Source: Neisseriaceae bacterium ESL0693
Lineage (GTDB): Bacteria > Pseudomonadota > Gammaproteobacteria > Burkholderiales > Neisseriaceae
DNA length: 64,000 nt
NCBI GenBank assembly: GCA_029433475.1
Contig: JAQTIE010000008.1
Location: 124,001 to 188,000 of the forward strand
Direction of reading: 5' to 3'
Below, piece by piece: positions 1 to 64,000 of the stretch. Within the stretch, counting starts at the first letter, position 1, and each line of letters begins with the position of its first letter. The notes under the pieces are model-generated. The model worked only from the letters and a program-made list of their open reading frames with translations, ran no database searches and was not told the origin of the DNA. Position numbers and translations under genes: made by a program.

Positions 1-428
1 TGTTGCAAGTGGCACAAGCCTATAGCAGCGTCAATCATCAACTGGGTAAACACCCATTGACTTCTCTACTGCGCCAACAACTCAACCAACTGATTTTCGA
101 AGGGTTTATCACTGCTACTCCCTGGACACAATGGCCACGCCTGCCCGTGTACCTGCAAGCCATGATCAAACGCATGGAAAAATATGGCAGCAATTCCGTC
201 CGTGATCAGGCACGGGAACACGAAATCGAGGAATTAACCCAGCAGTGGCAAAATAAAATCAAACAATATCAACATGAAAATCAGGTCATCCCTGAATATG
301 TTGATTTATTTCAATGGAAAATTCAGGAGCTACGGGTATCATTATTTGCACAGGAATTAAAAACCCCCTATCCGGTTTCCGTCAAACGCCTGCAAAAAGA
401 ATGGTTACAACACACCAGTCAGTTATGA
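1..428 (+). CDS. hrpA: ATP-dependent RNA helicase HrpA, C-terminal fragment (gene cut by the window edge)
   Basis: Only the last 141 residues are present. The reading frame is open to the left edge, so the gene starts outside the window. The C-terminal 35 residues carry the signature of the HrpA tail domain (DUF3418), with RVSLFAQEL followed by a PYPVS motif and KRL. The region around residues 45-60 (PRLPVYLQAMIKRMEK) also fits that domain. HrpA is a DEAH-box helicase that rescues stalled or collided ribosomes in E. coli; the helicase motifs themselves are not visible here. The call rests on the tail domain alone but is specific. Confidence 0.85.
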   Translation, partial: LQVAQAYSSVNHQLGKHPLTSLLRQQLNQLIFEGFITATPWTQWPRLPVYLQAMIKRMEKYGSNSVRDQAREHEIEELTQQWQNKIKQYQHENQVIPEYVDLFQWKIQELRVSLFAQELKTPYPVSVKRLQKEWLQHTSQL

Positions 429-569
429 TCAGCACATTAAGATCAGCGCGGCCATAGTGGATGAATTGCAGCTATTTTAAATAATGAAAATGATGGTTCT
501 GTAATCAGAAAATATCCTGACCAGAATCGGCTTTTCTGTATTAGAAATACCTGTAAAACAGGAAAAGGT

Positions 570-604
570 GATTCTTACTTTTGCGCCTTGTAAAAGTAAG
601 AATC
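570..604. repeat. Perfect 13-bp inverted repeat, 9-nt loop
   Basis: Arms GATTCTTACTTTT (570-582) and AAAAGTAAGAATC (592-604) are exactly complementary around a 9-base loop. No U-run follows on either strand, so it is not a classical intrinsic terminator. It could still end the hrpA transcript or act as an RNA stability element. Confidence 0.6.
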
Positions 605-867
605 AAGTAATCATTAAGGAGAATCTGTTTTTATCTGCCTTAAGTATTAACAGTATGATGATAAAATCATAATCCGTTTCTGATTTTTGACTTTAGCCCT
701 TCCATGCTGCCAGAACACATCATGATCGGCTAGCTATGATAATTTGCCATAATTTAAAAGCCGTTTAAATCTCAATTAAAGCCAGCTTTTTGGCCCATAA
801 AAACTGCTGAATCCTATATGGGCAATCTTAATCAATCACGGATTCATCGTGATCAGATGGCTGGCTC

Positions 868-900
868 GCAAGATAGGTTGTCTATCTTGCCGTTTATTTT
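868..900 (+). terminator. Putative intrinsic terminator with no assigned gene
   Basis: Stem GCAAGATAG / CTATCTTGC (9 bp) with loop GTTGT, followed by CGTTTATTTT. Orientation is +. The nearest upstream gene in that direction is hrpA, 440 bases away. Confidence 0.5.
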
Positions 901-1087
901 CCTGCACTACAGAGATAAACGAAAGGCATCGCAGACACGCCATTGAGATTCGACAAGACATACATCATTGACGGCCAGTAGCGTAGTAGCAGCCTGTAAA
1001 CCACTTTATAAAGTCCAAACCCAACTGAATCCACGCCAGTCTCAATACAAGGATTTAATGATCATAACAACTGATCAGCCCTGATCA

Positions 1088-2791
1088 TCAATGCCAGTGC
1101 TTGCATTTACTGGTTTTACCAATGCCCGGATTAAAACTATTGGTTGGATCAAGCTCATGCCAGAATTGGCTATATTCTGCTGAAGCCGTATACAAATGAC
1201 CCACATTATGTTCAGCCGGGTATCTGGCGCCACGATCATTTAAGTAATCCAATACCTCTTGTTTAAACTGGTGCGGGTCAACGCCTTCTTTCAGAATATA
1301 GTCCTGATGATTCACAAAACAGAAAAAATGGCCACAACAAGAATCCAGTAACACTTGCTGTTGCAGTTTTTCAGGCAGTTTTATACGCCATTCATCATCA
1401 TTGCGGCGTAAAGCCACATCAAACGCAATCAGCCGCTCTTCAGGATTAATATTATGGGCGCCACAATAATAAATGGTACAGGCGCCGACACCAAAACGAA
1501 TCAGAAACGCATTTTTTTCTTCTGCTGCGGTACATTTAAAATAACTGCCTTGCTGTTGGCTATCAGCAAAAAACTGTTGTAATAAGCCATCCAGCTCTGC
1601 CTGTGCCTCACTGTCGGTTTTAATCATCAGATGGTGTTCAAACCGGCGATGATAATCAGCAATACGGGGTTCTACCGCATCGGGGGTGATAGCATTAAAC
1701 CATTGAATGACTTTGTCTACGGTATTATCAGGAAACAGCGGTAAGCGCTTAAACCATTTATCCCAACGGTTTTTTAAGGCAAACAGTTCAGGAATTTTTT
1801 CCGGCCCGCGGTTACCGATGGCTTTATACACATGCTTGGCATAGCGCACAGTTAGATCAAATGCCTGCCGGTGAATATATTCAGTCTGACTCGGTAATAC
1901 ACTTAAATGCTGCAATAAAAACCGCCGCAATTGCACCAATTCCCGCTCATGATGGCTGCCAATATAAAAGGTAGTACTACTGGCACTGGCCGCAAAAGTG
2001 GGTAACCGCACCGCAAATACCGCCAGTTTGCCGGCACTACCGGCGCTGTCATGCAAATATTCGGGATTGCCATTATAGCGGGTAGGCGTTGATGCAGAAG
2101 TATCACGCAAATGCTCAGCATAATCACTGGCCCAGATACGCCCCGGCCAATCAGGCGCATCACCTGTGGTGTATTGCTTTGATTCCAACCGGGTGAATAT
2201 TTCGGCCGGTGTTTGCCCCAATGCTATGCCCAGATGGTTGACCAGTTGCAGTTGACCGGCTGCATCAATCTGGGCAAACAATGATTTTTCGGTAAAAGCC
2301 GGCCCGCGGCGGATAAGGGAGCCACCGGAATTATTACACACACCGCCAATAACAGAAGCACCAATACAGGAAGAACCGATCACCGAATGAGGCTCACGCT
2401 GGTAAGGCTTGAGGGCGTTTTCCAGTTCGGTCAGCGTGCTGCCGGGAAAAGCAATCACTTGTCTGGCTTCATCAATAACATGCACACCTTTTACGGCACG
2501 GGTACTAATGATCACCACATCACGGTCATACTGATCCCCATCGGGCGTTGAACCCCCGGTCACGCCGGTATTGGACGCCTGCATCAGAATAATCAGGTTA
2601 TGAGACACACAGACTTCCAGCACCTGCCAGATGGCCAACAAGGTTTGAGGCAACACCACCGCCAGCGCCTTGCCATGCCCTACTCGAAAACCTTTGGTAT
2701 ACGGCATTTTATCCAGTTCATTCAATAATACATGTGATGAACCCACTACCGCTTGTAATGCCTCAATAGCGGTATGATTGATTTTATTCAT
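1088..2791 (-). CDS. dld: Quinone-dependent D-lactate dehydrogenase
   Basis: A 567-residue FAD enzyme that oxidises D-lactate to pyruvate and passes electrons to the quinone pool at the inner face of the membrane. Length matches E. coli Dld (571). The N-terminal half is the FAD-binding fold: NTGVTGGSTPDG at residues 74-85 and a glycine-rich stretch at 138-157 (IGSSCIGAS...NNSGG) bind the cofactor. The C-terminal half has the lysine-rich membrane-binding character of the family, ending near NSFNPGIGKTSK. The gene stands alone, with a weak ribosome site (CGGAC) upstream. For an organism fed lactate by its neighbours this would be a main respiratory entry point, which is inference. Confidence 0.93.
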   Translation of the reverse strand: MNKINHTAIEALQAVVGSSHVLLNELDKMPYTKGFRVGHGKALAVVLPQTLLAIWQVLEVCVSHNLIILMQASNTGVTGGSTPDGDQYDRDVVIISTRAVKGVHVIDEARQVIAFPGSTLTELENALKPYQREPHSVIGSSCIGASVIGGVCNNSGGSLIRRGPAFTEKSLFAQIDAAGQLQLVNHLGIALGQTPAEIFTRLESKQYTTGDAPDWPGRIWASDYAEHLRDTSASTPTRYNGNPEYLHDSAGSAGKLAVFAVRLPTFAASASSTTFYIGSHHERELVQLRRFLLQHLSVLPSQTEYIHRQAFDLTVRYAKHVYKAIGNRGPEKIPELFALKNRWDKWFKRLPLFPDNTVDKVIQWFNAITPDAVEPRIADYHRRFEHHLMIKTDSEAQAELDGLLQQFFADSQQQGSYFKCTAAEEKNAFLIRFGVGACTIYYCGAHNINPEERLIAFDVALRRNDDEWRIKLPEKLQQQVLLDSCCGHFFCFVNHQDYILKEGVDPHQFKQEVLDYLNDRGARYPAEHNVGHLYTASAEYSQFWHELDPTNSFNPGIGKTSKCKHWH

Positions 2792-3334
2792 TTTATTTGT
2801 CCGAAGAAAACATCATCAATAATATGATGCAGCACAATCAAAATTCAGGTAATGGATTGTCATGAAATAATCCCTTTTTATCTTAGCACTTTTAACGCAT
2901 ATTATCAGACAAATCCACCTGATTGATGATATTAAATTTATGTGAATAATATAAATCAATAGGTTTTTTCACTAAAGTATTTATTTCTGTGATCAGACAT
3001 GAATGTAAAAACAGCTCATGACTTTTATAGAGTACCGGGATTTTCTTAATAAGAATAAAAATGATTAATATATTGATTTATTTATTTTTCTTAAAATAAT
3101 CGCTAGCGCAGTTTAACAAATAAAAATGGTATTTAATGGCACTTTTCTAAATTAACGTTAAAACATGATTATGTCAGACAGTTGATATTAAGTTAACAAT
3201 GTGATACATCAAGTTACCCAGATTAAAGCAATCTTCATGGACTACTCTATCATCTTCTTGTTATGTTTATATTAAATATAAATGCAGCAGATTAAGCGCA
3301 TTTTTTACTAACGATGAATAATAAGGAGGATTTT
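2792..3334. other. AT-rich divergent promoter region between dld and the ferritin-like gene
   Basis: About 540 bases, strongly AT-rich, separating two divergently transcribed genes. Several TATAAT-like hexamers are visible but the composition makes them uninformative. I found no clear Fur or OxyR palindrome. No gene is present. Confidence 0.5.
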
Positions 3335-3910
3335 ATGACCAAACCACTCACCAGAAATGTGAAATTCAGTACCAAAGAAGAATTACGTGCCAATGCCCGC
3401 AAGAATTATGCAGATGGTGCCATTACCTCGACTTATGAACTGGATGTCGATAAAGTCATCAGTCTTTTAAACGAAGCACTCGCTTCGGAGTGGATCTGTG
3501 TATTGCGTTATCTGCGTCATTACTACATGGCCTCAGGTTTATTCATGGATGCGGTTAAAGAAGAATTTATGGAGCATGCCCGACAGGAACAAAAGCACGC
3601 CGAATGGCTGGCCGAACGCATTACCCAGTTGGGTGGCGCCCCCGATTTAAATCCGGCTCACTTTACTGATCGCTCTCCGACCGAATACATTGAAGGTAAA
3701 GATTTACGTGATATGGTAGAAGCCAATCTGATTGCTGAACGCATTGTGATTGATGCCTATCGTGAAGCCATTTTATATGTGGGTGATTACGATACCACCA
3801 CCAAACGCATTCTGGAAAAAATTCTGGCCGAAGAAGAAGACCATGCCGATGACCTGTCTGACATGATGGAAGGCCTGGACGGAAAACCAGTTTCCAATAA
3901 GATTTTATAA
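3335..3910 (+). CDS. Ferritin-like di-iron protein (bacterioferritin/Dps type)
   Basis: A 191-residue four-helix ferritin-like protein expected to oxidise and store iron in the cytoplasm. The di-iron ligands can be picked out as E52, E85 with H88 (EQKH), E135, and E167 with H170 (EEDH), the classical E...ExxH...E...ExxH pattern. An ATG at 3314 is in frame, but AAGGAGGA at 3323-3330 sits 4 bases before the ATG at 3335, so that start is chosen. It is longer than E. coli Bfr (158) because of about 40 extra N-terminal residues. I could not see the haem-binding Met of true bacterioferritins with confidence, so no gene symbol is given. A terminator follows. Confidence 0.85.
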   Translation: MTKPLTRNVKFSTKEELRANARKNYADGAITSTYELDVDKVISLLNEALASEWICVLRYLRHYYMASGLFMDAVKEEFMEHARQEQKHAEWLAERITQLGGAPDLNPAHFTDRSPTEYIEGKDLRDMVEANLIAERIVIDAYREAILYVGDYDTTTKRILEKILAEEEDHADDLSDMMEGLDGKPVSNKIL

Positions 3911-3940
3911 GCGTTCAAAGCGCTATAGGGTAACGTATAA

Positions 3941-3980
3941 ATGTCCGGTTGTTTTCAGCAACCGGACATGATTGTTTTTA
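3941..3980 (+). terminator. Intrinsic terminator after the ferritin-like gene
   Basis: Perfect 11-bp stem ATGTCCGGTTG / CAACCGGACAT (3941-3969) with a 7-base loop, followed by GATTGTTTTTA. It lies between convergent genes and may also serve purF on the other strand. Confidence 0.8.
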
Positions 3981-4003
3981 GACACATGGCTGGGATTGGC
4001 CGG

Positions 4004-5533
4004 TCATGAATCGTCTTCATCACCAATACTGATGTTTTGTTCCAACATACCGGGAGCAACAAAACCATGGGCGGCTGCTTCTTTTAATCCGGACAAACGG
4101 GTCAGATAAGCTTCGTCAATATCGTTGGTCAGATAATGCCCGTCAAAACAGGAACCGTCAAAATCTTCTATGGCCGGATTCAAAGCCGTAATCATATTTT
4201 TTAAATCGGTCAGATTCTGAAACACCACGCCATCGGCACCGATTTCAACAGCCACCTCTTCTGCACTGCGCCGATATGAAATCAACTCCTCCCGCGTGGG
4301 CATATCAATACCATAAACATTGGGAAACCGCACCGCTGGCGCAGCTGAGGCCACAAACACCTTGCTGGCGCCGGCTTCACGTGCCATTTCCACAATTTCA
4401 CGGCTGGTGGTGCCACGCACAATTGAATCATCAACCAGCAATACTTTTTTGCCTTTGAATTCATACTGCATCGGATTAAGTTTCTGGCGTACCGATTTGG
4501 TGCGGGTGGTTTGTCCTGGCATAATGAACGTACGGCCAATATAACGATTTTTGAATAATCCCTCCCGATAAGGTTTATTCAGGTGTTGTGCCAGTTCCAT
4601 CGCACTGGGACGGCTGGTATCCGGAATGGGCATCACCACATCAATTTCATTCAGATCCAGCGCTTCTCTGACCTTTTCTGCCAGAATCACCCCCATATTC
4701 AGGCGCGCCTGATACACAGACACACCATCAATCACCGAATCCGGCCGGGCAAAATAAACGTATTCAAATAAACAGGGTTTTAATTGAGCATGATCAGCAC
4801 ATTGAGACTGAAACAATTGGCCGCGCAGGGTAATGAATACCGCTTCACCCGGTTGAATATCGCGCACGTATTCATAACCTAAACCGGCAAACACCACTGA
4901 TTCGGAAGCCACCATATAAGCGGTCTGCCCTTGTGTTTCCTTTTTACCCAGACACAGTGGCCGGATACCAAAAGGATCGCGAAAGGCCAGCAGTCCGTGG
5001 CCAGCGATCAGACTGACCACGGCATACGCACCGCGCACGCGCCGGTGAACTGCCGACACAGCGGTAAAAATGTCTTTCGCACTCAGGCGAACATGGTGAT
5101 TCACCTGATTTTCCAGTGCCCGCGCCAGTACATTCAGTAAAACTTCAGAATCAGAACCGGTATTAATGTGTCTTAAATCGGTAAAACAGACATCCTGATA
5201 CAATTCTTGCGTATTGGTTAAATTGCCATTGTGTACCAGCACAATACCAAAAGGAGAATTCACATAAAAGGGCTGCGCCTCAGCGCTGCTGCTTGGATGA
5301 CCAGCGGTGGGATAACGCACATGGGCAATGCCTATATTGCCGTGTAAATCACGCATGTGCCGGGTGTGAAACACATCTCGTACCATGCCTTTACCTTTAT
5401 GCATATGAAAGAGATTGCCCGTTGCCGTTGCAATACCTGCGGCATCCTGGCCGCGATGTTGTAATAGCTGCAAACCATCATATAATGACTGATTAACCGG
5501 TTCGTGCCCTACTATACCCAATACGCCACACAT
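4004..5533 (-). CDS. purF: Amidophosphoribosyltransferase (first step of purine synthesis)
   Basis: A 509-residue enzyme that makes phosphoribosylamine from PRPP and glutamine. The N-terminus MCGVLGIVG exposes Cys2 as the glutaminase nucleophile after Met removal. HVRYPTAG and HNGNLTN belong to the same Ntn domain. The PRPP-binding loop VLLVDDSIVRGTTS lies around residue 370. Length matches E. coli PurF (505). It is the last gene of a folC, SPOR-protein, cvpA, purF run on the minus strand, the same order as in E. coli. Confidence 0.97.
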   Translation of the reverse strand: MCGVLGIVGHEPVNQSLYDGLQLLQHRGQDAAGIATATGNLFHMHKGKGMVRDVFHTRHMRDLHGNIGIAHVRYPTAGHPSSSAEAQPFYVNSPFGIVLVHNGNLTNTQELYQDVCFTDLRHINTGSDSEVLLNVLARALENQVNHHVRLSAKDIFTAVSAVHRRVRGAYAVVSLIAGHGLLAFRDPFGIRPLCLGKKETQGQTAYMVASESVVFAGLGYEYVRDIQPGEAVFITLRGQLFQSQCADHAQLKPCLFEYVYFARPDSVIDGVSVYQARLNMGVILAEKVREALDLNEIDVVMPIPDTSRPSAMELAQHLNKPYREGLFKNRYIGRTFIMPGQTTRTKSVRQKLNPMQYEFKGKKVLLVDDSIVRGTTSREIVEMAREAGASKVFVASAAPAVRFPNVYGIDMPTREELISYRRSAEEVAVEIGADGVVFQNLTDLKNMITALNPAIEDFDGSCFDGHYLTNDIDEAYLTRLSGLKEAAAHGFVAPGMLEQNISIGDEDDS

Positions 5534-5597
5534 GTGAACTCCACATTAAACATAAAGTTATGTACTACACTTCAATCACCGCAAAATACTGCTTTTA

Positions 5598-6098
5598 CTA
5601 ATTCATAGAACCGCCAGACCACTGGGTGGCCACAAATGATGGTAAATAAGGCAGAGCCAGTCTGGCCAGATTCTCAAACCATACTGCTGACTGTGATTCA
5701 CGCCATGGCTGGGTCTGGGGTAAATCGGTAAATGAACAGACCAATACCACCAATGTAACGATTAAAGTCCCTTTAATCAGACCAAAACACGCCCCCAGCG
5801 CACGATTGATGCCACCCAGTCCGATCGCACTCAATACCGACGTTACCAATGAACGCAATAACCGCTGCCCGATCCATGCTGCGATAAAAATCAGCATAAA
5901 GGACAGGCCAACAGCCAGAGCACGCGGCTGCATGGTACGAAATACCACATCAGCCACATCATTGGCAAATAACCGGCCAAGAATAAAAGCAGCTACCCAG
6001 CACAATAATGAGGCCACCTCTGCCACCAACCCGCGCATCATGGAAATAATCACACAGACAGCGATCACACCTAAAGCCAAAAGATCAAATAACGTCAT
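5598..6098 (-). CDS. cvpA: CvpA family inner-membrane protein
   Basis: A 166-residue protein with four likely membrane helices (about residues 4-22, 28-45, 62-82 and 100-124) and a short cytoplasmic tail. It matches the colicin V production protein family in length, hydropathy and position directly upstream of purF. In enterobacteria CvpA supports envelope integrity and colicin V export, but its molecular activity is unsettled. Only 6 bases separate it from the SPOR-domain gene upstream. Confidence 0.9.
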   Translation of the reverse strand: MTLFDLLALGVIAVCVIISMMRGLVAEVASLLCWVAAFILGRLFANDVADVVFRTMQPRALAVGLSFMLIFIAAWIGQRLLRSLVTSVLSAIGLGGINRALGACFGLIKGTLIVTLVVLVCSFTDLPQTQPWRESQSAVWFENLARLALPYLPSFVATQWSGGSMN

Positions 6099-6104
6099 GT
6101 CTGC

Positions 6105-7139
6105 CTACTGTGTCATGATCAAACCATCAACACCGGCAGCATGAATTTTATTTAACTGCTGCTGTGCTTCAGTGCGACTGCCATATACACCGGTACGCAC
6201 CCGATACAATGTACCGCGATTGGTCTGACTGGGGATTACCTGCACTTTTATACCCGCTGAGGCTAATTTTTGCTGAATGGCCTGAGCCTGCATTTGAGTG
6301 GTATACGCACCGATCTGGATCAGTACTCTGGCATTATTCATCGCAGCGGATTGAGTAGAATTTCCGGCACTATGCTCTGTTTGCGCCGTTGTTTTGGCCT
6401 GGAGTATGGCTGCTGCATTATTATCCAGTATCTGTTGCGGCGTCAGCGCTGCCTTATTCTGGGTTTTAACCGTATCCGCCGGTTTAGTCACAGAAGTAGT
6501 CTGCTCCGGCTTTGCTTGTACGGGCGCATGAGTAGCCGGTTTTACGGGTGTTTTTTTAGCCGTTGCCATCTCGACATTTTTGTCCGTTACTGTGGCTTTT
6601 TTCACTTCAAGAGCTGGTTTGGAGCTGACATTCACAGGTGCAGTCGGTGTTACTGACATAGCCGGCCGGCGGGTATTGTCCGGCTGTCTGTCGGCAGAAC
6701 TCTGTACCACGGAAGCCCGCTCAGCCGGTTTAATCACCACTGTGGGCTCAGCAGTAACAGGCTGTTGTGGTAAATCACGTTTACCAGTCTCTGCCGGCAC
6801 AAGTACCGGTTGTGGCAACGTTTGTTGCCTTGTAGTGATATTCTTATCATCATGACCAGCTGAAGCGGCGGGTGTATTAGCCGGTATAGACGCAGTAGCA
6901 GCAGATGCTGCCGGTACGGCCTCACTGGCCACAGGTGCCGATGGTTCATTTTCTACTGCCGAAGCAGAAGATTCAGATGTTATGGCCACATCCGGCGCCG
7001 GTATCGGCTCAGACGAATGCCGGTTTATGACGGTCAGCAATACCACACCAGCAATAATTACCATGACAATCGCCCCGGCCAGCCGGCGACGATTACGGCG
7101 TTTTAATTGTTCATAATCATTTTGCGGATTCATCAGCAA
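6105..7139 (-). CDS. dedD: SPOR-domain cell-division protein, DedD-like
   Basis: A 344-residue bitopic membrane protein. A basic cytoplasmic N-terminus (KRRNRRR) precedes one membrane helix at about residues 20-40. A long Ala/Pro/Thr-rich periplasmic linker (about 45-260) follows, and then a C-terminal SPOR domain of about 75 residues (VLIQIGAYTTQMQAQAI ... YRVRTGVYGSRTEA). SPOR domains bind denuded peptidoglycan at the division septum. The folC-dedD-cvpA neighbourhood supports DedD, although FtsN-like proteins share this layout. The start is ambiguous: a TTG at 7139 lies about 5 bases after AGGAG, and an ATG at 7133 lies 11 bases after it. Confidence 0.82.
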   Translation of the reverse strand: MLMNPQNDYEQLKRRNRRRLAGAIVMVIIAGVVLLTVINRHSSEPIPAPDVAITSESSASAVENEPSAPVASEAVPAASAATASIPANTPAASAGHDDKNITTRQQTLPQPVLVPAETGKRDLPQQPVTAEPTVVIKPAERASVVQSSADRQPDNTRRPAMSVTPTAPVNVSSKPALEVKKATVTDKNVEMATAKKTPVKPATHAPVQAKPEQTTSVTKPADTVKTQNKAALTPQQILDNNAAAILQAKTTAQTEHSAGNSTQSAAMNNARVLIQIGAYTTQMQAQAIQQKLASAGIKVQVIPSQTNRGTLYRVRTGVYGSRTEAQQQLNKIHAAGVDGLIMTQ

Positions 7140-7185
7140 TCAAACTCCTGCGAAAGACACATCGTTCAAAATAACGCTGTCGTGA

Positions 7186-8520
7186 TTAAGGCAATAAAGC
7201 CATCACAGCGGCAACTGTATGAAATGAACCAAAGACCACGATTCTATCATTCTCATCCACGCTTGATAAAGCGGCCTGATAAGCTTTCGGAATATCCGGG
7301 TAAACACGTACTTTTTCAATGCCATGCTGTGCCAGTTTCTCTTGCAATGCAGCAATATCCATACCCCTCGGCACCGGTAACGGGGCAATCAGCCATTCAT
7401 CAAACTGATCTTTGACAATATCCAGCACGCGATCAATATCTTTATCTGCCAGCATACTGAATACAGCCACTCTTCTGGGTGCATAAGGCAATTCAATCAG
7501 ACTGGCACGCAATACATGGGCGGCATGACCATTATGACCAACGTCCAATACCGTTAACGGCCGGCCGGGTAATACCTGAAAACGACCTTTATGACATACC
7601 CGTACCAGACCGCGCTTAATGGCGCCCAAATCAACCGGCAGACGCTGCCTGAGACATTCCAGTACCGCCAATGCACAAGCAGCGTTATTCAGCTGAAATC
7701 CGCCACGCAATACTGGTACCGGTAAAGCATGGCAGGCATGGCGCTCGTTCACCAAAGCTCCCTGCTGTGGCTGAAATTGAAATGACCATTGTTGCGGTTG
7801 TGGCTTTTGCCAGCAAAAATCATGGTCTATGCTTAATAAATCCGCACCGATACTACCGGCATACTGACTTAAACTGTGTGGCGGTATTTTCTGTCCGCAA
7901 ATGGCTACCCGCCCGGGGCGCATAATGGCGGCTTTTTCATAAGCAATTTTTTCTACCGTATCTCCCAGATAAGCCTGATGATCCAGTCCGACATTGGTAA
8001 TGACGGCCACATCAGCATCAAAAATATTGATGGCATCAAACCGCCCGCCCATGCCTACTTCCAATATCATCACATCCACCTGATGATGAATAAACCGCTC
8101 TACCGCCGCCAGCGCATTAAATTCAAAATAAGACAAAGGTATTTCTGCCCGTGCTGCCTCAATCTGTTCAAATGCGGTCACAATTTCGGCATCGCTTAAT
8201 GGCTCTCCATTAATGGCAATGCGCTCATTAAAGCGCAGCAGATGCGGGCTGGTTAAAGTACCCACCTGATAGCCCGCTTCGGTATAGATCTGAGTTAAAT
8301 AGGCACATACTGAACCTTTGCCATTGGTGCCGCCCACAATGATGACAGGACAATGCGGCATCAGCCCCATTTGCTGCCAGACCTGCCTTACCCGCGTTAA
8401 ACCCAGCTCAATACGACCACCGGCCACCCCATCTTCCAGATGGTGTAACCATGTTTTTAAATCAGCATGTTGCATTTTTTGTATCATTTTTTTATGCGAA
8501 ACCATGACCGGCCTGATCAT
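7186..8520 (-). CDS. folC: Bifunctional dihydrofolate/folylpolyglutamate synthase
   Basis: A 444-residue cytoplasmic ligase that joins glutamate to dihydropteroate or to folates. The ATP-binding loop GTNGKGS is at residues 64-70. Further Mur-ligase features are NVGLDH (Mg site) and DVGHN near the C-terminal domain. Length is close to E. coli FolC (422). The extra N-terminal residues contain several Met codons, so the true start may be 10-15 residues downstream. First gene of the run toward purF. Confidence 0.95.
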   Translation of the reverse strand: MIRPVMVSHKKMIQKMQHADLKTWLHHLEDGVAGGRIELGLTRVRQVWQQMGLMPHCPVIIVGGTNGKGSVCAYLTQIYTEAGYQVGTLTSPHLLRFNERIAINGEPLSDAEIVTAFEQIEAARAEIPLSYFEFNALAAVERFIHHQVDVMILEVGMGGRFDAINIFDADVAVITNVGLDHQAYLGDTVEKIAYEKAAIMRPGRVAICGQKIPPHSLSQYAGSIGADLLSIDHDFCWQKPQPQQWSFQFQPQQGALVNERHACHALPVPVLRGGFQLNNAACALAVLECLRQRLPVDLGAIKRGLVRVCHKGRFQVLPGRPLTVLDVGHNGHAAHVLRASLIELPYAPRRVAVFSMLADKDIDRVLDIVKDQFDEWLIAPLPVPRGMDIAALQEKLAQHGIEKVRVYPDIPKAYQAALSSVDENDRIVVFGSFHTVAAVMALLP

Positions 8521-8547
8521 GGCTTACCTATTCTTTCTTAATGTGTG

Positions 8548-8988
8548 TTATTTACCCATCAATTGACCGGCTGACCGAGGCGTTGGCTGACACCAGCGAA
8601 CCCATACCTGTAAACAGCGCCAGGCCGGTTTATCAACCATATCAGACAGCAATAACTGCGATATTGTACCGTGTTCCGTCTGCCAGCGTAGCGATAGCAA
8701 CGAGGCTCTGGCCAGACTGTGATGATGTAATTCTGCTTTAATCAACCGCCGCTGCCCTTGCCGCCGCAGCCATGCCTGCCCCTGAGCATCAATCACAATC
8801 GCACGCACTTTCAAATGGGTATAACCATACCATGCCCATCCTGCCGACCCCAGCCAGCACAATAGCCATAAGACACATAACCCCCCATGACTGTACAGCA
8901 CTACCGCTACTAAAGTCAGTGCATGCAAAATAATCATCAGCCATAACAGCTTTATTGACGATTGTATATCTACTTTAAATGCCGGCAC
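8548..8988 (-). CDS. YgfX-like small membrane protein
   Basis: A 146-residue protein with two adjacent membrane helices (about residues 13-32 and 37-54) and a basic soluble tail. The layout and the tail pattern (LLLSDMVDKPAWRCLQVWVRW) resemble YgfX/CptA. In E. coli YgfX is encoded next to sdhE and was described as an inhibitor of FtsZ and MreB polymerisation. No sdhE-like gene is adjacent here. It ends 27 bases before folC begins and probably shares its transcript. Family assignment is by resemblance; function in this organism is unknown. Confidence 0.6.
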   Translation of the reverse strand: MPAFKVDIQSSIKLLWLMIILHALTLVAVVLYSHGGLCVLWLLCWLGSAGWAWYGYTHLKVRAIVIDAQGQAWLRRQGQRRLIKAELHHHSLARASLLSLRWQTEHGTISQLLLSDMVDKPAWRCLQVWVRWCQPTPRSAGQLMGK

Positions 8989-9005
8989 ACTCGTCTTTCG
9001 GGGAT

Positions 9006-9362
9006 TTAAGCATCATTACCGGTAATGGCCGAAATGCGAATATCAGCATCCACCATATCCAGTACCATATCATGCACTTCTACGGTGAAAAAACGCCAGA
9101 ATTCAGTTAAATCCAGTGCCGGCCAGACTTTTTTATCCACTTCCCAGCCAGCCAGTTCAGCCTCAAACACCGGCTGAAAATGCTCACCGATATAACCGAT
9201 CACTTCTTCCGGCGTATCAAATTCAGGCACCAGTAAAGTGGTACAATTGCTTTGTAACTGTGCCAACGTGATGTCCGGCATATCCTCATCACTGCTTTTG
9301 AGCCAGTCGAGAAAAACCTGGGTTGGCTTCAGTACCACCGCACTGCGATCAACGAAATACAT
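9006..9362 (-). CDS. Conserved hypothetical acidic protein
   Basis: A 118-residue soluble, acidic protein with no signal peptide or membrane helix. I do not recognise the family. Its sequence is rich in Asp, Glu and Trp/Phe, with a compact helical C-terminus (LTEFWRFFTVEVHDMVLDMVD). The start is supported by AAGGAAG placed about 6 bases upstream. It lies 17 bases upstream of the YgfX-like gene and is likely cotranscribed with it and folC. Small, folded and probably regulatory or a chaperone partner, but that is a guess. Confidence 0.75.
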   Translation of the reverse strand: MYFVDRSAVVLKPTQVFLDWLKSSDEDMPDITLAQLQSNCTTLLVPEFDTPEEVIGYIGEHFQPVFEAELAGWEVDKKVWPALDLTEFWRFFTVEVHDMVLDMVDADIRISAITGNDA

Positions 9363-9464
9363 ATTGACTTCCTTTTAATGTCATTCAATCCTTATACTGT
9401 GCCCATTGTACTGTAATCATCGTTATCCGACACCTTTTCAGTAAGTTGCCAGGTCAAAAACACT

Positions 9465-10874
9465 ATGAAGAATACACAACATCATATCCGTGCATTTAGT
9501 CAGATACTTTCTCCCAACGAAATCATCACCGCAGCAAGCGACATTGCGCCTTTTTGTCTGGATCAGCGCAAACGTTACCAAGGTGCTGCCTTTGCCGTTT
9601 TGCAGCCGCAATCAGTAGCCGCTGTTCAGGCCATCATGCGCTACTGTCACCAACATCAGATTGCCGTTACACCTCAAGGCGGTAACACCAGTCTGTGTGG
9701 TGGCGCCACCCCACATGCGATAACTAAAGATCAGGGAATTATTGTATCGTTATCCAGACTGAATCAGATGCGGCACATTAATCTGGCTGACAACACCATC
9801 ACAGTCGATGCCGGCATGATACTGGCTGACGTGCAGCAGGCGGCCCAGCGTGTCAATCGCTATTTTCCGCTCAGTCTGGCCAGTGAAGGCTCATGTCAGA
9901 TCGGGGGCAACATCGCCTGTAATGCCGGCGGTCTGAATGTGGTGCGTTATGGCCCCATGCGTCAGCTGGTGGCCGGGCTGGAATATGTACTGGCCAACGG
10001 TGAACTGGTCAGCCATTTATCACCACTGCATAAAAATACCACCGGTTATGAACTTTATCAACAGATTATTGGCAGCGAGGGCACACTGGCCATCATTACC
10101 GGCGCCACCCTGAAATTATTTGCTCCGCCCCAAAGCGTACTGACTGCCTGGCTTGGTCTTAACGAGCCTGCTACTGCGATTGAAGCGCTATCGGTATTAA
10201 AAAATCACTTTGGCGAACGTTTGACCAGTTTTGAATTGATCAGTGATGATGCATTAAAATTATCCGCCCGTTACAGTCAGCAAACTCTGCCCACACAGGC
10301 CGCATGGCATGTCTTACTGGAATTGACTGACAGTATGTCAAAGGTTGATCTGAGCGAATCTTTGTATGCCTTACTGGATCAGCACCAATGGCTGAATACC
10401 GTCATTGCCCAGTCTGAAACCGACCGGCAACATTTATGGACACTGCGAGAAAACATTTCCGCTGCCCAGCGTCAGCTTGGCGCCAGTATTAAGCATGATA
10501 TTGCCATGCCCATTACCCATATTGCCGACTTTCTGGCGGTCACCGAACAACAACTGACGGCAGCCTTTCCAGAAGCCAGACTGGTGGTATTCGGCCATCT
10601 GGGTGATGGCAGCCTGCATTACAACGTATTTATGGGTTCAGTATTGAGTAATGACGTCTATCAATATGAAGCGGCGATTAATCAACTGGTGTATCAGCAA
10701 GTTTTAAACCATCAGGGCACCATTGCCGCTGAACATGGCATCGGTCAGTTAAAAACCCATTGGTTACCATTACTGCGCAGCAAGGCCGAACTTCAGTGGA
10801 TGCAGCAACAAAAGCAGCAATTAGACCCCAAAGGTATTCTCAATATCGGTAAAGTGCTGCCCGCCATATCATGA
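9465..10874 (+). CDS. FAD-linked 2-hydroxyacid oxidase/dehydrogenase (GlcD / D-2-hydroxyglutarate dehydrogenase family)
   Basis: A 469-residue flavoprotein of the vanillyl-alcohol-oxidase fold. The N-terminal PCMH domain has QGGNTSLCGG near residue 70 and GGNIACNAGG near 150 for FAD binding. The C-terminal cap carries GHLGDGSLHYN and AEHGIGQLK, the metal and substrate motifs of the D-lactate/D-2-hydroxyglutarate/GlcD group. Likely substrates are D-2-hydroxyglutarate or another D-2-hydroxyacid; sequence alone does not separate them. It is monocistronic or shares a transcript with rnhA 38 bases downstream. Confidence 0.85.
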   Translation: MKNTQHHIRAFSQILSPNEIITAASDIAPFCLDQRKRYQGAAFAVLQPQSVAAVQAIMRYCHQHQIAVTPQGGNTSLCGGATPHAITKDQGIIVSLSRLNQMRHINLADNTITVDAGMILADVQQAAQRVNRYFPLSLASEGSCQIGGNIACNAGGLNVVRYGPMRQLVAGLEYVLANGELVSHLSPLHKNTTGYELYQQIIGSEGTLAIITGATLKLFAPPQSVLTAWLGLNEPATAIEALSVLKNHFGERLTSFELISDDALKLSARYSQQTLPTQAAWHVLLELTDSMSKVDLSESLYALLDQHQWLNTVIAQSETDRQHLWTLRENISAAQRQLGASIKHDIAMPITHIADFLAVTEQQLTAAFPEARLVVFGHLGDGSLHYNVFMGSVLSNDVYQYEAAINQLVYQQVLNHQGTIAAEHGIGQLKTHWLPLLRSKAELQWMQQQKQQLDPKGILNIGKVLPAIS

Positions 10875-10912
10875 TATAGTTATCCCTCTTTTGTATCGGC
10901 CAACCATGATTA

Positions 10913-11368
10913 ATGAATAAAACCGAAGTCATTCTATACACTGACGGCGCTTGTAAAGGCAATCCTGGCGTGGGTGGCTGGGGCGCCTTATTACTGTCGG
11001 GACAGCACCGCAAGGAATTGTATGGCGGTGAGCAACATACCACCAATAACCGCATGGAATTAACCGCCGTGATCAAAGGTCTGGCTGCACTAAAGCGCCC
11101 CTGCAAAGTACAGTTACATATTGACTCAAAATACGTCATGCAAGGCATGACCGAATGGATAGAAGGCTGGAAACGGAATAACTGGCACACCGCCGCCAGA
11201 AAACCGGTGAAAAATGTTGACCTGTGGCAAGCATTGGATCAGGAAATCCAGCGGCATGACATACAATGGCACTGGGTTAAAGGCCATGCCGGTGATGCAG
11301 GCAATGAACGCGCCGATGCACTGGCCAATCTGGGGGTGGATTCGATCAGACAACAATTAGCTCAATAG
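10913..11368 (+). CDS. rnhA: Ribonuclease HI
   Basis: A 151-residue nuclease that cuts the RNA strand of RNA-DNA hybrids. All catalytic positions are visible: Asp in [11 protein letters not shown], Glu in NNRMELTAV, Asp in LHIDSKYV, and His plus Asp in [15 protein letters not shown]. Length matches E. coli RNase HI (155). The ribosome site is weak; the ATG is set by family length. Confidence 0.97.
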
Positions 11369-11556
11369 ATCATCCAGTACGCCACATAACCTCAAACCAG
11401 CACCGCACCACCCTGCCTTACTGCTGACGATGATTTAATCCATCTGGCTATATTCAGACCGAAACATGTTGTTGATGTATAGGCAGTGGTTAAGAAACAG
11501 AAATGATACAAGCAAACTGTCTGCTGACTGATTGCCATGATTGTAAGGCCAATTAT

Positions 11557-11627
11557 TTTGTATGGTTTTTTTATACCTTCAAAAATTTGCCGGTTTTGCA
11601 GATCATCTCTGTCTAAACCATACAAAA
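11557..11627. repeat. Long-spaced 13-bp inverted repeat
   Basis: TTTTGTATGGTTT (11557-11569) is the exact reverse complement of AAACCATACAAAA (11615-11627), separated by 45 bases. The spacing is too long for a terminator and the arms look like ends of a very short element or an operator pair. No matching transposase is nearby. Confidence 0.45.
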
Positions 11628-11714
11628 CCGAATCAGACATCCCTAATTTGCCGCTATGCCATCAGGCAAAGCCTCATTACTTTGTACCACAGGCATTATG
11701 AATTATGTATAATC

Positions 11715-11982
11715 ATGCTGAAACATCTCAGTCAGCCAGAAATTGATTTACATTTCATATCCATAAAACCAACCAGACAATACTATCGCCATAAAATTAT
11801 TCAACCATCAATAAACCCGTATTTATACCAGCTAAAACTTGAATGGATTTTGGCTGACCATAATTCATTCATCGTCATGGTGGCTCAATATCCATCAAAA
11901 AAATGGTCGATTTATTGATATTGCATTAAATCAATCATACCCAGACATTAAGCAGTTTTCATTAAAACTGGCACTGCCATAA
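11715..11982 (+). pseudogene. Possible frameshifted small gene of unknown family
   Basis: Frame one runs from an ATG at 11715 (MLKHLSQPEIDLHF...) to a stop at 11918. A second frame, open from 11836 to 11982, reads ...NIHQKNGRFIDIALNQSYPDI... and has a normal protein composition. Together they would give a protein of about 88 residues if one base were gained or lost near 11840. There is no clear ribosome site and I do not recognise the family. The alternative is chance open frames in a spacer. Confidence 0.25.
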
Positions 11983-12153
11983 CACCTGCCAGATTGATTT
12001 GATTATGCCTGCCTTGTCTGTAAGTTTTGCCAATCATCGCTTGCCCTACTGTATTGAAATTTTATCAGCGTGATTGAATGATTTGTTTTATTACCCGAAA
12101 TACCGCTAGCTGCATACTCAGATAAACGTCAGTACCATCACAGGTAACACATA

Positions 12154-12185
12154 AAAAAACCAGATACGGCAAACCGTATCTGGTT
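12154..12185 (-). terminator. Intrinsic terminator of groS-groL
   Basis: Stem AACCAGATACGG / CCGTATCTGGTT with a short loop (12159-12185), followed on the minus strand by a run of seven U. It lies about 30 bases after the groL stop. Confidence 0.9.
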
Positions 12186-12211
12186 CATTCAGCTTAAGGC
12201 TTAAAACGACA

Positions 12212-13867
<1,656 letters not shown>

Positions 13868-13937
13868 CTAATGATTAAATTCTGTACTATCTACACAATA
13901 AATTTTCAGTTTTCACTGATCGGATAGGGCTATAACA

Positions 13938-14225
13938 TTACTCAACGATACCGAAGATGTCTTCTTCGCGCATAACCAATAATTCTTCGCCGTCTACTTT
14001 AACCGTCTGACCGCTGTATTTACCGAAGATGACTTTGTCACCTACTTTAACATCCACTTCCTGGCGGGTACCATTATCCATTAATTTACCTTTACCCACC
14101 GCCAGCACTTCACCCATATCAGGTTTTTCAGCAGCAGAACCCGGCAATACGATACCAGAAGCTGTTTTTTCCTCAGCTTCAAGACGTTTTACGACAACAC
14201 GGTCATTTAAAGGACGAATAGCCAT
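13938..14225 (-). CDS. groS: Co-chaperonin GroES (10 kDa)
   Basis: A 95-residue lid protein for GroEL. The start [14 protein letters not shown], the mobile-loop region (around residues 17-32, [14 protein letters not shown]) and the closing [19 protein letters not shown] are typical. Expressed first in the groS-groL operon, with a heat-shock-like promoter upstream. Confidence 0.98.
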
Positions 14226-14317
14226 ATTTTATCTCCACATCATTGTGCATGTGCACGTTTAAGTTGGTTGAACACAATCCCGTTAATGCAACGGAACAAG
14301 TAAACTTCTGTCGAGGC

Positions 14318-14347
14318 TAATGTAAGGCTGTACTGCTACAATTCAAG
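14318..14347 (-). promoter_or_regulatory. Sigma-32 (RpoH)-like promoter of groS-groL
   Basis: On the minus strand CTTGAA (14347-14342) is followed after 14 bases by CCTTACATTA (14327-14318). This resembles the RpoH consensus CTTGAA, 11-16 bases, CCCCATnT; the -35 is exact and the -10 partial. The distance to the groS start is about 95 bases. I saw no CIRCE inverted repeat, so HrcA control is not suggested. Confidence 0.5.
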
Positions 14348-15002
14348 AGGCGGGCACCAAATTTTTTTACTTATTGGCCTCAATAGTTAGCATTCAGGCT
14401 GGCTATTTTTTCACTTGAATGCCATCATATTTTGTCGGATAAAAACCAAGAAACAACCATCAGAATGTAAGCCATCATCACCCCGGACAGATCATTCATT
14501 CTGATTAAATCAGATTTAAACTGCTTAATACATTCATCAATCATACGATTTTAAATACAAGGATTGTCATATACCATTTCTTATCGCTGCTGCCCTATAG
14601 CCATACTGACCGGAATAAAAATACAGCCATGAGACATCAGAAAACCATTTATTGGCTATGCGGTAAATTATTCTAAAAATATCCGCGGTGATAAAAAGCC
14701 TCTATCAACCATAATTTAAAATAATGACTTTGCCGTGAAAATAATCAGACTATCGCTTAAAAGAGGCCATAATCTGCTGGAGAAAGAAAGACATTCCTGT
14801 GACTGAATGAGCAAAACCTCGTTAATCAGCTATCTAAACAACTTATAAATATCAAAATATCATGGATTATATGATTGATTGATTGATTTAAACCCATCAT
14901 CAACATGATCATCAAAAAAGTGTATTCATGCCAGCAAAGTAACACATTAAGCTGCGCACGCCCAGACAACAGTGTTCATTTAACCAGACCAAACCTATCT
15001 AT
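14348..15002. other. Gene-free AT-rich spacer upstream of groS
   Basis: About 655 bases with no credible reading frame. A short TGAT x4 tandem repeat sits at 14872-14887. The tilS stop is at the right edge. Nothing else could be identified; a decayed mobile element is possible but no transposase motif was seen. Confidence 0.5.
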
Positions 15003-16328
15003 TCAGGTTTTAAATGGCAGATCATCCATATAAGGCAACCAGCCATCAGGGATGGCCAGATCTGTATCTACTGCAATATTAATCACTGCAATACAGCAGT
15101 CATGTTCATCACACACAATGGGCCAGATCAGGCGCATAAAAGCAGGGATTTTACAACTTTGCAGTAATTTTTTAACGTTTTTATGCCCACCTTGCAACCG
15201 GATACGATCCTGTGATTTGACACAACGAACCGTATATTTCTCTGATAAACGATCAGCCAGACCCAATGCATGACGAATCCACCGTATCTCTTGATTGGCC
15301 ACCAAGGTAGTGATCGCCGCGGGCATATGCGCCAGCCACGGCCATTGTCGTACCCGATCAGACCAACATGGCCACAAAATATCATCATAATAAATGGCCT
15401 TACCCTGAGGTAAAGACCATTGTGCCGGCTGATCCAGTAATAATTGCTCGGCAAATGCCTGAATAGAGACACTTCTCGGACTGCCCAATTGATGCTGACG
15501 GGCAAACTGATGTAATTGCTGCCGTTGCCGTGCCGGACTCAGCTGACGCCAGATACTGACTTGAAACCGGCTGGTAGCGGCATGTATCTGCTGCCAGTCT
15601 GCCAGAATCACTTCATCCAGCAAGCTCAATTCATCCTGCAAACGCGCTACTGTGGCTTGAAGATGCTGATCCAGTGCCGGCTGCCGTTCGCGCCAGGGTG
15701 GTAAACCATACAAACGCAGCCAGTTACGTAAAAAATAGCCATCGGCATTGCTGTCGTCTTCAATGTGTTTCAAGTCAAATTGATCAGCATAATTTTGTAA
15801 TATCTGACGCGAAAAAGGCAATAACGGACGCCATAAAACGGTCTGATCATTCAAAGGCCGCTGCACAGGCATGGCAGCCAGTGCCCGCAAGCCACCACCG
15901 CGTAAAGCAGCCAGAAAAAATGTTTCAACCTGATCATCAGCATGATGCGCCAAGGCAATCACCTCAGCCTGGCTGCGGGCATATACCTGATAACGCGCAG
16001 TCCGCGCCGCAGCCTCGATGCCCTGAGTTTTTGCCTCTACACTGACCTTTTCCGCATGAAGCGGTACTTGCCATTGCTGGCACAATTGCTGGCAGAAATT
16101 AAGCCAGGTATCGGCATGGCGACTTAAACCATGATGCACATGAATGGCCGATAATTGAATGGATAAACGATTGCGCAACTGAACCAGAATATGCAGCAAT
16201 ACCACTGAATCCAGTCCGCCGCTTAGACCGACCGATAAATGACAACGGCCAGCCCCCATGGCTGGCCATTGCTGTGCCACCTGCTCGATTAAGCCGGCAG
16301 TGGTATTACTTATCGTGGAACTGACCAT
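15003..16328 (-). CDS. tilS: tRNA(Ile)-lysidine synthase
   Basis: A 441-residue enzyme that attaches lysine to C34 of the CAU-anticodon tRNA-Ile, changing it to read AUA. The ATP-pyrophosphatase loop SGGLDS is at residues 36-41, followed by HVHHGLS and [12 protein letters not shown], both typical of TilS. The C-terminal third matches the substrate-binding domains in length. Its first 23 bases overlap the end of accA, so the two are translationally linked on the minus strand. Confidence 0.95.
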
Positions 16329-17265
16329 AATTCATTAAACGATCAAAGCGGCGGGTCAGTAAATCAGCCAGCGGCATACTTTGCGCCTCATGTAGCTGAC
16401 GTTGTAAAACGGTTTGTACCCGCTGCATGATTTCTGGATAATTACGGTGTGCACCGCCCAAAGGCTCCTCAATCACGGTATCAATCAATTTCAAATCGTG
16501 CAGCCGTTTGGCTGTAATACCCAAAGCCTGAGCCGCCTCCGGTGCTTTCTCAGCAGTTTTCCATAAAATGGAGGCACAGCCCTCAGGAGAAATTACTGAA
16601 TAGGTTGAATATTGCAGCATATTGACATAGTCACCCACTGCAATAGCCAGCGCTCCGCCGGAACCGCCTTCACCAATCACCGTACAGATAACCGGCACCC
16701 GCAACCGCGCCAGTTCGTATAAATTATAGCCAATGGCCTCAGACTGGCCGCGCTCTTCCGCACCAATGCCCGGATAAGCCCCCGGCGTATCAATAAAAGT
16801 TAATAACGGAATCTGAAATTTTTCCGCCAGTTTCATCAAACGCAGGGCTTTACGATAGCCTTCGGGTTTGGGCATACCAAAATTGCGGCGGATTTTTTCT
16901 TTGGTATCGCGCCCTTTCTGGTGACCAATCACCATGACGCTTTCACCATGAAAGCGTGCCAGGCCGCCGACGATAGCAGCATCATCAGCAAAGGCACGAT
17001 CACCGTGCAACTCTTCAAAATCAGTGCACAGTGCATCAATATAATCAAGGGTATAAGGCCGCTGGGCATGCCGCGACACTTGTGATACCTGTACCGGTGT
17101 CAGTTTAGAAAAAAGATTTTTAGTTAAATCATCACTTTTCTTTTTTAAGCGGGTAATTTCTTCGGAAATATCCACGGCTGAATCGTCCTGCACAAAACGT
17201 AATTCATCAATTTTCTGTATTAATTCAGCAATAGGTTGTTCAAAATCCAAAAAAATCTGTTTCAT
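16306..17265 (-). CDS. accA: Acetyl-CoA carboxylase, carboxyltransferase subunit alpha
   Basis: A 319-residue subunit that with AccD moves the carboxyl group from biotin to acetyl-CoA in fatty-acid synthesis. The open frame extends to 17391, but the family starts at [15 protein letters not shown], with a GGAAAC ribosome site before the ATG at 17265. EEITRLKKK and [17 protein letters not shown] (oxyanion region) are conserved, as is EGGSGGALA. Length is identical to E. coli AccA (319). The partner accB-accC lies at 40.8-42.8 kb; accD is not in the window. Confidence 0.97.
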
Positions 17266-17813
17266 TGTATGGTTTCCAAAAAAGCCAGTGGCAGCTATCA
17301 TACGCGAAGAAATGACCTGATGCAGCATTAACCGTAAAAAAATCCGGCCAGAATGGTTGAATTCATGTATTTCTTTACTGCTCCCGCACAATATCTATGC
17401 GATAAGAGTAAGTGTTGATTTTACTGAATATTGAATGTCTTAAATATATTACTTCATAATAAAATGAATTAAAACACATCATCGTCATTTAAGACTTTGG
17501 CACTATTCATATTCAATCACGGATAGTCGGGTTGACATGACCTGCACAACAATATTTATTGTTATTTATATCGACAGGTATCTGAAATCAGAATCAAATG
17601 CCGGAGTGATTCAAACCGTTATTCCACACTATGTCAGATCAGTTTTTCCTGCTTTTCATTCTGTTTTAACCCATAAATCCGCCCGAATTATGGCACATAC
17701 ACAACAAAACACACTGAATCACTTGCCAAGACAGCGAATTCCCTACTAAAATTAGCGGTTTTCTGTTATCTATTACAGACAGATTACTTCGATTTTAATT
17801 TAAGGAATACATA
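17266..17813. other. Divergent promoter region between accA and rpsP
   Basis: About 550 bases, AT-rich, no gene. A TTGACA at 17531-17536 is followed by AT-rich -10-like sequence about 17 bases later on the plus strand and could drive rpsP, but it lies 280 bases upstream. The ribosome site of rpsP, TAAGGAAT, is at the right end. Confidence 0.45.
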
Positions 17814-18062
17814 ATGGTCGTTATTCGTTTGGCTCGCGGTGGTTCAAAACATCGTCCTTTTTTTCATGTTGTGGTTACTGATTCACACAATCGCCGTGAT
17901 GGCCGCTTTATTGAACGTGTTGGCTTTTACAATCCGGTGGCCAATGAAAAACAGGAACGTATCCGCCTGAATGCTGATCGCTTAAACTATTGGACAAGCA
18001 AAGGTGCGCAAGTCAGCGATGCGGTAAATAAGCTGATCAAAGAGCAGAAAGTTGCTGCCTGA
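17814..18062 (+). CDS. rpsP: 30S ribosomal protein S16
   Basis: An 82-residue ribosomal protein. [21 protein letters not shown] and the [12 protein letters not shown] motif are typical. First gene of the conserved operon rpsP-rimM-trmD-rplS. Confidence 0.98.
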
Positions 18063-18089
18063 TCGTTACACTGACTGATACCAAAACCA

Positions 18090-18602
18090 ATGAGTACAAC
18101 GCAACCACAATGGGTGGGCATGGGCTACATCAAAGGTGTATTCGGTGTTAAGGGCTGGGTGAAAGTCCATACCAGCACTGAATATACTGATGGTCTGCTG
18201 GACTATCCGCAATGGCGTCTTTGTAAAGATAAAGATGTACAAACGGTGACTGTGGCAGAAAGCAAAATCAATGGCAATGAATTGCTGGTCAGATTTGCAG
18301 GCATTGATGACCGTGATCAGGCCGCATTATTGCGTGGTTATACCATAGAAATTGATCGGGCTGAATTTGCAAAAGCAGAAGACAACGAATATTACTGGAC
18401 TGATCTTATCGGCTTAGACGTTGTCAATCAACAACAGATCAATTTAGGTACGGTCAGCTCGCTGATGGAAAGTGGTGCTCATGATATTCTGGTGGTAGAC
18501 GGAACCTTCGGACGTAAACTGATTCCTTTCGTGGCTGCGTTCATTCATGAAATCAGTCTGGATCAAAAGCAGATTCTGGTTGACTGGGATAGTGATTACT
18601 GA
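18090..18602 (+). CDS. rimM: 16S rRNA processing protein RimM
   Basis: A 170-residue assembly factor for the 30S head, binding S19. The N-terminal beta-barrel begins at WVGMGYIKGVFGVKGWVKV, and the C-terminal PRC-barrel contains YYWTDLIGLDV. Length is close to E. coli RimM (182). Its stop overlaps the trmD start by one base (TGATG), which couples translation. Confidence 0.96.
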   Translation: MSTTQPQWVGMGYIKGVFGVKGWVKVHTSTEYTDGLLDYPQWRLCKDKDVQTVTVAESKINGNELLVRFAGIDDRDQAALLRGYTIEIDRAEFAKAEDNEYYWTDLIGLDVVNQQQINLGTVSSLMESGAHDILVVDGTFGRKLIPFVAAFIHEISLDQKQILVDWDSDY

Positions 18603-19348
18603 TGTATATTCAGGCCATTACCCTGTTTCCGGAAATGTTTGCGGCACTGACTGAATATGGCGTTACCGGCCGAGCCAGACAACACGGTTTATGGCGTTTT
18701 GATGCGCTTAATCCGCGCGAGTTTGCTGATAATCCCTTAGGCTATATTGATGATCGCCCTTTTGGCGGCGGCCCCGGCATGATCATGATGGCACCGCCTT
18801 TACAGGCAGCCATTGATAATGCCAAAAAGGCCTGTCCTGATGGTCGTCTGATTTACATGAGTCCGCAAGGTACACCGCTGACGCACACACGCGTTAGCCA
18901 GCTGGCTCAGGAATCCGGACTGATTGTCTTGTGTGGCCGTTATGAAGGGATTGACGAACGTATCCTGATGGGTAATGACATTGAGGAAATCAGCATAGGT
19001 GACTTTGTGGTTTCCGGTGGCGAATTGCCAGCCATGATGTTAATCGACGCAGTATTGCGTTTATTGCCAGACGTGCTTGGTGATGACCGGTCTGCCCAGC
19101 AGGATTCTTTTGTTGATGGTTTACTGGATTGCCCGCATTATACCCGGCCGATACAGTTTAATCAGATGGTGGTCCCTGAAGTATTGCGCAGTGGTCATCA
19201 TGCTTTGATTGCGCAATGGCGGTTAGCCCAATCGCTCAAGCGCACACTAACGCGGCGTCCTGATTTACTCAAAGGACACGCATTTACCCCACAGGAATCC
19301 CGACTCTTGCAGGAAATTCAGCAAGAGCAACAGGATATCCCATTATAA
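18602..19348 (+). CDS. trmD: tRNA (guanine-N1)-methyltransferase
   Basis: A 248-residue SPOUT-class enzyme that methylates G37 of tRNAs with SAM, preventing +1 frameshifts. DDRPFGGGPGMIMM, LCGRYEGIDERI and the knot residues SIGDFVVSGGELPAM are conserved. Length fits E. coli TrmD (255). Third gene of the rpsP operon. Confidence 0.98.
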   Translation: MYIQAITLFPEMFAALTEYGVTGRARQHGLWRFDALNPREFADNPLGYIDDRPFGGGPGMIMMAPPLQAAIDNAKKACPDGRLIYMSPQGTPLTHTRVSQLAQESGLIVLCGRYEGIDERILMGNDIEEISIGDFVVSGGELPAMMLIDAVLRLLPDVLGDDRSAQQDSFVDGLLDCPHYTRPIQFNQMVVPEVLRSGHHALIAQWRLAQSLKRTLTRRPDLLKGHAFTPQESRLLQEIQQEQQDIPL

Positions 19349-19362
19349 TTTAGGAATAAATC

Positions 19363-19728
19363 ATGAATTTGATTCAACAGTTAGAGCAAGAAGAAATTGC
19401 TCGTTTAAATAAAGAAATCCCGTCATTTGCTCCTGGCGACACGGTAGTGGTTTCTGTTCGCGTGACAGAGGGTACCCGTACCCGTTTGCAGGCTTATGAA
19501 GGCATCGTGATTGCACGCCGCAACCGTGGTTTAAACAGTAACTTCATCGTACGCAAAATTTCCAGCGGTGAAGGCGTAGAGCGTACTTTCCAATTGTATT
19601 CACCCAGTGTTGAAAAAATCGAAGTAAAACGTCGTGGTGATGTACGCCGTGCTAAATTGTACTACTTACGCGGTCTGACCGGTAAAGCAGCACGTATTCG
19701 TGAAAAACTGCCGGCTCGTAAAGCCTGA
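19363..19728 (+). CDS. rplS: 50S ribosomal protein L19
   Basis: A 121-residue large-subunit protein located at the interface with the 30S subunit. [16 protein letters not shown] and the C-terminal [18 protein letters not shown] are diagnostic. It closes the rpsP operon and is followed directly by a terminator. Confidence 0.98.
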
Positions 19729-19752
19729 TTACTGTTGTAACCATTAATCCTG

Positions 19753-19780
19753 GCCGAATCTGATGATTCGGCTTTTTTTA
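19753..19780 (+). terminator. Intrinsic terminator of the rpsP operon
   Basis: Stem GCCGAATC / GATTCGGC with a TGAT loop, then TTTTTTTA. Confidence 0.95.
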
Positions 19781-20003
19781 TATCTTTAGCCAGACAGTAT
19801 AAATCTGGTTTTAAATCATCTAGGGCTGACTTCTGTCACATTGCCTGCATGTACTCAAAATCTACTTTACGCTATTGGAGTTTATATAAAATAATAAAAT
19901 CCGGCGATTTTATTACAGCCATTTTCATTATGACCAATAACAATGTTAGAATCAGCCGGTTTTCCCTCTTCTGAACATAGTTGCATTTATCCAAGGACAT
20001 GAA

Positions 20004-21038
20004 ATGAAGCCCTCTCTAAGTTATCGCGATGCCGGTGTGGATATTCAGGCTGGTGACGCATTGGTTGAAAACATTAAGCCTTTTGCTAAAAAAACCATGC
20101 GTCCGGAGGTATTAGGACAGCTGGGCGGATTTGGTGCATTGGTAGAAATCAGTAAAAAGTATCAGAATCCGGTTTTGGTTGCAGGTACAGATGGTGTAGG
20201 TACTAAATTAAAACTGGCTTTCGAATGGAACTGGCACCATACCATCGGTATTGATCTGGTGGCCATGAGCGTGAATGATATTCTGGTACAAGGTGCCGAA
20301 CCGCTGTTTTTTCTGGATTACTTTGCCTGTGGCAAACTCAATGTCGAGCAGGCCACTGAAGTGATTAAAGGCATTGCCGCCGGTTGCGAACAATCCGGTT
20401 GCGCCCTCATTGGCGGTGAAACGGCCGAGATGCCGGGCATGTATCCGGTAGGTGAATACGATCTGGCCGGCTTTGCTGTGGGTGTGGTGGAAAAAGACCA
20501 TATCATTACCGGCCAAAATATTCAGGCAGGCGATGTTATCCTGGGCTTAGCCTCCAATGGCATTCATTCCAATGGTTATTCTTTGGTACGCCGTATTATT
20601 GAAGAGCAACAGCCTGATCTGGACGAAAAACTCACCACCAGCCAGACATTGCGCGAAGCGCTCATGGCACCTACCCGGCTCTATGTTAAACCCATCCTAG
20701 CGACACTGGCACAATTTCAGATTAAAGGCATGGCACATATTACTGGCGGCGGTTTAACTGAGAATATTCCGCGGATTTTACCGCAAAATACAGTTGCCCA
20801 GCTAAGTGCACAGGCATGGCCATTACCTGAGCTTTTTCAATGGCTGCGTGATGCCGGCCAGCTTTCGATGCCCGAGATGTATCGTACTTTCAATTGCGGT
20901 ATTGGTATGGTGGTGATTGTAGCGGCAAAAGAAGTTGCGGCCATCAGCGCCTTACTGACGCAGCAAGGGGAGACTGTCTATCAGCTCGGGCACATACGCG
21001 AGCGCCAATCAGACGAACATCAGACACAAATTCACTGA
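20004..21038 (+). CDS. purM: Phosphoribosylformylglycinamidine cyclo-ligase (AIR synthetase)
   Basis: A 344-residue enzyme that closes the imidazole ring in purine synthesis, using [45 protein letters not shown] and [13 protein letters not shown] are the family motifs. Length matches E. coli PurM (345). Transcribed alone, with a terminator after it. No purine riboswitch fold was recognised in its leader. Confidence 0.98.
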
Positions 21039-21046
21039 TCATCAAG

Positions 21047-21100
21047 GTGCCAATCAATATATCCAGATATCTGGAAAATATTCATTGGCACTGATTTTTT
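21047..21100 (+). terminator. Intrinsic terminator of purM
   Basis: Outer stem GTGCCAAT / ATTGGCAC (21047-21091) encloses a second palindrome TCCAGATATCTGGA; six U follow at 21095-21100. Confidence 0.8.
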
Positions 21101-21194
21101 AAACAATACTATTTATTTATTATCAGCTACCATCAATCAGCTGATTTCGTGTTTGCACCTGAATATACAAAGATACAAGACCAGACAGCTTATT

Positions 21195-21842
21195 TTATCT
21201 AGGTGGCTTAGCCAATAACGCAGGCAACAGACGCTCAATCCATTGCTTTAATACCATCAGTTTGCCATGAAAAAAATGACTGGCGGCCGGTACCACCATA
21301 ATTGGCAATTCTTGTGGTGTTGCCCAATCCAATGCATTGTGTAACGGGATAATTTCATCTTTTTCGCCGTGAAACACCAGGGTATTGGCCGGATCATAGG
21401 CTTCAGGTGCGGCTATTTTATATTTACCCAAGGCAGGTGCCATCAACAGTAAGACATCTGGCCGGCAGGTTCGGGCAGCGAATAAGGCCACATAGCCGCC
21501 AAAGGAAAAACCGGATAAAACCAATTGAGCTGCATCCGGATGCTGCTGCCGGGCAAAATCAATCACGGCCAGACAATCGGCCACTTCACCCCGTCCATAG
21601 TCATGCTGTCCTTCACTGTGCCCTACGCCGCGCAGATTAGGTAAATAACAATGAAAGCCCAAATCAGCTAATGCCTTAGCTGCAATCTGCACCACTTTAT
21701 TGGTATTCAGTCCACCTTGCAATGGATTAGGATGATTGATCACTGCCACCCCGCAAGCCGGACTTTGTGGCGGATAATACAAAGTTTCCAACTGACCAAC
21801 CGGCCCTTTAATCCAGACCAATGTCTGTTTGTGATTCAGCAT
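21195..21842 (-). CDS. Alpha/beta hydrolase, small dienelactone-hydrolase-like
   Basis: A 215-residue soluble hydrolase. The nucleophile elbow GFSFGG, the acid region FHGEKDEIIP and the terminal histidine in ASHFFHGK give a complete Ser-Asp-His triad. The HPNPLQGGLNTNKVV stretch near residues 37-51 is shared by a bacterial subfamily of unknown substrate. It lies 28 bases after the ferredoxin gene on the same strand, so a joint transcript is likely. Confidence 0.82.
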   Translation of the reverse strand: MLNHKQTLVWIKGPVGQLETLYYPPQSPACGVAVINHPNPLQGGLNTNKVVQIAAKALADLGFHCYLPNLRGVGHSEGQHDYGRGEVADCLAVIDFARQQHPDAAQLVLSGFSFGGYVALFAARTCRPDVLLLMAPALGKYKIAAPEAYDPANTLVFHGEKDEIIPLHNALDWATPQELPIMVVPAASHFFHGKLMVLKQWIERLLPALLAKPPR

Positions 21843-21870
21843 GATGATCCTTTCTGTATCGAAAGCTCAG

Positions 21871-22188
21871 TTATGGCTTGATTAATAATCGCGCTACGAC
21901 CCGATCATTGGCCAAATCCTCTTCCAGAATTTCCTGTAAATCGGCATCATTGGCATAGGTATACCAGCGCCCCTGCGGATACAACACCATTACAGGCCCT
22001 TCATCGCAGCGCCCCAGACAACCGGCCTGACTGATGCGCAGTTTACCTTTGCCCATCAGGCCCATTTTCTTGGCATGTCCTTTCAAATAATCCAGTGCAT
22101 GTGCCCCCATATCATGATCGCCGCAACTTTTGCGGCAGGGGTTGTTACGCTGGTTGGTACAGATAAATAAATGTTTTGCAAAATACAT
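21871..22188 (-). CDS. Thioredoxin-like [2Fe-2S] ferredoxin
   Basis: A 105-residue electron carrier. Cysteines occur as FICTNQRNNPC near the N-terminus and GCLGRC in the second half, the spacing of the thioredoxin-fold [2Fe-2S] family. The open frame starts at 22203, but AGGGA precedes the ATG at 22188 by 7-8 bases and homologues begin at MYFAKHLF, so the downstream start is used. Partner enzymes are not evident from the neighbours. Confidence 0.85.
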   Translation of the reverse strand: MYFAKHLFICTNQRNNPCRKSCGDHDMGAHALDYLKGHAKKMGLMGKGKLRISQAGCLGRCDEGPVMVLYPQGRWYTYANDADLQEILEEDLANDRVVARLLIKP

Positions 22189-22250
22189 GTTTTTTCCCTG
22201 CAAATAATGCTTTTTGTCTGAATAACGGCCTGATTGGCCATTTAGTTCAT

Positions 22251-23045
22251 TCAGCCAAAATCAAGCATGTGTTTATTATGGTGCTGCTGTTTTCTGATTG
22301 CTGCCAGCATGGCAGGCAGATCCAGACCAAACTGTATGGCTCGCTTTTGTGCCCGTTGTTTCAGTTTTTCCCAGTCTCGCACAAGTGGCATACACCGAAA
22401 AGCCAGAACAGCGACATTACCATGGGTTTCGGCCGGTACCATCACTACCCGATTCTGAAATACTTGGCGTAAACGCCGCACAAAAGTTTGAAACCGTTTA
22501 TCACCCTGCCACCAGTTAGTGACAAAAATACCTTGCTCAGTCAGGGCAGTATAGCAGTCGGCGAAAAAGGGCTCATTGACCATGCTGTCAATAATCTGTT
22601 CACCATCAAAACCATCGACCAATACAATGTCGGTCTGCTCTTTTAAGACTTTGATGTATTCTGCACCATCATCTTCAATCACTTCGAAACGGTCATTTTC
22701 AAAGGGTAATTCAAACATACTGCGGGCAATATGGATAACTTGCGGGTTAATTTCCACCGCTGTCTGTCTGGTTTCAGGCAGATAACAATCAATCCAGCGG
22801 GCAAATGATCCTCCGCCCAGACCAATCTGGGTAATGTGCTGCGGCAATTCATCCACAAACAGTAACCAGGCCATCATGGCACGACTATAGGCCAATACCA
22901 ATTGTGCCGGGTCATCCACATTCATGGAACTTTGGATGGTCGGGCTGCCCAAATGCAGTGAACGAATATTCCCTGATTCAGACAAGCCTACTTCGGGTAA
23001 TTCATAACGAGCCGGTCGCAAACGACGATAAGGATGTTGAGGCAT
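22251..23045 (-). CDS. Spermidine-synthase-like aminopropyltransferase/methyltransferase fold protein
   Basis: A 264-residue Rossmann protein. IGLGGGSFARW near residue 74 is the nucleotide-binding loop; AVEINPQVIHIAR and EDDGAEYI follow as in SpeE-type proteins. The long N-terminal beta domain of true SpeE is shortened, so the natural substrate may not be putrescine. It is the upstream member of a minus-strand trio with the ferredoxin and hydrolase. Confidence 0.75.
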   Translation of the reverse strand: MPQHPYRRLRPARYELPEVGLSESGNIRSLHLGSPTIQSSMNVDDPAQLVLAYSRAMMAWLLFVDELPQHITQIGLGGGSFARWIDCYLPETRQTAVEINPQVIHIARSMFELPFENDRFEVIEDDGAEYIKVLKEQTDIVLVDGFDGEQIIDSMVNEPFFADCYTALTEQGIFVTNWWQGDKRFQTFVRRLRQVFQNRVVMVPAETHGNVAVLAFRCMPLVRDWEKLKQRAQKRAIQFGLDLPAMLAAIRKQQHHNKHMLDFG

Positions 23046-23061
23046 AGGGATTCCATCGCAT

Positions 23062-23107
23062 AGTCTGATGAACTGATTTTCAGTGCCAATGATCAGACTG
23101 TTTTTTT
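23062..23107 (+). terminator. Possible terminator on the strand without a gene
   Basis: AGTCTGAT (23062-23069) pairs with ATCAGACT (23092-23099) across a long loop, then G and seven U on the plus strand. Both flanking genes are on the minus strand. Its use would imply antisense transcription; chance is the alternative. Confidence 0.3.
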
Positions 23108-23167
23108 AAATATAAACGACATGGCCATTGACGACGCAAAAAGATGAGCCTCGGCAGTCAAAATAAC

Positions 23168-24040
23168 TTATCCTTGATTCTGGTCAGTCAGAAGCGCTAG
23201 CGCTTCACGATATTTATTTTGTGTCTGCCGCAATACATCAGCAGGAACAACGGGCGCCGGAGGCTGTTTATTCCAGCCGCTGCTACTTAACCAGTCACGG
23301 ATAAACTGTTTATCAAAAGATGGCGGATTATGGCCGATCTGATACTGGTCTGATGCCCAGAACCGACTTGAATCCGGCGTCAGCACTTCATCCATCAATG
23401 TCAGCGTACCGTCTTCATCCAGTCCGAATTCAAATTTGGTATCGGCAATAATAATGCCCTTCTGATAGGCATAATCAGCCGCTTCCTGATACAAACGAAT
23501 GGCTTTGGCCTCTACTTCTTGCAACATGTCGGTACCGATCAGCTCAGCACACTGGGTTAAAGTAATGTTTTCATCATGGTCTCCCACTGCGGCTTTACTG
23601 GACGGCGTAAAAATAGCCTGCGGCAATTTCTGCGCCAGTTGCATGCCTTTGGGTAAAGTGATGCCACATATCTGCCCGCTACGCTGATAATCCTGCCAGC
23701 CGCTACCGGCCAGATAACCTCTGACAATCGCTTCGATTTTCAGCGGTACCAGTTTTTTAACCACCATGGATCGGCCGGCAAAAATACTGGCCTGTGTCTC
23801 AGGTAAAACATCGGTGACTTCCTCACCGGTAAGGTGGTTAGGCATGATGTGTTGTAATTTCCGAAACCAGAATAATGCCATCTGCGTCAGTATTTTGCCT
23901 TTATCGGCAATGGGCTCGGGGAGAACCACATCAAATGCTGATAGGCGATCTGAAGCAACCATCAACATGCGTTTGGCATCCAGTTCGTATAAATCCCGTA
24001 CTTTACCAGAATAAATTTTCTTCAATGTCTGCGTGCTCAT
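23168..24040 (-). CDS. purC: Phosphoribosylaminoimidazole-succinocarboxamide synthase (SAICAR synthetase)
   Basis: A 290-residue ligase of purine synthesis that couples CAIR with aspartate. KKIYSGKVRDLYEL, DRLSAFDVVLPEPIADKG, VRGYLAGSGW and DTKFEFGLDEDG are the conserved blocks. It is the longer form found in many beta-proteobacteria and yeast (about 290-300) rather than the 237-residue E. coli type. Transcribed alone. Confidence 0.97.
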   Translation of the reverse strand: MSTQTLKKIYSGKVRDLYELDAKRMLMVASDRLSAFDVVLPEPIADKGKILTQMALFWFRKLQHIMPNHLTGEEVTDVLPETQASIFAGRSMVVKKLVPLKIEAIVRGYLAGSGWQDYQRSGQICGITLPKGMQLAQKLPQAIFTPSSKAAVGDHDENITLTQCAELIGTDMLQEVEAKAIRLYQEAADYAYQKGIIIADTKFEFGLDEDGTLTLMDEVLTPDSSRFWASDQYQIGHNPPSFDKQFIRDWLSSSGWNKQPPAPVVPADVLRQTQNKYREALALLTDQNQG

Positions 24041-24258
24041 GCTTTTCTTTCGATGACTGGTGCTACTTTCACATTACGATTTTGCAAAATCAAATACCTG
24101 TGATAAGGTATTCACTTGAGACAGAAATGAATAGCAAGCTTTATTTTAACTGATATTCAGCCGTAAAAGTCAGTTTAGTCATTAAAATACACCACTGTTA
24201 TGCTTTTCTGCCTGAATCAATGTCTTTAACGTTCTCATCTCACATTAAGGAGCTTCAC

Positions 24259-24573
24259 ATGGCTAATTATGATACTCAGAAAAAACAATTGATGAATGAA
24301 GTCCGTTCAGTATTGAATGAAGTTGAAGACCTTTATTCTTCTTCAATTGATAATGGTTCTGAACAGAGCAAAGAATTAAAAGAACGCTTTATGGAAAAAT
24401 TGAATCAGACCAAAGGTAAATTGCGCGAAGTGGAAAGCAGCGTGGTGGATACCGCACGCGCCACAGTAGAACGCACCGATGAACTGGTACGCGAAAAACC
24501 TTACTATGCAGTAGGTATTGCTGCACTCACTGGTCTGGTTGCCGGCTTACTGATTGGTCATTGCCGCCGTTAA
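24259..24573 (+). CDS. yqjD: DUF883 family membrane-anchored protein, YqjD/ElaB-like
   Basis: A 104-residue protein: a charged, helical cytoplasmic part (about residues 1-80) and a single C-terminal membrane helix (YAVGIAALTGLVAGLLIG) ending CRR. In E. coli YqjD and ElaB anchor ribosomes to the membrane in stationary phase. The upstream in-frame ATG at 24220 is rejected because TAAGGAG stands 6 bases before 24259. First of three adjacent genes matching the E. coli yqjD-yqjE-yqjK order. Confidence 0.85.
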   Translation: MANYDTQKKQLMNEVRSVLNEVEDLYSSSIDNGSEQSKELKERFMEKLNQTKGKLREVESSVVDTARATVERTDELVREKPYYAVGIAALTGLVAGLLIGHCRR

Positions 24574-24665
24574 ATCCCGGTGTAGGTTCTTATCCGCTTG
24601 CCTGCTCAGATGGCCTCAGCTGAGACCATCTGTCAGCCTTTCTCAGGTTTCATACGGACTCAAAC

Positions 24666-25073
24666 ATGAGTATAGGTAATTTTATTACAGAAATACGTCA
24701 GCTCAGGCATTGGTTTGGCTATGGTGCTGAATTACTCTGGATACGTGTGCGCTTGCTACGGTTGGATGTGGTAGAACAAATTCGCAGTGTTGTATTATTG
24801 ATAGCGGCCACACTCGGCGCATGTATGGTATTTTTTCTCGGCATCATCAGCCTATTGTTTGCACTCAATAGCCTCTTATCCGAGACGGCCAGAATCTGGA
24901 CATTCAGTGGTCTGGCTATTGGCTTTTTACTGGTCTTATTGATTTTAATCGTGTGTATGATCAAACTATGGCGTAAGCAAGGCCGTTTTATGGAAGAAAC
25001 ACTGGAAGCCATGCATGACGATTTCAGTTATCTGCATCAACGCCCTTTACCACGGGAGAAACATCATGACTGA
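24666..25073 (+). CDS. yqjE: YqjE-like (holin-X superfamily, DUF1469) membrane protein
   Basis: A 135-residue protein with two hydrophobic hairpins (about residues 40-66 and 77-102) between charged ends. It matches the YqjE family in size and position. Despite the database name holin-X, no phage genes are near. The stop overlaps the next start (ATGACTGA), so the two are coupled. Confidence 0.8.
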   Translation: MSIGNFITEIRQLRHWFGYGAELLWIRVRLLRLDVVEQIRSVVLLIAATLGACMVFFLGIISLLFALNSLLSETARIWTFSGLAIGFLLVLLILIVCMIKLWRKQGRFMEETLEAMHDDFSYLHQRPLPREKHHD

Positions 25074-25365
25074 CAAGCATGCCGCTTCTTTGGCAGAACA
25101 ACGCGAGCTGCTTAACTTGCATGCAGACAGCCTGCGCCTGAAAATCATGGCCGCCCAGATGAAAGCCCGTCATGTTGCGCCGAAGTCATCTTCATTACAC
25201 TGGGGCTTAATTTTGGCGTTACTGGACATGCTGCCTTTAAGTGGCTTAGTCATGAAATTAAGCCGCAAATCCAAAAAAGGACGCAATAAGCTGTTACTGG
25301 CTGGTTTGTCTTTAGGAATGATGTGGCTGACACAGAAATTTAAATCGCCCGCAACCAAACGCTGA
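25066..25365 (+). CDS. yqjK: YqjK-like protein
   Basis: A 99-residue basic protein with a helical N-terminus (LAEQRELLNLHADSLRLKIMAAQ) and one weakly hydrophobic helix near residues 40-60. Its start at ATG 25066 is set by GGGAGAA upstream and by overlap with yqjE; the longer frame from 25015 is not used. Assigned mainly by place behind yqjD and yqjE. Confidence 0.65.
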   Translation: MTDKHAASLAEQRELLNLHADSLRLKIMAAQMKARHVAPKSSSLHWGLILALLDMLPLSGLVMKLSRKSKKGRNKLLLAGLSLGMMWLTQKFKSPATKR

Positions 25366-25454
25366 TTGATATATTACCGCTCTACCGTGTCCGATCAATC
25401 TGATGGTATAATACATAATACAAAACATTTTTATATCTTTGCTGATATTAAACT

Positions 25455-25492
25455 AATAAGGCGTTGATCAAATCAACGCCTTATTTTATTTA
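25455..25492. terminator. Bidirectional terminator between yqjK and dapD
   Basis: Perfect 14-bp stem AATAAGGCGTTGAT / ATCAACGCCTTATT (25455-25485) with a 3-base loop; U-rich sequence follows on the plus strand. It lies between convergent genes. Confidence 0.85.
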
Positions 25493-25518
25493 AACCAGAC
25501 TAATCTTTTAAAAGCGTC

Positions 25519-26337
25519 TTAAACGCCACGCAATAAATCATTCACACTGGTCTTGGCACGGGTTTTGGCGTCCACTTTTTTCACAATCACCGCACAATAC
25601 AGACTATGGCTGCCATCTTTGGCTGGTAAACTGCCCGATACCACCACCGAGCCGGCTGGCACACGGCCATAGCTGATCTCTCCTGTTTCCCGGTCATAAA
25701 TTTTGGTAGACTGGCCAATGTAAACTCCCATTGAAATCACACTGCCTTCTTCGACAATCACGCCTTCCACGATTTCTGAACGGGCACCAATAAAGCAATG
25801 ATCCTCAATGATGGTTGGTGCGGCCTGCAAAGGTTCCAATACCCCGCCAATACCTACGCCACCGCTTAAATGCACATGCCGACCCACCTGCGCACAAGAA
25901 CCAACGGTTGCCCAGGTATCCACCATAGTACCTTCACCCACATAAGCACCGATATTAACGAATGATGGCATCAATACTACATTACGGTCGATAAAACTGC
26001 CGCGCCGCACCACAGCGCCTGGAACGGCGCGAAAACCGGCAGCCTGAAAATCGGCAGCCTGCCATTGCGCAAATTTAGTCGGCACTTTATCAAAATAATG
26101 ATTTACGCCATCATCAGCCAATGCGTTGTCTTCAATCCGGAAAGACAACAAGACTGCTTTTTTAATCCATTCATTGACCTGCCATTGTGCTGCTTTTTTT
26201 TCTGCTACGCGCAATTGTCCCTGATCAAGCTGATGCAAAGTTTCCAAAATGGCTTCTTTGACTTCAGGCGATACGGAAGCCGGCGTTATATCCGCACGCG
26301 TTTCAAAAGCCGTTTCAATAATTTGCTGTAAAGACAT
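25519..26337 (-). CDS. dapD: 2,3,4,5-tetrahydropyridine-2,6-dicarboxylate N-succinyltransferase
   Basis: A 272-residue trimeric enzyme of the succinylase branch of diaminopimelate and lysine synthesis. [17 protein letters not shown] and the left-handed beta-helix repeats ([21 protein letters not shown]) identify it; length equals E. coli DapD (274). dapB, two steps earlier, lies 1.1 kb away on the other strand. Confidence 0.97.
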
Positions 26338-26527
26338 AAGATATATCCTGATATTTGATAAATAAAATTCAAACTGGCCACATCAGTGATGGCTGATTAA
26401 CCTTCACATCAAGCATAAAAACAATATTCTACTGAAATGAATTCACTTTTTTGCAACATCACCACCGATTCACTGAATAAATAGTCTATCCATGATGAAA
26501 ACATCAGCCAATACCATCAGCATGATT

Positions 26528-26956
26528 TTAATGCTGCTCAAATTGCTGACATTCTGTACACACCCCATACATGTATAAAGCATGATCAACAATGCGATAA
26601 CCATTTTCCTTGGCAATACTTTTTTGCAAATCTTCAATCTGTTCACTGCAAAATTCAGTCACCCGCCCGCACTTGATACAGACGATATGATCATGATGGC
26701 CGCCGCGATTTAATTCATATACGGCTTTTCCTGTCTCAAAATGATGGCGCAATAAAATATTGGCCTGCTCAAACTGGGTTAATACCCGGTAAATGGTGGC
26801 TACCCCGATTTCAACATTCTCATCCAGTAACAGACGGTAGACGTCTTCAGCACTCAGGTGCTGCTCTGGGCGGGCTTCAAATAATTCCAGAATTTTTAAA
26901 CGCGGACCAGTCACTTTCAGACCGTTATCCTTCAGTTGTGCTACATTATTATCCAT
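26528..26956 (-). CDS. fur: Ferric uptake regulator Fur
   Basis: A 142-residue metal-dependent repressor. The winged helix lies at about residues 10-80 (TGPRLKILELF, VATIYRVLTQFE). The regulatory metal site HHDH is at 87-90 and the structural zinc cysteines are C93/C96 and C133/C136. It is divergent from bamE with a 130-base gap, as in many beta- and gammaproteobacteria. No strong Fur box was seen in that gap. Confidence 0.97.
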   Translation of the reverse strand: MDNNVAQLKDNGLKVTGPRLKILELFEARPEQHLSAEDVYRLLLDENVEIGVATIYRVLTQFEQANILLRHHFETGKAVYELNRGGHHDHIVCIKCGRVTEFCSEQIEDLQKSIAKENGYRIVDHALYMYGVCTECQQFEQH

Positions 26957-27086
26957 AGTTGTTTCACCGCTGTTGGTTAATAATCGCTATAATACGCATT
27001 TTTACGGCAATTGCCCACTGGCCGGATCAAATAACAATTAGTATCCGTTTTATTGATATTTCGGCCAAAAAATTTGAGGTTTCCGC

Positions 27087-27467
27087 ATGAAAAAATTTTA
27101 TTGTTTACTGGCAGCAGCCGTATTAAGTCTTAACGCCTGCTCCTTTGCAGACATTTCCCGTATTCCCTCTTATAAACTGGAAATTGTTCAGGGCAATGAT
27201 CTGGATGCACAAGCCATCAGACAGCTACAGGCCGGAATGAGCCGGGAACAAGTACAAATGCTGCTGGGTACACCATTATTACAAGACCCGTTTCATGCCA
27301 ATCGCTGGGATTATATATTTGTGGTCAATCGTGATGGCATGACACAAGAGAATAAATCATTAACCTTATATTTCAATGATCAGGATCAGCTTATCCGTAC
27401 TGAAGGAGATGCGCTGAACGAGGCCGGTAAAGTTGTCGCCCAGCCTTTATGGCAGGTTAATCCATAA
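27087..27467 (+). CDS. bamE: Outer-membrane assembly lipoprotein BamE (SmpA/OmlA)
   Basis: A 126-residue lipoprotein of the BAM complex that inserts beta-barrels. The signal peptide ends in a lipobox, LSLNAC, with Cys18 as the lipid site. The SmpA fold is shown by LQAGMSREQVQMLLGTPLLQDPFHANRWDYIF. Divergent from fur and 21 bases before dapB. Confidence 0.95.
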   Translation: MKKFYCLLAAAVLSLNACSFADISRIPSYKLEIVQGNDLDAQAIRQLQAGMSREQVQMLLGTPLLQDPFHANRWDYIFVVNRDGMTQENKSLTLYFNDQDQLIRTEGDALNEAGKVVAQPLWQVNP

Positions 27468-27488
27468 AAAGCGGAGTCATTTATATTT

Positions 27489-28304
27489 ATGTCTGTTGCA
27501 CAATTGAAAATTGCCATCGCGGGCGCCAACGGGCGCATGGGCAGAGCATTGGTTCAGGCCATCAGCCAGCGTCAGGACTGTATTTTAAGCGGCGCTTTAA
27601 GTCATGAAGGTTCTGACGCTATCGGGCTGGATGCCGGTTTTACCTCTGGCATTGAAACCGGTGTCAGCATTTGTCATGATCCGGAAAAAGTGCTGGATAA
27701 CACGGATATACTGATTGATTTTACCCGGCCAGACAGCACACTAGCCTATCTGGATATCTGTACCCGTCTGGGTGTTAATTGTGTGATCGGCACTACGGGT
27801 CTGAATGAAGAGCAAATAAATCAGATGCATACTGCCGCTGAAAAAATCGGAATTGTGTTTGCACCCAATTTCAGCGTGGGGGTTAATCTGACTTTTGCCC
27901 TATTGGATACCGCTGCGCGGATATTGCGTGATGATTACGATATTGAAATTATTGAAGCTCATCATCGCCATAAAGTCGATGCGCCTTCTGGTACTGCCTT
28001 ACACATGGGAGAAGTCATTGCCCACGCACTTGGTCGCGATCTGAAAAGTTGTGCTGTCTATGGCCGTAAAGGACACACTGGCGAACGGGATGCCCAGACC
28101 ATCGGTTTTTCAACCATCCGTGCCGGTGATATTGTGGGTGAACATACCGCCATGTTTGCTACAGAAGGAGAACAGCTTGAGATCACGCATAAAGCATCTA
28201 ACCGCGCCACCTTTGCTCAAGGCGCAGTGCGGTCTGCCTTATGGTTGAACCGCCATCGTGGTACAGGGTTATTTGATATGCAGGATGTTCTGGGGTTGAA
28301 ATAA
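27489..28304 (+). CDS. dapB: 4-hydroxy-tetrahydrodipicolinate reductase
   Basis: A 271-residue NAD(P)H enzyme of lysine and peptidoglycan precursor synthesis. The dinucleotide loop GANGRMG is at residues 12-18. The active-site motif [15 protein letters not shown] carries the catalytic His pair and the Lys of the family. Length matches E. coli DapB (273). Cotranscribed with bamE. Confidence 0.97.
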
Positions 28305-28445
28305 CACGCCACTCCTATGACAAATATTGGGTAAACATCATGTATCTTTTACCAGCAATTCAAAATCAGCATCAGCAGCAATAGTAGACAGGGTTTTGCA
28401 TATAAAGTGGTTTCTATGCTCTGAAATGGACTGGATGATTTTTCT

Positions 28446-28476
28446 GGTCTGTAGCCAGTTTAACCGGCTACAGACC
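28446..28476. repeat. Strong hairpin at the 3' end of the cas operon
   Basis: Perfect 11-bp stem GGTCTGTAGCC / GGCTACAGACC with a 9-base loop, ending two bases before the cas7 stop codon. There is no U-run after it on either strand. It probably marks the ends of the convergent dapB and cas transcripts. Confidence 0.6.
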
Positions 28477-28478
28477 GG

Positions 28479-29342
28479 TTATAGCCATTCCTCGATACTG
28501 ACACCGGACAAACCTGTCGGGTCAACACTGATCTGATAATCACTAAAGGCAGTGGCCGGCGTACCACTGACACCATTCACTCTGGTCACCTTTACCGCAT
28601 CAAATAATTTATGCGCTGGCTGGTCACCCAAAATATGCTGATGTTTGAATACAATCAGTCTGCGTGCCGACATTTCGCCCCTGCTGGCTGACCGGTCATG
28701 TTCAAACATCAGGCATAACGCTTGCTTCAATCGTCCTAAATCTGTGGCATCGAAACCGGTTTTCTCCGCCAGTTTGGCTGAAATAAAACCGTGCACACGA
28801 TACAAAGCATACGGAATAATATATTTACGCCCCATGGTCTGTTCTTTTTCCCGATCACGCTCATTGGTCACAGCCATACGGGCAATCGTCACTTCCAATG
28901 GCATCACCACATCAATAGAACGGGCAAAATTCAATTGCACCGGACCGCGCACCTGACCACTATTAATACCTGTCGTCATGACAGCACCAAAGCAGCGCAC
29001 ATCAAAAAAATGCCGGCACATCCAGGCAGTAACTTGCTGCGCTTGTAATTCGTCTTTGGGCAGTTTTTTTACTTCAGGTTTAATGCCTAAAGCGTCATAA
29101 GCACGACGATTCTGCTCATTCAATAAACTTTTCTCTCGAATATAGATATCGCATCCTTCTTCATTTTCGAATGACAATGAAATAAAATTACGGATTTTGC
29201 GCTTCAGACAAACATCTGTTACCAATCCATGGCCTGTTTCAGGATCACGCCGCGGTAAATTGCCTGCATCCGGATCACCATTGGGATTACCATTGATTAC
29301 ATCAAAAAAATACACAAATTCATAACGATTTTTAATAGCCAT
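28479..29342 (-). CDS. cas7: Type I-C CRISPR Cas7 (Csd2), crRNA-coating backbone subunit
   Basis: A 287-residue RNA-binding subunit that polymerises along the crRNA spacer in Cascade. Diagnostic I-C sequence starts at residue 17: NGNPNGDPDAGNLPRRDP, followed by GLVTDVCLKRKIRNF. Length is usual for Csd2. AGGAG lies 6 bases before the ATG. It is the last gene of cas5-cas8c-cas7, 46 bases after cas8c. The sequence looks intact, with no frameshift, which argues for recent selection or recent loss of the rest of the system. Confidence 0.95.
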   Translation of the reverse strand: MAIKNRYEFVYFFDVINGNPNGDPDAGNLPRRDPETGHGLVTDVCLKRKIRNFISLSFENEEGCDIYIREKSLLNEQNRRAYDALGIKPEVKKLPKDELQAQQVTAWMCRHFFDVRCFGAVMTTGINSGQVRGPVQLNFARSIDVVMPLEVTIARMAVTNERDREKEQTMGRKYIIPYALYRVHGFISAKLAEKTGFDATDLGRLKQALCLMFEHDRSASRGEMSARRLIVFKHQHILGDQPAHKLFDAVKVTRVNGVSGTPATAFSDYQISVDPTGLSGVSIEEWL

Positions 29343-29388
29343 AACTTACTCCTGAGAATAATTCATTACTGATAGAAAGATGACTTTG

Positions 29389-29769
29389 TCAATCGGCAGT
29401 CGCATAAGCTCGTCTTTGCTGGCCATAACCCAAGGTAAACTGCCCTTGTTCAATCAGATTTAAATGGGAGGGAAAAGGACAAGAAGCAGGTAAACGATCC
29501 AGCAGTTGCTTTAATAATAGCTCGCTGGCTTTTACTATTGAGCGATTAGAGGTTAAGGCCAGCCATTGCTGCTCGTACATATTCAGTAGTCGGGGAAAAA
29601 TCAGGGCGGGTGTGGTACAAGCCATGCCATAATAGCGGTCTACAATATCGCTATATAATGGTTCTATTAACTGATGCTGCATGTGTGCCAGTACCGCAAA
29701 CAAACGCCCTAAGAGATAAGCACATTGATGATTGCGTTTATCCAGTTTAATGGTGGTATTCTGTTTCAT
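29389..29769 (-). CDS. Probable internal cas11c (small subunit) inside cas8c
   Basis: In type I-C systems the small subunit Cas11 is translated from an internal start in the cas8c mRNA. Here an in-frame ATG at 29769 follows GGGGC by only a few bases and would give a 126-residue, helix-rich product starting MKQNTTIKLDK and including YLLGRLFAVLAHMQ, the region expected by family comparison. The spacing of the ribosome site is short, so another start cannot be excluded. Confidence 0.45.
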   Translation of the reverse strand: MKQNTTIKLDKRNHQCAYLLGRLFAVLAHMQHQLIEPLYSDIVDRYYGMACTTPALIFPRLLNMYEQQWLALTSNRSIVKASELLLKQLLDRLPASCPFPSHLNLIEQGQFTLGYGQQRRAYATAD

Positions 29770-31131
29770 CAGCCCCAGGCGATGGCGACGTTGTAAAATA
29801 GCCTGAATCATAGAGAGGCGCAGTAAAGTCATTTTGCCTCTGCCCCGGTCAGCACCAATACGCGTCATTAACAAAGACAGTAATTCCATCGGATAAGGTT
29901 TATCAGTCAGTATGGCGGTGATCAGCTCACCAATGAATTTGGGCGACAGCAAATCTATCTGACCATACGGTGCAATTTCATACAATAACTGTCCAAAATA
30001 AAAATTGGTTTTTCTGGACATCGCCAATCCACCCAATTCTTGTTTATACTGCATCAAATGCTCTGCTATCTGACTGGCCGGCTCATCAATCCAGAATCGG
30101 ACAGCCAGACGGGCAGCATTAGGTACCAATCCAAGCACACAAAAACGGGTTATATTGTGTTTTTTTGTGCTCTCAACAGTCTTTTTGTCTTGATCAGAAA
30201 TTTCTTCTTCACCCACATTCATGATCTGTCTGAATAATATTTCTGCATTAGATACTGACTGGCTGCGTGTATCATGTGTCCAAAATACAATATTCAGATC
30301 AGAGAAATGGCAACATTGTTTATCCGTCTGGTTCAAAAGATAATTCAGTGCAGTGGTATACGCAAAAGCCGATTCAATCGCCACTGGGGCATTATGACCC
30401 TGTTTTTTACCATAAGAAGCAAAAGCATTCTGATTGAAAGAAATCATGGACACACCCAGACTGGAAGCACCATATACATGTTTTATGGGTGGATGCAGCA
30501 TGGCCAAAGGGTTTGGCAAACCATCGGTCAGACAATTTATCCTGACCGGCTGCTGGCGTGCCAGATAACGCAGCCAGAGATCACGTGCCGCATGACGCTG
30601 ATGAATATAGCCTTGATCTTCATCCAGCATAAACACCAGATTCATTGACACAATACAATTTTGTTGCGGCTCAGTCAGATCAGCAAACATGGCCGGCTGC
30701 CACTGTTGCAGAAATAAATAAACCGCGCGCAAACCTTGATCTATTTCATCTTTTAATAATTCAATATGATATTGTCTGAACGCATTGAATGGTTTTGACT
30801 GAATGGTAAAGCGGGGCTGATGTTCATCGGCCGGATCTTTAACCGCCTCTACACCCAATACATAAACCGATTTATCCCATAGAAAATTGGGTTGAATCCC
30901 TGAAGTACGTTTGACCGGCTGCGGAACAATCAGTCGTTTCGGTTTTAATTGATTTTTATTGTTGGTTAACATATGGCTGCGCACATCAACCAGTTTTCCC
31001 TCAGCTGATAAAACCAGAATCGCCCCGATATTTTCCTCACTGAATCCGTATAAAGGTATCTGGGCAGCAACCGCATCATCTGACGTTTGCAATAAAGATT
31101 GATAATACTGAATCAGGCGGGTCAATATCAT
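29389..31131 (-). CDS. cas8c: Type I-C CRISPR Cas8c (Csd1), large subunit
   Basis: A 580-residue large subunit expected to recognise the PAM and start R-loop formation. It begins MILTRLIQYYQSLL, typical of Csd1. Length agrees with the family (about 580-610). The open frame extends 7 codons further, but the ATG at 31131 overlaps the cas5 stop as ATGA and is preceded by GGGGA, so it is preferred. The C-terminal 126 residues match the region that in type I-C is also made separately as Cas11c. Confidence 0.92.
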   Translation of the reverse strand: MILTRLIQYYQSLLQTSDDAVAAQIPLYGFSEENIGAILVLSAEGKLVDVRSHMLTNNKNQLKPKRLIVPQPVKRTSGIQPNFLWDKSVYVLGVEAVKDPADEHQPRFTIQSKPFNAFRQYHIELLKDEIDQGLRAVYLFLQQWQPAMFADLTEPQQNCIVSMNLVFMLDEDQGYIHQRHAARDLWLRYLARQQPVRINCLTDGLPNPLAMLHPPIKHVYGASSLGVSMISFNQNAFASYGKKQGHNAPVAIESAFAYTTALNYLLNQTDKQCCHFSDLNIVFWTHDTRSQSVSNAEILFRQIMNVGEEEISDQDKKTVESTKKHNITRFCVLGLVPNAARLAVRFWIDEPASQIAEHLMQYKQELGGLAMSRKTNFYFGQLLYEIAPYGQIDLLSPKFIGELITAILTDKPYPMELLSLLMTRIGADRGRGKMTLLRLSMIQAILQRRHRLGLMKQNTTIKLDKRNHQCAYLLGRLFAVLAHMQHQLIEPLYSDIVDRYYGMACTTPALIFPRLLNMYEQQWLALTSNRSIVKASELLLKQLLDRLPASCPFPSHLNLIEQGQFTLGYGQQRRAYATAD

Positions 31132-31805
31132 GTTAAATCCCCATCTACCCACCCTGAAGGAACATTGATAATTCCGTTCTGTAATTTGGCATGATAAAAA
31201 TGAGGGGTTGCATCGTTGGCAAAATCAATATCATGCAGCATCCAACCCAGATCCTGATTAGCCTCTTGCGCGGACAGATTGGAAATCGGCCAGACGCTGT
31301 CTTCATCCAGCCAGTTAAACCAGGCCGGAAATTCACGCATGCCCAAGCATGGCTGATGAAAACACTGTCCTTTCATGGCGCGGCGTTTAAAAATCTCCAG
31401 ATGTTTTTTGATATTGTCATCCGGCCCTAACCTATCAGTCAGACGAACATGAGCCTCAATAATATAACTGACATTTTTTAAAACCATTGAGTATCGTTGC
31501 TGGCGGTCATCTTCAATATGGGTGCATAAATTATCCAGATGATGATTTCTGATGCTTTGTGCTGCATTTCTATAAGAAATTTTACTGCCCAGTTCGTTAC
31601 GCTTAATTGATTCAAAACAGATAGGATTGAGAACATGAATTTTATCCACTACCCAGAAAATGGCCGGTTTCCAGTGTATGGCTTCTAAAATGCCTCTGGC
31701 TGCCGATGGTGTCAGTACATCATAGGATACCCGTTCAGCCTTCATTTCAGGTCTGGTAAAACAGGCATAATCGCCACCAACATGCAGACGCACTATATTA
31801 CTCAT
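31128..31805 (-). CDS. cas5: Type I-C CRISPR Cas5c (Cas5d), crRNA-processing subunit
   Basis: A 225-residue RAMP protein that in type I-C cuts the pre-crRNA, replacing Cas6, and then caps the crRNA 5' handle. SYDVLTPSAARGILEAIHWKP and VLNPICFESIKRNE are the I-C signature. The catalytic pair Lys-His of B. halodurans Cas5d (K116, H117) aligns with K134-H135 in NIKKHLEIF. The catalytic Tyr46 corresponds to H44 here. First gene of the operon; its stop overlaps the cas8c start. No cas3 precedes it, which is unusual. Confidence 0.93.
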   Translation of the reverse strand: MSNIVRLHVGGDYACFTRPEMKAERVSYDVLTPSAARGILEAIHWKPAIFWVVDKIHVLNPICFESIKRNELGSKISYRNAAQSIRNHHLDNLCTHIEDDRQQRYSMVLKNVSYIIEAHVRLTDRLGPDDNIKKHLEIFKRRAMKGQCFHQPCLGMREFPAWFNWLDEDSVWPISNLSAQEANQDLGWMLHDIDFANDATPHFYHAKLQNGIINVPSGWVDGDLT

Positions 31806-31874
31806 TCATTAGTCCTTTCTCACCATTTAAACCATGGAATGTTGCTATTTATTTACTACTTGGTATTTTTAAAA

Positions 31875-31914
31875 CATTAATCACAGCCACCCGCAGGGGT
31901 AGCTGTGATTAATG
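31875..31914. repeat. Long imperfect palindrome between the cas5 promoter region and the repeat-like sequence
   Basis: Arms CATTAATCACAGC (31875-31887) and GCTGTGATTAATG (31902-31914) enclose a C/A mismatch and ACCC / GGGT with loop GCAG: 17 of 18 pairs. On the minus strand TTTTAAAAAT follows, so it could stop or attenuate transcripts entering cas5 from upstream. Its GC-rich core and the GTGATT after it also recall a worn I-C repeat. Confidence 0.65.
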
Positions 31915-31938
31915 AGACCTACTGAATCATAGATATAT

Positions 31939-31969
31939 GTTTCAATCCACAGTACGTAATGCCATAGAC
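31939..31969 (-). CRISPR. Solitary type I-C-like CRISPR repeat (remnant)
   Basis: Read on the minus strand, 31 bases begin with GTC and end with GTGGATTGAAAC (31950-31939). That 12-base end is identical to the conserved 3' end of typical type I-C repeats, which are usually 32 bases. The centre differs from the usual GC-rich stem and is only weakly palindromic. No second exact copy occurs within the window, so it is not an array. The next 32 bases toward cas5 reach the long hairpin, roughly a spacer's length. Confidence 0.4.
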
Positions 31970-32290
31970 ATGATGTACGATACTTAATATTGTTATCGGT
32001 GCCGATGAATGCTCACAGGCAATCAAGTAATTCATAAACCAATTAAAACATAATGTTTTCAATTGACTTATAGCCTCTATATCATATTAATTATTGATTA
32101 ATATAAATATTATATTTGAATGAAATTCAGGATGCATGATTAAGTTCAACTACCCATTTATTAAAACAATATTTAACAAGATTTAATCTTACTGAATATA
32201 TCAACTATATTCAAGTAAAAATTATAATTAACACTCTAATTTTTCTAATTTATATATCTATGGAAATATTAACAATTCATAAGACAATAT

Positions 32291-32315
32291 ATTTTGCTGA
32301 TTTGATCAGCAAAAT
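32291..32315. repeat. 10-bp hairpin in the AT-rich desert
   Basis: ATTTTGCTGA / TCAGCAAAAT with a 5-base loop. A-rich sequence follows on the plus strand. On the minus strand there is no U-run after the stem. Function unknown. Confidence 0.5.
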
Positions 32316-33085
32316 AAAAAGATAAAATTTCTTTATCATACGAAATAAATCATTGGATGACTCTCAATGCGATAATGTGCAATAAAAAATATATATCTTT
32401 GTTTTATTAATTATTTAAATTTAAAGGGTGTGATTTAAATTGAAATTTACCCAAATAAGATGATTATGTCAGAAACTGTTTTCAGGTAAATTAAAAAATG
32501 GAATGTCTTTTTCATTGAAAATTTATACATTCAATACATTTATTCAAATGGTATATAAAATATAAAAAATTGTCTTATTTTTGATCATAACCATCAAATA
32601 ACATAAATGTAATAAAAATAATGTAAAATTAATAAAATGAAATCATTTATTGTTATGATTTTAGAATATTTAATGTTATCTATGGTTTAATCAAAACCAC
32701 AAAATTCTGTCATAGGTTTAACAGAATAATAAAATTATTATTTTACAATAAATTATAGGACTATTAACCAGACTCTTCATCATCGCTGGTATAAAACAAC
32801 TTAAATCTTATCTCTATCTAAATATTCAAATTATTGATATTTATGAAATTTATAGTAATGATATTTATTTTCACCAAAAAAATCTTCAATTCAAATCATT
32901 AAACATGATTATGTTATTCAATTTATTATTCAATATTTTAAAAAACTGACTTTACCTTTATTTCAAAAGCATAATCGTATCAGTCAGCAACTGCAACCAC
33001 TATTGTTAACAAGGTCACCAGATCTGACGTCTTTAAATCAATATAATCCAAAGAAGAGCGATCTGGTAACAACATCATTGCGGTT

Positions 33086-33565
33086 TTAGCGTTGCCAGAC
33101 ACCAGACTGACCACCCTCTTTGCGTAAAAGCTCAATCGTTTCGATAACCATCGCCCGATCTACCGCCTTGAGCATATCGTAAATGGTCAGTAGTCCAACG
33201 CTGACCGCAGTCAGCGCCTCCATTTCAACGCCGGTCTGACCAACAGTTTCAGCCTGTGCCGTGAGCGTAATGCGTCGCTCAGCATCATCGGTGGCAAATT
33301 CAACGGACACATGGGTGAGCGCCACCAGATGGCACAGCGGAATCAATTGACTGGTCTGTTTTGATGCCTGAATGGCAGCAATACGCGCCACGGCCAGCAC
33401 ATCGCCTTTTTTACCAGAGCCAGACAATACTTTGTCATAGGCAAGCTGATTGACACAGATACTGCCTCTAGCCACGGCGATTCTTTTGGTATGGGCTTTG
33501 GCGCCGACATCCACCATGTGTGCCTGACCACGGGCATCAAAATGGGTTAATTCTGATTGTTTCAT
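33086..33565 (-). CDS. moaC: Cyclic pyranopterin monophosphate synthase
   Basis: A 159-residue enzyme of molybdenum-cofactor synthesis, acting after Moa[37 protein letters not shown] and [32 protein letters not shown] are the family blocks. The usual CHPL sequence reads CHLV here, an odd substitution beside the active-site His. It is divergent from mog, 72 bases apart. moaA is not in the window. Confidence 0.95.
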
Positions 33566-33637
33566 TGTATTTCACTGACAGCATAAAACAGCTATATTAC
33601 AATATCCGTCTTTATTTTGCTAAAAACAGGACAATAA

Positions 33638-34213
33638 ATGACTGCCTTAGCGCCATTGAAAGTAGGTCTGGTATCCATCAGTGATCGGGCATCGAAGGGC
33701 ATTTATCAGGATCTGGGCTTACCGGGATTAAAAGACTGGTTAAGCCGGGCGGTATTAAATCCGCTAGACTATTATGAACATCTGATTGCCGATGAACAGC
33801 CCTTAATCGAAAGCACATTAAAGCAACTGGCAGATGTTGATCAGTGCCCGCTGATACTGACCACCGGCGGCACTGGCCCCTACTTACGCGATGTGACCCC
33901 CGAAGCCACGCTGGCGGTGGCTGACCGGGTGATCCCCGGGTTTGGTGAATTAATGCGCCAGATCAGCCTGCACTTTACCCCTACGGCCATTTTATCGCGT
34001 CAGGTAGGTGTTTTGCGTGGCCACAGCCTGATTCTGAATCTGCCCGGCAAACCCTCGTCTATTGCAGAAACACTGGGCGGCGTTAAGGATGAAGAGGGTC
34101 ATACTGTGATTGCGGGTATTTTTGCCTCAGTACCGATTGCGGTTGATGCCGTGGGCGGCCCCTTAATACAGACTGATCAGACGTTTTCCCCTTCCGTGGC
34201 GCCTAAAAAATAA
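33638..34213 (+). CDS. mog: Molybdopterin adenylyltransferase
   Basis: A 191-residue MoaB/Mog-family protein that adenylylates molybdopterin before molybdate insertion. VGLVSISDRASKGIYQDLG at the N-terminus, TTGGTGPYLRDVTPEATLAVADRVIPGF in the middle and NLPGKPSSIAETL toward the end identify Mog rather than MoaB. Length matches E. coli Mog (195). AAACAGGAC precedes the ATG. Confidence 0.94.
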   Translation: MTALAPLKVGLVSISDRASKGIYQDLGLPGLKDWLSRAVLNPLDYYEHLIADEQPLIESTLKQLADVDQCPLILTTGGTGPYLRDVTPEATLAVADRVIPGFGELMRQISLHFTPTAILSRQVGVLRGHSLILNLPGKPSSIAETLGGVKDEEGHTVIAGIFASVPIAVDAVGGPLIQTDQTFSPSVAPKK

Positions 34214-34276
34214 CACCATCATTCTGGCTATTTCAAACCCATTGATTTAAACCGTATCGGAGGAGATATCTGTATC

Positions 34277-35017
34277 ATGGATTCAGCATTACCACGCGCT
34301 AAGTCTGGCACTTATCAGGCATTTAAGAATGGTTTTATTGCCTGTATGCCCACTATTCTGGGCTATTGGTGTATTGGCTTTGCCTGTGGCGCTATCGGCA
34401 TCATCAGTGGTTTTAGCTTAACAGCTGAAATGGCACTCACGGTTTTATTATATGCCGGCGGAGCACATTTTCTGTTTTATTCGCTTTGGCTGGCTGGTGC
34501 GGAAACCTTGGCCATTGTCAGCGGCGTTTTTCTGATTAATATCCGCTATGTATTGATGAGTTCTTATCTGGCCGGATTCTGTCAGGGTTCACCGTTATGG
34601 CAGCGGTTTATTCATGGTTCATTGCTGACTGATGAAACTTTTGGTGTGGCGGTACAACACGCCAGGACCGAGGGTAAACTGGAATTCTGGTGGTTGTTCG
34701 GGCTGAATCTATCGGCTTATCTTAACTGGATTATCGCCAATCTTATGGGTTGTCTGTTTGCGAAACTGATTCCGGTGACGTTGTCACAAGGATTGATGTT
34801 CAGCCTGACAGCGATGTTTATCGGCCTATTGACACTGAATTATTTCAGTAGCCAGTATAAAAAATATGAAATCATGGCCATCATTCTGGCTGCCCTTTTG
34901 TTCTGGCTTGCCCTGACCTTATTCAGTGCCAATATTTCATTACTGCTGGCGACCATCATTGCCACCAGCATCACCACTTATTTCTTTATGCTGCGGGCAC
35001 GGGAGAATCGTTTATGA
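34277..35017 (+). CDS. azlC: AzlC family branched-chain amino-acid exporter subunit
   Basis: A 246-residue inner-membrane protein with about seven hydrophobic segments. GFIACMPTILGYWCIGFACG at residues 15-34 and NIRYVLMSSYLA in the middle are typical of AzlC/YgaZ. With AzlD it exports branched-chain or aromatic amino acids and resists their analogues. The stop overlaps the azlD start (ATGA). Confidence 0.9.
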   Translation: MDSALPRAKSGTYQAFKNGFIACMPTILGYWCIGFACGAIGIISGFSLTAEMALTVLLYAGGAHFLFYSLWLAGAETLAIVSGVFLINIRYVLMSSYLAGFCQGSPLWQRFIHGSLLTDETFGVAVQHARTEGKLEFWWLFGLNLSAYLNWIIANLMGCLFAKLIPVTLSQGLMFSLTAMFIGLLTLNYFSSQYKKYEIMAIILAALLFWLALTLFSANISLLLATIIATSITTYFFMLRARENRL

Positions 35018-35334
35018 TGGAACAGCGTCATTTATTACTTGTGATTCTTTTGTGTAGTGGCATCAGCTTCATACTCAGGGCAGCGCCGCTCATGCTGCTG
35101 GCCAACCGGCGTTTTCCGCCTTTGGTGAAAAACTGGTTGAGCTTTATTCCGTCAACCATTATTACTGCATTGATCATGAGCGAAATAGCCAGTCATCTGC
35201 ATCAAAAGACAGAAATCTGGTGTATGCTGATCGCTACGCTGGTTTCCTTTATGGCCTGTTATTTCAGTCGCAGCCTGTTTCTTACGGTGGTGGTGGGTAT
35301 GGCTGTTTACCTATGTAGCGGCTATCTGTTGTAA
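35014..35334 (+). CDS. azlD: AzlD family branched-chain amino-acid exporter subunit
   Basis: A 106-residue protein with four membrane segments, the small partner of AzlC. ILLCSGISFILRAAPLMLL is typical of the family. Two ATG codons lie close together (35014 and 35017); the first overlaps the azlC stop and is used. Confidence 0.88.
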   Translation: MMEQRHLLLVILLCSGISFILRAAPLMLLANRRFPPLVKNWLSFIPSTIITALIMSEIASHLHQKTEIWCMLIATLVSFMACYFSRSLFLTVVVGMAVYLCSGYLL

Positions 35335-35360
35335 TGCATTTTAAAATGAAAATTCAATCA

Positions 35361-35390
35361 TAAAAAACGGCCAGACAAAATCTGGCCGTT
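35361..35390 (-). terminator. Intrinsic terminator of pntA-pntB
   Basis: Perfect 10-bp stem AACGGCCAGA / TCTGGCCGTT (35366-35390) with a 5-base loop; a U-run follows on the minus strand. It may also stop azlCD on the other strand, although U-richness there is weaker. Confidence 0.85.
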
Positions 35391-35407
35391 TGTGTTCATA
35401 GCGTGTG

Positions 35408-36787
35408 TCAGAGATCTTTATCCACCGCCTCCAGGGTATTTTTGGCATCACCAAAACACATACGCACATTATCCATAAAAAATAACGGATTATCCACTCC
35501 GGCATAACCCGCCTGCATGGAACGCTTGAACACAATTACTTCTTTTGCTTCCCACACATGCAATACCGGCATACCGGCAATCGGGCTGGCCGGATCATTG
35601 GCAGCTGAAGGATTGACCGTATCATTGGCACCAATCACCAGCACCACATCGGTGTGTTTGAAATCATCATTGATTTCGTCCATTTCCAGCACAATATCGT
35701 AAGGTACTCTGGCTTCTGCCAGCAATACATTCATGTGACCGGGCAGACGTCCGGCCACCGGATGAATGGCGAAACGTACTTTAACCCCCTGCGCGCGCAG
35801 TTTGGCGGCAATATCGGCAACGGCATTCTGGGCATGAGCCACAGCCATACCATAGCCAGGAGTAATAATCACTGATTCGGCCTGTTTTAAAGTTTCTGCC
35901 ACTTGTGCCGGGGTGATTTCTGCTACCTGACCTTGTGGCTGGGTATGGGTTGATGATGGTTTGACACCACCGCCAAAACCACCACTGATCACAGACAGAA
36001 ACTGACGATTCATGGCACGGCACATGATGTAAGACAGAATCGCGCCAGATGAACCGACCAAAGCGCCGGTGACAATCAGTAAATCATTACCCAGCATAAA
36101 ACCGGCAGCCGCAGCCGCCCAGCCAGAATAAGAATTCAGCATAGAAATCACTACCGGCATATCAGCGCCACCAATAGAAGCCACCAAATGGTAACCAAAC
36201 GCCAGCGCAATCAGTGTCATCAATAATAAAGCAAATATGGAACCACCAGCACCCACAAACCACAGTAACAGTAAAAATGACACCACCAACGCGGTGATAT
36301 TCAACAGGTGCTTATTCGGTAGTTGCAATGGCTTGCCCGACATTTTGCCATTGAGCTTTGCCCACGCCACCAGTGAGCCGGTAAAGGTGACTGCGCCAAT
36401 AAATATGCCGATAAACACTTCCACCAGATGAATACTCTGCATATCAGCATCAATATCCATGGGATAGATATAGCTGTTAAAACCCACCAGCACAGCCGCC
36501 AGGCCAACAAAACTGTGCAACATGGCAATCAATTCAGGCATCTGGGTCATTTCCACTTTTTTAGCACGCTGAATACCAATAATCGCACCAATCAGCATGG
36601 CAATAATCACCCAGCCCAATCCGTGAGCATCCTGACTGAATACCGTGGCGACCAGTGCAATGGCCATGCCTGCCATACCGGTATAACAGCCTTTCTTAGC
36701 CGTTTGCTGTTGGGACAAACCCGCCAGACTCAGAATAAATAAAATGGCGGCCACGATATACGCAGTAGTTACTAATCCTTGTGACAT
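35408..36787 (-). CDS. pntB: NAD(P) transhydrogenase subunit beta
   Basis: A 459-residue inner-membrane subunit. The N-terminal 260 residues hold eight or nine membrane helices for proton transfer. The C-terminal domain III binds NADP(H): [14 protein letters not shown] and [16 protein letters not shown] are diagnostic. With PntA it uses the proton gradient to make NADPH from NADH. It follows pntA by 14 bases. Length matches E. coli PntB (462). Confidence 0.97.
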
Positions 36788-36801
36788 ATCGCTTCTCCTG
36801 A

Positions 36802-38358
36802 TTATTTATGAAATAAATTGAGCATACGGCGTGTCACATAAAAACCGCCGAAAATATTCACACTGGCAATGGCGATGGCAATAAACGCCAATAAAGACAC
36901 AAACCCATGTCCCTGTCCGATTTGCAGTAACGCCCCCACCACAATAATACCGGAAATGGCATTGGTGACCGCCATCAATGGCGTATGCAATGAAGCAGTC
37001 ACACGCCACACTACGTAATAGCCCACCACACAGGCCAGCACAAACACCATAAAATGTCTGAGAAACGCTACTGGCGCCACCGCACCCGCCCACAGCACCA
37101 AAAGCGCTGCGATCACCAGCGGCAGGATTTTTTTATACGGTGCTGATGACTGACTGATTTGGGTTGCCATCGTATCTGCCGGCTGTGGTGATGACACCGC
37201 GGCGGGCGGTTTGGCAGCTGGTCTGGCTGATACCTGAACCGGCGGTGGCGGATAGAGACATTCGCCGTTATGCGTCAGGGTCATGTTTCTGATGACCACA
37301 TCGTCCAGATTCAGATCAACCTGACCGTCTTTCTGTGGAGTGAGTAATTTGGCCAGATTAACCAGATTGGTGCCATAAAGCTGGGAAGCCTGTGCTGCCA
37401 GACGATTGGCCATATCAGTATAACCAATCACCTTGACACCGTTGGGCGTCACAAAAACCTTTCCTTTTTTGGTATAGGCACAATTACCTCCGGTAGCCGC
37501 TGCCAGATCCACAATCACCGAACCGGCTTTCATGCTGTCTACCATGGCTTTAGTGATCAATTTGGGCGCCGGCTGGCCGGGAATGGCCGCCGTGGTGATA
37601 ATGATGTCTACCTTTCTGGCCTGATCGGCAAATAACTGCATTTCGGCTTTAAGGTAGTCTTCGCTCATGGTCTTGGCATAGCCATCGCCGCCGTCGCTGT
37701 TTTCCTGCGGTATATCCAGCGTCAGAAACTGTCCGCCCATGGATTCAATCTGATCGGCCACTTCAGGTCGTGTGTCAAACGCACTGACCACGGCACCCAA
37801 TTGGCGACAGGTACCAATGGCCGCAAGACCTGCTACACCGGCACCGATCACCAATACTTCAGCCGGCGGTACTTTACCGGCAGCGGTAATCTGTCCGGTA
37901 AAGAAACGGCCAAAATGTTCTGCCGCTTCAATTACCGCCCGGTAACCGCTGATATTGGCCATTGAAGATAAAGCATCCATGGATTGTGCGCGTGAAATAC
38001 GCGGTACCATATCCATTGCCAGCACGGTTATTTTTTTCTGCTGTAGCATTTCGAGCTGTTTGGGATGCTGTGCCGGCTGCATGAAACTGATCAGAATGGT
38101 TTCTGGCTGCATGCGCTCTATTTCAGCGTCATTGGGCGGATTGACTTTAAAAATCAGCCCAGAAGCCCAGACAGCATCACCCTCGGCCACGGTTGCCCCG
38201 GCTGTCTGATATTCTTCATCCGGAAAACTGGCCGCCACTCCGGCGCCTGCCTCCAGTATCACCTCGTAGCCAAGTTTAATCAGCTCACTTACTGTTTTGG
38301 GCGTTGCTGCAACACGGGTTTCACCGGTTGCCGTTTCGCGTGGTATACCTATTCTCAT
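36802..38358 (-). CDS. pntA: NAD(P) transhydrogenase subunit alpha
   Basis: A 518-residue subunit: soluble NAD(H)-binding domain I (about residues 1-380, with [16 protein letters not shown] and [20 protein letters not shown]) followed by an Ala/Pro linker and four membrane helices. The single-chain alpha form is as in E. coli (510). The start is moved from 38376 to the ATG at 38358 because MRIGIPRE is the family N-terminus and GAAAGG lies 7 bases upstream. Confidence 0.97.
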
Positions 38359-38573
38359 CGTGATACCTTTCTTCAAAAAGCCATCAAAAATTCAGAAAAA
38401 ACGATTCGATCACTTTGATTAATTTAATCAATTTATGCCGACAATACAATCGTTAATTACCAGCTTGTGCATTAGAAGCTACATCCGGCAAAGGAAGGAA
38501 CACAAAATACCTACTTTAATCACTATCATCTGCGCTCAATCAAAGTGTGCTTTCATCCAAGGCTGACGATGAT

Positions 38574-38966
38574 CTAGGCAGCGTCACTTTTCTGAATCAG
38601 CTCAATTTTGTATCCATCCGGGTCTTCGACAAAAGCGATCACGGTTGTGCCATGTTTCATCGGACCTGCTTCCCGCACCACCTTGCCCCCTTTGGCTCGT
38701 ACGGCATCACAGGCCTGATAAGCATCATCCACCTCAATGGCAATATGACCAAAGCCATTGCCCAGATCATAATGATCTGTATCCCAATTGTAGGTCAGTT
38801 CCAATACCGTGGTATTGGCCTCTGCCCCATAACCCACAAACGCCAGGGTAAATTTACCTGCCGGAAAATCTTCCTGACGCAATAGCTGCATACCCAGTAC
38901 ATCCTGATAAAAAGCCAGTGATTTTTCCAGATTACCCACACGCAACATAGTATGTAACATTCGCAT
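38574..38966 (-). CDS. gloA: Lactoylglutathione lyase (glyoxalase I)
   Basis: A 130-residue metalloenzyme that detoxifies methylglyoxal with glutathione. The metal ligands of E. coli GloA are all present at H5, E56, H74 and E122. The frame is open to 39008, but AGGAG stands directly upstream of the ATG at 38966 and [10 protein letters not shown] is the family start. It lies 51 bases downstream of queA on the same strand. Confidence 0.95.
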
Positions 38967-39017
38967 ATCAAACTCCTTTTTTTGTTTAAATATCCAATAA
39001 CCAGCCATCGGCCATGA

Positions 39018-40040
39018 TTATTTTCTGCCCAGCAGCATGGCATCACCATAACTGAAAAAGCGATAGCGTTCACTGATGGCATGCTGATACAGTTTTCGCA
39101 CTTCATCATAGCCACGAAAGGCGCTCACCAGCATCAATAAAGTTGACTTGGGTAAATGAAAATTGGTCACTAACCGATCGATAACCTGAAATTCAAAACC
39201 AGGGGTAATAAAAATATCTGTATCACGCTGTCCCGCCTCTAAATGGCCGCCACGCGCTGCTGATTCCAGCGCTCTCATGGAAGTAGTGCCAATCGCCCAG
39301 ACATGATTGCCACGCGCTTTAGCTGCTTGTATGGTGTTAACCACCGCTTCGCTGACTTCATACCATTCACTGTGCATATGGTGCTGACTAATGTCTTCTA
39401 CCCGTACCGGCTGAAATGTACCCGCGCCGACATGTAAGGTAATTTCAGCCAGATGCACGCCTTGCGCTTTTAATTGCTGCAAAATCGTTTCCGTAAAATG
39501 CAACCCGGCGGTAGGTGCCGCCACTGCGCCCTCACGTTTGGCATAAATGGTCTGATAGCGCTCATCATCATCCTCAGCCGCAGCACGGGTGATATAGGGT
39601 GGTAACGGCAGATGGCCATGTTGCGCCAGTAATGCCCACACCGTTTGTTCACCGTGAAAATAAAGCTCAAACAATTCTCCCTGACGCGCCTGCATGGTGG
39701 CTCGTATACCGCCTTCAAACATTAATTCTGTACCGGCTTTGGGTGACTTGGAGGCACGTATGTGCGCTAATGCCGTGTGTTCATTGACCACTCTTTCAAC
39801 CAAGGCCTCAATCTGACCTCCGCTGGCTTTTTGTCCGAATAAGCGCGCATTCATCACCCGGGTATTATTAAATACCAATACATCACCCGGCCTTACATAA
39901 CTGGCCAGCTGGCTGAAATGACTGTCTTCAATGGGTGCATCCGGCAACGATACCAGTAAACGGCTGCTGCCGCGCACTTCAGGCGGATGCTGGGCAATCA
40001 GTTCAGCGGGTAAATCAAAATCAAAATCATTAATATGCAT
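39018..40040 (-). CDS. queA: S-adenosylmethionine:tRNA ribosyltransferase-isomerase
   Basis: A 340-residue enzyme of queuosine tRNA modification. [14 protein letters not shown] opens the protein; [22 protein letters not shown] and TSMRALES are conserved further on, and [15 protein letters not shown] closes the catalytic region. The frame extends to 40067, but MHINDFDFD matches the family start. Length as in E. coli QueA (356). Confidence 0.96.
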
Positions 40041-40303
40041 GGTATTTCTTAAAGTAAGGCAAAACAAGTATTATAGACCGTGGTTACGTAGCCATAAACC
40101 AATCGGTTTATTTGATTCAAACCCTATGACTGACTTATGTAACCTGTTTCTTTTATAGAGCATCAATACTAAGTGGAGTATACTGGTCAATGCGGCCATC
40201 AAATGATGTATTTTACTGAGTACGATTAAATAAAATTCAAAATAACTGGACATCTGTCTTTATTTTCGCCAAAATGGCGCTAATTCACCTTAATTACACA
40301 TTT

Positions 40304-40759
40304 ATGAGTGCTTCCATTCTGGTTTTAAACGGCCCTAATCTTAATCTTCTGGGTCGGCGTGAACCCCATATCTATGGTCATACGACCCTGAATGATATTA
40401 ACCAGCGCCTGACTTCACTGGCCAGGCAAGCAGGCCTGACACTGGAAAATCTGCAAAGCAACGCTGAATCTGTTTTAATTGATCGTATTCAGGCAACACT
40501 GGACGACGATACCGGTTTCATCATCATCAATCCCGGTGCCCTGACCCACAGCAGTATTGCCCTCAGAGATGCTCTGGCCGCCGCTGCCAAACCCTTTATT
40601 GAAATACATATTTCCAACGTGCATGCGCGTGAGCCCTTTCGCCGGCACTCTTATTTATCTGATCTTGCCCAAGGAGTGATTTGCGGTCTGGGCATTTATG
40701 GCTATGAAGCAGCATTACATTATGCCATCCAGACCATAACACAACAAAATACCCGTTAA
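40304..40759 (+). CDS. aroQ: 3-dehydroquinate dehydratase, type II
   Basis: A 151-residue dodecameric enzyme of the shikimate pathway. [30 protein letters not shown] and [12 protein letters not shown] carry the catalytic Arg, Tyr and His. An upstream in-frame ATG at 40274 would add ten residues that are not part of the family; neither start has a strong ribosome site. First of the conserved aroQ-accB-accC-prmA group. Confidence 0.95.
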
Positions 40760-40845
40760 ATTTCTCTCGGTTTGACCATCATAAACCAGGAAAAGCCGAA
40801 ACACATCAAGCATTAAATGAGAATAACAAATAGGAACCTAATACT

Positions 40846-41310
40846 ATGGACTTACGTAAATTAAAAAAACTGATTGATTTGGTAGAAGAATCCGGTATTG
40901 CTGAAATTGAAGTCACCGAAGGCGAAGAGAAAGTGCGTATTACCCGCACAACCGCTCTGGCCACACAAGTCATGCCGCAAGCCATGTATGCGCCAGCACC
41001 CATGCCTGCCGCAGCTGCGCCGGTCATGGCTGCCGCTGTAGCCGATGAAGTCATTGCAACTGCCGGCCCCGATCTGAGTAAAGCGGTATTGTCCCCCATG
41101 GTGGGTACATTCTATCGCGCCGCCAGCCCAACCACACCGGCTTTTGTTGAAGTCGGTCAGACCGTGAGTGCTGGTGATACCCTATGTATCATTGAAGCCA
41201 TGAAACTGATGAATGAAATTGAGGCAGACCGCAATGGCGTGGTCAAACAAATCCTGATAAACAATGGCGAGCCTGTGGAGTATGGCGAACCCTTATTTAT
41301 CATTGAATAA
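40846..41310 (+). CDS. accB: Biotin carboxyl carrier protein of acetyl-CoA carboxylase
   Basis: A 154-residue carrier. The first 35 residues form the oligomerisation helix region, an Ala/Pro-rich linker follows (about 45-68), and the biotinyl domain ends the chain. The attachment lysine is K120 in [11 protein letters not shown]; the usual EAMKMMNEIEA has Met where Leu is here, a common variant. accC follows after 83 bases. Confidence 0.97.
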
Positions 41311-41393
41311 TAAAACAACGTCATTAAATTCTGTTTCTTTGTGGCGGTGTCTGACATTCTTGTGCTGCCCGTCCATTACGAAAGTGCCGTTTT

Positions 41394-42755
41394 ATGTTGA
41401 AAAAAATTCTCATTGCCAATCGTGGTGAAATTGCATTACGTATTTTGCGTGCCTGTCATGAGATGGGTATTGCCACTGTGGCGGTTCACTCTGAGGCTGA
41501 CAGTGATGCATTGCATGTGAAGCTCGCTGACGAATCAGTCTGTATTGGCCCGGCCAATTCAGCACAAAGTTATCTTAATATCCCCGCACTTATTGCCGCA
41601 GCAGAGGTTACCGGTGCTGATGCGATTCACCCGGGCTATGGTTTTCTGGCTGAAAATGACGGTTTTGCCGAGCAGGTGGAACAATCCGGTTTTGTTTTTA
41701 TCGGCCCTCGTGCCGAAACCATCCGCCTGATGGGTGATAAGGTATCGGCCAAAAATGCCATGAAGGCTTCCGGTGTGCCTTGTGTACCCGGTTCAGACGG
41801 TGCTTTACCGGAAAACGACCCGGATGCCATTTATCAGATTGCTGAAAAAGTCGGTTATCCGGTGATCATCAAAGCCTCTGGCGGCGGTGGCGGTCGTGGT
41901 ATGCGGGTGGTGGAAAAAGCTGAAGAACTGATTAAAGCGGTAGAAATGACCCGCGCTGAGGCCGGTGCCGCTTTTGGTAATCCCGAAGTATACATGGAGC
42001 GCTATCTGCAAAAACCACGTCACATTGAAATTCAGGTATTATGTGACGAAGAAGGCCATGCGATTTATCTGGGGGAACGTGACTGCTCCATGCAGCGGCG
42101 TCATCAGAAAGTTATTGAAGAAGCACCGGCGCCATTCATTACACCGGCTGAACGGCAGAAAATCGGTGAAGCGTGTGTGGCTGCCTGTCAGCGTATCGGC
42201 TACCGCGGTGCCGGTACATTTGAATTTTTATACGAAAACGGCGAATTTTTCTTCATTGAAATGAATACCCGCGTACAGGTGGAACACCCCATTACTGAAC
42301 TTGTGACCGGGGTAGACATTGTACAGGAACAGATTCGTGTTGCTTCAGGCCTGCCTTTGTCCTATAGCCAGAAAGACATCGAACTTAAAGGCCATGCTTT
42401 TGAATGCCGGATCAACGCTGAAGACCCTTATACATTTGTACCGAGCCCGGGGCTGATCACCAGCTGTCATCAGCCGGGCGGTAATGGCGTTCGCATTGAT
42501 AGTCATATTTATCAAGGCTATACTGTACCGCCCTACTATGATAGCATGATCGGTAAAGTATGTACTTATGGCCGTGACCGGCAGGAAGCCATGGCCAAAA
42601 TGCGTGTTGCGCTGAATGAACTGGCCATTAACGGGATTAAAACCAATACCAATCTGCATCGTGATTTATTTAACGATACGGGCTTCTGTCAGGGCGGACA
42701 AAGCATTCATTATCTGGAACAATGGTTACAGAAGCGTAAAGAATCCCAGCATTGA
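41394..42755 (+). CDS. accC: Biotin carboxylase subunit of acetyl-CoA carboxylase
   Basis: A 453-residue ATP-grasp enzyme that carboxylates biotin on Acc[18 protein letters not shown] opens it; [14 protein letters not shown] is the flexible glycine loop and [14 protein letters not shown] the catalytic region. Length matches E. coli AccC (449). Together with accA at 16.3-17.3 kb, only accD of the complex is missing from the window. A strong terminator follows. Confidence 0.98.
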
Positions 42756-42780
42756 CTTTACAGCGCCAGATGAGCAACCT

Positions 42781-42820
42781 TTCGGGCAGCCTGTGAGGCT
42801 GCCCGAATTATTTTTGTTTT
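42781..42820 (+). terminator. Intrinsic terminator of accB-accC
   Basis: Perfect 11-bp stem TTCGGGCAGCC / GGCTGCCCGAA with loop TGTGA (42781-42807), then TTATTTTTGTTTT. The arm AGGCTGCCCGAA is one base from a DNA-uptake-sequence dialect reported in some Neisseriaceae (AGGCTGCCTGAA), which may be coincidental. Confidence 0.9.
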
Positions 42821-42915
42821 ATAATAACAAACCTGAAATATTTTATGTTTCTCTGAAATATTTTTGTATTTGTATTGAGTCGATCGACCTTATTTACTTT
42901 ATTTAAAGACAAGTT

Positions 42916-43818
42916 ATGCACTATCAACAAATCGCCATTACCGTCATGCAGTCCCAGGCTGATCCGCTGTCTGATGCCCTGATGAATCATGGTGCACTCA
43001 GTACGGCCATCGAAGACGCCAATGCCGGTACTATACGTGAACAGCCTATTTTTGGTGAACCGGGAATGCCTACCGAAGAAGTCTGGCAAAACAGCGTTAT
43101 TATTGCCTTATTCGAAGCCAATGCCGACATCAAATCGATTCTGACCGCTGCCGCCGCAGCTTGTGATTTACCCGTGCCGCCCTATACACTGGAAACCATA
43201 CCAGAACAAGACTGGGTACGCTTAACCCAATCGCAGTTTGAACCAATTCAGATTTCATCGCGATTATGGATTACCCCTTCATGGCATCAGCAACCAGCCC
43301 AGCAGGATATTATTAATCTGCAACTTGACCCAGGTCTGGCATTTGGTACCGGCAGTCATCCGACCACCCGGCTATGTTTACAATGGCTGGATACCCATAT
43401 CAAAGGCAATGAAAAAATATTGGATTATGGCTGTGGTTCCGGCATACTGGCGATTGCCGCCGCAAAGCTGGGTGCAGGCTCGGTAGTGGGTGTGGATATT
43501 GACCCGCAGGCCATTCGTGCCAGCCGTCAGAATGCCATTCAGAATCAGGTTGAGGCACAATTCTGCCTGCCTGATGAAGTCGCAGAAGGCCAGTTTGATG
43601 TAGTCATCGCCAATATTCTGGCTAATCCTTTACGTTTACTGGCACAGATGCTGGCAGAACGTACCAGAAAGGGTGGCCAGATCGTCCTGTCCGGCATTTT
43701 AAGCGAGCAGACAGCGGAACTCAGTGCCATTTATCAACAATGGTTTGACTTGAATGAACCGCAGATAATTGATGGCTGGGTGTGTATCAGCGGTTGTAGA
43801 AAAGCGGTATCACCCTAA
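42916..43818 (+). CDS. prmA: Ribosomal protein L11 methyltransferase
   Basis: A 300-residue SAM enzyme that trimethylates ribosomal protein L11. GLAFGTGSHPTTRLCLQWL and LDYGCGSGILAIAAAKLGA are the SAM-binding and substrate-linker motifs. The N-terminal 90 residues match the L11-recognition domain. Conserved place after accC. Confidence 0.95.
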   Translation: MHYQQIAITVMQSQADPLSDALMNHGALSTAIEDANAGTIREQPIFGEPGMPTEEVWQNSVIIALFEANADIKSILTAAAAACDLPVPPYTLETIPEQDWVRLTQSQFEPIQISSRLWITPSWHQQPAQQDIINLQLDPGLAFGTGSHPTTRLCLQWLDTHIKGNEKILDYGCGSGILAIAAAKLGAGSVVGVDIDPQAIRASRQNAIQNQVEAQFCLPDEVAEGQFDVVIANILANPLRLLAQMLAERTRKGGQIVLSGILSEQTAELSAIYQQWFDLNEPQIIDGWVCISGCRKAVSP

Positions 43819-43879
43819 AAGGTTAAATTCCGGCTGACTTCATGCGATAATTCAGAAAATATGTTTGTTGGGAGTAATG

Positions 43880-44611
43880 ATGCAAAAAAAGATTACGGTC
43901 AACTGTCCTAAATGTCGTACTAAAAATGTGATTACCCCGCCGCCTGTTCCGGGTAGTCAGATCATGTGTACGGATTGCCATCATCAATTTAAGATTGTCC
44001 CAAGGAATGCGGCAAAATCCCGATCTGAACCACCGGCTCAGCCTGACAAGCCGTCAGTAGCTCTGTCATCCAGAGTGAGTGCCGGCAAACTGGTTAAAAC
44101 GCAGATGCTGGAAATGGTACAGAAAACCTCAATCCAACCTCCAGTATTGAATAGTTTACTGAACCAGTCTGTCAATCAGGATATTGAAAGACTGACACGC
44201 GAACCGGCAAAAACCAAAAACAATCAGCATAGTACAGTTAAAACCAGTGCAGATTTAATCAACAGCATCAATAATCTGCATGAAAACAAGATTTCTGTGG
44301 AAAGTCCTGGTATGCATGCGGCCATTGTTGCCTCAGAAATCAGTCAATCTGACCACCCGGACAGCACCACTGTCAATAATCTGAATAATCTGGTTTTTAC
44401 CCTACTGCCGAATGCCGAGGCACACAAGCAGGCAGATGTACCCTTATTATTGAATGATACTATTGAAAAAACTGAGGCCATACATGTCAAAACCCAGTAT
44501 CTGCATGATCAGCAGGATAAACTATCCAAAGAATTCAACTGGACACTGGCTTCATTGGTCGCACTGACCACATTAATGATGCAATTATTTTATTTAATGG
44601 CGGTAAAATGA
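43880..44611 (+). CDS. Zinc-ribbon protein with C-terminal membrane anchor, unknown function
   Basis: A 243-residue protein. An N-terminal zinc ribbon has CPKC at about residues 9-12 and CTDCHHQF about 20 residues later, resembling the MJ0042-type finger. The middle 180 residues are Ser/Thr/Asn-rich and probably unstructured. One membrane helix ends the chain (LASLVALTTLMMQLFYLM). GGGAG at 43870-43874 favours the ATG at 43880 over earlier ones. Its stop overlaps the argA start (ATGA), so the two are coupled. Such proteins are seen near prmA in other beta-proteobacteria, but no role is known to me. Confidence 0.7.
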   Translation: MQKKITVNCPKCRTKNVITPPPVPGSQIMCTDCHHQFKIVPRNAAKSRSEPPAQPDKPSVALSSRVSAGKLVKTQMLEMVQKTSIQPPVLNSLLNQSVNQDIERLTREPAKTKNNQHSTVKTSADLINSINNLHENKISVESPGMHAAIVASEISQSDHPDSTTVNNLNNLVFTLLPNAEAHKQADVPLLLNDTIEKTEAIHVKTQYLHDQQDKLSKEFNWTLASLVALTTLMMQLFYLMAVK

Positions 44612-45957
44612 CCCGTTTTCATGCTTTTGCAAACCCTGCCGATGCTTTTGTTGACCATTTCCATCAGGCAGCACCCTATATCCAGTATCTGCGCGGCAAA
44701 ACACTGGTACTGGTATTAGACAGTGCGGTGTTTATGGCTCATTCCTTATCAGCGCTGGCCAAAGACATTCAGCTATTGCACAGCCTGGGCATCCGATTGG
44801 TACTGGTGTATGACTATCGTCTGCAATTGCAGCAACTGGCTCAGCAACATCAATATCCGCTGTCTTATCATCAGCAACAACTGATCACTGATGAAACCGT
44901 TCTGACCATGGCTAAACAGGCCGGCGGTATGATCGCCTGTGATCTGGAAGCGGCTTTATCTGCTACTCCGCTACAGACGCCTGATCATCACGTGTTACCG
45001 CTGACGGTAGCCAGCGGCAATTTTCTGATGGCTCGACCCGTCGGGGTGATTAATGGTGTTGATATGGCGTACACCGGCGTAGTACGAAAAACTGATACTG
45101 CGGCCATCATTCAGAGACTGGACAATAATCAAGTAGTGATGGTGCGCCCCATGGGCTATTCATTAAGCGGGCAGGCCTATCAACTGGACGTCAATCAGGT
45201 GGCGCAGACACTGGCTACTTCATTGCAGGCAGAAAAACTGATTTTTCTTGGTTCAGAAACCGGTCTTTTAGATACACAGCAGCAATTGATCAACTGTCTG
45301 ACGGTGGCTGAAATTGAACCCTTACTACAAAACAGCCGGCAGTCTGCCGAAATTCAGGCCATTTTGCGCACCAGCCAAATTACTTTGGAAAACGGTGTAC
45401 AACGGGTTCATATGATCTCAGGTCTGGCTGGCGGTAGCTTAATCCGGGAACTGTTTACCCATGAAGGTTGTGGTACTGCACTGGCACAAAATGCGTTTGT
45501 CTGCATTCGCCCGGCCGATCAGCATGATATCGGTGACATTCTGCAATTGATTGCGCCTTTGGAAGCCAATGGTATTCTATTGCCGCGTGATCATGAATAT
45601 CTGGAAAACCATATCCATGAATTTGCCGTATTGGAACATGATTGTCAGGTTTATGGCTGTATTGCCTTACATATTTATGCAGATGAAGCGGTTGGCGAAC
45701 TGGGCTGTCTGATCGTGTCACCGGACGCCCGTGCTAGAGGCTATGGTGAACAGTTACTGCAATATGTGATCCAAAAAGCCAGACAGCATCAGTTACATAC
45801 TTTGTTTGCCCTGAGTACCCAGACAGGCGACTGGTTTTTAGAGCGGGGATTTATTAATGCTTCTTTAGCCGATCTTCCGCCGGTGCGCCAGCAACAATAT
45901 CAGCAAAATCAACGTCAATCTAAAATTTACAGTTGTCAGATAGCCTCCAGAAACTAA
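44608..45957 (+). CDS. argA: Amino-acid N-acetyltransferase (N-acetylglutamate synthase)
   Basis: A 449-residue enzyme that starts arginine synthesis. An amino-acid-kinase-like domain (residues about 1-280) carries the arginine-feedback site in the family, and a GNAT domain follows (from about 295, with VSPDARARGYGEQLL as the acetyl-CoA loop). Length matches E. coli ArgA (443). Coupled to the zinc-ribbon gene. Confidence 0.95.
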   Translation: MTRFHAFANPADAFVDHFHQAAPYIQYLRGKTLVLVLDSAVFMAHSLSALAKDIQLLHSLGIRLVLVYDYRLQLQQLAQQHQYPLSYHQQQLITDETVLTMAKQAGGMIACDLEAALSATPLQTPDHHVLPLTVASGNFLMARPVGVINGVDMAYTGVVRKTDTAAIIQRLDNNQVVMVRPMGYSLSGQAYQLDVNQVAQTLATSLQAEKLIFLGSETGLLDTQQQLINCLTVAEIEPLLQNSRQSAEIQAILRTSQITLENGVQRVHMISGLAGGSLIRELFTHEGCGTALAQNAFVCIRPADQHDIGDILQLIAPLEANGILLPRDHEYLENHIHEFAVLEHDCQVYGCIALHIYADEAVGELGCLIVSPDARARGYGEQLLQYVIQKARQHQLHTLFALSTQTGDWFLERGFINASLADLPPVRQQQYQQNQRQSKIYSCQIASRN

Positions 45958-46017
45958 AACGGCTATGGGCACATCCCATTTATTATATATCTTGATGTAA
46001 TTAAAAAGGAAATGATC

Positions 46018-46290
46018 ATGACCCATATGGTACACTGCGTTAAATTGGGCAAGGAAGCGCCCGGACTCAAATTCCCTCCTTTACCCAATGCGCTCGGTAA
46101 ACGTATCTATGACCATGTTTCGCAGGAAGCGTGGGACGGCTGGCTGCGCTATCAGACCATGCTGATCAATGAAAACCGTTTAAGCCTGGCCGATCCTCGT
46201 GCCCGTCAGTATATTGCCCAGCAACTAGAAAACTATTTCTTTGGTGAAGGTGCTGAAGAAATCAGCGGCTATACTGCGCCAACAGAATAA
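46018..46290 (+). CDS. yggX: Fe(2+)-trafficking / oxidative damage protection protein YggX
   Basis: A 90-residue protein that protects Fe-S clusters in enterobacteria. It begins [17 protein letters not shown], and has the conserved single Cys (VHCVKLG) and [13 protein letters not shown]. The ATG at 46012 is too close to the ribosome site AAGGA (46006-46010); 46018 has normal spacing. Confidence 0.94.
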
Positions 46291-46327
46291 TCTTTCATTG
46301 AGTGTTAATGATTGAATTGATGTGATG

Positions 46328-46380
46328 GCCGGCAGCCTGCTTTATGTCATGATGAAGGCTGCTGCCGGCTTCAATATTTT
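46328..46380 (+). terminator. Intrinsic terminator after yggX
   Basis: GCCGGCAGCCT pairs with AGGCTGCTGCCGGC with one bulged base (46328-46369), followed by TTCAATATTTT. Confidence 0.7.
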
Positions 46381-46403
46381 TATGTTTATACCAACCATCG
46401 ACC

Positions 46404-46937
46404 ATGATGCTTCTTGAACTGATTCGCAGTGATCTTTACCGTTATGCCGGTCGTACAGACTGGTTTTCTTTTATCAGGCATTATTGTTTTAATCCGGGTT
46501 TTCGGTTTTCCTTCTGGTTACGTCTGTGCGCAACACCTCATTACTGGTCTAAACTGGCCTATCCTTTGTATGCCCGTCAGAAACGCCGCAGTGGTATTCT
46601 GATTCACCCCTCAACCTCCATCGGCCACGGCCTTTATATTGGTCATGGCGGCCCGGTGATTGTCAATCGCAGTGCCATCATCGGCAATAATGTCAATCTT
46701 TCGCCTTATTGCGTGATTGGCGCCAATCATGGCACAGCGGCCATCATTGGTGATCGGGTGTATATCGGCCCCAATTGTTGTATTGTGGAACACGTCCGTA
46801 TTGGTGAGGGTGCCACCATTGGCGCCGGTAGTGTCGTGACCAAAGATATTCCGGCCAATGCCACCGCAGCCGGCAATTATGCTAAAGTACTGAATTATCA
46901 TCAGCCTGGCCGTTATATCCGGAATATATGGCCATAG
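46404..46937 (+). CDS. Serine-acetyltransferase-like hexapeptide-repeat protein
   Basis: A 177-residue acyltransferase with a short helical N-terminus (YRYAGRTDWFSFIRHYCFNPGFRFSFWLRL) and a left-handed beta-helix (IGHGLYIGHGGPVIV, VYIGPNCCIVEHVRIGEG, GAGSVVTKDIP). The helix and the HGGP motif resemble CysE, but the protein lacks about 80 N-terminal residues of E. coli CysE (273). It could acetylate serine or a sugar. No polysaccharide genes adjoin, which slightly favours serine. Confidence 0.7.
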   Translation: MMLLELIRSDLYRYAGRTDWFSFIRHYCFNPGFRFSFWLRLCATPHYWSKLAYPLYARQKRRSGILIHPSTSIGHGLYIGHGGPVIVNRSAIIGNNVNLSPYCVIGANHGTAAIIGDRVYIGPNCCIVEHVRIGEGATIGAGSVVTKDIPANATAAGNYAKVLNYHQPGRYIRNIWP

Positions 46938-47034
46938 CACTCTTGACCTCTGCCAGAATTAGTGCCAATGTATCCCCACTGGTTCAGCCCGATGAGGTTG
47001 TTGCCGTTTTGCTGTCGTTAAAGGGATACCTACC

Positions 47035-49110
47035 ATGTCTGATGCAACACCACGTTTACTTTGTCGTGAATTAAGTCTACTGGCCTTCAATCGCCGGGTA
47101 CTGGCTCAGGCGGAAGACACACGCGTTCCCTTGCTTGAACGCCTGCGTTTTCTGTGTATCGTATCCTCTAATCTGGATGAATTTTTTGAAATCCGCATGG
47201 CATGGTTGCGCCGCACCCAACAACTGGCACCACATACCGTGTTAGCCAATGGCGAATCCATTGAAACAGTCATCGCCAATGTCACCCGGGAAACACATGC
47301 GATTATTGCCAAACAATACCAGATATTCAATCAGGTACTGATTCCGGCCTTACGTCAGGAAGGTATTGTGTTTTATCCGCGCACTCATTGGAATCAGGCA
47401 CAGCAGCAATGGGTTGCCGATTATTTTCATCGTGAACTCCTGCCGATTCTGACGCCCATCGGCCTGGATCCGTCCCACCCCTTCCCGCGGCTATTAAATA
47501 AGTCACTGAATTTTGTGATTGAACTGGAAGGTACTGATGCTTTCGGACGTACTGGTGGTATGGCCATTGTACAGGCACCCAGAATATTACCGCGCATTGT
47601 CAAACTGCCCAGAAAACTGTGTGACGGACAAGATGGTTTTGTGTTTTTGTCGTCTATTTTACACGCCCATGTGCATACGCTGTTTACCGGTATGAACATC
47701 AAAGGCTGCTATCAGTTCAGGCTCACCCGCAACAGTGATCTGAATGTTGATGAGGAAGAACTGGAAAATCTGCGCCTGGCCATTGTGGATGAATTGCGCG
47801 ATCGCCAATACGGCGAAGGTGTGCGGCTTGAAGTGGCCGACAACTGCCCGGCTCCGGTAGCCGATTTTCTGCTCAACCGCTTTCATCTCAGTCAGGATGA
47901 GCTTTACCGTGTTAACGGACCAGTGAATCTGGTGCGCCTAATGTCGGTACCGGACAGAGTCAACCGGCCTGACTTGAAGTTTACGCCATTTATTCCTTCC
48001 ATTCCGGCGGTTTTAAATGACAGTCGTTCGGTATTTGATGTTATCCGTCAACAGGATATTCTGTTATATCACCCCTATCAATCCTTTGAAGCCATCGTAC
48101 GTCTGCTGGAACAGGCGGCCGATGATCCGCAGGTTATCGCCATTAAAATGACCATTTACCGCACCGGTAGCAATTCCGATCTGGTTAAGGCACTGATGAA
48201 AGCCGCTCTGGCAGACAAACAGGTCACAGTGGTGGTGGAATTAATGGCGCGCTTTGATGAAGAAACCAACGTCAACTGGGCCAGCCAGCTTGAAGCGGCC
48301 GGCGCACATGTGGTTTATGGCGTCTTCGGTTATAAAGTTCATGCCAAAATGGCCTTGATTGTCCGGCGTGAAGAAGGGGAACTCAAACGTTATGCCCATG
48401 TCAGCACCGGTAATTACCACCAGGGCACCAGCCGTTTTTATACCGATATCGGCCTGATAACCAGCAATACCGATATCACGGCAGACATCAATACCGTGTT
48501 TATGGAAATCACCGGCCTGGGACAGCCCAACCATTTACATAAAATCGCCCAAAGCCCGTTTACTCTGGAAAGCATGTTACTTGAGAGCATCAGCCGTGAA
48601 ATCGAGGCTGCCAAAGCCGGTAAACCGGCGCGTATCATGGCTAAAATGAATGCTCTGGTAGAACCCATCATTGTTGAAGCTTTGTATGCCGCCAGTCAGG
48701 CCGGTGTACAGATTGATTTGATTGTCCGCGGTGTCTGTGTGTTACGCCCGGGTGTCGCTGGTTTATCGGAAAACATTCGTGTCCGCTCGATTGTCGGCCG
48801 GCTGCTTGAGCATGCCCGCGTCTATTACTTTGAAAACAAAGGTCAGCCCAATATCTGGATTGCCAGTGCCGACTGGATGGGACGCAATCTGTTTCGCCGC
48901 GTGGAAGTGGCCACACCCATTGAAAACCCGCAGTTTAAACAGCGGATTATTGATGAAGTGTTTACACTGGCTTTAGCCGACAATCAATCGGCCTGGCTGA
49001 TGCAGCCAGACGGCAACTATCAACATGTTGTGCCGGCCAAAGATGAGCCCATCATCAATATGCAACAAGAGTTGATTGAGAAATATCAGCAATATCCTGT
49101 CCTGATCTGA
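47035..49110 (+). CDS. ppk: Polyphosphate kinase 1
   Basis: A 691-residue enzyme that polymerises the gamma-phosphate of ATP into polyphosphate. RELSLLAFNRRVLAQAED opens the N domain. The autophosphorylated histidine lies in HVSTGNYHQGTSRFYTDIGL. ASADWMGRNLFRRVE and AAALADNQ-type ends are typical. Length matches E. coli Ppk (688). AAAGGGA precedes the ATG. It is the last chromosomal housekeeping gene before the tail cluster. Confidence 0.97.
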   Translation: MSDATPRLLCRELSLLAFNRRVLAQAEDTRVPLLERLRFLCIVSSNLDEFFEIRMAWLRRTQQLAPHTVLANGESIETVIANVTRETHAIIAKQYQIFNQVLIPALRQEGIVFYPRTHWNQAQQQWVADYFHRELLPILTPIGLDPSHPFPRLLNKSLNFVIELEGTDAFGRTGGMAIVQAPRILPRIVKLPRKLCDGQDGFVFLSSILHAHVHTLFTGMNIKGCYQFRLTRNSDLNVDEEELENLRLAIVDELRDRQYGEGVRLEVADNCPAPVADFLLNRFHLSQDELYRVNGPVNLVRLMSVPDRVNRPDLKFTPFIPSIPAVLNDSRSVFDVIRQQDILLYHPYQSFEAIVRLLEQAADDPQVIAIKMTIYRTGSNSDLVKALMKAALADKQVTVVVELMARFDEETNVNWASQLEAAGAHVVYGVFGYKVHAKMALIVRREEGELKRYAHVSTGNYHQGTSRFYTDIGLITSNTDITADINTVFMEITGLGQPNHLHKIAQSPFTLESMLLESISREIEAAKAGKPARIMAKMNALVEPIIVEALYAASQAGVQIDLIVRGVCVLRPGVAGLSENIRVRSIVGRLLEHARVYYFENKGQPNIWIASADWMGRNLFRRVEVATPIENPQFKQRIIDEVFTLALADNQSAWLMQPDGNYQHVVPAKDEPIINMQQELIEKYQQYPVLI

Positions 49111-49141
49111 AGGGTGCTGTGTATGAAAAATAATGATGTCT

Positions 49142-49174
49142 GGCATACAATCAGCTTGAATCCGATTGTATGCC
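49142..49174 (+). terminator. Hairpin after ppk
   Basis: Perfect 11-bp stem GGCATACAATC / GATTGTATGCC with an 11-base loop, 30 bases after the ppk stop. U-run is poor, so termination may be weak. Confidence 0.5.
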
Positions 49175-49636
49175 GGGCATTCAGCCTGCACGCCTCTATC
49201 TGCCTTATTCGTGCTGAAAATTGCTATAAAAAATCATTGATCGTGAGGCAGTTTTATTGCGAATAATCATATGCTGAAATCAAGATTATTTAAAATCATT
49301 GATTTTAAAAATAAATTTATCTAAAAAACAGATACATTCAGCTAATCCTACCTAGAATCCGAACATCATAGCACTTAAATCTTACCCATCAGGAACACAC
49401 TGATTGCCTAAATTTTAAGCACATACATAATCATCTTGTTTTTATGAAAATTTGGCCAGTTTTAAACAGTATTATCCTCAGATTTTGTGGATAACATCAA
49501 TCTGGTGTTTTATCGGCATCAAGTGAGTTTTTATAATGGCAGTTAGGGGTTAAATAAAACACTTTATCAATATCAATCCCTTTTTATGCATATAAGATAT
49601 ATCTGATTATTCCGGCTGATAAACCATGCCCGGCTA

Positions 49637-49681
49637 AAAGATCATAAGATATATTGAACCCATCAATATATCCTGATCTTT
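49637..49681 (-). terminator. Probable terminator at the end of the tail cluster
   Basis: AAAGATCA / TGATCTTT and ATATATTGA / TCAATATAT form a stem interrupted by one internal loop (49637-49681). On the minus strand it is followed by a short U-rich stretch. It lies just past the tail-fibre-assembly gene. Confidence 0.5.
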
Positions 49682-49694
49682 CTTAGGCAAACAT

Positions 49695-50300
49695 TTATAC
49701 AGTAGGGAGAGTAGGCATATCAGTAATCAAACCCTTTTGGTATTTAAGTAAGGCCGCACGATATTGACGCCAACTGTTCAGCCCTGCTTCACCGGTAGAT
49801 TGCTCCTCAGCGGTATCGGCAAAATCAATCAAATCCTGATATTCACCAATTTTTTTAGCCGCATTATTCAGTAAATTAGTTATTTCTGCTTGCTTAACCT
49901 GCTCTGCATCAGCCTCTTGCTGTGCTTTAGTTTCGGCTGTCATCACCCAGTTACCCGCCACGAAAATATGGTATTTATCTGGTCGTGGTAAAGTAGTCAC
50001 ATCATCGGGTAACGAACCTAATGCCTGTATTGTTGTCATCTGCCCATCTTTAGTACTGTAAACAATGTCATCACGATGGTCTTCAACAATCTGTACATGA
50101 GATGAAACGGTAAAATAACCTTCTGCATTACGGGCACCAGTAACTACTAATGCTTGTTTGGCGGTTATTTCCGGTAACTTTGCATCGGCAATCACAGCAT
50201 AAACCGGAATCGCCGGAGTACAAGCATCAATATAGTCTGCCTCACGCAAAGTATTAATCAACACTTCATAGGTATTTTCATTCAACGAATAGATTTGCAT
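49695..50300 (-). CDS. Tail-fibre assembly chaperone-like protein
   Basis: A 201-residue protein directly downstream of the fibre gene, the place of Tfa proteins. The last 60 residues, with INLLNNAAKKIGEYQDLIDFAD-like helix and SWRQYRAALLKYQ, fit the Tfa/DUF4376 pattern, where the W-x-x-YR motif is typical. Such chaperones fold and cap the fibre tip and decide host range together with it. N-terminal half is less recognisable. Confidence 0.7.
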   Translation of the reverse strand: MQIYSLNENTYEVLINTLREADYIDACTPAIPVYAVIADAKLPEITAKQALVVTGARNAEGYFTVSSHVQIVEDHRDDIVYSTKDGQMTTIQALGSLPDDVTTLPRPDKYHIFVAGNWVMTAETKAQQEADAEQVKQAEITNLLNNAAKKIGEYQDLIDFADTAEEQSTGEAGLNSWRQYRAALLKYQKGLITDMPTLPTV

Positions 50301-50317
50301 GTTTTTCTCCTGATGGT

Positions 50318-51436
50318 TTAGAAACGGGTAGTGATCATCATCGCAACGTTACGCGGGCGGTTTTCTGGTGCAGTAGGCACTATACGTGACGCTGCAAAAT
50401 CCCAGTAAAACCAGTTTGCTGAAATTGCACCAAATGCTGTACCAGTCGCACATACCCGTTCACCAACACTTTTAATTTTTATAGCCCCAACACCATCAGT
50501 GGGTTTAATTTCACCATTAGCCAGCCATCCGTTGTAATTATCTAGAGTGGTTCCTCCTGTAATGTCCCTAATAGCATCACCCTGACCACTATTCACCACC
50601 CGATTCGCATCAACTCCACGCTGATCATCCCACCCTCTTAAAAATTCACCGCGCAAATCAGCAATCCGAATATAATTGCCCTGCACCAGATTCGGATAGC
50701 GCTGTGCCAGGCGCCAGAATTTATCTTTATGCAGGTTGGCATCACCCCGGTATTTAATCAGCCCTTCACGCAGACTGGTGCTAGGCAAGTAAATCGGGCT
50801 ACCGATTTCTGGTAAAGACAAGGCCGAACCAATACCCACTTCTATCCAGTAGTAAGGTCTGGTTTCATCAGTGTTGGTCCAGCCGCCGGGGCGATTGGCT
50901 TTGTCACGCGGGTCTTTGCCTTTGCAACCATCAGGGTGATAGCATTCATACCAATGACCCTCTAATTTGACCAAATCACCCGGCTGATAAATTTGAGCTG
51001 CATCATAACCGGCAGAAACCGGAAAATGAATATCTTGTGTTCCGTCAAACGGAATGCCACCTATTTTATGCTGCACTGCCATTTTGGTGGCCGCAGCAGC
51101 CGTAGCCTCTTTATCCAGCTTGCCATCTGCCAGCTTTTTACCCATCGCCGCGGATAATGCATTTAAGGTGTCATCAGACGCTAATGTATTTAAAACCTTA
51201 ACCACACCGGCTACCGTAGCAGTGGCGTTGTCCGGTTTATTCTTTTTAATCAGCGTCTGAATGGCTTCAGCCACTTGTTTCTGATTATTTTCATCGACCG
51301 TCATGCCTGCAGCGGTCAGCACATTGATCAATTCAGCTTGCAAGGTATTCAGAAAAAAGGCAGTGACTATGGTGCCCAGTTCAGTAACACCATCACCATC
51401 ATGAAACAATTTGTCTTGGGTCTTAATCGGATACAT
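50318..51436 (-). CDS. Phage tail fibre protein with tail-collar-type tip
   Basis: A 372-residue fibre. The N-terminal 130 residues (TELGTIVTAFFLNTLQAELINVL) attach to the baseplate in related phages. The middle carries a carbohydrate-binding-like WYECYHPDGCKG segment. The C-terminal part has the collar motif RGEFLRGWDDQRGVDANR and ends with RPRNVAMMITTRF. It is short for a Mu fibre (gpS about 500). It overlaps gp48 by 14 bases. The fibre tip sets the receptor. Confidence 0.88.
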   Translation of the reverse strand: MYPIKTQDKLFHDGDGVTELGTIVTAFFLNTLQAELINVLTAAGMTVDENNQKQVAEAIQTLIKKNKPDNATATVAGVVKVLNTLASDDTLNALSAAMGKKLADGKLDKEATAAAATKMAVQHKIGGIPFDGTQDIHFPVSAGYDAAQIYQPGDLVKLEGHWYECYHPDGCKGKDPRDKANRPGGWTNTDETRPYYWIEVGIGSALSLPEIGSPIYLPSTSLREGLIKYRGDANLHKDKFWRLAQRYPNLVQGNYIRIADLRGEFLRGWDDQRGVDANRVVNSGQGDAIRDITGGTTLDNYNGWLANGEIKPTDGVGAIKIKSVGERVCATGTAFGAISANWFYWDFAASRIVPTAPENRPRNVAMMITTRF

Positions 51437-52004
51437 TTTTCACCTTCTGATAAGTAAATCGAATGGCTGTAAAAGCCGGTTTTAAATCATGAAACACGGA
51501 TTCAATCACATCATTGCCGTAATCGGACAAGCGGTCACCCGTACCGGCGATACCGGTACGAAAATAATTGGCGTTACTGACGGCATTTTGTACATTAACC
51601 CACCACACCCACATGATGTCTTCTGTGGCCAGCCGGTCACCACAGCGGCTGATGCCGGCGCGAAAAGGCTGCGGCTCGGTAATGGTGATGACATAGCCCA
51701 GGGTGGCGGCCAGATTGATAAAATATGGAATACTTAAACCACCGGTTTCATTCAGTTTGGCCAATACCGTCTGTACCCGCTGCTGGGTATTTTTACCACT
51801 GCCATCCAGACCATAGACCCGCTCCCAGTCCAGCAGATAATTACCGGCTGTACGCGGGTCGATCACATTCAGACAACGTGTGGCGCTTTCCTGTATTGCG
51901 TCCAAAGCATGGCCGCTGATCTCAGCATCTTGCCGGATGCCAGAGCCTGTGCGGTTATAAGACACCGGCGGCAAGAGACCCAGTAAAGTATTTTTATAAT
52001 TCAT
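51423..52004 (-). CDS. Mu gp48-like baseplate protein (DUF2313, YmfQ)
   Basis: A 193-residue protein starting MNYKNTLLGLLPP and including AISGHALDAIQESATRCLNVIDPRTA, where many Mu-like phages have DUF2313. It connects the baseplate wedge to the fibre. It overlaps gp47 by 4 bases, a coupled pair. Confidence 0.82.
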   Translation of the reverse strand: MNYKNTLLGLLPPVSYNRTGSGIRQDAEISGHALDAIQESATRCLNVIDPRTAGNYLLDWERVYGLDGSGKNTQQRVQTVLAKLNETGGLSIPYFINLAATLGYVITITEPQPFRAGISRCGDRLATEDIMWVWWVNVQNAVSNANYFRTGIAGTGDRLSDYGNDVIESVFHDLKPAFTAIRFTYQKVKNVSD

Positions 52005-53062
52005 TCAGTTACTCCTGCGGTAACGGTTACTTTACCCAAACGGAACCATTCCACCTTATGCAACATATCAGGGATTAAATTGGCATTCGGAATGGTCAGC
52101 TTTCTGTCGACAACACCGGCGATATTGCTGATCACGGCTTCAATCTGCGACATCACCACCGCATCACCGGGCTGAATGGAATCAAAGTATTCAGCTAATG
52201 CGGTTTTAATATCGTTGGTGACGGTAATCAGTGTCACGCCGGATAATTTAACCGCCACATTGATGTCAACCAAGGTCACATTGGGCTTGATCACAAAACT
52301 GTTTTTGGCCGTGACCGGACGCATCGCATCAATATAATCCTGTACTTTCTGCACAATATCGTCACTGGGCACATCACCAGCACTGGTAATGACGATGTCA
52401 ACCGTTCCCAGACCACGCCGCAGCGGATAAACATAGGCGCTGGTTACTCCGTCTACACTTAATGCCCAGTTTTTGTAATCATACTGATTGCCGCCAGCCG
52501 GTGGCCGGCGCAATAATTCCAGTAAACGCAGCAATAATTCGGTATCGGTTTCCGCATCAGTGCCGCCAGTGGTTTTGATAATCTGTAATTCACTGGCCAC
52601 CCCTGCCGGCGCTGACATGAATTGGGCGGCCATATCGGCCACATCGTATCTGGTGCCAGCTTCGCTACTGATGATTTGGATGTGTGCCGTACCTTCAGCA
52701 CCGATGCGGGCATCGTCTCTTACCGTAAAAAACAATTCATCACATTTGATCTGCAAACCAGCCTTGATCTGAGCATCAGCCACACCATTGACTGTGGCCA
52801 CACCGGTAGCATAGGTGGCATTTTTACGTTTCAGCCCGTGCAGGCTGCAATGGCGCTCTAAATAGGCCGTATCGGCGGTATCGGGGAAAAACTGACGTAA
52901 AATCCAGGCCTGATGCGCGTATTGTCCTACGGCGCAACTGGCCAGACTGCTGGCGCGGATGTAGTGATCGCTGTCACTACTGACATCTGCCTCAGGATTC
53001 AATGACAGTGTATCGCGTAATATTGCATGACGTATTTCGTCAAAGGTCGGCATATTATTCAT
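52001..53062 (-). CDS. Baseplate wedge protein J (Mu gp47)
   Basis: A 353-residue protein of the baseplate J family. HAYQAWILRQFFPDTADTAYLERHCSLHG-like N-terminus (around residues 50-75) and the GGTDAETDTELLLRLLELLRRPPAGGNQYDY stretch are diagnostic for J. It starts 40 bases after gp46. Confidence 0.9.
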   Translation of the reverse strand: MNNMPTFDEIRHAILRDTLSLNPEADVSSDSDHYIRASSLASCAVGQYAHQAWILRQFFPDTADTAYLERHCSLHGLKRKNATYATGVATVNGVADAQIKAGLQIKCDELFFTVRDDARIGAEGTAHIQIISSEAGTRYDVADMAAQFMSAPAGVASELQIIKTTGGTDAETDTELLLRLLELLRRPPAGGNQYDYKNWALSVDGVTSAYVYPLRRGLGTVDIVITSAGDVPSDDIVQKVQDYIDAMRPVTAKNSFVIKPNVTLVDINVAVKLSGVTLITVTNDIKTALAEYFDSIQPGDAVVMSQIEAVISNIAGVVDRKLTIPNANLIPDMLHKVEWFRLGKVTVTAGVTE

Positions 53063-53101
53063 TGTTTATTGAGCCTTGTTTAAAGAGGGTTGACACTGAA
53101 T

Positions 53102-53461
53102 TTAAATCACAGGGATTGAGTGTTGATAAACAAACACACCATTGTTTTCAGTATCCACCTGAATAAGTAAAATAAGTTCACCATTGTGTGGTTGTTGTGC
53201 ACTCACCGTGATCGCTGTGGCGCGGCCATCGTCCAGAATCGGCTGTAATGCCTCTTCGGCATACTGTCTGGCCAGCATACCCACCTGATTCAGGTCTTTT
53301 TCACGCTGTAACGTATGCAGTAAAGAACCCAATGCCGGATCGGCCCAGTATTCGCCTTTAGGCGTCATCAGACGGATATAGACGGCGTTTTGCAACGTAT
53401 CGATGGTGCGGTTTTCATAATCACCGGTGCTGCTGTTAAGTTCTCTGTCCATATTGCCCAC
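53102..53461 (-). CDS. Baseplate wedge protein W, gp25-like (Mu gp46)
   Basis: A 119-residue protein of the GPW/gp25 family, which shares its fold with T6SS TssE. It begins MGNMDRELNSSTGDYE and has RLMTPKGEYWADPALGSLLHTLQREKD. It stands 122 bases after gp45, with a terminator in between, so it may have its own promoter. Confidence 0.85.
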   Translation of the reverse strand: MGNMDRELNSSTGDYENRTIDTLQNAVYIRLMTPKGEYWADPALGSLLHTLQREKDLNQVGMLARQYAEEALQPILDDGRATAITVSAQQPHNGELILLIQVDTENNGVFVYQHSIPVI

Positions 53462-53535
53462 TTACTTTATGACTATAGTTAAAGAGTGTACCTGCTGGTT
53501 GTCATCAAAATGAGTAGAAACATTTCAACACGTAC

Positions 53536-53562
53536 AAAAATGCCCGGGCTTTTTGCCGGGCA
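53536..53562 (-). terminator. Intrinsic terminator inside the tail cluster (between gp45 and gp46)
   Basis: Stem TGCCCGG / CCGGGCA with an 8-base loop (53541-53562), followed on the minus strand by five U. It sits inside the presumed tail operon, in the only long gap of its downstream half. Confidence 0.8.
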
Positions 53563-53583
53563 GGATATCAGACACCAACCAGT

Positions 53584-54228
53584 CTAAAGTGGTGGGCTGG
53601 TGGTACCGCCGCTGTCACCCGTATGCGTGTGGCCAGTCAGTGATTTGCCTTGCGCCACCACATCACCGGTGGTGGTATAGCCGCCATTGGTCTGGCTCAT
53701 ATTGCCGCTGAACACGGCGCCACCACCACCTTGCACGCTCAGACCGCTATTGCCGCTGATCTGGCCATTGGCAATCAATTGCTGGCTACAGGTAACCTGT
53801 GGTGTGTCAATGTCCACGCTTTGCGCTGCTTTAATATTCAGTTTATCGCAGTCAATCTCAATGATTTTATTGTCTTTAAGCGTGATTGATGCCCCGCTTT
53901 GGCTGTAAATCGCCACTTCGCCGCTTTTGAGTGCCTTAATGCGATAGCTGGCGTGCTCAGTGGCTACGATCACACTGTGGCTGGTGGTGCCGCCCAGAGG
54001 CAATACAATAGCCTCACTGCCGGCCGGTGGATTGCTGGTAAAACCGAATTGTTGCAAGTGTTCAATATTTTGCAAGGTCTCATCAGCCAGACCGGCAACC
54101 TGTGCCCGCTGAACCGGCTCGCTGCTGTTGATGACGGTTAACTGGCCACGAAACGCACGCCGTACCGCATTATTGGCACTACTGATATTGTCTCTGGCTT
54201 TTTGTGCTAATTTAGATAATGTATTCAT
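53584..54228 (-). CDS. Baseplate spike protein (Mu gp45)
   Basis: A 214-residue protein that forms the membrane-piercing tip. An OB-fold N-terminal domain is followed by beta-helix repeats (from about residue 120). The C-terminus GHTHTGDSGGTTSPPL contains H200-T-H202, the HxH pair that binds iron at the tip of Mu gp45 and P2 gpV. All are conserved, so the spike looks functional. Confidence 0.92.
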   Translation of the reverse strand: MNTLSKLAQKARDNISSANNAVRRAFRGQLTVINSSEPVQRAQVAGLADETLQNIEHLQQFGFTSNPPAGSEAIVLPLGGTTSHSVIVATEHASYRIKALKSGEVAIYSQSGASITLKDNKIIEIDCDKLNIKAAQSVDIDTPQVTCSQQLIANGQISGNSGLSVQGGGGAVFSGNMSQTNGGYTTTGDVVAQGKSLTGHTHTGDSGGTTSPPL

Positions 54229-54256
54229 CGCGTCAATGATTCTGTCAGGAAGTTAA

Positions 54257-55372
54257 TCAGGATTTACTGCTGCCGCGCTTGCCCGTGCCCTTACGTTGGC
54301 GGGCACTGGCTGATTTATCAGGATAGGCCTCAGGTACCCACACGCCATCTTCTTTTAACCGAAGTTCGGTACAGCTACCGGCGGCTCTATTCAAGGTAAA
54401 GCGGCGCCCCATCAGGAAAAATATGGCATCAATGTTTTGCTCTTCATCAATCACATGCACCCGCTGACCCGGCTGCCACAACACGCCGTCTTTGGTTTTA
54501 TGATCAGGTACCGTAATGGTCAGGGTAAAGCCGTTCAGGCGCCAGTCAGCCAGTTGTTTTTTGGCTTTTTTGCGCAGAATGTCCAGATTATCGGCATCCC
54601 CCATCACCATGGTTCTGGGTTTGTATAAAGTCATACTGCTGTCTTTATAGGTCCACTTTAAATCATGTTTGGCACTGTTTGCGGCACGGCCATGACTCTG
54701 GCCTAAGAATGTCACCTCGGAATAACGGTTCTCTGTATCGTATTCAATATCAATACTCTGAATATTATGTCGTTGATCATCGCGGCTATGGCACAGAGTA
54801 GCAACAGGGGGACGACTGTAATCCGGTCCGCCCACCACCAAAGTACCATCCGGATTCAGCCACACATGTAGCCCCACACTGTTGGCGATTTTGATCAGTG
54901 CCTGCCAGGCCGTCTCGCCGGGTTCAATATCAATTTTATCCAGCGTCGGATTTTCTTCTGACTGTAGCAAAATGGCCTTGATTTGCGGCCACGGTGCCAC
55001 CAGTTGCTTGGCGGCCTCAAAAACACTCATGCCTTGAACATTCAATTGTGGCGCCGAGCAATCCACCAGCAATCCGGCCAGATCACGACCAGAGAACGAA
55101 ATATCACGGCTGCCATGGGTCACCTTTTCATGCTGATGGCCGATAATACCGGTCATGACCAAGTGATCATTGATCAATACTTCACATTGCTCACCACTGT
55201 AATCACTCAATAAAGGCTGACTGGCTGACTGACCGGTATTGAAACTGAAGGCATCGGCCGGTACCAGAAAATCACTGTCAATATCATACTGTATCCAGTC
55301 TTTATGCTCTTTACCGCCCACACGCACCACCACCGTATTACCATAAGGATAAGGCTTGTTATTATTTTGCAT
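54257..55372 (-). CDS. Baseplate hub protein (Mu gp44, gpP-like)
   Basis: A 371-residue hub protein of the gp27/VgrG type, starting MQNNNKPYPYG and containing FSGRDLAGLLVDCSAPQLN and WQPGQRVHVIDEEQ. The frame could begin 6 codons earlier; 55372 is preferred because earlier Met has no ribosome site, but this is uncertain. It overlaps gp43's end by about 11 bases. Confidence 0.85.
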   Translation of the reverse strand: MQNNNKPYPYGNTVVVRVGGKEHKDWIQYDIDSDFLVPADAFSFNTGQSASQPLLSDYSGEQCEVLINDHLVMTGIIGHQHEKVTHGSRDISFSGRDLAGLLVDCSAPQLNVQGMSVFEAAKQLVAPWPQIKAILLQSEENPTLDKIDIEPGETAWQALIKIANSVGLHVWLNPDGTLVVGGPDYSRPPVATLCHSRDDQRHNIQSIDIEYDTENRYSEVTFLGQSHGRAANSAKHDLKWTYKDSSMTLYKPRTMVMGDADNLDILRKKAKKQLADWRLNGFTLTITVPDHKTKDGVLWQPGQRVHVIDEEQNIDAIFFLMGRRFTLNRAAGSCTELRLKEDGVWVPEAYPDKSASARQRKGTGKRGSSKS

Positions 55373-56693
55373 AATAATTAATCCAGTCACCGCGATTGAT
55401 AAAAGACGGATGGGTTAAATGCGGGTTTAAGCGCATCAATTCATCAGCCCTGCCGATATCCTGATAAAAATCATGTGCAAACTGGTGAATGGTGCCGCTG
55501 ATCCGGGCTTGCATCACCCGCAAGGGTGGCTTTCGGTTAATCACCGTCAGCACCAATTGATTCAACTGTGAGGCTGTCTGTTTTAATTGTTCGGTGGTCT
55601 CTTCAGACTGGGTATACAATGCATTGGCGGACTCACTTTTATTCTGTAATGCCCGCTGATAAGTCTGCCGGACAGCATCAATCCGCGCCTGTAGGCGCTG
55701 GCGCATATCATTATTGATGTGCATCAGATCATTGGCACTGATCACCTCACTGTCATGTTCAATCAGATCAACCACAATCTGCACCAGCACGGTCACACTG
55801 ATCAGATTCAATAGTTCACTGACAGGCGCCATTTGTACTGCCGTCATTTTATTGAGCCGGCGCACAACAGCGTCCTTGTCTTCGCTATCCTGACTGATCA
55901 GCACTTGATCCGGCAAGGTTAATAACTGGTTGTTTTTAATCACCGTGGCATCATAACGCTGGCGCGCCGGTAAAGTGTCGGCGCTTTGACTGGCTTCATT
56001 ATTCAGCCCGATGCGTACCATCTCAGACAATTGTGTCACTTGCTTTTGGACATTGGCACTGTAAGTACGGGCTGAATAACTGCCACTCTTTGGAAACATG
56101 GCCGAATCCAGATCAAATAACTGCCGTACTGAGCCCACCACGCCCTGTAATGCCGCGTAGACGCCATTGGCACTGCCCCACAATGACGATATACCATTTT
56201 TCACCGCCAGAATATTGTCAGAATAGCTTAAAATGGTATTGGTCAGATCACGAATGGTATTCAGTGCGGTTTCTAATGCCATCAGCCATTGATTTTCAAA
56301 CACAAAGATAGATTGTGCCGCCGTAGCCTCTCTGAAGGTAATGTCAATCGCCACATAATTAACGCTTTCAGCCTGTACCTTGAATGACCATGATGAAGCA
56401 ATCATATTCTGCATACGGCCAAAAATCGGATGCACCAGCACACCAGCGCCCTGCTCTTCCAGTACCTGCATCAGTTTTTGCATGTCAGTAGCAAAACGGG
56501 CACCATAAAAAATGGCCGATACCTGCACTTGCCGCGCTTGTGCGCCCATGTCCTCCAGATCAATACCGTTGACAAACGGGCGCGCATGTTCTGCCAGACT
56601 TTTCTGATTACTGTCTGTCACACTCAGTATTTCAAAGGCCACATTTTTATAAGATACATTTTGTAAATCATTTGCCCAAACGGCCATTGTCAC
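55362..56693 (-). CDS. Mu gp43-like DNA-circularisation-N-domain baseplate protein
   Basis: A 443-residue protein. The N-terminal 150 residues carry the DNA_circ_N pattern (MAVWANDLQNVSYKNVAFEIL, HARPFVNGIDLEDMGAQAR), as in Mu gpN. The last 50 residues look like a LysM-type end (LMRLNPHLTHPSFINRGDWINY). It overlaps the tape measure stop by 4 bases. Confidence 0.85.
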   Translation of the reverse strand: MTMAVWANDLQNVSYKNVAFEILSVTDSNQKSLAEHARPFVNGIDLEDMGAQARQVQVSAIFYGARFATDMQKLMQVLEEQGAGVLVHPIFGRMQNMIASSWSFKVQAESVNYVAIDITFREATAAQSIFVFENQWLMALETALNTIRDLTNTILSYSDNILAVKNGISSLWGSANGVYAALQGVVGSVRQLFDLDSAMFPKSGSYSARTYSANVQKQVTQLSEMVRIGLNNEASQSADTLPARQRYDATVIKNNQLLTLPDQVLISQDSEDKDAVVRRLNKMTAVQMAPVSELLNLISVTVLVQIVVDLIEHDSEVISANDLMHINNDMRQRLQARIDAVRQTYQRALQNKSESANALYTQSEETTEQLKQTASQLNQLVLTVINRKPPLRVMQARISGTIHQFAHDFYQDIGRADELMRLNPHLTHPSFINRGDWINYYAK

Positions 56694-59173
56694 ACTCCCC
56701 GGTTATACATAAACAGTTGTTGTCGTGCCACGTGCTCTGTGATCATGCGACCATCCATCATCAATTGAACGGTGGTAGAAATAGGCTGGCTCTGATCGGA
56801 CAAAACCGTATTGATCTGATCCAGCCGGCTGCAAACGGCATCACCCAGCGCCGCAATCAGTGCCTGATAGCCATCAGCCTGATCAGTTAAGGCTGCCTCA
56901 GGATTCTGCTGTTTCTGATAACAGCCATCAGGCTGGCTGATTGTGCCCTGTTCTTTGGCCGCTTCAGTGGCTTCAACTGCGGTTTGCGGATATTGTTTTT
57001 TAGAGTCATCCACCAGATCAGAGACTTTCTTCCCTGCTTTTTCCCCCAGCCAGCTGCCACCAAAACCACCGATAATGGAACCAACCAGACCGCCGATGGC
57101 CGTACCGATCACCGGCACCACTGAACCGATGGCAGCGCCGGCCACAGCTCCCGCCGCGGCACCGGCAAGACCGCCGCCGGTACTGCCGGCATTTTTTAAC
57201 TGGGCTTCGCGTTTTTCTTTCGGACTTAATGTGTCATCATGCGCAATCTGATAAGCACTGAAAAGGCCTGCTCCTACGCCCAGCACGGCCATACCGCGTC
57301 CCAGATATTTACCGCCCTTTTGGGCAATATTGCCCAGTACTTTACCGCCTTTACTCAGTACCGACGGTGCTTTTGAGGTGATACTCTCCCATAAACCGGA
57401 ACCACCGCTTTTTAATGCGGGCAACACTTTACGTACGCTATCGGCACCAGTTTGCGCCATAGACGACAATCTGGCAGTCAGTTGGGGAGCGGTATTTTTA
57501 ACGGCATTGAACGCCCCTGAAGCCATTTTGCTTCCGGTACGCCCCACCCATTTACCGACGCCGCCCAGCGCCTTCAATCCCCCTTTGCCTACCGACATCA
57601 TTCCCAGGCCTAAGGTGGCCAGATCAGCAGCCGCAGCCAAAGCGGTTAATGCCAGAGTGGTTTTGGGAAATTCAGCATTGATCTCAGACAATTTGGTTTG
57701 CATACTCACCAAAGGCGTCACCATGTCCGAACGACCCAGTGTGGCCAGACTTTCATTTTTCTGCTGCTGGGCTTCAGCCGTACTGTTTTTCACCGCCTGG
57801 ATTTTGCCCAGCATGGAATTATCCGGCTGAAAATCGTAAGCCTGATAGACAAAATTTTGTTTTTGCCCGCCACTGGCCGGCTGGCTGGCTTCACTGCTGG
57901 CCTGAAAGCCAGACATCAGTATTGAAGTCATCTGGCCTTTCATTAAATTCATCCGGATTTTGGCGTTATCATCTCCTGCCGCGGCCTGTGCTTTATATTG
58001 CTGGTATTGCTTATCATTTTTCAGGGCTTTGTCTGCCGTACGATTAGCAACCGCCAGCGGATCTTCATGCCGATCAAGACTGAGCTGAGCCTCCTCTGCA
58101 TACGCTTGTGCACTTTTTTGTAACCGACTCATGGTCTGAGGTGTAAATACTTCTTGGGCGTTAACACGCACCCGATAAGCCGCATTGCCACTGGCTGGAT
58201 TAGACGCCGTAGTCTCTTGCAGTGATTGCAGCAGTGAATTGAGCATATTGATTTTGCCAGCGTCATTTAAGCCCTGCATACTCTCAAGCGGCAACAGAGA
58301 CGGCAATTTTTGGATGATTTCGGCCGTACCCATGTCGCCCTTATGGCCGGATTTTAAAATCTGTTCGTAAGCCACATTCATCATGCCGTCATGGATACCA
58401 CTCATATTCAGGTATCTGTGTAGTTTAGCCACACCGGCAGCATCATATTCACCCTCCTGAGCGGTCGCCAGCATAAAACCATACGAGGCACTGCCTTCCG
58501 CAGACCTGAGCTTTTCCATACTCATGCCTTGTTGCGCTGAACTTTGTATCCAGTCCAGCGCCATATCGTTGTTGCCGCCATTTTCTTTGACCAGACGGTA
58601 AGTCAGGCTACGTATTTCTTGTTCACCCTGATTTTTAATCCATTCTGCCGATTTGGTTTTATCATCGCTGTAAAGCTGCGATGCCGTCTGTGCAATTTTG
58701 GTTTGGGTCTTTTTCTCTTTGTCCATCGCCGGTTCCAGCGCGCCCATGACCTTCTGACCGGTAGAAAAGGCTTTTTGGGTAAAAGAAATACCCTTTTGTA
58801 ATTTGGATGATTGATGTAATTCCTGATTCAGTTCACGTATTCTTTGCCTTGAGGCCTGAGCAGCCCGCTGCAAGTCATTTTGTGAGGCCATGCCGCTGCG
58901 AGCCAGAGTACGGTAAGCAAGCTGGGTTTGTATGATCTCTCTTCGAATTTCCCGTTCTGAACGAATACCCAGTTGCGTCCGGGCAGCGCTGGCCTGTGCC
59001 TGTTCTCGTTGCATCTGGCGTACCACGCTTTGCTGGGCATCGCCTGACTTTTCGCTTTCGCGCACTATGGTGGCATTGATGCGCTTAATATTTTGTTCCA
59101 GCTGCTGTAATGCCTCACGAATGTCGCTATCGTTTGCCGTCATCATCAGCTGTAAAGTTAGATTGCCAGCCAT
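56690..59173 (-). CDS. Tail tape measure protein
   Basis: An 827-residue protein that sets tail length. The first 150 residues are a coiled coil (EALQQLEQNIKRINATIVRESEKS). Hydrophobic and Gly/Ala-rich membrane-like segments lie at roughly 505-535, 630-655 and 660-720, as in tape measures that enter the target membrane. The C-terminal STTVQLMMDGRMITEHVARQQL is typical of Mu-like tape measures. With the usual 0.15 nm per residue the tail would be about 120 nm, an estimate only. AAAAGG precedes the ATG. Confidence 0.9.
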   Translation of the reverse strand: MAGNLTLQLMMTANDSDIREALQQLEQNIKRINATIVRESEKSGDAQQSVVRQMQREQAQASAARTQLGIRSEREIRREIIQTQLAYRTLARSGMASQNDLQRAAQASRQRIRELNQELHQSSKLQKGISFTQKAFSTGQKVMGALEPAMDKEKKTQTKIAQTASQLYSDDKTKSAEWIKNQGEQEIRSLTYRLVKENGGNNDMALDWIQSSAQQGMSMEKLRSAEGSASYGFMLATAQEGEYDAAGVAKLHRYLNMSGIHDGMMNVAYEQILKSGHKGDMGTAEIIQKLPSLLPLESMQGLNDAGKINMLNSLLQSLQETTASNPASGNAAYRVRVNAQEVFTPQTMSRLQKSAQAYAEEAQLSLDRHEDPLAVANRTADKALKNDKQYQQYKAQAAAGDDNAKIRMNLMKGQMTSILMSGFQASSEASQPASGGQKQNFVYQAYDFQPDNSMLGKIQAVKNSTAEAQQQKNESLATLGRSDMVTPLVSMQTKLSEINAEFPKTTLALTALAAAADLATLGLGMMSVGKGGLKALGGVGKWVGRTGSKMASGAFNAVKNTAPQLTARLSSMAQTGADSVRKVLPALKSGGSGLWESITSKAPSVLSKGGKVLGNIAQKGGKYLGRGMAVLGVGAGLFSAYQIAHDDTLSPKEKREAQLKNAGSTGGGLAGAAAGAVAGAAIGSVVPVIGTAIGGLVGSIIGGFGGSWLGEKAGKKVSDLVDDSKKQYPQTAVEATEAAKEQGTISQPDGCYQKQQNPEAALTDQADGYQALIAALGDAVCSRLDQINTVLSDQSQPISTTVQLMMDGRMITEHVARQQLFMYNRGV

Positions 59174-59560
59174 ATAAAAACCTTTTAAATACTGATTAAC
59201 AGTGGTTATTGTCGTTTAAAAGAATTTTAAAAATCAGGGCATGGGTTTCAGCGGCTGATAAATTCAAAGTATTGGCCATGGCCTGATTTGCGACAGCATT
59301 ACCCTTACGCTGGATTATGTTTCAGCGGCGTTCAGTTAACCATCATTGACATTGATCGCGCCAGATCATACTGACTTAGTGGCTATTATTATCTTATAAA
59401 TGAAGACTTAAAAATAAAATCAATACCTTAATATAAGCGCTATTCTATACGGTAATGCATGGCCAAGATGGTGCTGTTACCCTGATTCCCGCATTAATTA
59501 TACGAGCCCGTTTACCCATACTTGATTTGCGGCTGCATAAATCCCAGTCCCTGCCTGCAT

Positions 59561-59677
59561 TCATAAATTTTTTGCAGACAGTAAACCGTATTTTTTCTTA
59601 GCCCGAAACGGCATGGATATGGCGGTATTATTTATGGCTTCAGGCTCATTCGGTGAATTTTCTGCCTGCTGTTCCAT
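59561..59677 (-). CDS. Possible 38-residue ORF of unknown function
   Basis: Starts ATG at 59677 as MEQQAENSPNEPEA and ends AKKKYGLLSAKNL. It is acidic at the start and basic at the end. No clear ribosome site. It could equally be debris of a longer gene or chance. Unrecognised. Confidence 0.2.
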   Translation of the reverse strand: MEQQAENSPNEPEAINNTAISMPFRAKKKYGLLSAKNL

Positions 59678-59753
59678 TATTGCCCTGGCTTTATAACAAT
59701 CCTTCCCTTAAATAACTCCCGCTTTAAAACCATGATTATTTGTCACCGGCATT

Positions 59754-59783
59754 AAAAAAACAGCCCTATTGAATCAATAGGGC
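59754..59783 (-). terminator. Intrinsic terminator inside the tail cluster (after the chaperone gene)
   Basis: GCCCTATT / AATAGGGC with a 5-base loop (59763-59783), and seven U on the minus strand. It lies 29 bases past the end of the frameshift extension. Confidence 0.9.
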
Positions 59784-59811
59784 CGGGTCATCTGCTTAAT
59801 GTATGCTTAAA

Positions 59812-60377
59812 TTAATCCATTGGCTTATTTTGTCTTGCGGAATAAATCGTTCCCTCCTCATTATTGTCTTTAACACCCAGACTTTGCAGCACTGTATCCA
59901 GCCATGCCGCGACTTCAGCATGACACATATTGCTGACTATTTCAGGCGACAGCATAGACTTGGCCAGAATCACACAGGCTTGCCGGTAGTGTTCGTGACT
60001 GCGTCTGTAGCTTCGCTGCTGCTCTGACCTGGCGCCGCTGTGTCGTTTGTTCGGCCAGCGGCGAGCGACTTTTCATGTAACTCACCTAAGCTGGCTAAAA
60101 TAGCCTGATAGTCTTCCGAGGTTAAACCATTCATCAGCCATTCAACCGTCAGTTTGTCTTTTTTTAGACCGTCAAAAGACAACTGCTGCGTCCAGAAAGC
60201 CAATGTATCCACAATGGTACGGCGCGTTTGTGCGTAGTCAGCATACTGCTCGTCTGCTTCCAGCATTTCAATCGCGTCCAATTCATTCGCCAATGTCAGT
60301 GGTTTAACCACATAATCGCGATACAGCCGGCCATCACATTCGATGCCATAGATTAACTGACCTTTGACCGTAATCAT
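59812..60377 (-). CDS. Tail assembly chaperone, long form made by -1 frameshift
   Basis: In the -1 frame an open stretch runs from just after a TGA at 60075 to a TAA at 59812, about 87 codons. It has normal protein character: YRQACVILAKSMLSPEIV, then AEVAAWLDTVLQSLGV. The zero frame stops at 59970. The extension is expected from the G-GT arrangement of lambda and the 41-41' pair of Mu. It has no start codon with a ribosome site, so it is probably made only as a fusion of about 188 residues. The shift point is not fixed. Confidence 0.65.
59970..60377 (-). CDS. Tail assembly chaperone, short (zero-frame) form, Mu gp41-like
   Basis: A 135-residue protein following the tube gene with a 4-base overlap (ATGA). 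It starts MITVKGQLIYGIECDGRLYRDY and has a helical core (LANELDAIEMLEADEQYADYAQTRR). The last 35 residues are low-complexity. By position and shape it corresponds to lambda G and Mu gp41, which hold the tape measure during tail assembly. A longer product is made by frameshift. Confidence 0.8.
   Translation of the reverse strand: MITVKGQLIYGIECDGRLYRDYVVKPLTLANELDAIEMLEADEQYADYAQTRRTIVDTLAFWTQQLSFDGLKKDKLTVEWLMNGLTSEDYQAILASLGELHEKSLAAGRTNDTAAPGQSSSEATDAVTNTTGKPV
60069..60087 (-). promoter_or_regulatory. Candidate -1 ribosomal frameshift site
   Basis: The shift must occur between 60072 and 59973. The first candidate is GAAAAG (60074-60069), where a Lys tRNA could slip from AAG to AAA. AGGTGAG (60087-60081), a Shine-Dalgarno-like element, lies 6 bases upstream, as in some stimulated -1 sites. 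A canonical X XXY YYZ heptamer was not found in the window. Confidence 0.35.
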
Positions 60378-60751
60378 TCGATCACCTTATCCAAGGCAAA
60401 CATTTCAATGTCAATGCGTGCTTCATTTTCCGCTTCGTACTGCTCGGAACATTCAGAACTGAAACAACCGATATAGCTGACACGTGCACTTTCTTTGCTG
60501 ATCGGATAAATAGTGATTTTGGCATTGGTGATGTTATCCCAGTCCACTTTGGTACCATCTACCGGAATGGCGGCGGTCACACTCAGTTTAAACTCAGTCA
60601 CCCCTTCCGAATAACCGCGGGCACGGCCACGGCGATTCATGGTTTTAACCACTTTCCGACCCGTAGTGGTGGTCGGTTTCACACTGATGATTTCGACTTC
60701 CTGTCCGTTGACTTCCATAATCACCGCACCGGCGTAAGTTGCATCACTCAT
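60374..60751 (-). CDS. Tail tube protein (Mu gpM)
   Basis: A 125-residue protein that forms the inner tube. GAVIMEVNGQEVEIISVKP, NRRGRARGYSEGVTEFKLSV and VDWDNITNAKITIYP are typical of Mu gpM. Length is close to the family's (118). It follows the sheath by 77 bases. Confidence 0.9.
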   Translation of the reverse strand: MSDATYAGAVIMEVNGQEVEIISVKPTTTTGRKVVKTMNRRGRARGYSEGVTEFKLSVTAAIPVDGTKVDWDNITNAKITIYPISKESARVSYIGCFSSECSEQYEAENEARIDIEMFALDKVIE

Positions 60752-60828
60752 AAATTCAAACCTCTATATTAATATTAAATGTCAGTATGGATGGATTAAC
60801 AGATTCTTTAAGCTGTTAATGCCGTTAA

Positions 60829-62247
60829 TTACAGATATAAATCAATCCGCGCTGCAAACACATGCAGACCATTGACCACATCAGCCGGAATCACAACGTC
60901 CAGACGGTTTGGGTCGCTGGCATTGCGCTGTACAATCAATTTGTCTTTATTGGCCATCACTTCTTCCAGAATTTCAGCCTGTTCGCATTGATTCAATACA
61001 TCCAGAATTTCAGAACGCACCCGCGCCGGGGTTTTATCTGACAGTTTTTCACGCGGAAAACGCAAGGCAATGCGCTGATCAACCGCATCACGTACATAAT
61101 CCAGCGTACGGATGGTGGTAATGTCCAGTAAAGCCGGGTCATCCGTACCGGTAGCATTAGTGGTATAAGTAGAGACAGCGCGCATGATCTGGACTTTATT
61201 GGAAACGATCTGCAACGGTGTCACACCACTATATAGCGCGTTATTGAATTCCGCCCACATTGGCCAATCGGCATCAGGCGTGATAGACAACCCTTTAATT
61301 TCCAGGGTATTTAACGGGCGTGCCGGATCTTCTTCGCCAGCAATCACCGCCGCATAACCGGCCACAATCAGGGCACTGGCTTCAAATGCATTTTTATACC
61401 AGGCCAGGGTAATGCGGCCATTATTGAGTTTAGCCGCAATCGCCTTAGCATCATCCAATGTACCGTTACAGCCCAGTACACCGATGGTGCCGCGTTTTTC
61501 CGTGGCATCGGAAACACGGTCAACATGTTCGGCCAGTAATTTAGCGTTGGCCTCATCATTGAAAACACTGCAAATAACATGATAGCGCTTACCGGCCACC
61601 ACATCTAAAGCGGCTTGAATGTCTACATTACCAGCGCCCTCGGCCATGTCTTTGGCAGATACAACAACATCAGCTGCGGTACAGTTTACCGTGATATTGA
61701 TTTCATTACCGATCTCGCCCGCATTGACGGCGATAAGTTCAATACCATTGGATGTTGCTGTGGCGATAACCTGACTGTTGCCACTATGATTAATCAAATC
61801 AACGGCACGGCTGGCCAGATCAGCCACAGTAGCACCGGTACTGACGCTTAACTGATAATGCTCTGTACCGATGGTAAACGTCAGTAATCCCGTGCTTGAG
61901 GCCACGCCATCAAGTACAATACCGCCGCGGGCTCTGGCGCTGGTATTCAAATCATCAGCGATGCCGATAACGGTTAAATCCAGATAGGGATTATTGGTAA
62001 ACGCCTGTGTCACACAACGATGCGCCCAGCTGCCGGCACCGAATAACTCAGCAGCATCCACATCACTGAATAACTGTACTGGTGTCAGAGCCGGTTGTTT
62101 AGCGGCGTCTGTCTGTGGCGCAATCAACAGCATTTTCTGCGGATTATTAGGTAAGCCGCGTACGGCATTACGGGTATTGAATTCGATATAACGTCCGGGC
62201 ACGCGAATGGCAGCCGAAATCGTATCAAATGAGATTTGTTCAGTCAT
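60829..62247 (-). CDS. Contractile tail sheath protein (Mu gpL)
   Basis: A 472-residue sheath subunit. It opens TEQISFDTISAAIRVPGRYIEFNT, as Mu gpL does. The C-terminal half includes LDYVRDAVDQRIALRFPREKLSDKT, the sheath core. The presence of a full-length sheath shows the tail is contractile. It begins directly behind gp37 with AGAGGA as ribosome site. Confidence 0.93.
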   Translation of the reverse strand: MTEQISFDTISAAIRVPGRYIEFNTRNAVRGLPNNPQKMLLIAPQTDAAKQPALTPVQLFSDVDAAELFGAGSWAHRCVTQAFTNNPYLDLTVIGIADDLNTSARARGGIVLDGVASSTGLLTFTIGTEHYQLSVSTGATVADLASRAVDLINHSGNSQVIATATSNGIELIAVNAGEIGNEINITVNCTAADVVVSAKDMAEGAGNVDIQAALDVVAGKRYHVICSVFNDEANAKLLAEHVDRVSDATEKRGTIGVLGCNGTLDDAKAIAAKLNNGRITLAWYKNAFEASALIVAGYAAVIAGEEDPARPLNTLEIKGLSITPDADWPMWAEFNNALYSGVTPLQIVSNKVQIMRAVSTYTTNATGTDDPALLDITTIRTLDYVRDAVDQRIALRFPREKLSDKTPARVRSEILDVLNQCEQAEILEEVMANKDKLIVQRNASDPNRLDVVIPADVVNGLHVFAARIDLYL

Positions 62248-62248
62248 A

Positions 62249-62896
62249 TTAATCCTCTTGGTTTAATTTAATGTCATTATGAATAATGGCATGGTTGGTC
62301 GGGTCGTAAATACTGCTATTAATACAAGTCAGATCAGGATAAGGTACTGAAAGCTGACCTTCATACTGGCTGAATACCCAGTCAATATGTCGGGGATCAT
62401 CGGTATATTCCGGAAAACCGCCATCTTCAAAAGCAGTAAAATCCCAGATTGCCTTGAATTTCACTGTATCAATGGCCAATATGCCGTTTTGTCCGATCAT
62501 GTCTTTTAAAACCGTGCGTACTTTCTTAGGAACCAGGCCAAAGCTATTGAGTCGTCCGTCCAGCCGCTGGCCAGCCAATAGCCGCAACACCGCATCAACC
62601 AAGTCATCACTATTGATGTGCTGTATTGCCTGCTCTTGACCGGTAGCATCATCAACGGCATGTTGAGTGACACACATCACATTGAATGTTGCTATCTGCT
62701 GATAGCGTTGCCGGGCAGTATTCTGGGTTTTGATTTTGGCTTTTTTATACGTCACCCAGACGGCGGGCAGATCCAAAGTTGCATTCATGCCATGGGCGTT
62801 ATCAAATTCACCACGGTAAGCCTTAACCACACCAACCATTTTGCCAAGGCCTGCACGTAAACGTTCAATAATGACGTTTTCAATATCAGAAATCAT
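62249..62896 (-). CDS. Mu gp37-like protein (DUF1834, tail terminator position)
   Basis: A 215-residue protein starting MISDIENVIIERLRAGLG and including DLPAVWVTYKKAK. In Mu, gp37 lies between gp36 (head-tail joining) and the small gp38 before the sheath. Here gp36 and gp38 are missing and gp37 is first. It may cap the tail end where a head would join, which would be useful for a headless particle. Confidence 0.78.
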   Translation of the reverse strand: MISDIENVIIERLRAGLGKMVGVVKAYRGEFDNAHGMNATLDLPAVWVTYKKAKIKTQNTARQRYQQIATFNVMCVTQHAVDDATGQEQAIQHINSDDLVDAVLRLLAGQRLDGRLNSFGLVPKKVRTVLKDMIGQNGILAIDTVKFKAIWDFTAFEDGGFPEYTDDPRHIDWVFSQYEGQLSVPYPDLTCINSSIYDPTNHAIIHNDIKLNQED

Positions 62897-63847
62897 GATT
62901 TATTATCCTGTTGGGCTGCTTTGATTATTGGCTAATCCATCAGCTATTGCTTTTTATTCATCCATCCCTCACCATGCACAACACCTCATCGGCCGCATGG
63001 CTAAGATCATTGCCCTTATGTGGCCACATTCGACTCTGTACCTTCAATACATTTCAGATACAGCCTCAGAATCCGGCATCACATCACCTTTGCTGTTTCG
63101 ATGGCGAAATTATGTCGCGAATTGAATGGCTGAATAAGTAGACGCATTTCTACAGTTTCAGTAGCCCGGTATTAAGAAATCCACAGAAAATGGAAAATCA
63201 TCCATTGCAATGATGACAAACAGTAAAATCCGCCTTGCCCGAATCATCAGCATAAATCAGCCGGATATGATTTAATTTATTGTATTTAAATTTAATTAAA
63301 TAGATTCTCTGTCTTTGAGTAAAGAAGATCGTATCCATACCAGACTGATATCAGCCATTTGCTCTGTCTTTATATTTATTATGATGAAGATAAATAGCGA
63401 GTTATACCGATCAGCAATCACATGCCTGATGATTTATAAAATATTCAGGTATGATAAAATCATGTTGCTTTATCAAACATCTTGCTGTCTGGCATTCAAT
63501 CCACCATGACGATTGTTTTAACTCAATTGATTGAGCATATATAAATTAATGCATATAGCATATAAGATAATAAACAGCGGCTTTATTTATACAATCCTGT
63601 AAAAAACTTTAATTTAATAAGTCATTATTTTATTTAAATAAAACAGAAAATAGCCAGCGAAATAATTATTATTCTGGTCTGGCTCGAAAGACCGGTATAG
63701 AAAACGGGATGATTAAAACCCTGAATCAGCCAATGCGCATGCAATGATTCACCAGATGATCAATCTGATTCAACCGATATCAGACCTTATATTAAAACCA
63801 GCCTGATCAGGCTGGTTTCAAATCAATCTCCGGTCACAGATAAGGGT
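62897..63847. other. Spacer between the tail cluster and dut
   Basis: About 950 bases, AT-rich, expected to hold the promoter of the tail cluster. Several short frames exist but none has a good ribosome site or family resemblance. No regulator gene, no repressor and no phage lysis gene was found. A terminator for dut lies at 63791-63818. Confidence 0.5.
63791..63818 (-). terminator. Intrinsic terminator of dut
   Basis: Perfect 24-base palindrome AAACCAGCCTGA / TCAGGCTGGTTT (63795-63818); minus-strand U-rich sequence (TTTTAATA) follows. It is 30 bases beyond the dut stop. Confidence 0.8.
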
Positions 63848-64000
63848 TTAATGCTGGCCTGTACTGCCAAAACCACCCTCACCGCGCTCGCTGTGGGCAA
63901 ATTCATCCACCAGTTTAAAATCAGCCTGCACCACAGGCACAATCACCAGCTGGGCAATACGCATTAAAGGCTCAATAACAAAAGTATCCTGACCACGGTT
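63848..64000 (-). CDS. dut: dUTP diphosphatase, C-terminal part (gene cut by the window edge)
   Basis: The last 50 residues of dUTPase on the minus strand, open to the window's right edge. [19 protein letters not shown] is the conserved motif 4 region and [12 protein letters not shown], just before the stop, is motif 5, the flexible arm that closes over dUTP. The enzyme keeps uracil out of DNA. The start is outside the window. Confidence 0.95.

Follow-up and report, generated by a model that had tools for sequence, protein, structure and literature searches.

The cas5–cas8c–cas7 Trio

The window, a 64,000-nt stretch of the genome of Neisseriaceae bacterium ESL0693, includes a minus-strand trio of intact type I-C genes, cas5c, cas8c and cas7 (Table 1). 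The earlier note had recognized these genes by reading, and profile searches bear it out: all three exceed their NCBIfam cut-offs (cas7, 356.5 versus 182.25 bits; cas8c, 373.7 versus 218.65 bits; cas5c, 172.3 versus 85 bits), and Pfam and PADLOC identify them as well. The three full-length frames contain no stops over about 3.3 kb. The preferred start of cas8c is the ATG at 31131, where this start and the cas5 stop share the sequence ATGA; the ORF list places the start at GTG 31152. Codon 455 of cas8c, located after a GGGG run, is a candidate internal start for Cas11c, and the alignment of the Cas11 chains of solved I-C Cascades to Cas8c begins at residue 462–464. Cas11 is probably made by internal translation of cas8c.

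The trio is flanked by dapB on one side and, past 1280 bp, by a MoaC-like gene on the other (names by reading). In CRISPR-associated transposons, a cas3-less Cascade goes with tns or tniQ genes; by reading, the ORFs neighboring the trio resemble housekeeping genes, and none of those beside it reads as an adaptation gene. The 1280-bp interval had been described as a gene desert; it does lack a long ORF, but it contains a two-repeat mini-CRISPR beside cas5 and a candidate target. Rfam gave no matches in the window.

Table 1. Features of the I-C locus, in window coordinates.
Feature	Position	Strand	Support
cas7 (Csd2), intact	28479..29342	-	NCBIfam, Pfam, PADLOC
cas8c (Csd1), intact	29389..31131	-	NCBIfam, Pfam, PADLOC
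cas5c, intact	31128..31805	-	NCBIfam, Pfam, PADLOC
psiR2, degenerate I-C repeat; 18-bp hairpin retained, handle lost	31875..31914	-	model match 31905-31882
psiS, spacer-like guide sequence; 33 nt counting psiR2 from CAGC	31906..31938	-	
38-aa ORF, doubtful as a coding sequence; overlaps psiR1 and psiS	31919..32035	-	
psiR1, degenerate I-C repeat; handle CTGTGGATTGAAAC retained, hairpin lost	31939..31970	-	model match 31962-31939
AT-rich stretch from psiR1 to MoaC-like gene; no long ORFs, 22.5% G+C	31971..33085		
Promoter-like TTAGAA-16 nt-TATAAT toward operon, abutting the PAM; weak -35	32221..32248	-	
Candidate psiS target, 11 contiguous seed nt; PAM position 32249-32251 = TTT	32252..32262	+	
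Terminator-like hairpin just above target	32290..32316	-	

I-C Components Elsewhere in the Genome

The whole assembly (2.23 Mb in 25 contigs, 99.99% complete) was searched for the missing I-C parts. The cas3_core profile gave five matches, none above its cut-off, and the sole match of the Cas3c model (E = 4.8e-4) lies inside the Cas2-3 of a separate I-F system. The single Cas1 match adjoins this I-F Cas2-3, and no I-C cas1 was found. For I-C cas3 and cas1, the lack noted earlier for the locus was also seen in these searches of the whole assembly. An array-like pair of GGATTGAAAC was not found in the assembly, and the arrays that were found are of I-F type, with a repeat unlike I-C repeats in sequence and end. 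A cas3 gene with a matching array elsewhere, named in the earlier note as counterevidence to its reading, did not turn up. In a genome search with an I-C repeat model, in which 150 of 2142 candidates were scored, none of the three matches was a convincing repeat; the best covered 16 nt at 19.6 bits. As this search did not list the repeat pair of the window described below, it tells against well-preserved arrays but leaves room for degenerate repeats. No near-identical DNA was found in the plasmid collection.

These results bear on two explanations that leave the Cascade an immune role. One, raised in the earlier note, is binding-only antiviral silencing, in which array-derived crRNAs let Cascade block phage promoters. 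I-C Cascade alone strongly represses promoters in E. coli (PMC10810201), but with no I-C array in the assembly and with I-F repeats that differ in sequence, silencing of this kind is extremely improbable. Alternatively, the I-C Cascade might provide immunity by using the nuclease or the crRNAs of the I-F system, as Cas2-3 and many I-F repeats are present in the same genome. The differing sequence and end of the I-F repeat make such borrowing hardly credible, and we know of no case in which an I-C Cascade uses Cas2-3.

A Degenerate, Putative Guide Element Upstream of cas5

Directly upstream of cas5, at 31875–31970 on the minus strand, two degenerate I-C repeats (psiR1 and psiR2) flank one spacer (psiS). 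The two repeats are the top two matches of the I-C repeat model in the window, and lie 33 nt apart on the operon strand. In creA of CRISPR-regulated toxin-antitoxins, the first repeat is reported to keep the 5′ handle and the second the hairpin (PMC9458426). The element in the window has the corresponding CreTA traits: it is crRNA-like, has degenerate flanking repeats and is linked to cas genes, and the Cas5-handle part of the repeat is kept in psiR1 and is degenerate in psiR2, which keeps the hairpin. As psiR1 has no stem for Cas5c cleavage, the 5′ end of a guide would need another origin.

Taken singly, the repeat matches are weak (E = 0.32 and 0.53), and single matches scoring above them occur at three other places in the genome. 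The pair might accordingly be a chance similarity, with the trio acting in an unrelated way; the shared strand, the spacing, the cas5-adjacent place and the recurrence of this arrangement in 19 of 87 other loci make this very unlikely.

A Candidate Target in the AT-Rich Gap

Positions 1–5 and 7–11 of the CreA seed are reported to be critical (PMC8501985). At these positions psiS matches the site at 32252 in 10 of 10 nucleotides, next to TTT, and none of 1000 shuffles equaled this match. The flanking trinucleotide is TTT instead of TTC; with TTC required, no seed run in the desert exceeds 3 nt. In this AT-rich region, 1.4% of the 11-mers recur within it. From the candidate target it is 447 nt down to cas5, and the promoter-like sequence at the target is directed toward the operon. 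This sequence (32221–32248) is absent from the promoter-scan matches, and promoter-like sites in the region are not commoner than in shuffles (15 versus 14.5). The putative target promoter may serve the cas genes of the window, as it would in a CreR system. No ORF in the window is recognizable as a toxin gene behind it, unlike in several relatives; an RNA toxin would leave no ORF. A second partial psiS match, with TTC and 13 of 14 nt, is present at position 54700 of contig C2; judged by reading, it falls past a gene's 3′ end, and it may also be a target.

The Same Element in Other I-C Loci

Of 88 I-C loci, 20 (the window among them) have an element with handle and hairpin ahead of cas5, as against none in 20 letter shuffles per locus; the handle-and-hairpin rule was fixed after the loci had been seen, and the control shuffles single letters. 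This count and the divergence ranking given below leave out L115 and L116, which are copies of L085 and L078. Across the element-bearing loci, 13 of 19 psiR2 stems are distinct, with pairing retained.

An initial seed scan, limited to contiguous matches beside TTC, gave almost nothing among 22 candidate elements; the matches emerged after that scan, when positions 6 and 12 were disregarded. With seed positions 1–5 and 7–11, a TTC- or TTT-flanked site in the locus's own gap matches at 9–10 of 10 positions in 14 of 17 loci, where relatives that fall into one psiS group cannot count as independent cases, as against 1 of 210 mismatched pairs (gaps cut to 1200 nt, and pairs with psiS sharing the first 4 nt left out). 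The best seed site is on the strand opposite the operon in all 17. The misses are L074 and L220 (8/10 each) and L087 (7/10 with TTC or TTT, 10/10 with TTA). L085, L111 and L135 carry the element and stand outside the 17-locus test; the seeds of L085 and L111 match at 6/10 each in 5 kb upstream. Where a toxin gene would be expected, relatives have DUF2188 or small membrane-like proteins. This comparison of loci suggests that creA-like guides extend to subtype I-C.

Distribution and Divergence of the Locus

The earlier note had looked to conservation of the three-gene form across the genus. This is not what is seen: none of the 13 other genus genomes has a cas8c match, and the locus occurs in 1 of 14. 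A search across the order gave matches in 20 of 399 genomes, with no Cas8c closer than 44%. The closest relatives among the matches listed are about 70–74% identical in Cas7, about 60–64% in Cas5 and about 35–43% in Cas8c; in the contig profile search for relatives, the best 80 of at least 446 were kept. Relative to Cas5 and Cas7, the Cas8c of the window has diverged further than that of any of the 88 other trios compared. It differs at 5 of 63 near-invariant positions (rank 2 of 89). By this measure the Cas5 and Cas7 of the window are both at rank 10 of 89, a departure matched by many other loci. Cas8c is the Cas3-recruiting subunit (PMC7684278), and the contrast between it and the normally conserved Cas5 and Cas7 counts in favor of the regulatory reading given below, although the Cas8c changes fit decay as well.

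The main alternative to that reading is a decaying remnant, which would have lost cas3, adaptation genes, array and toxin so recently that the trio, guide and target can still be read. The presence of the locus in a single genus genome, the divergence of Cas8c, the lack of a recognized toxin and the stops carried by cas8c in G036 all point this way, as does a partial I-C locus on a plasmid. Cas8c matches occur in 42 plasmid records; of five inspected, four list cas3, and the fifth (Salipiger) has cas8c, cas7 and a cut cas5 next to an IS3 transposase, with no cas3 in the stretch. The three full-length frames, the normal conservation of Cas5 and Cas7, and the 10/10 seed match retained alongside speak against decay, which we regard as a serious possibility but an unlikely one. 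The intact frames had been taken earlier to favor continued selection; they are insufficient as proof, as Cas8c departs at the near-invariant positions.

Comparison with Known Systems

CreTA systems of haloarchaea (I-B), Acinetobacter (I-F) and Citrobacter rodentium (I-E) resemble the window in having a psiR–psiS element in or beside the cas operon and in keeping the handle in psiR1 and losing it in psiR2. In the archaeal cases, seed positions 1–5 and 7–11 match a nearby PAM-flanked promoter, to which the TTT-flanked site and its promoter-like sequence in the window may correspond. In the I-F and I-E systems, the element is flanked by cas3 and the first effector gene, an arrangement shared by the I-C relatives, and Cas3 is reported not to be needed: Acinetobacter CreA reportedly requires the Csy complex, not Cas1 or Cas3 (PMC10097628), and in C. 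rodentium in the mouse gut Cascade was required and cas3, cas1 and cas2 were not (PMC12055562). The window differs from CreTA in its subtype, in the loss of cas3, adaptation genes and array, in having no recognized toxin gene and in TTT for TTC. It may also resemble CreR (cas-regulating RNA), in which a crRNA-like guide brings the effector to a cas promoter through partial complementarity; a list of CreR subtypes names I-B, I-E and V-A, and I-C is not in that list (PMC13131331).

Canonical I-C systems of Neisseria and Pasteurellaceae have the same cas5c–cas8c–cas7 order as the window. Among relatives, cas3 is within reach in 71 of 80 named loci, and most also have cas1; the window has neither. 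A viral contig, L203 (IMGVR_UViG_3300048091_000277), likewise has cas5–cas8c–cas7 preceded by degenerate repeats, and an 11.8-kb stretch of it gave no match to cas1 or cas4. It is unlike the window in having three repeats and no target found in the 11.8-kb stretch; as this stretch ends 1.45 kb before cas5, a cas3 may lie beyond it. Two other matches labeled as phage, H1 and H2, were set aside as they resemble bacterial I-C loci: both have cas1 and cas4, H1 has cas3, and H2 has a 31-copy array.

A Possible Gene Switch

The degenerate guide appears to be aimed at the promoter next door, and the trio may therefore be a gene switch instead of an immune system. Of the binding-only role proposed in the earlier note, regulation is favored by the guide element and its candidate target, and blocking of phage promoters from an array is not. 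That the I-C Cascade outlived Cas3, the adaptation genes and the array through a private crRNA-like guide upstream of cas5 is the reading that we hold to be somewhat probable.

The steps of such a switch, from transcription to any toxin, are predicted from sequence. A psiR1–psiS–psiR2 transcript would be processed to a guide with its 5′ handle from psiR1 and its 3′ hairpin from psiR2, which would be loaded into a Cas5c–Cas8c–Cas7 Cascade. The psiS seed would then pair with the 32252 site adjoining TTT, and the bound Cascade would block the promoter-like sequence that points to the guide and the cas genes. If the 250 nt downstream yield a toxic RNA or peptide, this would be a CreTA-type toxin switch, in which loss of Cascade would be expected to arrest the cell; if there is no toxic product, it would be CreR-type autorepression of the operon. 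As repression would not need Cas3, addiction or autoregulation could retain Cascade after immunity is lost, which could explain the survival of the DNA-binding half of the system.

More tentatively, and with doubt prevailing, an “addicted Cascade” can be envisaged, in which CreTA-type regulation by one hard-wired guide kept the I-C Cascade after the loss of cas3, adaptation genes and array. More widely, a creA-like element before cas5 in some I-C loci (Neisseria, Pasteurellaceae and others) would silence the DUF2188, small membrane protein, SIR2–HerA or type III restriction cargo that lies between cas3 and cas5, until Cascade fails. If true, the locus would be a natural case of what CRISPR addiction predicts, a Cascade persisting for regulation alone without Cas3 or memory, and its three genes and one guide would constitute a minimal repressor. 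The comparison of loci suggests that accessory defense genes and small toxins located between cas3 and cas5 may be under Cascade control.

Genomic setting of the cas5c–cas8c–cas7 operon

The type I-C genes cas5c, cas8c and cas7 are all intact according to Pfam, PADLOC and NCBIfam, and lie in minus orientation, flanked on one side by dapB and on the other by a 1280-bp stretch that has no long ORF (the desert), confirming the description in the earlier note of three intact I-C genes between dapB and an ORF-free stretch of about 1.3 kb. The assembly (2.23 Mb, 25 contigs) is 99.99% complete, and the contig carrying the window (C24, positions 124001-188000) has 218,855 bases, which places the locus inside the contig and away from its ends.

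The genome-wide check for cas3 and CRISPR arrays that the note had proposed revealed I-F repeats and no I-C cas3 or I-C array, the latter being absent from searches both by pattern and by repeat model. The cas3_core model gave five matches in the whole genome, none above cut-off and the best within a Cas2-3; the sole match of the Cas3c model lay in the same protein (E 4.8e-4). This Cas2-3 is of type I-F (PADLOC) and shares its locus with the single Cas1 match of the genome and with four more genes that look by eye like cas8f, cas5f, cas7f and cas6f. I-F repeats are abundant (63 exact-pattern matches); they are distributed in short arrays over other contigs, those on contig C4 being separated by several kb, and the 17 kb read around the I-F cas locus contains no array.

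Conservation of the three-gene form across the genus, as envisaged earlier, was not borne out: within the genus, a Cas8c match was obtained in just one of 14 genomes, that of the window itself, and within the family in 30 of 83. In 12 sister genomes, tblastn of the dapB region detected none of the three cas genes. In eleven of these, what read as a Cys-rich gene and an HTH gene lie on the downstream side of dapB. The dapB-side slot looks like an insertion hotspot, because 2 of the 12 (L035, L039) carry an additional HTH-type gene and partner there.

Cas3c was found in seven of the eight other genomes with I-C Cas8c that were searched; in the eighth (G036), cas8c contains stops. Among named relatives (the best 80 of at least 446), cas3 is present in the stretch examined for 71. 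The other nine loci include L115 and L116, whose genomes (G051 and G049) both contain Cas3c, and L149, L151, L168, L171, L174 and L178, on contigs of only 3.2 to 7.2 kb; the ninth is L111. No Cas8c relative more than 44% identical is present among the matches listed.

A degenerate guide element upstream of cas5

I-C array repeats of this clade are exemplified by CAGCCGCCTTCGGGCGGCTGTGTGTTGAAAC. When the whole window was scanned, filters off, with a covariance model of 12 distinct I-C repeats, the two best matches both lay on the operon strand before cas5, 33 nt apart. Each is weak singly (E 0.32 and 0.53); the chance of both occurring at array spacing on that strand is roughly estimated to be of the order of 1e-5. 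The sequence GGATTGAAAC occurs once in 64 kb, against 0.16 expected. The two degenerate repeats, psiR1 and psiR2, flank a spacer-like guide, psiS (see table). The handle is present and the hairpin lost in psiR1, and the reverse holds for psiR2, which folds into an 18-bp hairpin. In haloarchaeal CreA, the guide of CRISPR-regulated toxin–antitoxin (CreTA) systems, Cas5-binding nucleotides are likewise conserved in psiR1 and degenerate in psiR2, as reported in PMC9458426.

Features of the locus and of related loci (window coordinates unless another contig or locus is named)
Feature	Position	Strand	Remark
cas5c-cas8c-cas7	28479-31805	minus	
psiR2	31875-31914	minus	
psiS	31906-31938	minus	
psiR1	31939-31970	minus	
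Repeat-model match	31905-31882	operon strand	
Repeat-model match	31962-31939	operon strand	
38-aa ORF	31919-32035		overlaps psiR1 and psiS; no Pfam match
Promoter-like TTAGAA-16 nt-TATAAT	32248-32221		points to operon; abuts target's TTT
psiS seed match	32252	plus, opposite operon	11 nt, preceded by TTT; 447 nt upstream of cas5
Terminator-like hairpin, 12-bp	32316-32290		alone in AT-rich desert; promoter-like sequence sits below
psiS match in rest of genome	C2:54700		one TTC site, 13/14 nt; past 3' end of a gene (by reading)
I-F loci, same genome	contigs C2, C4, C23, C25		L103-L107
Relatives with the element	L074, L076-L080, L083-L088, L109, L111, L114, L117, L118, L135, L155		upstream of cas5
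I-C cas5-cas8c-cas7, viral contig L203 (IMGVR_UViG_3300048091_000277)	985-4799		three degenerate repeats before cas5
Repeat pair, fecal I-C locus L209 deposited as phage (MT836695.1)	41-131		68 nt apart, directly upstream of cas3

A scan detected similar repeat pairs upstream of cas5 in relatives, many of them between cas3 and cas5. A fixed handle-plus-hairpin rule, picked after the loci had been seen, was positive in 20 of the 88 loci with enough upstream sequence, including the window, and at a rate of 0 in controls (20 letter shuffles per locus). Named positives are from Haemophilus, Aggregatibacter, Chelonobacter, Vibrio, Lysobacteraceae, Azoarcus and Ramlibacter, and all remaining ones belong to the genus containing Neisseria. 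Among the 19 inner 7-bp hairpin stems listed, 13 are distinct, with two-sided changes that preserve pairing. The window element is a member of a class found in 20 of 88 I-C loci analysed.

In the viral contig L203, no cas1, cas3 or cas4 match occurs within the 11.8 kb examined, and neighbouring genes match phage methyltransferase, integrase and PAPS reductase families. The repeat pair of L209 is a possible CreR (cas-regulating RNA) element.

Candidate targets of the guide

Excluding self, the longest psiS seed match in the window lies in the desert, beside a promoter-like sequence. When the 1115-nt desert was shuffled 1000 times, no shuffle gave a match at all 10 seed positions next to TTC or TTT; an unbroken 11-nt match, whatever the PAM, arose in 0.33% of 3000 shuffles. 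Counting against the match, 1.4% of desert 11-mers recur within the desert, and with a TTC-only PAM the longest psiS seed run there is just 3 nt. A promoter scan of the AT-rich region found 15 against 14.5 expected, thus no excess, and the promoter-like sequence is absent from its matches.

According to PMC8501985, CreA nucleotides 1–5 and 7–11 pair with the toxin promoter beside TTC, and the 6th or 12th can be changed without effect. This seed rule was run on 17 loci, the window and 16 relatives with sequence for the gap between cas3 and the element. Own psiS matched own gap, with TTC or TTT, at 9 or 10 of 10 positions in 14 of 17 loci and at all 10 in nine; for mismatched psiS–gap pairs, the figures are 1 and 0 of 210. 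The misses are L074 and L220 (8 each) and L087 (7, or 10 if TTA is allowed). In all 17 loci the best-matching site is on the non-operon strand, and in 13 of the 16 relatives it is no more than 33 nt from where the gap starts, just past the cas3 end. Earlier passes gave almost nothing when the seed had to be contiguous and the PAM had to be TTC, and 10 of 10 in 8/18 relatives before longer gaps were added.

In the nine gaps inspected, a small ORF follows promoter-like sequence near the target. That of L076 encodes a DUF2188 protein (E 8e-23); those of L079, L088, L114 and, with a shorter frame, L086 belong by reading to the same family, and those of L077, L117, L118 and L155 code, by reading, for small proteins that include a membrane-like segment, that of L077 having no Pfam match. 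Larger gaps contain SIR2-like and HerA-like genes (L074) or a type III restriction enzyme (L085). Judged from sequence, these gap genes are candidates for silencing by Cascade. In the window, the 250 nt from the -10 to psiR1 contain no recognisable toxin; RNA toxins would leave no ORF.

Cas8c divergence and proposed function of the locus

Measured against Cas5 and Cas7, the window Cas8c has diverged further than that of any other of the 89 trios compared (mean residual -0.074; the nearest other trio has -0.048). Near-invariant positions are changed at 5/63 in Cas8c (rank 2 of 89), 2/50 in Cas5 and 3/81 in Cas7 (each rank 10). Such uneven effector change is consistent with a Cas8c freed from binding Cas3 and also with incipient decay, and a decaying remnant is a possible, though less likely, account of the locus.

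Published reports describe repression independent of Cas3. CreA activity in Acinetobacter I-F is lost without the Csy complex and kept without Cas1 or Cas3 (PMC10097628). In the mouse gut, Citrobacter rodentium needs its I-E Cascade genes, because a Cascade-repressed toxin sits between cas3 and casA, and cas3, cas1 and cas2 are dispensable (PMC12055562). In E. coli, I-C Cascade on its own can achieve about 700-fold repression of a promoter (PMC10810201). Cas3-independent repression predicts the state of the window's locus, which retains the effector and the guide and has lost everything else. CreR is recorded for I-B, I-E and V-A in PMC13131331; no I-C CreTA or CreR was found in the partial texts searched, the founding CreTA, CreR and CrePA papers lying outside them.

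The observation is real, and the locus amounts to more than a leftover gene trio: next to the cas3-less Cascade lies a degenerate I-C guide element. Of the two readings in the earlier note, the guide element beside Cascade favours the binding-only role, now as a CreA/CreR-type repressor, with decay retained as the lesser alternative. If the putative promoter drives the cas genes, CreR-like autorepression would result; if it drives a toxic RNA, the locus would be a CreTA. On sequence evidence, it is somewhat probable that this locus is a working repressor of the CreA/CreR type.
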